A stretch of 33,154 nucleotides of DNA from Nitratifractor sp. (GTDB lineage: Bacteria > Campylobacterota > Campylobacteria > Campylobacterales > Sulfurovaceae). Under the pieces are notes generated by a model that worked only from the letters and a program-made list of their open reading frames with translations, had not been told where the DNA came from and ran no database searches. The stretch covers positions 1 to 33,154 of the forward strand of contig WFNP01000024.1 in assembly GCA_015488535.1 (NCBI GenBank). The letters run 5' to 3'. Shown in pieces: positions 1 to 33,154 of the stretch. Positions within the stretch are counted from its first letter, which is position 1, and each line of letters begins with the position of its first letter. The translations under genes and the position numbers were made by a program.

Positions 1-9
1 ATAATAAAC

Positions 10-40
10 TTGTCAACATTAATTAAGTTTTTGATACAAT
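10..40 (+). promoter_or_regulatory. candidate promoter of the VapBC-like module
   Basis: A -35-like TTGTCA at 10-15 and a -10 TACAAT at 35-40 are 19 bp apart. A TG one base before the -10 makes an extended -10, which can offset the long spacer. Just downstream, at 38-55, is an inverted repeat (AATATTT, 4-base gap, AAATATT) that could be the autoregulatory operator typical of toxin-antitoxin modules. An AGGAG ribosome site at 58-62 precedes the ATG at 69. Read by eye only. Confidence 0.45.
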
Positions 41-68
41 ATTTATAAAAATATTTTAGGAGTATCAA

Positions 69-308
69 ATGATAAGAGAAATTATAAGACCGCAACAAAA
101 TCAAATAATATTAGATATTCCGGAAGATTATATTAATAAAGAAGTGGAACTTATTGTTTTTCCACTTGAAGAAAATGAAAAAGATAAAATAAAACATAAA
201 GAGAATATTTCATCTTTAGCTGGTAGTTTAAGTAAATATGCTGAACCATCTAAAATTGATTTAGAAAGCAAAGCTTGGGAAATGCATATAATGGAAAAAT
301 ATAAATGA
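69..308 (+). CDS. VapB-like antitoxin (probable)
   Basis: A 79-residue protein immediately upstream of, and overlapping, a PIN-domain toxin gene. The N-terminal half is short and beta-rich, like an AbrB/VapB-type or related dimerising DNA-binding domain, though I cannot assign the family. The C-terminal half is charged, with a conserved-looking patch SLAGSL and a final helix, which is where such antitoxins wrap the toxin. Its stop codon overlaps the toxin start (ATGA), the usual arrangement for translational coupling. AGGAG lies 6 bases before the ATG. By analogy with the family it should neutralise the downstream nuclease and repress its own promoter. GC content is clearly below that of the core genes in the window, which suggests accessory DNA. 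Confidence 0.7.
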   Translation: MIREIIRPQQNQIILDIPEDYINKEVELIVFPLEENEKDKIKHKENISSLAGSLSKYAEPSKIDLESKAWEMHIMEKYK

Positions 309-676
309 TTTTATTAGATGCAAATTATATTTTGAGATTTTTGCTAAAAGATAATCTTGAAATGTATGAAATTTCAAAAGAGTATATCATAAACAATGAT
401 TGCAAGATATTGAATGAAGTTTTAGCTGAAGTTGTATTTGTTTTATCAAAAGTTTATAATGTAGAAACTGAAAAAATATCAAATATTTTAATTAATTTTA
501 TTGAACATGAGAATATTATAATTGAAGATAAATTAGCAATGATTGTTTCATTAAAAATATTTAAAATCAAAAATTTAGATTTTGTAGATTGTATATTATG
601 TGCAAAATCAGAAAAATATACAATAAAAACATTTGATAAAAAGTTAAATAAATGTATTAAAAATTTAAAAGCATAA
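305..676 (+). CDS. PIN-domain ribonuclease toxin, VapC-like
   Basis: A 123-residue PIN-domain protein. The acidic residues expected to bind the metal are visible: Asp5 in the opening MILLDANYIL, Glu38/Glu42 in the NEVLAEVVFVL helix, Asp95 in DFVDCIL, and Asp111 in the final TFDKKL motif. Known VapC toxins are Mg-dependent RNases that cut tRNA or rRNA; the target here cannot be read from sequence. The start overlaps the antitoxin stop by 4 bases. The TAA stop falls inside the left end of a 29-bp sequence that recurs after the next toxin gene, so this module looks like a mobile unit. Length is normal and the frame is intact, so the toxin is probably active. Confidence 0.85.
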   Translation: MILLDANYILRFLLKDNLEMYEISKEYIINNDCKILNEVLAEVVFVLSKVYNVETEKISNILINFIEHENIIIEDKLAMIVSLKIFKIKNLDFVDCILCAKSEKYTIKTFDKKLNKCIKNLKA

Positions 677-739
677 CAAATCATTGGAGAGAAATATTTG
701 ACCCTGTGGCTCAAATATTTCTCAACTCAACCGTTAGAT
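671..739 (+). other. candidate integron attC recombination site
   Basis: The left end reads GCATAAC (671-677), close to the attC inverse core RYYYAAC but with one mismatch (A at its third base). The right end reads GTTAGAT (733-739), an exact match to the core GTTRRRY. Between them is a perfect 13-bp stem, GAGAAATATTTGA (689-701) with TCAAATATTTCTC (711-723), around a 9-base loop. Spacers of 11 and 9 bases lie between stem and core boxes. This layout, just after a toxin stop codon, is that of an integron cassette end. A plain terminator is less likely because no T-run follows. No integrase is in view, so this remains an inference. Confidence 0.45.
673..701 (+). repeat. 29-bp direct repeat, copy 1
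   Basis: Identical over 29 bases to 1345-1373. This copy overlaps the vapC-like stop codon and forms the left half of the attC-like hairpin. The identity stops exactly where the hairpin loop begins. Confidence 0.95.
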
Positions 740-800
740 GACAAAAGTAAAAATAGAAGTTTTTGCGAAGTTTCAGGAGTAATGGGAACTAGGGAAACAC

Positions 801-833
801 TTGACAATCCTACCATTTTGCACTACAATTGTA
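801..833 (+). promoter_or_regulatory. promoter and palindromic operator of the RHH/RelE module
   Basis: A consensus -35 TTGACA (801-806), an exact 17-bp spacer and -10 TACAAT (824-829) make this the best sigma-70 promoter in the window. The perfect palindrome TACAATTGTA (824-833) covers the -10, so a ribbon-helix-helix antitoxin dimer bound there would block RNA polymerase. An AAGGG ribosome site lies before the ATG at 865. Confidence 0.7.
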
Positions 834-864
834 TCTACAAAAATAAGCAAAAAGGGTTGATATT

Positions 865-1095
865 ATGAAACAAGCAATTAATATAAGACTAGAAAAAGAT
901 GTTTTAGATACTCTTGATGAATATGCTGCAGAACTCGATAAAACAAGAACAAGCTTGATAGAAAAAGCAATAGAACTTTATTTTGACAAGCTTGATGAAA
1001 TGGTTGCAGATAAACGAATCGACAATCTAAAAGCCGGTAAAACAACTCTAGTTCCACTAGAAGAAGTTTTCAAAAAAGCTGGAATTGATGTATAA
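865..1095 (+). CDS. ribbon-helix-helix antitoxin of a RelE/ParE-type module
   Basis: A 76-residue protein. The N-terminal 45 residues have the ribbon-helix-helix pattern: a short beta strand (QAINIRLEKDVLDTLD), then two helices with the turn around DKTRTSLIEKAI. This part dimerises and binds operator DNA. The C-terminal tail (about residues 48-76, ending PLEEVFKKAGIDV) should bind the toxin. It overlaps the toxin gene by 8 bases, and its promoter carries a palindrome across the -10, consistent with autorepression. It could equally be called RelB-like or ParD-like; the subfamily cannot be fixed by eye. Confidence 0.85.
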   Translation: MKQAINIRLEKDVLDTLDEYAAELDKTRTSLIEKAIELYFDKLDEMVADKRIDNLKAGKTTLVPLEEVFKKAGIDV

Positions 1096-1339
1096 AATAG
1101 CATTTGATGAAGATGCAGAAAAAGAGTTCTTAAAGCTAGACTCTCAAGCACAAAAGATAGTATCAGCAAAAATTTTGGATTTAAGAGACGGTAACTTTTC
1201 CAACGATAAGCCACTCAAAGGAAAGCATAAAGGTAAATTTAGAAAACGGGCTGGTAATTACAGAATAATTTATCTAAAAGAAAGCGGTTATTTGGTTATT
1301 TCAATCATTAGAATTGCACACAGAAAAGAAGTTTATTAA
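1088..1339 (+). CDS. RelE/ParE-family toxin
   Basis: An 83-residue protein of the RelE/ParE superfamily, the usual size. The N-terminus has the expected FDEDAEKEFLKL helix, the middle carries the basic KGKFRKRAGNYRIIY segment, and the end is the family-typical IRIAHRKEVY. In RelE the basic and aromatic residues of these segments cleave mRNA in the ribosome; in ParE they are absent and the target is gyrase. The RAGNYRIIY and HRKEVY elements favour the RelE type. I chose the ATG at 1088 over the adjacent TTG at 1085. The stop is followed 5 bases later by the second copy of the 29-bp repeat. Confidence 0.85.
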   Translation: MYKIAFDEDAEKEFLKLDSQAQKIVSAKILDLRDGNFSNDKPLKGKHKGKFRKRAGNYRIIYLKESGYLVISIIRIAHRKEVY

Positions 1340-1344
1340 GTTTT

Positions 1345-1373
1345 ATAACAAATCATTGGAGAGAAATATTTGA
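1345..1373 (+). repeat. 29-bp direct repeat, copy 2 (half of an attC-like site)
   Basis: An exact copy of 673-701, again placed just after a toxin stop codon. The complementary right arm and the GTTRRRY core seen after copy 1 are missing here, so if these are attC sites this one is truncated at the loop. Confidence 0.9.
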
Positions 1374-1591
1374 TCGTTATATCGATAATGTTGTATCGCT
1401 TCCAAAAGTTAAAATAATAAAATTTGGGTCAGACAATTTAATGAGCTATAAAGTCTCTAGAAAGTATCATTATACCGATGGAGACGAGTATATTTTTTAC
1501 CCTTAGCTCCATATATGCACTTTGGATAAAAGAGGCAAATAAAAGGAAAAAAGAAATTGAAACAAACTCAAAAAAACAGTAAGAGAATGAA
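1345..1591 (+). pseudogene. decayed 3' end of an unidentified gene
   Basis: The frame from 1345 stays open for 53 codons with protein-like composition, then hits TAG at 1504-1506 just after a run of six T (1493-1498). Removing one T restores a frame that runs ...TLSSIYALWIKEANKRKK... to a TGA at 1589-1591, ending in a lysine/glutamate-rich helix. There is no start codon with a ribosome site. I read this as the C-terminal remnant of a lost gene with one frameshift. The protein is not recognised. Its first codons coincide with the 29-bp repeat, so the true upstream limit may be 1374. Confidence 0.4.
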
Positions 1592-1614
1592 TTGGAGGTG
1601 GTGGAAAGCACCGA

Positions 1615-2319
1615 TTAATGGTGCTTTCTAAATAGATAGATTGTCTGTCTGTTTACCGCTCCATTCGTTCTACTTGTAATATTTACTCTCAATTTTTCAA
1701 ATCTGTTTTTGTTTCGGTTATACTCCATTCCCTCTATTTCCGCTCTGATACTTACTCTACCGTCATACATGGACGCATAGAGTCTGTTGCCTGATTGTCG
1801 AGCTATATTTTTGCCTATTAGACATTTTCCTTTTCTACATCTTCTCCATGCTTTGATTTTAATTACTCCGTAATCTCTTTTTATCTTTATTTTATATATT
1901 ATTCCAGAATAGGGGTCGGGATTTATCCATTCACCTCTGAAGGGGAGTCTATTTGAGTGTGATGAGCCTTTTGTAAATATATATCTTTTTATTATCGGAT
2001 TGTAGCTGTTGTATCTGTTTTGTGACATCTCTACATACAATTTACCATTACCTGTATATTGAGCCAATATCATCAATATTCCGTTACCTACTCTCCAAGC
2101 AGAAGATTTTACATTGCCTCTGCCTAATGCGATATTTGCCGATAGGGATTTTAATCCGTGCCTTGATTTAAAATATGGTCTCATTAGCTGACCTCTTATT
2201 TCTATCTCTTTCAATTCTCCTCTGGATATAGAAGATGAGTTGTTATGCCATCTTCCCTCAATTACAGATGCATCAAGCAATGAAATTATAAAAAAGCAAA
2301 GCAAAATAAGATTTTTCAT
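1615..2319 (-). CDS. exported protein with two related beta-rich repeats, unknown function
   Basis: Start taken at 2319, because AGGAG lies upstream and the protein then begins with a clean signal peptide (MKNLILLCFFIISLLDAS). An upstream in-frame start at 2361 would bury that signal. The mature part holds two related units, one opening EGRWHN and the other GEWINPDPYSG. Each runs through an alternating I-x-I strand and a conserved NIA region, and each ends in a Y[IL]F[TR]K strand. The second contains CRKGKC. This resembles small exported repeats of the W-N-x-D type with a C-x4/5-C pair, but I cannot name a family with confidence. It is likely periplasmic or surface-located. The stop lies in the loop of a small hairpin (1605-1628). 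Confidence 0.65.
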   Translation of the reverse strand: MKNLILLCFFIISLLDASVIEGRWHNNSSSISRGELKEIEIRGQLMRPYFKSRHGLKSLSANIALGRGNVKSSAWRVGNGILMILAQYTGNGKLYVEMSQNRYNSYNPIIKRYIFTKGSSHSNRLPFRGEWINPDPYSGIIYKIKIKRDYGVIKIKAWRRCRKGKCLIGKNIARQSGNRLYASMYDGRVSIRAEIEGMEYNRNKNRFEKLRVNITSRTNGAVNRQTIYLFRKHH

Positions 2320-2384
2320 TTTATACTCTCCTGTATTTATGGTATATCCATTATAACCCAATTATATAAACTGTTTGATATGGC

Positions 2385-3554
2385 TTATCCTACTCTGTTT
2401 ATAAAATCTTCATATCCAAATTTTTTGAGGATATCTACTTTGCCATCTTTTCTTAAAATGGCAATATCTGGAAGTTTTATACCGTTGAATGTGGTGGCTT
2501 TTACCATTGTATAGTGTATTTGGTCTTCAAAAATGATTTTATCACCTATTTTAAGAGGAGTATCAAAGCTGTAATCTCCCATGATATCACCAGAGAGGCA
2601 AGTATTTCCGGCTAATCTGTAAGTATATGACTTTTCTCCTGATTTGGCTGAATATCTTACATCTGCACGATAAGGCATAATAATAGTATCTGGCATATGG
2701 GCTTCTGCTGATGTATCTAGTATCGCTATATCCATACCATTATGGACGATATCCAATACTGTTGCTATGAGTGAGCCTGTCTGCCAACCTACTGCTTCAC
2801 CTGGTTCGAGATAAATTTCAAGATGTGGATATCTGTTTTTGAAATCTACCAATATATCTATGAGTCCCTCTCTGTCATAATCTGCTCTCGTGATATGGTG
2901 TCCTCCACCAAAATTTACCCATTTGAGTTTTGGTAGCCATTTGGCAAATTTATCTTCAAAAGCTTTTAAAACTCCACCAAGTGCAGGAGAGTCTTGCTCA
3001 CAAAGTGCATGAAAATGAAAGCCATCTATTATTGAAATCAACTCATCATTTATATCACTGCTTAGTGTGCCAAGTCTTGAATATAAAGCACAGGGGTTGT
3101 ATATATCAGAGGGTGCTTCAGAATACTCCGGATTTACTCTTAGTCCGATGGATATATTTGGATTTGTTTCTTTTGCCTCTTTGTAAAATGAATTTAATTG
3201 ATTTACAGAGTTAAATACCAAATGATTGCTGATTTTGGCAATATCTTTGATTTCGGAGGCTTTAAAAGCAGGTGAATAGGTATGCACCTCTTTATTTAGC
3301 TTCTCTCTGCCCAATTTTGCTTCATACAATCCACTCGCACAGCATCCGTCAAGATACTCTCCTATCAAATCAAATGTATGCCAAAGAGAGTAAGCTTTAA
3401 GAGCCAAAAGTATTTTTATGTCAGCTCTTTCTTTGATATCTTTGAGTATTTTTAGGTTTCTTTCCAATAACTCCTCTTCTACTATCCAGCAGGGGGAGGG
3501 GAGGGTATTTAAAATATCTTTGTTTAGTTTTGATAGTTCTATATTTGATTTCAC
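2385..3554 (-). CDS. nspC: carboxynorspermidine/carboxyspermidine decarboxylase
   Basis: A PLP-dependent fold-III decarboxylase that converts carboxy(nor)spermidine to (nor)spermidine; in Campylobacterota this route makes spermidine. The pyridoxal lysine is Lys53 in ILLALKAYSLW. The phosphate-binding GGGHH is at about 216-220, EPGEA at about 250-254, and the CLSGD cysteine-aspartate motif at about 319-323. I place the start at a GTG (3552-3554) with AGAGGAG five bases upstream, giving 389 residues, close to the family length. A TTG at 3587 would add 11 residues and overlap thiL. The gene begins 2 bases after the thiL stop, so the two are probably co-translated. The partner dehydrogenase is not in the window. 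Confidence 0.92.
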   Translation of the reverse strand: MKSNIELSKLNKDILNTLPSPCWIVEEELLERNLKILKDIKERADIKILLALKAYSLWHTFDLIGEYLDGCCASGLYEAKLGREKLNKEVHTYSPAFKASEIKDIAKISNHLVFNSVNQLNSFYKEAKETNPNISIGLRVNPEYSEAPSDIYNPCALYSRLGTLSSDINDELISIIDGFHFHALCEQDSPALGGVLKAFEDKFAKWLPKLKWVNFGGGHHITRADYDREGLIDILVDFKNRYPHLEIYLEPGEAVGWQTGSLIATVLDIVHNGMDIAILDTSAEAHMPDTIIMPYRADVRYSAKSGEKSYTYRLAGNTCLSGDIMGDYSFDTPLKIGDKIIFEDQIHYTMVKATTFNGIKLPDIAILRKDGKVDILKKFGYEDFINRVG

Positions 3555-3556
3555 TT

Positions 3557-4387
3557 TTACTCCTCTGTAAAATGGTGACTTTTGCAAGGGTATCTGAAAG
3601 AGTTTTTACTGCTTACTCTTGCAAATGGTGTAATAGTCGTCTCACACTCTTTTGCTATTGTTTGTAATATATTCAGATGCTTCTCATCAAAAGCTATCAA
3701 CATTTCATACTCTTCACCACTCAAGCCTGTGGCTTTGTCAATATCTGTCATTTTCTCTAGCCCCATATTATTAATATCCAATAGTTTGTTTGTATCACAA
3801 AACAGACCATCTGATATATCCATACCGGCTCTTAGATACTCTCTGGCTTTTGAGATAAATTCTGACCTTAATACAGGCTCTATAAATTTTGAGTTTTTAT
3901 CTATTTTTTTACCTTCTAAGAGCATATTTAAATCTTTGGCAGACTCTCCAAGATATCCGGTATATGCCAATATGTCTTTGTTTTTTAATCCTTTTCGTGT
4001 CAGTGGATTGGAGCTTTTTGAAATAATTGTAATAGAGATATGGAGCTTGTCACTGCCTATGGTATCACCTCCGATAATTTCACAACCATATTCACAAGCA
4101 GTATCTTTTAAACCATTTACAAGCTCGGTTATATAATCAGAGCTTAGATTTTTGGGCAAAGATATTGTAACAAGTGCATATTTTGCTTTGGCATTCATAG
4201 CTACTGCATCAGATATATTTACCAACATGGCTTTTCGCCCTATCTGATATGGGCTTAGCCAATCTCTTTTGAAATGGCTGTCTTCAAAAAAGGCATCAGC
4301 ACTGTATATCCATTCACCGATAACAGCACCATCATCTCCAATATATTTGGAATCCATTAATGATATTAAAAAATGCTCTTTGTCCAT
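3557..4387 (-). CDS. thiL: thiamine-monophosphate kinase
   Basis: Phosphorylates thiamine monophosphate to the active cofactor thiamine diphosphate, using ATP. Family motifs are visible in order: GDDGAVI (about 17-23), the aspartate of SADAFFEDSHF (about 31), the metal/ATP-binding GGDTIGSDKLHISIT (about 105-119) and GMDISDGL (about 188-195). At 276 residues it is shorter than the roughly 320-residue E. coli enzyme, as is common in this phylum. It is the first gene of a two-gene unit with nspC, and the nspC ribosome site lies inside its last codons. A -10-like TATAAT lies about 20 bases upstream of the ATG. Confidence 0.9.
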   Translation of the reverse strand: MDKEHFLISLMDSKYIGDDGAVIGEWIYSADAFFEDSHFKRDWLSPYQIGRKAMLVNISDAVAMNAKAKYALVTISLPKNLSSDYITELVNGLKDTACEYGCEIIGGDTIGSDKLHISITIISKSSNPLTRKGLKNKDILAYTGYLGESAKDLNMLLEGKKIDKNSKFIEPVLRSEFISKAREYLRAGMDISDGLFCDTNKLLDINNMGLEKMTDIDKATGLSGEEYEMLIAFDEKHLNILQTIAKECETTITPFARVSSKNSFRYPCKSHHFTEE

Positions 4388-4404
4388 TATTGTCTCTTTC
4401 CCAA

Positions 4405-4410
4405 ATTATA
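4405..4410 (-). promoter_or_regulatory. candidate -10 element for thiL-nspC
   Basis: A perfect TATAAT on the minus strand 17 bases before the thiL ATG. No convincing -35 is seen, which is normal for housekeeping promoters in Campylobacterota. Confidence 0.4.
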
Positions 4411-4566
4411 TATTGATTGTAACATATATATAACTTTTACTAATCATCTAATGAGTAATATATCAATAACCAATATTGTATTTAATCAAGTGCTAATTTT
4501 AGTAACACACACAATTAAATAGAAGATGATTAAGCAATATTAATCCTACTTATATAACCACTCCGT

Positions 4567-4572
4567 TATAAT
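4567..4572 (+). promoter_or_regulatory. candidate -10 element for the sdhABE operon
   Basis: A perfect TATAAT, 30 bases before the sdhA ATG at 4603, in an otherwise empty AT-rich divergent gap (4388-4602). No clear -35 is visible. The ribosome site GAAGGA at 4588-4593 follows. Confidence 0.45.
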
Positions 4573-4602
4573 TTGACAAATCAACTTGAAGGAACAGGCT
4601 GT

Positions 4603-6324
4603 ATGGAAATCAATGATGTCAAAATATATGAGTATGATGCAGTAGTAGTCGGTGCAGGACTTGCAGGTTTGGCAGCTGCTAAGGAACTCAAAGAAGCAGG
4701 AAAAAAAGTAGCTGTAATTACCAAGCTTCACCCTCTCAGAAGCCACTCCGGTGCGGCTCAGGGTGGAATTAATGCGGCACTCAGTGAAGATGATTCTACC
4801 GAATTACATGAATTTGATACAGTAAAGGGTAGTGATTATCTTGGAGACCAGGATGCAATTGAGCTTATGTGTCAAGGAGCTCCAGAGACTATCAGATGGG
4901 CAGAGAGAATGGGAGCAGTCTTTTCTCGAAGTGAAGATGGCAAGATTGCTATCAGACCATTTGGAGGACAATCCAAACCAAGAGCCTGTTATGCAGCAGA
5001 CAGAACAGGTTTGACACTTCTTCAGACAATTTACGAGCAAGCTTTTAGAGCAGGTATTGAGGTATTTGATGAGTGGTATTGTGCAGATTTGTTATATGAA
5101 AATGGCAAAGTCAAAGGTGTAGCCGCATTTAATATCAGAAACAGTGAACCGGCAATATTTAATGCAAAAGTTACAATGTTTGCAACAGGTGGATATGGAA
5201 GAGCATTTAAAATCAACTCCAATGCTCACGCAAATACCGGTGATGCTTTATCTATTGTAGCAAGAAGAGGATTGCCACTTGAAGATATGGAGTTTGTGCA
5301 GTTCCATCCAAGCGGATTGGGTGGCTCTGGTATTTTGATATCAGAAGCAGCAAGAGGTGAAGGTGGAAGACTCTTTAACAGCGAAGGTGAAAGATTTATG
5401 AGTAAATATGCACCAAATGCTATGGAGCTTGCTTCAAGAGATGTAGTTAGTAGAGCTATTATGCAAGAGATTAGAGAGGGGCGTGGAGTTGGACCAAATA
5501 AAGATGCAGTTTATATTGATTTGACACACTTGCCAAAAGAGACAATTATGACAAAGCTTCCGGAGCTTAGAGAGTTGGCTATTACTTTCTTGGGTCAGGA
5601 TATGTTAAAAGAGCCTATTATGATTGCGGCTACTGCTCACTACTCAATGGGTGGAATACCGGTAACTAAAAGATGTCAGGTAAAATCATCTCCAAGTGAT
5701 TTGGTAGAAGGTTTTTATGCAGCGGGTGAGTGTAGTTGTGTAAGTGTTCACGGAGCCAACAGACTAGGAGCAAATTCACTTCTTGAAGCACTCTTCTTTG
5801 GTCGTCAGGCAGGTAGAGCTATGCTTGAAGATATGGATAGTATTGAGTTTGTCAAAGCCGAAGCAAAAGATGCTGAGCAGATGATAGCAAAAGTAAACGG
5901 TATCAAGACAAACAATGGCACAGAAAGAGTCCCTGAGCTTAGAGATGAGCTTCAAAGAAGTATGACAATAGATGCCGGAGTATTTAGAACCGAAGAGTCT
6001 CTTGCTAGACAAAAAGAGAAGCTAAAAGAGTTATATGAGAGATATAAAAATATCAGAATAGATGATAAATCAAATACTTACAATACAGATTTACAAGAGG
6101 CTATTGAATTAGGGCATATGATAGATTTCAGTCTCTTTATAGTAGAGGGAGCATTGGCAAGAAAAGAGAGTAGAGGAGCTCATTACAGAGAAGATTTCCC
6201 AAAAAGAGATGATGATAATTTCCTCAAACACACTTATTCCAAATTCAATGGTGAATACTCTTTGGATATAGATTATGGCGAAGTTGTTCTTGGCAAGTTT
6301 GAACCACAAGAAAGAAAATATTAA
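4603..6324 (+). CDS. sdhA: succinate dehydrogenase/fumarate reductase flavoprotein subunit
   Basis: A 573-residue FAD subunit interconverting succinate and fumarate. It has the N-terminal dinucleotide-binding [13 protein letters not shown] (about 14-26). His48 in [10 protein letters not shown] should carry the covalent [17 protein letters not shown], the catalytic arginine region [16 protein letters not shown] and [10 protein letters not shown] follow. The start is the ATG at 4603, preceded by GAAGGA; an upstream TTG at 4573 has no ribosome site. There is no twin-arginine signal, so unlike the periplasmic methylmenaquinol:fumarate reductase (MfrA) of Campylobacter and Wolinella this one should stay in the cytoplasm. 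It heads an operon with sdhB (11-base gap) and sdhE. Confidence 0.95.
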
Positions 6325-6335
6325 GGAGAGGCAAT

Positions 6336-7337
6336 ATGAGTACTCAAAAAGAAGAGATGACACAGACAAAAAAAGTAACGCTAAAAGCGTTCCGTTTCAA
6401 TGCTGAGACAGACTATCTGCCTTATTATAAAACTTATGAGATGGAAGTAGGTAAAGATGAGTTGATTTTGGATTTGCTAAACAGAATCAAATGGGAGCAT
6501 GATGGAAGCTTCTCATACAGAAGAAGTTGCCGTCATGGTATTTGTGGGGCTTGTGGTATCAAAGTCAATGGCAAGGCTGTATTGTCATGTAAGCAAAATG
6601 CCATGGAGTTGGTGGAACTATTTGGTGATGAATTGGTATTTGAGCCTCAAAGTAAAAAAAGAGCTATCAAAGATATGATTATAGACAAGGGTGATTTCTG
6701 GGAGAAGCATGCTGCTGTCAAGCCTTTTGTAGAAGCTGATATTGACCCACACCCTAAGAGTGAATCTCTGATGACTCCTGCTCAAGTCGAGCAATTTTTA
6801 GATGCTGATTACTGTATTCAGTGTGGTAGTTGTCACTATGCCTGTCCTGTAATTGAAGTAAATGAAGATTATCTTGGACCTGCAGCATTTGCAGCCGCAT
6901 ATAGATTTACAATTGACCCAAGAGATGAAGCAGGTAGAGAGAGACTTGAAACTACTGCTGAGCTTGGTCAAGGCGTTTGGGATTGTGTCAAATGCTTTGA
7001 GTGTGCAGAAGCTTGTCCAAAAGATGTCAATCCAATAGAAAAGATTACAAAGCTTCACAATATGCAGTTTGAGCATCATGTAGCAGAAAGAAATGTAGCT
7101 ACCAAACACGCAGAAGGATTTGTTCGCTCAATTAATAAGTTTGGATATCTTGATGAGCAGGATATTGTGCTGTATTCAGAAGGGCTTGGAGTGGTCAAGC
7201 ATCTAAGCGAAGCATTTAAAATGATAAAAGCCGGTAAAGTGCATCCGTTTGATTTCCAAAAGAAGAAGATGCCAAGAAGTAAAAATCTAAATGAGATTCA
7301 AAAACTTATCGAAATATCAAAAACGAATGAACTATAG
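6336..7337 (+). CDS. sdhB: succinate dehydrogenase/fumarate reductase iron-sulfur subunit, type-E-like
   Basis: A 333-residue electron-transfer subunit. An N-terminal plant-ferredoxin domain binds a [2Fe-2S] cluster through Cys65, 70, 73 and 85 (SCRHGICGACG). The C-terminal domain carries CIQCGSCHYACP (Cys160/163/166/170) for a [4Fe-4S] cluster and CVKCFECAEACP (Cys217/220/223/227). In ordinary SdhB the last motif lacks one cysteine and holds [3Fe-4S]; the full CxxCxxCxxxCP here predicts a second [4Fe-4S], a hallmark of type-E enzymes. The protein is about 80 residues longer than classical SdhB, with the extra sequence at the C-terminus. AGGAG precedes the ATG. Confidence 0.93.
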   Translation: MSTQKEEMTQTKKVTLKAFRFNAETDYLPYYKTYEMEVGKDELILDLLNRIKWEHDGSFSYRRSCRHGICGACGIKVNGKAVLSCKQNAMELVELFGDELVFEPQSKKRAIKDMIIDKGDFWEKHAAVKPFVEADIDPHPKSESLMTPAQVEQFLDADYCIQCGSCHYACPVIEVNEDYLGPAAFAAAYRFTIDPRDEAGRERLETTAELGQGVWDCVKCFECAEACPKDVNPIEKITKLHNMQFEHHVAERNVATKHAEGFVRSINKFGYLDEQDIVLYSEGLGVVKHLSEAFKMIKAGKVHPFDFQKKKMPRSKNLNEIQKLIEISKTNEL

Positions 7338-7349
7338 GAAGGAAGTGAT

Positions 7350-8318
7350 ATGAGCAAACTAAAATATGCACTATATACAGGATGTACAGCAAGAGAATCA
7401 ACTCCGGAGTTACTATCTTCTACACTTGCTGTGGCAAAAAAATTGGATATTGAATTGGTGCTTTTAGATGAAGCAAGTTGTTGTGGTGCCAGTCATTTGC
7501 AAGATTTTGATGAGTTTTTATCATTAGTTCTAAATGCCAGAAATATCTGCTATGCAGAAAAACTTGGTCTTCCTATGGTAACAATTTGTAATACTTGTCA
7601 GTTAAATACTGTAATGACAAAAGAGAGACTTGACCATGACCCTGAAATGAGAGCCAAAGTCAATGAAAAGTTGGCTGAAGTTGGCTTAGAGTATAAAGGC
7701 ACAAGCAGTGTAAGACACTTTTTGTATGCTCTGATAGATGATTACGGTTTGGAAAATATCAGAGAAAAGGTAGAAAAACCTCTGAGTAGTCTTAATATCG
7801 CACCATTTTACGGATGTCACAATATCCGCCCAAGCCATATACACTATAAGCACAATATGCCTCAACCCGATGTAGAAGTAAGTGAAGGTGGTGGTGAAGT
7901 AGCTTATGATACAGAAGAGCTGATGAGTAAATATACGCATGAAAATCCTTATGTGCCTACATCACTTGATAGATTGATTGAAGCTCTTGAAGGTAAGCCG
8001 GTAGAGTATGAGAGTAAAAACAAGTGTTGCGGTTTCCATGTGGATCTGCAGGCACCTGAGACAAGTAATGCTCTAAGCGGAACTGCATTAGTAGATGCAA
8101 TAGATAATAATGCTGATGTAATGGTAACACCTTGTCCATTGTGTCAGCTCAATATGGATTTGAAGCAAGACAGTGCAGGCAAGCAACTTGGCAGAGATAT
8201 AGATTTACCGGTATTGCATATGCCTCAAATGATAGCATTGGCACTTGGTTGTAGTCCTGCTGAAATTGGTCTTAAATATAATGTAACAAAAGCTACTGAA
8301 CTTTTGGATAGAGTTTGA
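7350..8318 (+). CDS. sdhE: type-E succinate dehydrogenase CCG-domain subunit (heterodisulfide reductase B-like)
   Basis: A 322-residue protein with two cysteine-rich CCG domains, related to heterodisulfide reductase subunit B. Domain 1 has Cys12, CysCys44-45 and CNTC (80/83). Domain 2 has Cys156, CysCys226-227 and CPLC (262/265). In type-E complexes this subunit replaces the SdhC/D membrane anchor and passes electrons to or from quinone, probably binding the membrane by amphipathic helices. No transmembrane segment is visible. The symbol is also used for an unrelated SDH assembly factor and for mfrE in Campylobacter. It follows sdhB by 12 bases with an AGGAAGGAAG ribosome site and closes the operon before a hairpin. 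Confidence 0.92.
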   Translation: MSKLKYALYTGCTARESTPELLSSTLAVAKKLDIELVLLDEASCCGASHLQDFDEFLSLVLNARNICYAEKLGLPMVTICNTCQLNTVMTKERLDHDPEMRAKVNEKLAEVGLEYKGTSSVRHFLYALIDDYGLENIREKVEKPLSSLNIAPFYGCHNIRPSHIHYKHNMPQPDVEVSEGGGEVAYDTEELMSKYTHENPYVPTSLDRLIEALEGKPVEYESKNKCCGFHVDLQAPETSNALSGTALVDAIDNNADVMVTPCPLCQLNMDLKQDSAGKQLGRDIDLPVLHMPQMIALALGCSPAEIGLKYNVTKATELLDRV

Positions 8319-8327
8319 TTAAAACAG

Positions 8328-8346
8328 CACGGAGATATTCTCCGTG
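8328..8346 (+). terminator. hairpin terminator after sdhABE
   Basis: A perfect 8-bp stem, CACGGAGA with TCTCCGTG, and a 3-base loop, 10 bases after the sdhE stop. The following T-tract (TCATTTCC) is weak, so termination may be partial. Confidence 0.6.
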
Positions 8347-8417
8347 TCATTTCCAATAACTTTCCCTATTTATTATTTTTAACAATATCTATTATTATGA
8401 TTGATTATATAGTAATG

Positions 8418-8423
8418 TATAAT
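8418..8423 (+). promoter_or_regulatory. candidate -10 element of the haem-protein gene
   Basis: TATAAT, 24 bases before the ATG at 8448, downstream of the sdh hairpin. It suggests the next gene has its own promoter. Confidence 0.4.
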
Positions 8424-8447
8424 TACATCAAAAAAGAGGAGAAGAGT

Positions 8448-9017
8448 ATGAAAAGAGTTATAAGTGTTGCTCTGTTATCTGCGACAATAGGATTATCGGC
8501 ACAAAACAGTAATGCCGATATAGCAAAAGAGGGTGTAAAGTATATCAAAATGCTTGGCGGGACTTTGAAAGCTGAAGTAAAGAAGAGAATGAAAGATGAC
8601 CCTACAGGACTTCAGGCTGCTTATCTATGCTCAAAGAGTGCTCAAAGTATTACAAAAGATGTAAATGCAAAATTTCCAAAGGGTGTAAGAGTTTATAGGA
8701 CGGCATTAAAATATCGTAATGAAAAAAACAAACCTGATGCCACTGATATTGAAGTGATAAAAAAGCTTGATGCTCAAATTAAAATGAAAGACTTCAAAAA
8801 GAAGCCTATTGTTGTAAATCTTGATGATACATATAGAGTGTATCTACCTTTGATAACTCAAAAGCTATGCCTCAAATGTCATGGCAATCCGGAAAAAATG
8901 GATAGCAAAGTAAAAGAGACAATATCTAAAAATTATCCTAATGATAAAGCAACAGGCTTTAAAGAGGGTTCTTTAAGAGGTGTAATAGTAGCTGAAATCA
9001 AAAAAGATAAAAAGTAA
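8448..9017 (+). CDS. periplasmic DUF3365/Tll0287-like monohaem protein
   Basis: A 189-residue exported protein. The ATG at 8448 is preferred over 8397 because a strong AGAGGAGAAG site precedes it and the product then starts with a signal peptide (MKRVISVALLSATIGLSA). The mature part is mostly helical and carries one covalent haem c site, CLKCH at about 141-145. The order, an N-terminal helix pair, an internal YLCSKSAQSIT segment and a C-terminal CxxCH, fits the DUF3365 (Tll0287-like) family, small haem proteins proposed to act in redox or gas sensing. Its place after the SDH operon may be coincidental, since a hairpin separates them. Function is otherwise unknown. Confidence 0.75.
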   Translation: MKRVISVALLSATIGLSAQNSNADIAKEGVKYIKMLGGTLKAEVKKRMKDDPTGLQAAYLCSKSAQSITKDVNAKFPKGVRVYRTALKYRNEKNKPDATDIEVIKKLDAQIKMKDFKKKPIVVNLDDTYRVYLPLITQKLCLKCHGNPEKMDSKVKETISKNYPNDKATGFKEGSLRGVIVAEIKKDKK

Positions 9018-9019
9018 GT

Positions 9020-10090
9020 TTATATCTTTAATTTAAAGCCTCCAATCTCTTCGAGTAGAGTGGTGGCATAGGCACCTTTTGGCAGAGAAAAAGAGAATAT
9101 TAACGCATTTTTTTCTCTGTCATAATCAGTAGATATATTTTTTGGATATATCCACGCTTCTCTTCTGCCTCCAGGTAGTGAAGTCAGCTCTTCATCATCA
9201 AATCTCTCTTCTATATATCGGGCATCAGATACTGCTTTTTTGGCTTTAAAACCCGGAAGTAATCCTGTGGGTATGATGGATTTGTTTGCAAAATTTTCAG
9301 ACTCTTTGAGCATATTGGAGCATATATACTCTTTTTTTGCTCTTTTGAGTATATCGCCTATGAATAGTTTAAAGAGTGGTTTCTGTTTTTTGAGTTCTTT
9401 TATCAATTCAGGTGGAAAATTCAAAATTTTGGAAGCTTTTTGGATAGAGTTTGACTCTATTACTTTACCAATTTTTACTCTCTCATTGAGCCAATCATTG
9501 AATAGCTTACTCTGCCATGCTGATACGAGCAGTTTTTCTCTACTTCCTTTGAGCCTTTTGCCACTGTGTGCTATATCTCTGCCTTGCTCCCAACTTTTGC
9601 TATCCTCTCCAAATCTTTGATATCCAAATCTATTTGGGATACCGTGTATAGATAGAAATTCGGCTCTTTCTTTAAAAATATCGGCATCTTTTGGTGATAT
9701 ATCTTGAAGCACTATTTTAAAATGGTTATATGAGAGATTGCCTATTTTTAAAGCTTGGTCATTTTTGTTGATTTCCAAAATCTCTATTCTGTCTGTTGTA
9801 ATATTTTTTAACTCTTTTTGGACTTCTATCGGTATAGAGATGTATTGGATTGAGATGGCATTTTTATCTTTGAGTCCCGCATAACCAATATCTCTTTCAT
9901 CTAATCCTGTGGCACTTTTAAGCACTGATATGAGTTTAAATGTGCTCATATTCTGTTTTTTGATTTTGAGCAGTAAAAATCTGCCTCTGTTGCTGGGCTT
10001 AAATGGAAGATGCTCTTCTACGAAAAATGTATCTATACTCTGTTTGAATTTAAATTTTACAGGCTCATTGAAATATGCACTTTGTCTCAT
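9020..10090 (-). CDS. truD: tRNA pseudouridine(13) synthase
   Basis: Converts uridine 13 of tRNA(Glu) to pseudouridine. The catalytic aspartate is Asp75 in the diagnostic GYAGLKDKNA. The family motifs PNRFGYQRFG (about 152-161) and a C-terminal PGGRREAW-LPKGAYAT stretch follow. At 356 residues it matches the family length. It ends just after the convergent haem-protein gene. Its start overlaps the stop of the upstream membrane-protein gene by four bases (ATGA), so the three minus-strand genes from 11807 to 9020 are probably one transcript. Functional linkage to the membrane proteins is not obvious. Confidence 0.95.
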   Translation of the reverse strand: MRQSAYFNEPVKFKFKQSIDTFFVEEHLPFKPSNRGRFLLLKIKKQNMSTFKLISVLKSATGLDERDIGYAGLKDKNAISIQYISIPIEVQKELKNITTDRIEILEINKNDQALKIGNLSYNHFKIVLQDISPKDADIFKERAEFLSIHGIPNRFGYQRFGEDSKSWEQGRDIAHSGKRLKGSREKLLVSAWQSKLFNDWLNERVKIGKVIESNSIQKASKILNFPPELIKELKKQKPLFKLFIGDILKRAKKEYICSNMLKESENFANKSIIPTGLLPGFKAKKAVSDARYIEERFDDEELTSLPGGRREAWIYPKNISTDYDREKNALIFSFSLPKGAYATTLLEEIGGFKLKI

Positions 10091-11355
10091 ATATCCTCCA
10101 AAAATATTATTTTTTCCACCTTGCCGTCATATTCGACATAGATATCATCACTTTTGTATATCGGCTTTTTGTCCAGCTTGATTAGTTTGAGAGATTGTGG
10201 TTCAATTGGTGTTATAGGCACTATACCGCTTTTGGACTTTAAGATGGCTGGATATAGACTGGTATTGAGTATCCAAAAATCACTACTGTCAGGAGAGTAT
10301 GGCAACTCTTTTTTGACTCCGCTTTTATGTGAACTGGCAATCCCTTCAAGTATAAATATATCATTATAGAAACTGTTTTCTACATCTTCTGGAACCAACT
10401 CTCCATTATCATCTCTTGAGACAAATCCTATGATATTAATACCGTCTTTTGTTTTTTGATTTATTAGAGAATATAGCTTTTTCTTGTCTTTAATCTTTTC
10501 CATACCATCAAATGAATAATAAGCATCTATATGGGCATTCATAATCAGCTTTTCAAATCTGTCAAACTGCTCATACTCATACTCAATCTTTTTGTTTTCT
10601 ATATATCCTTTTAAAGCTTTGGCAATTTTTCGGCTGTAAATGGATACTCTGCGATTTAGCAAAGGATCTATATATCTGTTTATAAGTTGGGCTACTGATT
10701 TGAATATTTTTCCAAAAATATCTGATAACACTCTCAATCCTCTGTTGATTGGATGCTTGGCTCCAAGCTTCCTCTCTAGATAATCAAAAAGCCAACTAAA
10801 TGCAAATACTTCCAGTATAGGTGTAAGCCAGGAGTTGAAAAGCAGAGACAAAGTTTTTGAAAGTATCAAAAGTAGTGTTTTTGAGATACTGATAATCAAT
10901 ACTTTCAGCTCTGCAAAGAGAAATATATGACTTAGATAACCGCTCATATATATAAACCAAAATGAAAATGCAGATATTATTATGGCAGTAATGATATTTT
11001 TTGTCTTTTTTTTGATATCCAGAGATAGATAATACTCTTTTGCCTCAATAAAGGCATGTTTGAGATGCTTAAAGATATGCTCTTTTAGCCATACTGAAAA
11101 TACATTATCAAGAAACCATCTTTTAATGATAAGAAGAGTCCCTTGAAACAGTGTCAATCCTTTGAGAAAAGCTATCATTTTGAGCTTGGATGCAGTAGCA
11201 AAAGAGAGCAGGGCAGTTTTGAAAATTACGGCTATACCTATCAGCCAGGCTGTAGCTATCTCTGTCCCGTCAGGGAAGAGATATAAAAATACCCATCCTA
11301 TGACTATAGATATAGCCAAAAGTATCGCTATAGCATCTCTTCTACGCAATATCAA
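10087..11355 (-). CDS. multi-pass membrane protein with cytosolic C-terminal domain, unknown
   Basis: A 422-residue protein I do not recognise. Hydrophobic segments lie at about 8-26, 33-54, 119-140, 145-170 and 178-194. Then come an arginine/lysine-rich amphipathic stretch (about 195-260) and a soluble C-terminal domain of roughly 160 residues, rich in beta strands toward the end. The start is a TTG at 11353-11355 that overlaps the upstream stop (TTGA), so translation is probably coupled to the 151-residue membrane protein before it. The 3' end overlaps truD. The pair might form one membrane complex; no catalytic motif is visible. Confidence 0.75.
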   Translation of the reverse strand: MILRRRDAIAILLAISIVIGWVFLYLFPDGTEIATAWLIGIAVIFKTALLSFATASKLKMIAFLKGLTLFQGTLLIIKRWFLDNVFSVWLKEHIFKHLKHAFIEAKEYYLSLDIKKKTKNIITAIIISAFSFWFIYMSGYLSHIFLFAELKVLIISISKTLLLILSKTLSLLFNSWLTPILEVFAFSWLFDYLERKLGAKHPINRGLRVLSDIFGKIFKSVAQLINRYIDPLLNRRVSIYSRKIAKALKGYIENKKIEYEYEQFDRFEKLIMNAHIDAYYSFDGMEKIKDKKKLYSLINQKTKDGINIIGFVSRDDNGELVPEDVENSFYNDIFILEGIASSHKSGVKKELPYSPDSSDFWILNTSLYPAILKSKSGIVPITPIEPQSLKLIKLDKKPIYKSDDIYVEYDGKVEKIIFLEDI

Positions 11356-11807
11356 TCCTCGTTGGTAGCGTCAGTTGTATATACTCCGGTAAACTTTTTC
11401 CACCAAATAGAAGCATTCATACCAAGCCATATTATAAGAGCGATTGATATATCAGCTATCCAGCCAAGTGTATTGATATTTGATGTATCTATCAGATTTT
11501 TTTGTGCCAATCCCCATACAAAGGCTATGATAATAGCAGCTGCTATTAAGGCACCATACCATTTGAGTCCTTGATATATGACTTTGATAGCAAGTATCCA
11601 CATAGCTATCATTACCAGTATATAAAATGGTCTAAATCCTTCTAGAGGATTGCCTGTAAACAGATAATGAATGAAATGATGTCCGGTAGGATTCCATGTC
11701 CCTATAGCCAGAGCTATAGCCAAAAGTAGAGATATCCACCCTTTAAGATAACTTACCTCTTTACCGTTTTTTGTTTTGCTTTTGTTTACCATAAATGAAG
11801 GTAGCAT
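11352..11807 (-). CDS. four-helix membrane protein, DUF6524-like
   Basis: A 151-residue integral membrane protein with four predicted helices (about 24-41, 60-80, 84-102 and 113-133). The conserved-looking TWNPTGHHFIHY after helix 1, and helix 3 followed by a GLAQ loop, recall the DUF6524 family, whose function is unknown; this assignment is from memory. A good ribosome site (AAGGAGAG) precedes the ATG. Its stop overlaps the TTG start of the 422-residue membrane protein. A MITE-like element lies about 40 bases upstream. Confidence 0.7.
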   Translation of the reverse strand: MLPSFMVNKSKTKNGKEVSYLKGWISLLLAIALAIGTWNPTGHHFIHYLFTGNPLEGFRPFYILVMIAMWILAIKVIYQGLKWYGALIAAAIIIAFVWGLAQKNLIDTSNINTLGWIADISIALIIWLGMNASIWWKKFTGVYTTDATNED

Positions 11808-11848
11808 TTTCTCTCCTTATGTTGTATTTTGGTATATTTTTTATTTTC

Positions 11849-11947
11849 AACTTACCTTACACATATAAATAATATTAAGCCATGTTATGTGGTTTTAACC
11901 CTCCACTATGTGGGGCTAAAGTTATTTTTATATGCGTAACCTTAGCT
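11849..11947. repeat. MITE/REP-like element, copy 1 (about 99 bp, diverged)
   Basis: Imperfect terminal inverted repeats: 11849-11869 pairs with 11927-11947 at about 16 of 21 positions (core TTAC[AG]CATATAAA). The centre contains small hairpins built on GTGG...CCAC but lacks the GGAGGC/GCCTCC arms of the other copies. It fills the gap between the divergently transcribed membrane-protein and RNase Z sides. Confidence 0.6.
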
Positions 11948-12001
11948 TTTGATTATTATCTCTTTCTAATAATGCCCAATGCTAAATATCAAATTTCTTA
12001 A

Positions 12002-12925
12002 TTATATCTCAATAGTCATCAAATCTTTGGCAAGTATAGCTTCACCCTCATAATATCTCTTTGCCTCTTTTATTAATTCAGTTTCTCTTTGTGCTGTATC
12101 ATATCTTGGACTAATATGTGTTAATACCAATTTCTTTACACCCATCTTTTGAGCTGTGGCAGCTAAGTCTTTAGCAGTAGTGTGTTTAAATTTTCTCTCA
12201 AGTTTATCAAAATCTCTCTGGGTATATGTAGCTTCGTGTATCATCAAATCAACACTTCCATATTTTTCAAATAGACATGGAGAGTCATTATCACCTGAGA
12301 TTATGACTATTTTGCCTTTTTGTGGAGGGCTGATAAACTCTTTTCCATCTATTACTATACCGTCATTGAGTGTAACTGTTTCTCCTCTTTTGAGTTTGGC
12401 GATTATTGGTCCTGGTGATATACCTGCTGATTTTGCTTTTTCTATATCAAAATGACCTTTTTTATCTTTTTCTATAAAAATATATCCGATAGACTCTATT
12501 GAGTGAGAGAGTTTTACAGTTTCAATAGTGTAGTGTTCAAACTCCAATCTTTGTGAGCCTTTTACAGTATAATAAGTTATGTCAAAAGGCAGATTTAGTC
12601 CAGATAATCTTTTGACAGTTTCTATCATCTCCTCTAATCCATCTGGTCCATAGATAGAGATAGCTTTATCTGTCCCACTCATTGCTCTTGAAGCAAGTAG
12701 TCCAAATATGCCGTATATATGGTCTCCATGTAGATGTGTAATAAATATTTTATCTATTTTTGGTATTGATACAGAGCTTTTCATAATTTGATGTTGTGTA
12801 GCTTCCCCACAATCAAAAAGTAGCCACTCTCTACTCTGCTTTGGACGCAAAGCAATAGATGAAAGATTTCTGTTTTTTGTCGGCACTCCTGCTGATGTGC
12901 CAAGAAATACTATCTCTATTGCCAC
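12002..12925 (-). CDS. rnz: ribonuclease Z (tRNA 3' endonuclease)
   Basis: A metallo-beta-lactamase-fold endonuclease that removes 3' trailers from tRNA precursors. The zinc motif THLHGDH gives His64, His66, Asp68 and His69. Other family landmarks are the SHSIESIGY histidine (about 140), the exosite-like GPIIAKLKRGE segment (about 172-182) found in RNase Z and not in generic beta-lactamases, ISGDND (about 210), and the C-terminal HISPRY. At 307 residues it is the short bacterial form. The start overlaps the upstream HAD gene by 10 bases. It is the last gene of the six-gene minus-strand operon. Confidence 0.93.
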   Translation of the reverse strand: MAIEIVFLGTSAGVPTKNRNLSSIALRPKQSREWLLFDCGEATQHQIMKSSVSIPKIDKIFITHLHGDHIYGIFGLLASRAMSGTDKAISIYGPDGLEEMIETVKRLSGLNLPFDITYYTVKGSQRLEFEHYTIETVKLSHSIESIGYIFIEKDKKGHFDIEKAKSAGISPGPIIAKLKRGETVTLNDGIVIDGKEFISPPQKGKIVIISGDNDSPCLFEKYGSVDLMIHEATYTQRDFDKLERKFKHTTAKDLAATAQKMGVKKLVLTHISPRYDTAQRETELIKEAKRYYEGEAILAKDLMTIEI

Positions 12926-13572
12926 TTTAGTATATCCATCACTTCAAAAGGATTTGTAGCTACAGGCATACCGCAAGAGTCTTTGCCATATCCCCAATTA
13001 GCATATATAGCTTTGCATTTGGCATTTAATGCAGCTTGCATATCTTTGCTACTGTCACCTATCATTATAGTTTGATTTTTTGAAGCATCTGCTATCTGCA
13101 TGGCTTTGTATATCATTTGAGGGTTCGGTTTGGAGTGTGTTACCATATCAGCGCCCAAAATTGCACAAAAGTAATCACTGCTATTTAGATATTTTAGTAT
13201 CTTTTGTGCAAAAATTGATGAGCCATTAGTAGCTATTGCCAATGATACGCCTTTGCTGTGAGCTGTATAAATAATCTCTTTGATACCTTCATAAAATGAA
13301 ATATTGTCTGTGCAGTGATTTAGATAATACTCTACAAATGCTCTTCTTGACTCTTCAATAGTCTCATTACTGCTACCAAAAAGATTTTTGGCTTTGTCAT
13401 TGCTATCGTCATTTAGGAAGTCTATTACCCTGTCTATATCAATGGGTGATTTATGATTTATTTTTTCTCTTACGAAATTTACGCTGTTTGTTATATTGTT
13501 TACACTATCCACAAGTGTGCCATCGAGGTCAAAAATAAGTAATCTTATACTCTCATATTTTATATTTTGCAT
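12916..13572 (-). CDS. HAD-family phosphatase, phosphoglycolate phosphatase-like
   Basis: A 218-residue haloacid dehalogenase-fold hydrolase. Motif I is DLDGT with nucleophile Asp15 and general acid Asp17. A helical cap (about 22-90) follows, then motif II (IATNGS), the motif III lysine in HSKPNPQMIYKA, and motif IV IGDSSKDMQAA. This layout matches the Gph/PGP subclass that dephosphorylates 2-phosphoglycolate or similar small metabolites; the exact substrate cannot be read. It sits between pgsA (29-base gap) and rnz (overlap). Confidence 0.88.
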   Translation of the reverse strand: MQNIKYESIRLLIFDLDGTLVDSVNNITNSVNFVREKINHKSPIDIDRVIDFLNDDSNDKAKNLFGSSNETIEESRRAFVEYYLNHCTDNISFYEGIKEIIYTAHSKGVSLAIATNGSSIFAQKILKYLNSSDYFCAILGADMVTHSKPNPQMIYKAMQIADASKNQTIMIGDSSKDMQAALNAKCKAIYANWGYGKDSCGMPVATNPFEVMDILKWQ

Positions 13573-13601
13573 AATCTTATTCTACGAGTGTGAGTATTTT
13601 A

Positions 13602-14159
13602 TCAATTATTATCATATTTGATAAAATCTCTTACATACTCATATCCAGAATATAGAGTTAAAATTACAGCTATCCATAAAATGGCTTCTCCACCTGGCCA
13701 CTCCATCAATAAAAATCCAATAGCAATCATCTGCACAACTGTTTTAATTTTACCCATTAAACTGGCAGATATATCCATCCCCCTGCTTATAGCTGATACC
13801 CTAAGTCCGGTAATAAAAAGCTCTCTTGTAAGGATTAAATATATAGCCCAAGGTGAAGCTCTATCTAACATCATAAGCCCCAAAAATCCTGCAAGAGTTA
13901 GCATCTTGTCAGCTAATGGGTCAAGTATAGCCCCAAGTGTGGTAATTTGGTCAAATGTTCTAGCTATATATCCATCAAAAAAATCTGTAACACTAGCAAG
14001 CACAAATATAAAAGCAGCTCCATAATCAAGCCAACTATAATGGACTCCTTGAAAGATAGATAAATCTCTATCTACTAAAAAGAAAAACATCAAAGGAGCC
14101 ATCAACAATCTAATAAAGGCTAAGATATTTGGTATATTTACTACTTGTGAGCTTTTCAA
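13602..14159 (-). CDS. pgsA: CDP-diacylglycerol-glycerol-3-phosphate 3-phosphatidyltransferase
   Basis: A membrane enzyme making phosphatidylglycerol phosphate, the committed step to phosphatidylglycerol and cardiolipin. The CDP-alcohol phosphotransferase signature is perfect: Asp62-Gly63-x2-Ala66-Arg67-x8-Gly76-x3-Asp80-x3-Asp84. Several hydrophobic helices surround it and the 185-residue length is typical. It starts 9 bases after the FabL-like gene stops. From memory, the order protease-dapA-SDR-pgsA is also found in Helicobacter, which supports PgsA rather than another CDP-alcohol transferase. Confidence 0.93.
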   Translation of the reverse strand: MKSSQVVNIPNILAFIRLLMAPLMFFFLVDRDLSIFQGVHYSWLDYGAAFIFVLASVTDFFDGYIARTFDQITTLGAILDPLADKMLTLAGFLGLMMLDRASPWAIYLILTRELFITGLRVSAISRGMDISASLMGKIKTVVQMIAIGFLLMEWPGGEAILWIAVILTLYSGYEYVRDFIKYDNN

Positions 14160-14168
14160 AATATAGCC

Positions 14169-14939
14169 TTATCTAAAAGTTGTGCCACCATCGACTACAA
14201 GTGTATGACCTGTAATCCAAGAAGCATCATCACTACACAAAAACCATACAGCTCCGGCTATATCTTGAGGTGTCCCCATTCTATTTAGTGCTGAGCGTTT
14301 AATAGTCTCAGCTTTGACCTCTTCATAGTTGGTAAAGGCTCTTAGTGCATCAGTTTCTATTGGACCACCACTAACTGCATTTACTCTAATATTCATCTCC
14401 CCAAGCTCAACTGCTGCATATCTCATCATAGCTTCAACTGCGGCTTTATTAGTGCCATGTCCTGCATAATTTTCAATATATATCATATTACCGGTGCTAC
14501 TCATAGTTACTATTGCACCACCGCCAACTTTTTGCATCCTTTTTGCTGCCTCTTGACTTCCCAATACAAAAGCATCAACAGTAGCAGTATAGATATTATT
14601 AAGTCCTCTGGGTTTTAATCTCATAAATTTACCATATCCGCCAACTACTGCTCTACCATAAATCATAGCATTACTTACAAAGTAATCAACTCTCTCAAAA
14701 TCTTCATCAATCTGCTCAAATAGAGGCTTAAACTGCTCCGGCTCTAAGATATTGAGTTTATAAGCTTTTGCTTTGATACCATACTTATTACTCCACTCAT
14801 TAGCCAACTCATTGGCTACCTCTTCATTGGAGTTATAAGTAAAGGCTACATTTACCCCCTCTTTGGCAAATCGCTCAGCAATTGCTTTGCCTATACCTTT
14901 GGTAGCTCCTGTAATTACTAATGTCTTTTTTTCACTCAT
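14169..14939 (-). CDS. SDR oxidoreductase, FabL-like enoyl-ACP reductase
   Basis: A 256-residue short-chain dehydrogenase/reductase with the cofactor motif TGATKGIG (10-17). The usual NNAG is changed to SNAM (about 89-92). The catalytic serine is near 147-148. Tyr158 and Lys165 are six residues apart instead of the ordinary three; this Y-x6-K spacing is that of enoyl-ACP reductases. The stretch VNAVSGGPIETDALRAF closely resembles Bacillus FabL, so I favour an NADPH-dependent enoyl-ACP reductase of fatty-acid synthesis. Campylobacterota databases often call this conserved neighbour of dapA simply an SDR. It starts 3 bases after dapA stops. Confidence 0.8.
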   Translation of the reverse strand: MSEKKTLVITGATKGIGKAIAERFAKEGVNVAFTYNSNEEVANELANEWSNKYGIKAKAYKLNILEPEQFKPLFEQIDEDFERVDYFVSNAMIYGRAVVGGYGKFMRLKPRGLNNIYTATVDAFVLGSQEAAKRMQKVGGGAIVTMSSTGNMIYIENYAGHGTNKAAVEAMMRYAAVELGEMNIRVNAVSGGPIETDALRAFTNYEEVKAETIKRSALNRMGTPQDIAGAVWFLCSDDASWITGHTLVVDGGTTFR

Positions 14940-14942
14940 ATT

Positions 14943-15839
14943 TTATACTCCAGCTGGGATTTCATAATTTTTCATAGCCTCTTCAATTCTTTTCATACTC
15001 TCACTTGATGGCTCTGTTAGAGGTAATCTATACTCCAGTGTATCAATAAGTCCGGCTATATACATAGCTGCTTTTACCGGAATTGGATTGCTCTCTACAA
15101 ACATAGCTTTATTTATTGGATAAAGTAGGTCATTTATCTCTTTTGAGTGTTTTAAATCACCCTTTAAAGCACTATGCACAAGCTCACTTTTTAGATTTGG
15201 TAATAAGTTGGCTGTAACTGAAATTACCCCTTTTGCACCATTGGCCAATAGTGGATAATCAATTGCATCATCTCCGCTGATTAAAGTAAGCTCTGGTCTT
15301 GCTGCAAGTAAATCTACAGCTCTTTCCATACTTCCGGTTGCCTCTTTTATTGCAAAGATATTCTCTACATCATCAAATAATCTACATACAGTAGCAGGTT
15401 TTAAATCTACTGATGTCCTACCTGGCACATTATATAGCATCACTGGAATTTCAACTGCATTGGCTATTGCTTTGTAGTGTTGATATAACCCCTCTTGTGA
15501 AGGCTTATTATAGTATGGTGTTACAGACAGCAGTGCATCTGCTCCACACTTTTGGGCATGTTTTGCTATATCTATGGCTTCATGTGTAGCATTGCTTCCA
15601 GCTCCGGCTAATACTTTGGTATTAGTATCTTTACAAACTTCCACAGCTATTTCAATACATCTTTTATGCTCATCATGGCTTAGTGTTGCACTCTCTCCCG
15701 TGGTTCCAACCGGCACTACTACATCTATACCATTATCAATCTGTCTTTGTATCAAAGAGGCATATTTAGCTTCATCTAATTGACCATTTTTAAATGGTGT
15801 AATAAGTGCTGTCATAGCACCAATAATTGTTTGACTCAT
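14943..15839 (-). CDS. dapA: 4-hydroxy-tetrahydrodipicolinate synthase
   Basis: Condenses pyruvate with aspartate semialdehyde in lysine and diaminopimelate synthesis. The Schiff-base lysine is Lys165 in FAIKEATGS. Also visible are GTTGES with the proton-relay threonines (about 46-50), the TPYYNKP tyrosine (about 110), Tyr136 and Arg141 in YNVPGRT, and the ISGDD loop. At 298 residues it is the family length. The gene overlaps the upstream protease gene by four bases (ATGA) and feeds cell-wall peptide synthesis. Confidence 0.96.
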
Positions 15840-17167
15840 TTTTGATTACTCCTGAGTATAATCGTGGTTGATTTAGAGTGGTCAAAATATTTTTTTGCCA
15901 CATCTTGCACCATCTTAGGCGTTATTTTATCCAAATTATCCTCATACTCTAACAATGGTTTTAAATCTCCTCTGGCTAAATAACTTCCAAAAAGGTCAGC
16001 AGTAGATGAAGAGCTTTCCAATTCATGTATAAAGCTTACTTTTGTATTTAGTCTTATCTTTTGAAGCTCCTCTTGGCTTACTCCCTCTTTTTTTATCTTT
16101 TCAATTTGATTTAAAATCTCTTTTTCCAAATCTTCAGCTTTTACTCCCGGATTTGCCATTGCCAAAAAGATAAACACTCCGGGGTCTTTCATCTCCATAT
16201 TGTATCCATATACCATAGATGCAATTTGCTTTTTTTGCACAAGCTCAGTTTGAAGTCGGCTACTTTTACCATTGCTTAAAATCTCAGCTATCATAGATAA
16301 TACTACCTGATCTTTATCTTGAAAATTTGGAATAGAGTAAGCTATTGCAATAGTATCTACACTATTTCCATCTTTGTGTAACTCCATTCTGATTTTAGAA
16401 TCTCTTGGAGGCTCAGCAGGTTTATTGGTAGTAATTAGTGAGCAGTTATTCTCAAGTGGAGGATTTGGAATATTTTCAAAATATTTTTTAGCACTATTAA
16501 ATACTTTGTCTTTATCTATATCTCCAGCTACTACAATAATAGCATTATCGGGTCTATAAAATCTTTGGTGAAACTCTCTTATATCGTTAATATTCCAGCT
16601 TAATATATCATGCATAAATCCTATTGGAGTCCAATGGTAGCTATGCTCTACAAAGTGAGTATTAAAGAGTCTAAAATATAGATATCCAATTGGATTATTA
16701 TCTGTCCTCCATCTTCTCTCTTCGGCTACAACTTTACGCTCTTTTTGAAACTCTTCATCGCTTAAATTAAGATTTTGCATCAATTCAGCATAAAGACCAA
16801 GCGACATATCCAAATTTTGGCTGCTTGATTTGATAAAGTAGTGAGTATAATCAAATCCGGTTGATGCATTATTTACCCCTCCGTGGCTTTTGACAATTTT
16901 ATCAAACTCCCCCTCTTTTAGATGTTTTGTAGATTTGAAATTCATATGCTCAAGCATATGTGCAATTCCGGTTTTGCCAAGGATTTCATCTCTGCTTCCA
17001 ACTTTGTAAAATATATCGGTAGTAATTACATTACTATCATTATACATAGGAATTGCATATACTTCAAGACCGTTTTTTAGCTTCTGGTGATAATATTTGG
17101 GTAGTGAATTTGCCATTAATACTCCTGTTAAGATAAATATTGCGGTAATTAATTTAAGATGCCTCAT
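15836..17167 (-). CDS. M16-family zinc protease, periplasmic
   Basis: A 443-residue peptidase with an N-terminal signal peptide ([20 protein letters not shown]). The inverted zinc motif HxxEH is His70-Met-Leu-Glu73-His74, and the distal glutamate falls exactly 76 residues later (Glu150 in VVAEERRW), so the active site is complete. A second M16 domain follows, with a proline/asparagine-rich linker around 230-250. The length fits single-chain bacterial PqqL/YmxG-like proteases. It is the first gene of the operon running down to rnz. Its substrate is unknown; a role in envelope peptide turnover is inference. Confidence 0.9.
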
Positions 17168-17254
17168 AAATGTATATTTCCTCCAGTTGGCATAAGTTGT
17201 GCAAATATAGCATAATTTACAAAATCTAAGAAATACAATGCTATTGACACTTGA

Positions 17255-18508
17255 TTATAACAATCCCAAAAGTGCTACAAAAAGAGTAGGTGGAGTAATA
17301 ATCAGTCCTACTTTCATATACTCCCCCCAGCCAATCTTTATTCCTTTTTTCTCCAAAACATGAAGCCAAAGAAGTGTAGCAAGTGAGCCAATAGGGGTCA
17401 TTTTCGGTCCTAAATTTGCTCCTAAAATATTGGCATAGGCTAAAAATGTATCCCCACTTTTATCAATAGCCAAATCCATTATCATAATGGTTGGCATATT
17501 ATTCATAATAGCACTAAGCCCTCCAGATAAAAATCCAGTACCAATAATATAAGCACTATTGCCTTGTTGCTTTAGCCATAAAAGCCACTGAGCTATCTCA
17601 TCAGTTAATCCTGCATTTCTTAGTCCAAATACCACAATATATAGTCCAATAGAAAACCATACCACATGCCAGGGAGCTGTTTTTATTGTCATTATTGGTT
17701 TTGTAGCTTTGTATTTGGTAGCAATGGCAAGGAAAATCAAAGCACCACCCAAAGCAAAAATACTAACAGGCAGATGATAAAAGTCTCCAATAAAATAACC
17801 AATAAGTAAAAGTGCAAGAAAATACCAACTAATTTTAAACATCTTTTGGTTTTTGATTACGCTACAAGCTTCTGGTAAGATAGTGATATCCACATATTTA
17901 GGGATAGATTTTCTAAAAAAGAACCAAAGTATTGTAATTGAAGCCAAGATTGATAGTAAATTTGGCAAAAACATATTTTTCATATACTCAATAAATCCTA
18001 TATGAAAATAATCAGCCGTTACAATATTAGTAAGATTTGAAATCACCAAGGGATTAGATGCTGAATCTCCAATAAATCCACCAGCCATCAAAAAGGCAAA
18101 AATTGCTTTTTTATCCATATTTAGATATTTCATCTTAGCTAATAGTATGGGAGTCAGAATTAAAGCTGCTCCATCATTGGCAAAAAATGCCGATACCATA
18201 GCTCCTAAGATTAAGATATTTAAAAACATCAAATTACCACTGCCATAAGATAACTTAGCCATCTTTATAGCCAAATACTCAAAAAATCCTATCTCATCAA
18301 GCACCATTGAAAGTATTATTATCCCTATAAAAGCAAGTGTAGCATCCCATACAATCTTGGTAACTTCTATCACATCAGATAAACTGACAATCCCTAAAAG
18401 TAGAGCCAGTATTGCTCCAATTACAGCAGTAGTGCCAATAGACAAGCCCTTTGGTTGCCAAATAATTAAAATAAGTGTTACCAAAAAGAGGCTAAAAGCT
18501 AGTATCAT
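17255..18508 (-). CDS. arsB: arsenite efflux transporter
   Basis: A 417-residue inner-membrane transporter of the ArsB type with 11-12 hydrophobic segments. It closely tracks E. coli ArsB: LIIWQPKGLSIG near the start, ALFANDGAALILTPI-like FFANDGAALILTPI (about 109-122), YIVVFGLRNAGLTDE, MNNMPT, and LGPKMTPIGSLATLLWLHVL near the end. It exports arsenite (and antimonite) using the proton motive force. It is divergent from arsC across a 96-bp gap. No arsR gene is in the window. Confidence 0.93.
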   Translation of the reverse strand: MILAFSLFLVTLILIIWQPKGLSIGTTAVIGAILALLLGIVSLSDVIEVTKIVWDATLAFIGIIILSMVLDEIGFFEYLAIKMAKLSYGSGNLMFLNILILGAMVSAFFANDGAALILTPILLAKMKYLNMDKKAIFAFLMAGGFIGDSASNPLVISNLTNIVTADYFHIGFIEYMKNMFLPNLLSILASITILWFFFRKSIPKYVDITILPEACSVIKNQKMFKISWYFLALLLIGYFIGDFYHLPVSIFALGGALIFLAIATKYKATKPIMTIKTAPWHVVWFSIGLYIVVFGLRNAGLTDEIAQWLLWLKQQGNSAYIIGTGFLSGGLSAIMNNMPTIMIMDLAIDKSGDTFLAYANILGANLGPKMTPIGSLATLLWLHVLEKKGIKIGWGEYMKVGLIITPPTLFVALLGLL

Positions 18509-18556
18509 ACTATCCCTTTTTTATATTAGTTTATCCAAAAATATAATATAAATCAA

Positions 18557-18580
18557 TATATCTAAATATCGTGATATAAT
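18557..18580 (+). promoter_or_regulatory. arsC promoter with overlapping inverted repeat
   Basis: A -10 TATAAT at 18575-18580, with an upstream TG (18572-18573) making an extended -10, lies 24 bases before the arsC ATG. A perfect 6-bp inverted repeat, TATATC (18557-18562) and GATATA (18573-18578), spaced by 10 bp, overlaps it and may be a repressor operator. An AGGAG ribosome site follows at 18594-18598 or adjacent. Confidence 0.5.
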
Positions 18581-18604
18581 AGCTAAAAATTTAGGAGTCT
18601 AAAA

Positions 18605-19015
18605 ATGGATAAAAAAAGAGTATTAATTCTCTGCACAGGTAACAGTTGTCGCTCTATTATGGCTGAAGCCCTAATTAATGCCAGATTGGGAGATTGTATA
18701 GAGGCTTTTAGCTCTGGAGTAAAAGCTAGTGGCAAAGTAAATGAAAATGCAAAAGAGTTGCTTCAAAAAGAGGGAATTTGGAGAGATGAGTATCACTCAA
18801 AAACCATAGATAAAGTTATTAATGAGCCTTTTGATTTGGTCGTTACAGTATGCGACAGTGCCAAAGAGAGTTGCCCAATGTTTCCAAAGGCTGTTAAAAC
18901 AATTCATATAGGATTTGAAGACCCAAGCGGTAAAGAAAAAAAAGAGTATCAAAAGACTCTAAGACTCATAGAAAAAGAGCTTCTACCGGTAGTAAAAGAG
19001 GAGTTGTGTAATTAA
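18605..19015 (+). CDS. arsC: arsenate reductase, thioredoxin-linked low-MW phosphatase type
   Basis: A 136-residue protein with the low-molecular-weight tyrosine-phosphatase P-loop Cys10-x5-Arg16 (CTGNSCRS) and the DP loop at Asp106-Pro107. It also has Cys83 and Cys90 in TVCDSAKESCPMFP, the redox pair of the pI258-type ArsC. The three cysteines allow arsenate reduction with electrons from thioredoxin, rather than simple phosphatase activity. It is divergent from arsB, which would expel the arsenite formed. Length and motifs are complete. Confidence 0.93.
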   Translation: MDKKRVLILCTGNSCRSIMAEALINARLGDCIEAFSSGVKASGKVNENAKELLQKEGIWRDEYHSKTIDKVINEPFDLVVTVCDSAKESCPMFPKAVKTIHIGFEDPSGKEKKEYQKTLRLIEKELLPVVKEELCN

Positions 19016-19081
19016 CGCGAGTCTCGGATAAGAGATAAGTATAATATTTGTCCATCAAATTGTCATAGATATTAAGTTGAA

Positions 19082-19221
19082 AACTGATGTTACGCATATT
19101 ACTCAAAACAACTATAATTTAAATTTAATGCAATTTATTCGGAGGCAGGACTTCAGTCCTGCACAATGCGGGGTTGAAACCCGCCTCCTATGAATATAAT
19201 TTTATCTGTGTAAGGTCAGTT
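19082..19221. repeat. MITE/REP-like element, copy 2 (about 140 bp)
   Basis: Terminal inverted repeats at 19082-19099 and 19204-19221 (AACTGA..TTAC.CA.AT). The centre (19141-19188) is bounded by GGAGGC and GCCTCC. Inside are two REP-type hairpins, CAGGAC-TTCA-GTCCTG and GCGGG-GTTGAAA-CCCGC, in opposite orientation. It occupies most of the 269-bp gap between arsC and the convergent GH57 gene; the rest of that gap shows nothing further. Confidence 0.8.
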
Positions 19222-19284
19222 AAAAATTTAGCTTTTTAGTTTGATATGTATTAAAAATAAAACATAAAAAGTTATTCATTTAAA

Positions 19285-21285
19285 TTATATAAACCAATTC
19301 ATCATAATATCTTTGTTATCAAGGTAAATTTTTAATTCACCAGTGCCGGGGAGTATTTGAAGTATATTATCTATACTATTTATCTCTATTCTAATAAGTG
19401 CTAGTTTGTTATTTTTTAAAGTATCTTTTTTTATGGAGAGTTCTATAATAGAGTCTATAGCTACTTTTATGCCATTTTTATTATAACTCTTATCTTTTGT
19501 ATTCACGGTTACAGGTTTCTTTGCGTGGTTAATATAGATATTTATTATATTGACTCTTTTTATATCACCATCTAATCTAATAAAAATATTTGAACTGTTT
19601 TTACCCCAATATATAGACTCTATTGGTCCTCTGACTCTATCCATTGTGGAGTATATTTTACTCTCATCTATCATGCCACTTCCAAGCCACTCAAAAAAGT
19701 TACTCTCTTTGCCGTCAATTATTGGACATATATCAAACTTTGGCTCACTTATAAAAGCTTTGCTATCACCTATTGAGACTATTGGAATAAACAGGTCAGA
19801 TGGTGGAGATATATCCATCAATTCATAAATAGTTATCAAATGCTCTCTAAATAGATTATCAAATTCATTAGCAAAATCTGTATGATGCGTATCTCCATAC
19901 CACCAAAACCAATCTGAGCATTGGGCTATCAAGAAATGCTCTTTTATCTGCTCTTGTCTCTTTTTTGATATACTCTTTTTGTGATTTTCGTAATCTTGAC
20001 GGGTATCAAATATTAACTCCCATGCTCTGTTTTTGTCACTATTCCCCACCCATGTATCAAATGTGCCTCCTATCCAAGAGCCGGGATGTAATTTAGTTAG
20101 ACTCTTTGAGGGCATTTGAGATACTTCATCCATTGTAACTGTTTTAATATCCCTGTTTTGAGACAATTTAGTGTATAAAGTCTCAAAAAACTCTATTGCA
20201 TTATCTGGATAAAACTCCCAGGCATTTTCTCCATCAAGTATAATTGATACAATCTCTCCATCCAATTTGGATATTTTGCCAATCAAATCATCTACTGCTT
20301 TGTTACTCTCCCAATACTTATAGCTAAATCCTATCAAGTCACTAATATCATGGTCTCTAAAAGCTATATTGATACCAAATCTATTCCAATTTTTATATAG
20401 ATTACTTCTGTCTTTATTATCAATAGAAGCAAACAAAATAGCTTCATCAGTAGCTATCCAATTGAGTTTAAATTCTTTGTATATATCTATACTCTTATCA
20501 TCTACTGCTCCTTCAGCCGGCCAAAAGCCTGTGGGAGCAAAACCAAAAGTATCCTTATAGATTTTAATGGCTCTACTTACCTGCTCTTTGGCATCATCTA
20601 TCAAAGAGAAGTGATTGGTGGGTATTTTGGTATTTGGATTTGATATAGTAGCATTATTCATATCTATAAGCAGTGGCAAAATAGGGTGATTGAGTGGAGT
20701 AGTAGATAGTGAAATTTTGCCTTGTTGTTTGAGTGTGGCATAAAATGGCAATATTGTAGGGATAAAATCCAGTAGTGTATCTATCAATACTTTTTTATCT
20801 TCGTTTTTGTAATCTCTAGCTTGATTTAAGAACTTTTTGACAATATTGTTATCTTTCCTTAGATAATTACCACACCAAGATAGTATAAAAAGTATCTCCA
20901 AATCAATAAATTCATTATCGCTATAACTCTCTTTTGAATATAACTCATCAAATCTCTTCAAAGGTTTTACCATAGTCTCATATTGAGCAGATTTGATGAT
21001 TTTTAGAATAAACTCTTTATCTTCATTTGAGAGTAAATAAGGCTCCTTTATCCAAAGAGATAAAAATTTATCTTTTTTGTATCCATATTTTTCATAAACT
21101 TTTAGTTGATTTATAAGAGGTATAGTGATATTGAATGTAGCTAATATCTCATCAAAGCGAGATATTAGCCACGGCATATCATAATAATCTTTTATAGCAT
21201 GTAAAAATACCCATGGCATACCTATTATCCCTGATTTGTCTCTATAATCGGGTTGATGCATATGCCAAAAAAAACTAAGATACAC
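19285..21285 (-). CDS. glycoside hydrolase family 57 (alpha-glucan-active)
   Basis: A 666-residue GH57 enzyme, probably cytoplasmic since no signal peptide is seen. Family motifs: HMHQPDY at the N-terminus (His10-Gln11-Pro12), STTPLNHPILPLL (about 194-206), the nucleophile Glu258 in GFWPAEGAV, and the acid/base Asp351 in ILDGENAWE. The (beta/alpha)7 catalytic barrel and helical bundle end near residue 470. The last 190 residues look like a beta-sandwich domain. GH57 members include alpha-amylases, branching enzymes and 4-alpha-glucanotransferases; the exact reaction cannot be chosen by eye. It starts 6 bases after the nucleotidyltransferase fusion stops, in an operon with a CBM48 domain and phosphofructokinase. 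Confidence 0.92.
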   Translation of the reverse strand: MYLSFFWHMHQPDYRDKSGIIGMPWVFLHAIKDYYDMPWLISRFDEILATFNITIPLINQLKVYEKYGYKKDKFLSLWIKEPYLLSNEDKEFILKIIKSAQYETMVKPLKRFDELYSKESYSDNEFIDLEILFILSWCGNYLRKDNNIVKKFLNQARDYKNEDKKVLIDTLLDFIPTILPFYATLKQQGKISLSTTPLNHPILPLLIDMNNATISNPNTKIPTNHFSLIDDAKEQVSRAIKIYKDTFGFAPTGFWPAEGAVDDKSIDIYKEFKLNWIATDEAILFASIDNKDRSNLYKNWNRFGINIAFRDHDISDLIGFSYKYWESNKAVDDLIGKISKLDGEIVSIILDGENAWEFYPDNAIEFFETLYTKLSQNRDIKTVTMDEVSQMPSKSLTKLHPGSWIGGTFDTWVGNSDKNRAWELIFDTRQDYENHKKSISKKRQEQIKEHFLIAQCSDWFWWYGDTHHTDFANEFDNLFREHLITIYELMDISPPSDLFIPIVSIGDSKAFISEPKFDICPIIDGKESNFFEWLGSGMIDESKIYSTMDRVRGPIESIYWGKNSSNIFIRLDGDIKRVNIINIYINHAKKPVTVNTKDKSYNKNGIKVAIDSIIELSIKKDTLKNNKLALIRIEINSIDNILQILPGTGELKIYLDNKDIMMNWFI

Positions 21286-21291
21286 TACTCT

Positions 21292-23808
21292 TTACTCCGA
21301 CATCCACTTAGATATCATACTGAAATATCTATCTTTTAATTCAACTCCTAATTTTTCATCCAAGGCTTGAATATAGATATTTAAATGCTCACTGTATGAG
21401 TCTGGTATCATTAGTATCCAGTTACTTTCACTCTCCCAAATTTTGACTCCATCTATGGTGGAGTTTTTTTTGCCTTTACTGGCTTCTAAAAATTTTCTCA
21501 TCATTTTGCCTTTTAGAGCCTGTGGACACTTCACTTTTTGGGTAGTGTAATAAAATTTTGGAATGCTTTTAGCAATGTCAGATATTTTTACTCCGTGTCT
21601 GCTTAACATCTGCGTAATTTTTAGAGTAGCATACATAGCATCTCTGTGTAGTTGAAACTCTGTAAAGGCATAGTTGCCATCTATTGTAGCTACCAAATCA
21701 TACTCTTTAAGTTTTTGGGGTTTGAAGTTGTTATATATCCCTCTTTCAATCTCAATATACTCATACTCTATCAAATCAGGAGCCCATGTCGGTAAAAATA
21801 CTCTCATTTTTCTGCCGACTCTTTTACCTTCCATATTCATCAGAGATAACACAATAGGCAAAGATTTAATCTTGTCATAATATTTGCCTTTATCTCCAAT
21901 GAGTGCCATTCTCTGACCACCGGGATATATCATAAATCCTGCATCAAGAGCAAGTGATGTTACTATGGTGCTAAGCTCACTTACAGCCTTTTCCTGCACA
22001 CATTGTATATCACTCAATGCTTTTGTATGAGCTTGTGGGCGTAGTGTAATAGCATCAAGTCCCAACTCCTCTAAAATATCAGGAAATATATCTCCGGTGA
22101 TTCCTTTCATCATATCTACTGCTATTCTCATTTTTTTGCTATGGAGTGCCTGTCTGTCTATATGAGCAGTAATTGTGCTTCTGTAATCATGACACTCTCT
22201 AAAATGAAGGCTCTCTTTGATTTCACCGATTTTGTTAAACTCTACTCTTCTAAATTTTTCATTGAAAAATGATTTTTCTATTGATTTGGCACTATTATTA
22301 TCAATTCTGAGTGCAAATTCATTAAAAAAGTTTATCTCTGTGGAGGTTGGGTCATCTATATTTCGTCTAAAATATACTCCACCAATCAATTTGGGATTAT
22401 TAGCCAAAGTAAATCTAAGCACAGATGGTGGCACACTCTTTACATCTACTACATCAATACCAGCAGATAACAATCCACCCAAAAAGGCTCTTTTTAGCAT
22501 TCTTGAGCTTTTGCCATGGTCTCTGCCTACTACTACTGTCGAGCCGATAGGCAATTCACTTGCAAATGCTTCGGCAAGTTTAGTAACCATTTCACAACTT
22601 AGCTCTACATTGGTTTTGCCAACTACACTGCCATTTTGGAATATGGAATTTTTATATCTGCTACCCCATACGACATTATGGCTCACAATCGAGGCTGGTT
22701 CTATCTCTTTTTCAGGCCAAATTGTTACATCTTGGTCAAATCTTGCTAATTTGCCTACATAACACCCCTCAGCCAATATGAGTCCAGCTTTTGCTGTAAC
22801 ATTATCTTCTATAATATTATTATTGCAAATTACTCCATTATCCAATACAAACTTTTTGCCTATTTTTACTGAATGCCATATTACAGAGTTGCGAATTTTA
22901 GCTTCTTGCTCAATCTCTACATTATCACCAATGGCTACATTATTGAGTTTACACCCGTGTCCTAATTTGACATTATCTCCGATTACTACATTGCCAATTA
23001 TCTCTATACTCTCATCTATTTTGCTATCGCCTGTGAGATAGAGTGTGCCATCTGGATATTTGATAGCTTTTCCTGGTATTTTAAAAGAGAGTCTTTGATT
23101 TAGTATATCATCATGCACTTCTCTGTAGCTGTCAGGATTGCCTACATCTCTCCAATACCCTTTGGCATTGTATCCGAGCAAATCAATTCCTTCTTGCATC
23201 AATAGAGGAAACAAATCTTTTGCAAAATCAAAATTTTCTCCCACAGGAATAAAATCGAGTATTTCAGGCTCAATAATATATATACCGGTGTTTATAGTAT
23301 CACTAAATACCTCTCCCCAGCTTGGCTTTTCTAAAAATTTTTCTATTTTATTATCTTCATTGGCTATGACTACACCAAATTGAAGAGGATTATCTACGGA
23401 AGTGAGTGTAATAGTAAGTTTGGACTCTCTTTTTTTGTGAAAATTAAAAATCTCTTTAAAATCAAAATCTGTCACAAGGTCACCGCTGACTATCATAAAG
23501 GTAGTATCAAGATACTCTCTGCCAAATCCTACAGCTCCGGCAGTGCCATAATCATCATCAGGTAAAACATAGTGTATTTTTATACCATATTGACTACCGT
23601 CTCCAAAATGATTTTTAATCACTTCAGGCTTGTAATAGAGCAGTATTACTACCTCTTTGACGCCACTATCAATTAGTTTGAGCAGAGTATGCTCCATCAT
23701 AGGAAGATTTACAACAGGTAGCATAGGTTTGGGGATAGAGTGGGTGAGTGGTTGTATTCTTGTTCCAAATCCTCCTGCCATCATTACAGCTTTTAGACCT
23801 TTTGACAT
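21292..23808 (-). CDS. sugar-phosphate nucleotidyltransferase fused to a degenerate phosphomannomutase-like region
   Basis: An 838-residue fusion. Residues 1-235 form a nucleotidyltransferase with AGGFGTRIQPLT and the PKPML lysine (about 11-31) plus the SGDLVTD metal aspartate (about 108-114). Residues about 250-370 are left-handed beta-helix hexapeptide repeats (IGDNV units). Residues about 375-838 follow a phosphohexomutase fold, but all motifs are altered: the TASHNP serine loop reads FRRNIDDP (480-487), the DGDGDR metal loop reads YPGGQR (628-633), and the C-terminal RPSGTEP loop reads IPDSYSE. The mutase half is therefore probably inactive as such. Similar long fusions in cyanobacteria and actinobacteria are labelled mannose-1-phosphate guanylyltransferase; sugar and nucleotide here are unproven. 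AAAAGGAG precedes the ATG. Confidence 0.85.
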   Translation of the reverse strand: MSKGLKAVMMAGGFGTRIQPLTHSIPKPMLPVVNLPMMEHTLLKLIDSGVKEVVILLYYKPEVIKNHFGDGSQYGIKIHYVLPDDDYGTAGAVGFGREYLDTTFMIVSGDLVTDFDFKEIFNFHKKRESKLTITLTSVDNPLQFGVVIANEDNKIEKFLEKPSWGEVFSDTINTGIYIIEPEILDFIPVGENFDFAKDLFPLLMQEGIDLLGYNAKGYWRDVGNPDSYREVHDDILNQRLSFKIPGKAIKYPDGTLYLTGDSKIDESIEIIGNVVIGDNVKLGHGCKLNNVAIGDNVEIEQEAKIRNSVIWHSVKIGKKFVLDNGVICNNNIIEDNVTAKAGLILAEGCYVGKLARFDQDVTIWPEKEIEPASIVSHNVVWGSRYKNSIFQNGSVVGKTNVELSCEMVTKLAEAFASELPIGSTVVVGRDHGKSSRMLKRAFLGGLLSAGIDVVDVKSVPPSVLRFTLANNPKLIGGVYFRRNIDDPTSTEINFFNEFALRIDNNSAKSIEKSFFNEKFRRVEFNKIGEIKESLHFRECHDYRSTITAHIDRQALHSKKMRIAVDMMKGITGDIFPDILEELGLDAITLRPQAHTKALSDIQCVQEKAVSELSTIVTSLALDAGFMIYPGGQRMALIGDKGKYYDKIKSLPIVLSLMNMEGKRVGRKMRVFLPTWAPDLIEYEYIEIERGIYNNFKPQKLKEYDLVATIDGNYAFTEFQLHRDAMYATLKITQMLSRHGVKISDIAKSIPKFYYTTQKVKCPQALKGKMMRKFLEASKGKKNSTIDGVKIWESESNWILMIPDSYSEHLNIYIQALDEKLGVELKDRYFSMISKWMSE

Positions 23809-23886
23809 TTTGACTCCTTTTGTATTTGTTATATTAGGCAGCAGGTATTTTTTATAGTATCAGTTTCCAACAATGCCTAATTATTC

Positions 23887-24023
23887 AACTAATCTTATGC
23901 ACAAAAAAACAGTATTCAGCAACATTCTACAGGAGGCAAGGTTTCAATCCTGCACTGTGCAGGATTGAAGTCCTGGCTCCAAACTAAATTACACTTAAAC
24001 AAGTTATATGCGTAATATCAGTC
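23887..24023. repeat. MITE/REP-like element, copy 3 (about 137 bp)
   Basis: Terminal inverted repeats at about 23887-23906 and 24004-24023 match at 14 of 19 compared positions. The centre (23932-23980) aligns with copy 2: GGAGGC...GGCTCC arms, CAGGA/TCCTG hairpins, and a 7-bp perfect stem CCTGCAC/GTGCAGG in the middle. It separates the phosphofructokinase-CBM48 pair from the rest of the operon, and its end touches the CBM48 stop codon. Confidence 0.8.
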
Positions 24024-24301
24024 TATAAATGGATTACAGAGTTAAGAGAGCCAAATGGAGACTCTTTTATCTCAACACTCTCATCATGTATCCATTCACC
24101 ATCTTGATTTTCATATCCAAATTCATAACTGTTTTTGTTTGAAAGTATCCTTGTGATATAAAAATCACCATTTCTTTTTCTCTTCATCTCTTTTGGTTTC
24201 CAACTGTCCCAACTCCCCTTAATATATAACTCTTCACAATTAGGAGCATCAACAGTAAAGGTAACCCAGGATTTTGAGCCTCTTTTTGTAATTTTTACCA
24301 T
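24023..24301 (-). CDS. stand-alone glycogen-binding (CBM48/AMPK-beta-like) domain protein
   Basis: A 92-residue protein that is a single E-set beta-sandwich. The pattern V-x-F-x-V-x-A-P-N-C-x-x-L-Y-I-K-G-S-W-D-S-W at residues 13-34 is the signature of isoamylase-N/AMPK-beta glycogen-binding domains, with the tryptophans of the SWDSW element as likely glucan contacts. A second half, YEFGYENQDGEWIHD, completes the fold. It has no catalytic domain, so it may target a partner such as the neighbouring GH57 enzyme or kinase to alpha-glucan (inference). It starts 18 bases after the phosphofructokinase gene. Its TAG stop (24023-24025) overlaps the edge of a MITE-like element, so the natural C-terminus may have been altered. 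Confidence 0.82.
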   Translation of the reverse strand: MVKITKRGSKSWVTFTVDAPNCEELYIKGSWDSWKPKEMKRKRNGDFYITRILSNKNSYEFGYENQDGEWIHDESVEIKESPFGSLNSVIHL

Positions 24302-24319
24302 TTTATTTTAACCTTTGTT

Positions 24320-25279
24320 TTAATCTAATTGATTGAGCATACTCAAGTGATACTCATTTACTCTGTTTTTGTTGCTTACAACTGTTTCTATATCAAGCAG
24401 ACCAAATTCGCCTCTGTTCCAAACTACTACTTTATTTGAGTTTGTGCTGTTTTGCAAGTGCTTGAGTGCCTGTATTGTAAATTCAAATCCCATCATTCTA
24501 TCAAATGTGCTAGGAGTGCCACCTCTTTGGATATGTCCTAGAATTGTTACTCTTGTATCCATTCCTAATTTATTTTCTAAACAATCGGCTATCTCTTGGG
24601 TCTTTTTGGTCCCTTCTGCAACGATAGCCAATATATATCTTCTGCCATTTTCAAGCTCATATCTCATCTGTTTTTCAATGAGTGGAATATTGCACTCAAC
24701 CTCAGGTATTACACAAATTTCTGCTCCTGAGCTGATAGCTGAAATTGCAGCAAGATATCCGCACTCTCTACCCATTACCTCCACAACAAAGGCTCTATTA
24801 AAAGTAGATGCTGTATCATAAATTTTATCCAAAGCATCTCTGATTGTATTAAGAGCTGTATCTACACCCAGACAATACTCTGTGCCGTATATATCATTAT
24901 CTATTGTAGTAGGAATACCTACAAAATTGATATTAAACTCTTCCCAAAATCTATCCATAGCCCTAAAGGAGCCATCTCCACCAAGCACTACAAGACCATC
25001 TATAGCAAATTTTTTCAGATTTTCATATGCTTGCTTGCGATATTTGTATTCATAAAACCTCTTTGAGCGAGATGAGCGGATAACTGCACCCCCTCTGTGC
25101 AAAATACCTGCTACATCATCGTGAGAAGCTTGTTTTATTTTGCCGTCAATCAAACCTTCAAGCCCATCGTAGATTAGATATGCTTCAATCCCCAGCTTTT
25201 TAGTATAATCTACAAATTTTTTAATTGCTGCATTCATTCCAGGAGCATCACCCCCCGAACACATAATAGCGTATGCCAT
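24320..25279 (-). CDS. pfkA: ATP-dependent 6-phosphofructokinase
   Basis: A 319-residue enzyme phosphorylating fructose 6-phosphate, the committed step of glycolysis. It has GGDAPGMNAAI at the N-terminus, GGDGS at 100-104 and TTIDND at 124-129 with catalytic Asp127. VEVMGRECGYLA and HIQRGGTPS bind the sugar phosphate. Glycine in GGDGS and threonine before TIDND mark the ATP-using rather than pyrophosphate-using form. AAAGGAAG precedes the ATG. It heads the minus-strand sugar cluster. Many Campylobacterota (e.g. Campylobacter jejuni) lack this enzyme, so its presence points to carbohydrate storage or glycolytic use here. Confidence 0.95.
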   Translation of the reverse strand: MAYAIMCSGGDAPGMNAAIKKFVDYTKKLGIEAYLIYDGLEGLIDGKIKQASHDDVAGILHRGGAVIRSSRSKRFYEYKYRKQAYENLKKFAIDGLVVLGGDGSFRAMDRFWEEFNINFVGIPTTIDNDIYGTEYCLGVDTALNTIRDALDKIYDTASTFNRAFVVEVMGRECGYLAAISAISSGAEICVIPEVECNIPLIEKQMRYELENGRRYILAIVAEGTKKTQEIADCLENKLGMDTRVTILGHIQRGGTPSTFDRMMGFEFTIQALKHLQNSTNSNKVVVWNRGEFGLLDIETVVSNKNRVNEYHLSMLNQLD

Positions 25280-25406
25280 ATCTTCCTTTCGGTGTATATT
25301 TAATGTTTTTATAATGTTAGCATAATATTGTAAGTATCCTGCGATTAATGCCCCTTTTCTAATTCTAATGCTAAAATACCGCCATTTTTTCTAAAGGCGT
25401 AAAACT

Positions 25407-26945
25407 ATGTTTAATATCAAAAATTATACAAGCGATAATGCAAGGCAGGAGATACTATCCGGTCTTGTGGTAGCTGTGGCGTTGGTGCCAGAAGCCATAG
25501 CATTTTCTTTTATAGTAGGAGTCAATCCTATTGTCGGTTTATATACTGCATTTATACTTGGACTCATTACTGCTATACTTGGTGGTAAGCCCGGAATGAT
25601 TAGCGGTGCTACCGGTTCAGTGGCAGTCGTATTGGTAGGTTTGGCGGTAGAAGCTACTGTGATGCTCAAATCTCAAGGTCTCAGTGGTGAAGCCCTTCAA
25701 ATTGGAGTCTTGCAATATATACTCTTAGCCGGTATTGTAGCCGGTATTATACAGATACTCTTTGGTCTGTTTAGATTTGGTAAATTTATTCGTCTTGTGC
25801 CACTTCCGGCTATTTATGGATTTGTAAATGGATTGGCGATAGTGATAGCTATGGCTCAATTTAAATTTTTTCATGGGCAAGGCTGGAGTATGTATCTGAT
25901 AGTAGCAGCTACTATGCTTATAATGTATTTTGTTCCAAAATATACCAAAGCTGTTCCGGCTGGATTGGTTGCTATTGTTACTTTGACTTTGTTTGTCTAT
26001 TTCAGTGGGCTTCATACACTGCTTATTGGTGATTTGGCCAATTTGAGCCAATACAAAGGAGCGTTACCATCATTTCATATTCCAGATACAATTTTGAGCT
26101 TTGATGCATTGAAGATGGTATTTCCTTATGCTGTGATTGTAGCTCTTGTTGGATTGATAGAGTCTTTGCTTACTTTGACAGTCTTGGATGAGATGAGTGG
26201 CACAAGAGGCAGTGGTAACAAAGAGTGTATAGCTCTTGGCACAGGAAATCTTACTTGTGGATTTTTTGGTGCAATGCCAGGGTGTGCAATGATAGGACAA
26301 TCTATTATCAACTTTACATCAGGCGGACTTGGCAGACTCTCATCTGCTACAGCATCTATTGGATTGATGCTACTTGTAGCTATATTTACCGATTTGCTCA
26401 ATACTATTCCGGTTGGTGTTTTGGTGGGTATTATGTTTATGGTAAGTATTGGAACATTTGAGTGGAGTAGTTTTGGACATATCAAAAAGATGCCAAAAGC
26501 TGATGCTTTTATAATGGTAGCAGTAACTATTATTACTATATTCTTTGATTTGGCTATTGCTGTAATTATTGGTGTAATTATCTCTGCTCTTGTATTTGCC
26601 TGGGAACATGCCAAAATATATGCAAGAAGTTATATCAATGATGAGGGAGACAAAGTATATGAGCTTGAGGGACCTCTGTTTTTTGCATCTACCCAGACAT
26701 TTTTGGATATTTTCAACCCCAAAGAGGACCCTAAAAAGGTGATAATTGATTTTAAAAGAACCAGAGTTATGGACTCTTCAGGTGTAGAAGCCATTGAAAA
26801 ACTCACCCAAAGATATGAAAATGAAAACAAAGAGTTGATACTCAGACACTTGAGCAATGACTGCAAAGCTGTGTTAAAAAGAGCCAAATCTTATGTAACT
26901 TATGAAGAAGATGACCCAAATTACAAGGTAGCAAGAGACTATTAA
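25407..26945 (+). CDS. SulP-family anion transporter with STAS domain
   Basis: A 512-residue protein. Residues about 15-400 hold roughly 12 membrane segments of the SulP/SLC26 type, including the N-terminal GLVVAVALVPEAIAFSFIVGVNPIVGLYTAF motif region and the TGSVAVVLVG repeat motif. Residues about 415-505 are a STAS domain with the conserved RTRVMDSSGVEAI serine site. The family moves sulfate, bicarbonate or related anions; the substrate cannot be decided, and bicarbonate uptake is plausible in an autotroph (inference). It stands alone, divergent from pfkA, and ends at a strong bidirectional terminator. The ribosome site is weak (AAAGG, 11 bases upstream). Confidence 0.9.
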   Translation: MFNIKNYTSDNARQEILSGLVVAVALVPEAIAFSFIVGVNPIVGLYTAFILGLITAILGGKPGMISGATGSVAVVLVGLAVEATVMLKSQGLSGEALQIGVLQYILLAGIVAGIIQILFGLFRFGKFIRLVPLPAIYGFVNGLAIVIAMAQFKFFHGQGWSMYLIVAATMLIMYFVPKYTKAVPAGLVAIVTLTLFVYFSGLHTLLIGDLANLSQYKGALPSFHIPDTILSFDALKMVFPYAVIVALVGLIESLLTLTVLDEMSGTRGSGNKECIALGTGNLTCGFFGAMPGCAMIGQSIINFTSGGLGRLSSATASIGLMLLVAIFTDLLNTIPVGVLVGIMFMVSIGTFEWSSFGHIKKMPKADAFIMVAVTIITIFFDLAIAVIIGVIISALVFAWEHAKIYARSYINDEGDKVYELEGPLFFASTQTFLDIFNPKEDPKKVIIDFKRTRVMDSSGVEAIEKLTQRYENENKELILRHLSNDCKAVLKRAKSYVTYEEDDPNYKVARDY

Positions 26946-26950
26946 TATTA

Positions 26951-26985
26951 ATAAAGCCGGTATTTTAAATAGATACCGGCTTTAT
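26951..26985. terminator. bidirectional rho-independent terminator
   Basis: A perfect 13-bp stem, ATAAAGCCGGTAT with ATACCGGCTTTAT, around a 9-base loop, lies between the convergent SulP and OmpA genes. The stem ends supply T-rich tails in both directions (TTTATTTAAT on the plus strand). Confidence 0.88.
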
Positions 26986-26989
26986 TTAA

Positions 26990-27529
26990 TTATCTGATTA
27001 GATTTATTTCGACTCTTCTGTTTTTGGCATGACAGGCAGGTGAACTTCCTGTGCATACAGGGTTGCTCTCTCCATAGCTGACCAACTCCATTTTACTACT
27101 TGCAATACCATTATCTTTTAAGAACATCATTACACTTTTGGCTCTTTTTAATCCAAGTGCATGATTGTATTCATCACTACCTACTTCATCAGTATTACCT
27201 TCTATTCTGAGTTTACCTCTTGAAGCAAGTGTTTTAATCTTTGGTAAATCCATTCTCAATCTGCCTATCTGGTCTGCATCGAGGGTATATACATCAGTAG
27301 CAAAATATATCATTTTTATACCGCTTTTGCTTATGCCATCTGTTCCTGTATATTTACCGTTTTCAGTTACTCCACCATTTACACTGTTTGATGCTACGGT
27401 ACTTGCCGTATCATCAAAAGTAGTCTCTGGAGTGTGTGTCATAGATACCGGAGTAGGGTCCTTTTGGGAGCATCCGCTCATTGACAAAATCAATACTGTG
27501 CCAAATCCGGCTATCATACTTTTATACAT
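26990..27529 (-). CDS. OmpA/Pal-type peptidoglycan-associated lipoprotein
   Basis: A 179-residue protein with a lipoprotein signal ending in LSMSGC (lipidated cysteine at about 20), a low-complexity linker (about 22-70), then a C-terminal OmpA-like peptidoglycan-binding domain. The domain shows IYFATDVYTLDAD, RIEGNTDEVGSDEYNHALGLKRAKSV and the closing NRRVEINLI, the set that binds diaminopimelate in peptidoglycan. It resembles Pal, but no tol genes are near. PVCTGSSPACHAKNRR carries two cysteines that could form a disulfide. AAAGGA precedes the ATG and lies inside one arm of an inverted repeat (27538-27589). Confidence 0.88.
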   Translation of the reverse strand: MYKSMIAGFGTVLILSMSGCSQKDPTPVSMTHTPETTFDDTASTVASNSVNGGVTENGKYTGTDGISKSGIKMIYFATDVYTLDADQIGRLRMDLPKIKTLASRGKLRIEGNTDEVGSDEYNHALGLKRAKSVMMFLKDNGIASSKMELVSYGESNPVCTGSSPACHAKNRRVEINLIR

Positions 27530-27537
27530 ATAAATAT

Positions 27538-27589
27538 CCTTTAAGAGTGCAAAACTTTTTTGTTAAGATACTATGATTTCTCTTAAAGG
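27538..27589 (-). promoter_or_regulatory. inverted repeat at the OmpA-gene ribosome site
   Basis: Perfect 10-bp arms CCTTTAAGAG (27538-27547) and CTCTTAAAGG (27580-27589), 32 bases apart. One arm contains the AAAGGA ribosome site. It could be an operator, or an RNA stem hiding the ribosome site if transcription starts upstream of 27590. Confidence 0.4.
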
Positions 27590-27603
27590 GTGCGTATATT
27601 ATA

Positions 27604-30432
27604 CTATTTAGTGTTTTTTCGTCTTCTTTTGTTCCATTTATTACTCTTTTTTTCTGCTGGTGCAACCCGCTTACTCTTGAAACATTTATCACAAATATTG
27701 TATCTAAATGTATAATCCATACTAGTTCCGCAGATTTGACACTTTTTACTGAAATCTCCTCTTTGTAATGAACGCTCTATAAATCCGTTTAAAATATATC
27801 TGGACTCCTTTGCCTCCTCTATATCAGGAAAACTATCTGGAAATTTGAATGAGAGCCACAGATATAGTGAAACCTCTTTTACTCTGTCTTCTGCATTTAG
27901 CATCTCTTCATTGCTCACAGCATAAGGTGGCAGTTTTCTAGGTGGTATATATTTGACTTTTTTTCCACTCTCCAAATCTCTCAAATATCTGTGAAATACC
28001 GATTCTATATATGCAGAGCCAAGACTTACCGGTGCACATGAGAGATGATATCTAGCTTTTAAATCTATATCATATTCATCTACAATCTCAGCGACTTCTA
28101 GCATAGAGTCAATGTTTGATGCCACAAATGGTCCTTCAAACTCCATATTTTCGGAGAAAAAGCCTAAAATTTCTGTCAATTTTTCACTCTCTAATATCTG
28201 GCTAATCAATAATACATGCTCCAAACTTGCCATAACGGTAAATGGTGCTTTTACCTCCTCTGGAGTCTGCTTGATTTTTTCTTTTATGGTATTTAGTGTG
28301 GATTTGTCTATAGCTCCTACAAATCCCTCTTGATGTATGCCGTATCGTCCGGCTCTACCTGCTATTTGCAATACTTCACTTACATTCAATTCTCTTCTTT
28401 TTACACCGTCAAATTTATTATCTCTTGAAAACAGCAGAGTCTCTATAGGCATATTTAATCCCATAGCAATAGCGTCAGTAGCTACTAGTATTTGACTCTC
28501 TCCTTCTCTGAATCGTCTTGCCTCTTCTCTTCTGACTTCAGGAGAGAGATTGCCATATACTACCGATACGCTAAATTTGTTTGATAACTGCTGTTTGAGA
28601 GACAATACCTCTTTGCGTGAAAATGCTACCAGGGCAGTACCCGCTTTTACCTCTTTCAAAGGTATTGGATTATTCATTACTGTAAGTGGATTTTTTCTCT
28701 CAAAATGTATCACTTCCAACTCTTCTGCCAGATATCTGCATATCTCTTCTACTGCACCCAAAGCATTTTCCGAGCCTGTCAAGATAATCTCTTTTGCCGG
28801 AGCTCCAATCAGTGCATTGGTCCAAGCCCAGCCTCTGTCTCTGTCACTGATTAGCTGAATCTCATCTATTACACATACATCTACTTCTACATCACTGTTT
28901 AGCATCTCTATAGTAGAGCTTATATGAGTAGATTCTTCATCTATTATCTCCTCTTCACCGGTAATAAGAGAGGCTTTTATACCATCACTCAACATCGACT
29001 CATACCCTTCTAATGCCAAAAGTCTCAACGGTGCCAGGTAGTATCCGCTGTCAGCTTTTTTGAGCCTTTGCATAGCACTCCATGTTTTGCCACTGTTTGT
29101 AGGTCCTACATGAAAAGTGATTTTTCTTTTTAATTTCCTTGCGACAGGGTAGAGGAGTTTAAAATCTTTTATGGTTTTTGCCAGTAGCTCCTCTCTCATC
29201 TTTTTCTCTTTAAGAGGTTTTAGATATTCGGCAAAGTGATACAGTATCCGTCTTTTTGTCTTCTCTTTTATTTTTAGATTGCCAGAAGCATTTAGTTGAG
29301 GCTCTAAAAAAGTGATGATATGTTTTTGTATCTCATCGTTTGTAATATCCAAACCTTCAGCCTGTTTAGTCATTCTGTTATAAAGTGTCTCAAGGGATAC
29401 AAAAAAGTGTTTTTTCATATCCTCTTCAATATTTGATAAATCTTCCAATACAGGTAAATCTCGACCCTCCCATATAGAGGCATAAAGAAAATTTTTGCCA
29501 TATGAGAGCTTTGCTATATATTTGATTTCACTGCCATATACCTCCAAAACACTCTCTTTTTGAATCAGAAAATGCTCTTCACTCTCAATTACAAAAACTT
29601 TGTAACCTTCTGGTATTGTAGAGCGTATAATATTTTCTACTCTCTCAACAGGCAGAGGAATATGTATCAAATCTGTATCTGGTTGAGTCTTTCTGATAGC
29701 CTCTTGAATAGTATCTTCATCAAGATATCGGTGTTTTTCAAGATGTGATACAAACTCATCTATTTCAAGCTCTTTCTCTGAGATAGCTTTTTCTTTGATA
29801 TCCTGCAACACACTCTTTAATTCTTCATCATTTATAGCGGATAATTTTTCTATATCCAGAGTTTCACTCTTTACAGTCAAATATTTTACAAAGCTGTGTT
29901 TGGGTAGGCGAAAAATAAATTCGTGAATAAACTCCAATCTGTCATCTACACTCAGATTGGCAGAAGCTATTTTCATTACCCTTTCTCTCTTTTTTCTCAT
30001 ACGGATATATTGCAGTCTGTTTTCGAGCTTGGATTTGCTTATTTTGCCATTTTGAGAATTGAGACAATACTCTAACAACTCCTCCTCTTCTTCTCTGTTG
30101 CAGTTTAAATCAGATATCAAATCACTTATTACATCTATAGTGCTTTTTTGTTTGTCTTGTCTTTTTTTACTGTTTTTGCGACCAAAAGCCGACATCAGGA
30201 AATCTACTATCTCTTTACGGATTTTATATTCACCTTCACTCCATATACGGCGGAGATTTTTTAGCATACTCTCTCTTGTCATAGATGTAAGTTTGGTATC
30301 AGTGAGCAATATAAGAGAAGTCAATATATCATCATCAAGATTCTCTATACCCTCATCAAATGATTTGCCGTTAAATATATCTCTGATTTTATTATTTAGT
30401 TTGATAAAATGTTTTCTTTTCTTTTTTGCCAT
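27604..30432 (-). CDS. Suv3-like DExH RNA helicase with zinc-ribbon C-terminus
   Basis: A protein of 942 residues from the ATG at 30432, which has TTGGAG upstream; an ATG-like start at 30492 would add 20 residues without a ribosome site. The first 430 residues are charged, largely helical and unrecognised. The helicase core then shows Walker A GPTNSGKT (about 443-450), the Suv3-type DEIQ box (523-526), AFSRKEV, VVYGNLSP, ATDAIAMGLNMP and the final QIAGRAGRYG. Near the C-terminus a CQICG...CDKC pair of CxxC motifs should bind zinc. The DEIQ box and GPTNSGKT match Suv3 helicases of mitochondrial RNA degradosomes; a role in RNA turnover is inference. It ends in a very basic tail. Confidence 0.85.
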   Translation of the reverse strand: MAKKKRKHFIKLNNKIRDIFNGKSFDEGIENLDDDILTSLILLTDTKLTSMTRESMLKNLRRIWSEGEYKIRKEIVDFLMSAFGRKNSKKRQDKQKSTIDVISDLISDLNCNREEEEELLEYCLNSQNGKISKSKLENRLQYIRMRKKRERVMKIASANLSVDDRLEFIHEFIFRLPKHSFVKYLTVKSETLDIEKLSAINDEELKSVLQDIKEKAISEKELEIDEFVSHLEKHRYLDEDTIQEAIRKTQPDTDLIHIPLPVERVENIIRSTIPEGYKVFVIESEEHFLIQKESVLEVYGSEIKYIAKLSYGKNFLYASIWEGRDLPVLEDLSNIEEDMKKHFFVSLETLYNRMTKQAEGLDITNDEIQKHIITFLEPQLNASGNLKIKEKTKRRILYHFAEYLKPLKEKKMREELLAKTIKDFKLLYPVARKLKRKITFHVGPTNSGKTWSAMQRLKKADSGYYLAPLRLLALEGYESMLSDGIKASLITGEEEIIDEESTHISSTIEMLNSDVEVDVCVIDEIQLISDRDRGWAWTNALIGAPAKEIILTGSENALGAVEEICRYLAEELEVIHFERKNPLTVMNNPIPLKEVKAGTALVAFSRKEVLSLKQQLSNKFSVSVVYGNLSPEVRREEARRFREGESQILVATDAIAMGLNMPIETLLFSRDNKFDGVKRRELNVSEVLQIAGRAGRYGIHQEGFVGAIDKSTLNTIKEKIKQTPEEVKAPFTVMASLEHVLLISQILESEKLTEILGFFSENMEFEGPFVASNIDSMLEVAEIVDEYDIDLKARYHLSCAPVSLGSAYIESVFHRYLRDLESGKKVKYIPPRKLPPYAVSNEEMLNAEDRVKEVSLYLWLSFKFPDSFPDIEEAKESRYILNGFIERSLQRGDFSKKCQICGTSMDYTFRYNICDKCFKSKRVAPAEKKSNKWNKRRRKNTK

Positions 30433-30510
30433 ATTTATAAATTCTCCAAAATATATACTGTTATATAAACAGAATGTATCATAATTTTGCATAAATGAGA
30501 TGCGACAGAA

Positions 30511-30568
30511 GTTACATATTAAGAAATATATTACATATCTACTTTAATTTTATTAAAAAATATGTAAC
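30511..30568. repeat. inverted repeat in the divergent gap upstream of the deacetylase gene
   Basis: Perfect 10-bp arms GTTACATATT (30511-30520) and AATATGTAAC (30559-30568). The whole 30433-30726 gap is extremely AT-rich and otherwise holds only candidate -10 elements, such as TATAAT at 30640-30645. Confidence 0.4.
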
Positions 30569-30726
30569 AATTATATACATATATTATTTAATATTATACA
30601 TAATATAACTATTTTTAGCCAAGAAATAGGCTTATCAGTTATAATTTCGTTAATGATTTATTTTTATGTTAATAATCCGTTAAGAGATTATTATAAATTT
30701 CAAAAAGTAATTATAAGGCTAAGTTT

Positions 30727-32247
30727 ATGTTAATAAATATTAAAAAGAGATTTTTTTTATATTCATTGCCTCTGTTGGCACCACTGTTGGGATTTGGTGG
30801 AGATATAACTATACACTCTATACTGGAGAAGAGCAATAATCCCTCAGAGTTGAAAATAGAGTCTATATTAAAAGTCAAACACAACAAAGAGAGTGAAAAA
30901 GAGAAAAATGATTTTTTCAATATACAAGATATTCTTGAAAGAGGGGGTGAGAGTAGATATTCTCCTAAAACAGATGTCAAATTTTATTCAGATTTGCCAC
31001 CCCACAATGGAGATAAAATTTTATATATGACTTTTGATGATGGTCCTATGAAAGGCACATCATCTGTGCTGAAGATTCTAAAAGAAGAGAAAGTAAATGC
31101 GACTATGTTTCTTGTAGCAGGAAATGTAGTCAGAAATCTTTCTCTGTTTAAAAAAGAGCTTTTGATGCCAAATATACTGGTGGCAAATCATACATACAGT
31201 CATGCCCACGGACGATACAGAAAGTTTTATAGTAATAAGTATGGAGTGCTTTCAGATGTAGAACATGCTCAAATGTTAATAGGTGGACACAAATATCTCA
31301 GACTTGCAGGCAGAAATGTATGGAGAATACCCAATAATGACAGAGATGATTACGGAATAAAAAAGAGTCAAAGAAGAGTAGAACACAGAGATTATGATGC
31401 TCTTAAAAGAGACGGATTTTATATATACGGTTGGGATGTAGAGTGGCACTTTGATAGAAGAGGTAGAATGAGAGGCGGTGCCGAGCATATGGCAAATCAG
31501 ATAGAAGCTGTATTAAGAAGAAACAAAACAATAAAAAAAGGCAAAGTAGTATTATTGGCTCATGACTTTATGTTTAGAAACAAGCAGAGTGAAGATGAGC
31601 TGAGAAAATTTGTAAAAATAATGAAAAAAAGGGGTTGGAAATTTCAAACTATAGATAAATATATGGAAGACAAAGTGCCTCCTGTGATGAGAAGAGCTAG
31701 ATATTACAAACCAAAAAGACTCAAGAGAAAAGAAGCAATTTGTATATCTACACGAAAAGAGATAGAAGAGTCTATAGCCAAAGCCAAAATACATAAAAAT
31801 GATATGCTCAGCATAAGAAAAATTTTGGCTTCAGCTCCGTTGATAAACAATACGCCTTATCTTATAAACAATGAAAAGTTTATATACTCCAGTAATCATC
31901 ATTTGAAAAATAAAACTATTTCAGAAACGACAAACAATGAAAATATAGATGAATTAACAAAATCTATTTTTGAGAATAATAGTGAAAAAATTGACAAACT
32001 TATATATAATACCAATCCCAATATTCCAGACAGCAAGGGAAGGTTGGCTATAAATTGTGCTATCATAATGAATAATATGGATATTGTAAAAAAGTTGATA
32101 CAAAGAGGTTGTAAGCTAGATATGAAAGATGAGAATGGATTTACACCTTTGCTGACTGCTAGAAAATACAGAAGATATGAGATGGAGAGATATTTGGCAG
32201 GAATACTCTCCAAAAAAAAAGATATCTTGGTGGCAAAATTGGATTGA
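30727..32247 (+). CDS. NodB-type polysaccharide deacetylase with C-terminal ankyrin repeats
   Basis: A 506-residue protein. An N-terminal hydrophobic segment (about 8-24) is a signal or anchor. The NodB domain spans about 97-315: TFDDGP (Asp104, Asp105), the zinc motif HTYSH (His155, His159), RIPNN (about 200-204), WDVEW (about 236-240) and LLAHDF (His279). All catalytic motifs are present, with small changes (RIPN for the usual RxPY). A basic segment (about 320-336) leads to two ankyrin-like units (about 434-490; GRLAINCAI...NGFTPLLTARK). It likely removes acetyl groups from peptidoglycan or a surface polysaccharide in the periplasm. The ankyrin tail is unusual and may bind a protein partner. 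tatD follows 9 bases after the stop. Confidence 0.85.
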   Translation: MLINIKKRFFLYSLPLLAPLLGFGGDITIHSILEKSNNPSELKIESILKVKHNKESEKEKNDFFNIQDILERGGESRYSPKTDVKFYSDLPPHNGDKILYMTFDDGPMKGTSSVLKILKEEKVNATMFLVAGNVVRNLSLFKKELLMPNILVANHTYSHAHGRYRKFYSNKYGVLSDVEHAQMLIGGHKYLRLAGRNVWRIPNNDRDDYGIKKSQRRVEHRDYDALKRDGFYIYGWDVEWHFDRRGRMRGGAEHMANQIEAVLRRNKTIKKGKVVLLAHDFMFRNKQSEDELRKFVKIMKKRGWKFQTIDKYMEDKVPPVMRRARYYKPKRLKRKEAICISTRKEIEESIAKAKIHKNDMLSIRKILASAPLINNTPYLINNEKFIYSSNHHLKNKTISETTNNENIDELTKSIFENNSEKIDKLIYNTNPNIPDSKGRLAINCAIIMNNMDIVKKLIQRGCKLDMKDENGFTPLLTARKYRRYEMERYLAGILSKKKDILVAKLD

Positions 32248-32256
32248 AAGGTATAG

Positions 32257-33042
32257 ATGATAATAGATACACATTGTCATTTGGATGATTCAAAGTTTGA
32301 TAGTGACTTAGAAGATGTTATCAAAAGAGCTCAAGAAAATGGTGTTGAAAAATTTATTATACCCGGTGCAGACCCCAAAACAATCGACAAAGCTGTAAGT
32401 ATAGCTGAAAGTCATAACAATATTTGGTTTGCAGTGGGTGTTCACCCTTATGATGCACAAGAGTATTCTCCTGATTTTATAGAGAAATATATAACACATA
32501 ATAAATGTGTAGCAGTTGGTGAGTGTGGATTGGATTATTACAGACTGCCAAAAGACTCCAAAATGGCAGATGAAATAAAAGAGCTTCAAAAAGATGTCTT
32601 TATATCTCAAATTAAATTAGCTGATAAATACGCCAAACCCTTGATAGTCCATATCAGGGAAGCCAGTCAAGACAGTAAAGAGTTACTGATGAAATATAGT
32701 GGCAACAGGGGAGGAGTATTACACTGCTATAATGCAAATCGTGAACTCTTAAAATTTAGTGAAAAGGGCTTTTATTACGGTATAGGTGGAGTTCTTACAT
32801 TTAAAAATGCAAAAAAACTTGTAGAGACTTTTCCTCTGATTCCAAAAGATAGACTGCTTGTAGAAACAGATTCTCCATATTTGACTCCACACCCATACAG
32901 AGGCAAAAGAAATGAGCCGGCATACTGTAGATTGGTTATAGAAAAAATGGCTGAGTTATCTGATATGCAAATAGATGAGTTGGAAAAAATATGTGAAGAG
33001 AATACAGAAAAATTGTTTGCTTTATCTTCATATAGGGATTAA
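32257..33042 (+). CDS. tatD: TatD-family metal-dependent hydrolase (DNase)
   Basis: A 261-residue TIM-barrel hydrolase with THCHLD at the N-terminus (His6, His8), the metal-bridging glutamate in AVGECGLDYYR, histidines in LIVHIRE and VLHCYN, and the aspartate in VETDSPYLTPHPYRGKRNEP. This is the complete TatD/YcfH signature. Family members act as metal-dependent 3'-5' exonucleases or D-aminoacyl hydrolases; the physiological role is unsettled. It is preceded by GAAAGG and closely follows the deacetylase gene. The next gene begins only 5 bases downstream. Confidence 0.92.
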   Translation: MIIDTHCHLDDSKFDSDLEDVIKRAQENGVEKFIIPGADPKTIDKAVSIAESHNNIWFAVGVHPYDAQEYSPDFIEKYITHNKCVAVGECGLDYYRLPKDSKMADEIKELQKDVFISQIKLADKYAKPLIVHIREASQDSKELLMKYSGNRGGVLHCYNANRELLKFSEKGFYYGIGGVLTFKNAKKLVETFPLIPKDRLLVETDSPYLTPHPYRGKRNEPAYCRLVIEKMAELSDMQIDELEKICEENTEKLFALSSYRD

Positions 33043-33047
33043 ACACT

Positions 33048-33154
33048 TTGATTAGACTGTTTTTGGTATTTGTATCTGTCTGTGTTATTGCTTTGCCCAG
33101 TAATCTTACAGACAGATATCCAAATTACAAATATATATTTAAGCAGTTTGATAT
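33048..33154 (+). CDS. start of a signal-bearing exported protein, probable lytic transglycosylase (partial)
   Basis: Only the first 35 codons are present, from a TTG at 33048-33050; the window ends inside the gene. The visible product opens with a signal peptide (LIRLFLVFVSVCVIALPS), then LTDRYPNYKYIFKQFD. AGGGAT upstream can serve as ribosome site. From memory, Campylobacterota often place an MltD-type membrane-bound lytic transglycosylase right after tatD, so that is my guess, but no domain is visible yet. Confidence 0.5.
   Translation, partial: MIRLFLVFVSVCVIALPSNLTDRYPNYKYIFKQFD

What the first reader, a model, noticed from the sequence alone, without database searches (positions are those of the whole stretch)
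21292..23808. Nucleotidyltransferase fused to a phosphomannomutase-like half without its catalytic motifs
The serine loop (FRRNIDDP), metal loop (YPGGQR) and phosphate loop (IPDSYSE) all depart from the active consensus, while the overall fold pattern and length are kept. The mutase half may now be a regulatory sensor or hold a new activity. The usual label as a bifunctional mannose enzyme would then be wrong.
Basis: partly seen in the sequence, partly recalled or inferred. Interest (0 to 1): 0.58.

Follow-up and report, generated by a model that had tools for sequence, protein, structure and literature searches.

The report
Glycogen nucleotidyltransferase with dead mutase domain
A bacterial protein usually read as a two-in-one mannose enzyme has a mutase half without its catalytic loops, and its gene travels with glycogen synthase, so it is probably the missing sugar-activating enzyme of glycogen storage.

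Summary
The sugar loop is altered too. Across 125 aligned relatives (118 distinct) from many phyla, none keeps DxDxDR or RxSGTE. As a control, 30 of 30 separate mutases from the same kinds of genomes have SHN and DxDxDR. A serine survives at the aligned catalytic position in 58 of 118, not in the window protein. The mutase half is under purifying selection, so it is a conserved pseudo-mutase rather than decay.

Context argues against a mannose role. Neighbours are a glycogen-binding protein, PFK and GH57. In 150 genomes of the phylum the fusion occurs in 20, and full glycogen synthase (GT5) in exactly those 20. GlgC occurs in none and GalU in 148. The window genome has an ADP-glucose-type GlgA and a GlgB but no GlgC. 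Best reading: the fusion makes the NDP-glucose for glycogen (GlgC substitute), and the dead mutase half is a regulatory or docking domain. Product, ligand and regulation were not tested. In clades without glycogen neighbours (e.g. Streptomyces) the product may differ. I found no description of this in the papers searched.

The parts
21292..23808 (-). CDS of the fusion protein, 838 aa
   Evidence: aligned full-length relatives
23098..23793 (-). nucleotidyltransferase domain (aa 6-237), catalytic motifs kept
   Evidence: PF00483 E 6.2e-54; GGFGTR..PKP, SGDL.TDF, FLEKP, WRDVGNP conserved
22750..23046 (-). left-handed beta-helix domain (aa 255-353), eIF2B-epsilon type
   Evidence: PF25084 64.7 bits, cut-off 54; model
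22249..22644 (-). phosphohexomutase domain I (aa 389-520)
   Evidence: PF02878
22348..22371 (-). degenerate serine loop FRRNIDDP (aa 480-487)
21892..22188 (-). phosphohexomutase domain II (aa 541-639)
   Evidence: PF02879
21910..21927 (-). degenerate metal loop YPGGQR (aa 628-633)
21544..21888 (-). phosphohexomutase domain III (about aa 641-755)
   Evidence: PF02880 weak; structure alignment covers it
21655..21687 (-). degenerate sugar loop TIDGNYAFTEF (aa 708-718)
21295..21543 (-). phosphohexomutase domain IV (about aa 756-838)
   Evidence: structure alignment to aa 835-838
21388..21408 (-). degenerate phosphate loop IPDSYSE (aa 801-807)
19285..21285 (-). GH57 alpha-glucan-active protein, directly downstream, same strand
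   Evidence: PF03065 E 1.3e-52; next gene in 37 of 81 related loci
24023..24301 (-). 92-aa AMPK-type glycogen-binding module protein, upstream
   Evidence: PF16561 32.2 bits, cut-off 26.8; directly upstream in 9 of 81 related loci
24320..25279 (-). 6-phosphofructokinase, same strand
   Evidence: PF00365 E 1.7e-100

Best explanation
The protein is a sugar-1-phosphate nucleotidyltransferase that supplies the nucleotide-glucose (ADP-glucose most likely, UDP-glucose possible) used by the GT5 glycogen synthase in bacteria that lack GlgC. The N-terminal half does the chemistry: glucose-1-phosphate + NTP gives NDP-glucose + PPi. The beta-helix makes the oligomer, as in AGPase, GMPP and eIF2B. The C-terminal half keeps the four-domain phosphohexomutase fold but not the phosphoserine, Mg, sugar and phosphate loops. 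It cannot run the phosphohexomutase cycle and most likely acts as an internal regulatory or docking domain that senses a hexose phosphate or a partner protein. SHOWN by computation: loop loss across the family, kept fold, purifying selection, intact nucleotidyltransferase motifs, glycogen neighbourhood, tight co-occurrence with GT5, absence of GlgC in the sampled phylum. INFERRED: reaction product, nucleotide used, oligomer, regulatory role and its ligand.
For: Loops: 0 of 125 family members have DxDxDR or RxSGTE in the mutase half, against 30 of 30 separate mutases with SHN and DxDxDR. Selection: dN/dS of the mutase half 0.03-0.22 in the 25 closest pairs listed of 89. NT motifs: A11-G13, G15, R17, P26, P28, D110, E160-K161, D221 invariant in 52 members, T16 and K27 nearly so. 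Co-occurrence: fusion in 20 of 150 genomes of the phylum; full-length GT5 (E<=2.9e-69) in the same 20 and in no other (3 further genomes have only weak partial matches, E>=6.6e-7); GlgC in 0 of 150; GalU in 148 of 150. One fusion+GT5 genome, G225, gave no GalU match. Within the family: 33 genomes with both, 2 fusion only, 1 GT5 only, 64 neither, of 100. Other phyla: of 43 fusion-bearing genomes 37 have GT5 and 5 have GlgC, so 32 have GT5 without GlgC. Own genome: GlgA passes TIGR02095 'ADP-glucose type' (538.8 vs 328.45), GlgB passes, on one contig with a ROK kinase. Neighbours: GH57, 4-alpha-glucanotransferase, GalT-like, GT5, phosphorylase, ROK. Separate mutase genes lie about 4-14 kb from the fusion in 5 of 14 genomes checked.
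Against: No biochemical data. GalU is present in the window genome, and P. aeruginosa is reported to feed its GlgA from GalU without GlgC (PMC11046441, passage). The NT half resembles GDP-mannose pyrophosphorylases more than GlgC: best NCBIfam score is mannose-1-phosphate guanylyltransferase, 255 bits, cut-off 440. Of 76 loci in which the fusion gene was placed, 30 show no glycogen gene in the DNA fetched, some because the contig ends; the three annotated Streptomyces loci have no glycogen neighbours either. Six of 43 fusion genomes show no GT5. A serine is kept at the aligned catalytic position in 58 of 118, and three members (L115, L135, L139) keep 4-5 of 9 catalytic positions. Co-occurrence tests were not corrected for phylogeny.
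Confidence: 0.66

Rival explanations
1. GalU supplies UDP-glucose to GlgA (as reported for P. aeruginosa), and the fusion makes another nucleotide sugar or acts only as a regulator in the glycogen cluster.
For: GalU is present in 148 of 150 genomes, including the window genome. P. aeruginosa precedent (PMC11046441 passage).
Against: GT5 follows the fusion, not GalU. Genome G225 has fusion and GT5 but no GalU match. Own GlgA scores above the cut-off of the ADP-glucose-type model.
Confidence: 0.17
2. The usual label is right: a GDP-mannose pyrophosphorylase with a phosphomannomutase half that works by an unusual site.
For: Nearest NCBIfam and PDB relatives of the NT half are mannose-1-phosphate guanylyltransferases and a UTP--glucose-1-phosphate uridylyltransferase (tlr0611). 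Fold of the mutase half is kept.
Against: All four catalytic loops are lost in the window protein; glycogen gene neighbours and co-occurrence; separate mutases with intact loops in the same genome; below cut-off for the guanylyltransferase model.
Confidence: 0.07
3. The mutase half has a new catalytic activity on a phosphosugar, using the conserved residues of the altered loops.
For: Conserved non-canonical loops ([H/Y]FR.., P.G[Q/E][R/K], DG, LPD) and kept fold; a serine in 58 of 118 members.
Against: No D at the third metal position in any member and D at the second in only 1 of 118; no activity known to me for such loops.
Confidence: 0.1

Closest known systems
GlgC, ADP-glucose pyrophosphorylase (TIGR02091)
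   Same: NT domain plus left-handed beta-helix; placed with glycogen synthase; predicted to make NDP-glucose
   Different: 138.7 bits against a cut-off of 424.9; carries an extra pseudo-mutase half
GDP-mannose pyrophosphorylase GMPPB / bacterial Rv3264c type (NF052502; PDB 7d72, 7whr, 7x8j)
   Same: nearest NT relatives, beta-helix; Z about 37
   Different: below the family cut-off (255 vs 440); glycogen context; extra mutase half
tlr0611 (PDB 8x7s), named UTP--glucose-1-phosphate uridylyltransferase (cyanobacterial CugP identity is recalled, not tested)
   Same: best profile match in the PDB, to the NT half
   Different: no mutase half
Archaeal-type PGM/PMM (PDB 9du5, 1wqa; TIGR03990)
   Same: four-domain fold of the C-terminal half, Z 40-41
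   Different: catalytic loops lost; 164.9 bits against a cut-off of 439
PGM5/aciculin, GMPPA and eIF2B gamma/epsilon (non-catalytic relatives; GMPPA's role is recalled)
   Same: precedents for sugar-phosphate enzymes turned structural or regulatory; PGM5 reported to lack activity (PMC5570346, passage); eIF2B epsilon among the structure matches, one entry titled 'Sugar phosphate activation of the stress sensor eIF2B'
   Different: stand-alone eukaryotic proteins; here the dead domain is fused to a nucleotidyltransferase with intact motifs

Membership tests
Active alpha-D-phosphohexomutase | phosphoserine loop (SHNP type) | tested here: not met
   window protein has FRRNIDDP; SHNP in 0 of 125. 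A serine at the aligned position remains in 58 of 118 distinct members, not in this protein
Active alpha-D-phosphohexomutase | Mg loop DxDxDR | tested here: not met
   0 of 125 fusions, 30 of 30 separate mutases
Active alpha-D-phosphohexomutase | sugar loop GExS and phosphate loop RxSGT | tested here: not met
   absent from the window protein; RxSGT 0 of 125; aligned ExS in 2 of 125; in the control 27 of 30 and 25 of 30 matched my regexes
Active alpha-D-phosphohexomutase | four-domain fold | tested here: met
   model aligned over aa 386-838
Nucleotidyltransferase superfamily (PF00483) | GGxGTR...PKP, catalytic Asp, EKP, WxDVG motifs (motif roles recalled) | tested here: met
GlgC (TIGR02091) | score above curated cut-off | tested here: not met
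   138.7 vs 424.9
GlgC role | makes ADP-glucose | not testable with these tools
   only context and co-occurrence
Mannose-1-phosphate guanylyltransferase (NF052502) | score above curated cut-off | tested here: not met
   255.2 vs 440
Mannose-1-phosphate guanylyltransferase (NF052502) | makes GDP-mannose | not testable with these tools
   needs an enzyme assay

The most novel reading that the evidence does not exclude
A widespread family of fusions, read as mannose enzymes, is the dedicated NDP-glucose pyrophosphorylase of glycogen synthesis in GlgC-less bacteria of many phyla. Its dead phosphohexomutase half is a built-in hexose-phosphate sensor that reports the glucose-phosphate pool to the nucleotidyltransferase. 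The small gene placed directly in front of it in different clades (AMPK-type glycogen-binding module in Campylobacterota, lone receiver domain in Geobacter-like bacteria, STAS domain in one Streptomyces) adds a clade-specific control input.
Probability: 0.3. Interest if true: 0.78.

Novelty: new variant of a known kind. Interest (0 to 1): 0.62.

Why it matters
Glycogen synthesis in Campylobacterota and in several other groups sampled here has a glycogen synthase but no recognisable GlgC. This family is a strong candidate to fill that gap. It would correct a mannose annotation in many genomes, and it would add a bacterial case of a catalytic fold reused as an internal control domain, close in build to eIF2B and GMPPA/GMPPB. 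It can be tested with one knockout and one enzyme assay.

Tried and rejected
Plus-strand reading: rejected, 32 stops. Recent pseudogene or sequencing error: rejected, since the loops are altered in all 125 aligned members and dN/dS is low. Intact motifs elsewhere in the chain: rejected, none found apart from one SHN at aa 376 in the beta-helix tail. Organism relying on this half for mutase activity: rejected, since the genome has GlmM, PGM and PMM-like genes with intact Ser and metal loops. Full-length solved structure: none among the best 60 matches shown.

Alignment caveat: the second reference mutase (PMM) aligned out of register at the Ser loop, so the motif counts rest on the GlmM reference and on the alignment-free test. 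The receiver, HK, GH57 and other neighbour clusters come from single-linkage clustering of my own ORF calls, with one to five members per cluster tested against Pfam. Literature: ten searches gave no paper that I could see describing this fusion or its pseudo-mutase; the library holds open-licence PMC papers only. Papers were seen as passages only: PMC11046441, PMC3958643, PMC5570346, PMC11406935, PMC12113678, PMC12475003, PMC10395257; all others as search listings. The PHROGs scan added nothing.

Full report
WHAT IS THERE. The finding is one ORF of 838 aa on the minus strand, 21292-23808. It has a nucleotidyltransferase domain, an eIF2B-epsilon-type left-handed beta-helix and a phosphohexomutase half. 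The AlphaFold model from 49 sequences has mean pLDDT 90.3 and pTM 0.67, so the domains are reliable and their mutual orientation less so. The C-terminal half aligns end to end with archaeal PGM/PMM (9du5 Z 41.2, 437 residues, rmsd 2.9). The N-terminal half aligns with GDP-mannose pyrophosphorylases and eIF2B (Z about 37).

THE LOOPS. All four active-site loops that define the superfamily (listed in PMC5570346, passage) are altered in the window protein: serine FRRNIDDP, metal YPGGQR, sugar TIDGNYAFTEF, phosphate IPDSYSE. I aligned 124 relatives plus the window protein, 118 of them distinct. Seven loci were dropped because the reading was short, cut or interrupted. SHNP, DxDxD and RxSGT are absent from all 125. 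Residual states: Ser at the aligned position in 58 of 118, first Asp in 32, second Asp in 1, third Asp in 0; three members keep 4-5 of nine catalytic positions. An alignment-free test found DxDxDR in 0 of 125 fusions and in 30 of 30 separate mutases from 14 genomes. My sugar- and phosphate-loop regexes matched 27 and 25 of those 30; the misses are PMM-like or variant loops. Six fusions contain a GExS-like string somewhere in that half.

IT IS NOT DECAY. Nei-Gojobori dN/dS of the mutase half is 0.03-0.22 in the 25 most similar pairs printed of 89 (NT half 0.02-0.11; dS is saturated in some pairs). The half has its own conserved residues, for example F390, D430, Y542, D565, G624, G641, D723 and G787 in all 52 of a diverse set. 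The nucleotidyltransferase motifs are intact.

THE GENOME HAS OTHER MUTASES. The window genome has three other PGM_PMM_I genes, namely GlmM, PGM and a PMM-like gene, with intact serine and metal loops. In 5 of 14 genomes checked (G010, G104, G111, G171, G229) a separate mutase gene lies about 4-14 kb from the fusion; those five (L161, L162, L163, L165, L169) keep the serine and metal loops.

THE CONTEXT IS GLYCOGEN. On the same strand stand PFK (24320-25279), a 92-aa AMPK-type glycogen-binding protein (24023-24301), the fusion, and a GH57 protein that starts 6 nt after it. In 81 related loci (fetched flanks, many cut by contig ends): GH57 directly downstream in 37, a GH57 4-alpha-glucanotransferase cluster in 20, a GalT-like cluster in 28, a GT5 cluster in 28, a phosphorylase cluster in 17, a ROK kinase cluster in 10, the glycogen-binding protein directly upstream in 9. 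Of 76 loci in which the fusion gene was placed, 46 have at least one such glycogen gene and 30 have none. The window genome keeps glgA and glgB with a ROK kinase on another contig, C30. GlgA passes the 'ADP-glucose type' model and GlgB its model.

CO-OCCURRENCE. Phylum sample, 150 genomes: fusion 20; GT5 at E<=2.9e-69 in the same 20, plus three genomes with weak partial matches only, E 6.6e-7 to 6.9e-4; GlgC 0; GalU 148. G225 has fusion and GT5 but no GalU match. Family sample, 100 genomes: both 33, fusion only 2 (G038, G056), GT5 only 1 (G074, 74% complete), neither 64. Fisher p values are 2.8e-25 and 6.7e-23 without correction for phylogeny; the two samples share G000 and a few relatives. 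In 43 fusion genomes chosen from the other hits, mostly outside the phylum, GT5 was found in 37 (two of these at about 2e-32) and GlgC in 5, all Geobacteraceae-type (G254, G259, G260, G261, G264).

HOW IT LIKELY WORKS. Shown: intact NT motifs, dead mutase loops, kept fold, selection, glycogen context and co-occurrence. Inferred: the NT half makes ADP-glucose (or UDP-glucose) for GlgA, the beta-helix builds an oligomer, and the mutase half serves as a regulatory or docking domain. A weak hint for regulation is the small gene directly in front of the fusion in different clades: glycogen-binding module (9 loci), lone receiver domain (a 14-locus cluster, directly upstream in 11; 5 members tested, all Response_reg), with a histidine kinase cluster in 9 loci of the set, and STAS in one Streptomyces locus.

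COMPARISON AND NOVELTY. The fusion passes no curated model among the 25 best NCBIfam matches shown: guanylyltransferase 255 of 440, GlgC 139 of 425, archaeal GlmM 165 of 439; four divergent relatives do not pass theirs either. A 2014 pan-genome paper says that vent-specific clusters of Epsilonproteobacteria encode glycogen production and use (PMC3958643, passage) but the passages do not name this gene. A 2024 review (passages) does not contain 'mannomutase' in the part held and reports the GalU route for P. aeruginosa. I judge it a new variant of a known kind. Main doubts: product unknown, GalU rival, and clades without glycogen neighbours.

Noticed in passing
window 23932-23980: Near-perfect inverted repeat (24-nt arms, 83% complementary, 1-nt centre) in the gap between the glycogen-binding gene and the fusion; two similar copies (3 mismatches) elsewhere in the genome. 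May be a terminator, attenuator or small palindromic element.
   Followed up: partly
L088, L092, L096, L099, L121 and others, directly upstream of the fusion: A lone receiver domain (Response_reg, no output domain) stands directly before the fusion in 11 loci, with a GAF-histidine kinase cluster in 9 loci of the set; suggests two-component control of the enzyme.
   Followed up: partly
window 19285-21285 (-): GH57 protein; best PDB matches are recent entries (8zyi, 9jlq, 9iht series) named only 'GH57 N-terminal domain-containing protein', E about 1e-95, while the branching-enzyme model barely matches.
   Followed up: partly
L058 (Sulfuricurvum kujiense plasmid pSULKU01) 8016-10553: A fusion gene on a 118-kb plasmid, away from glycogen genes, next to a patatin-like phospholipase gene.
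   Followed up: no
window 10087-11355 (-): 422-aa ORF without any Pfam match at E<=0.001.
   Followed up: no
G014 and L043, L020: Some relatives have the fusion gene split or with an in-frame stop; not checked whether real or assembly error.
   Followed up: no
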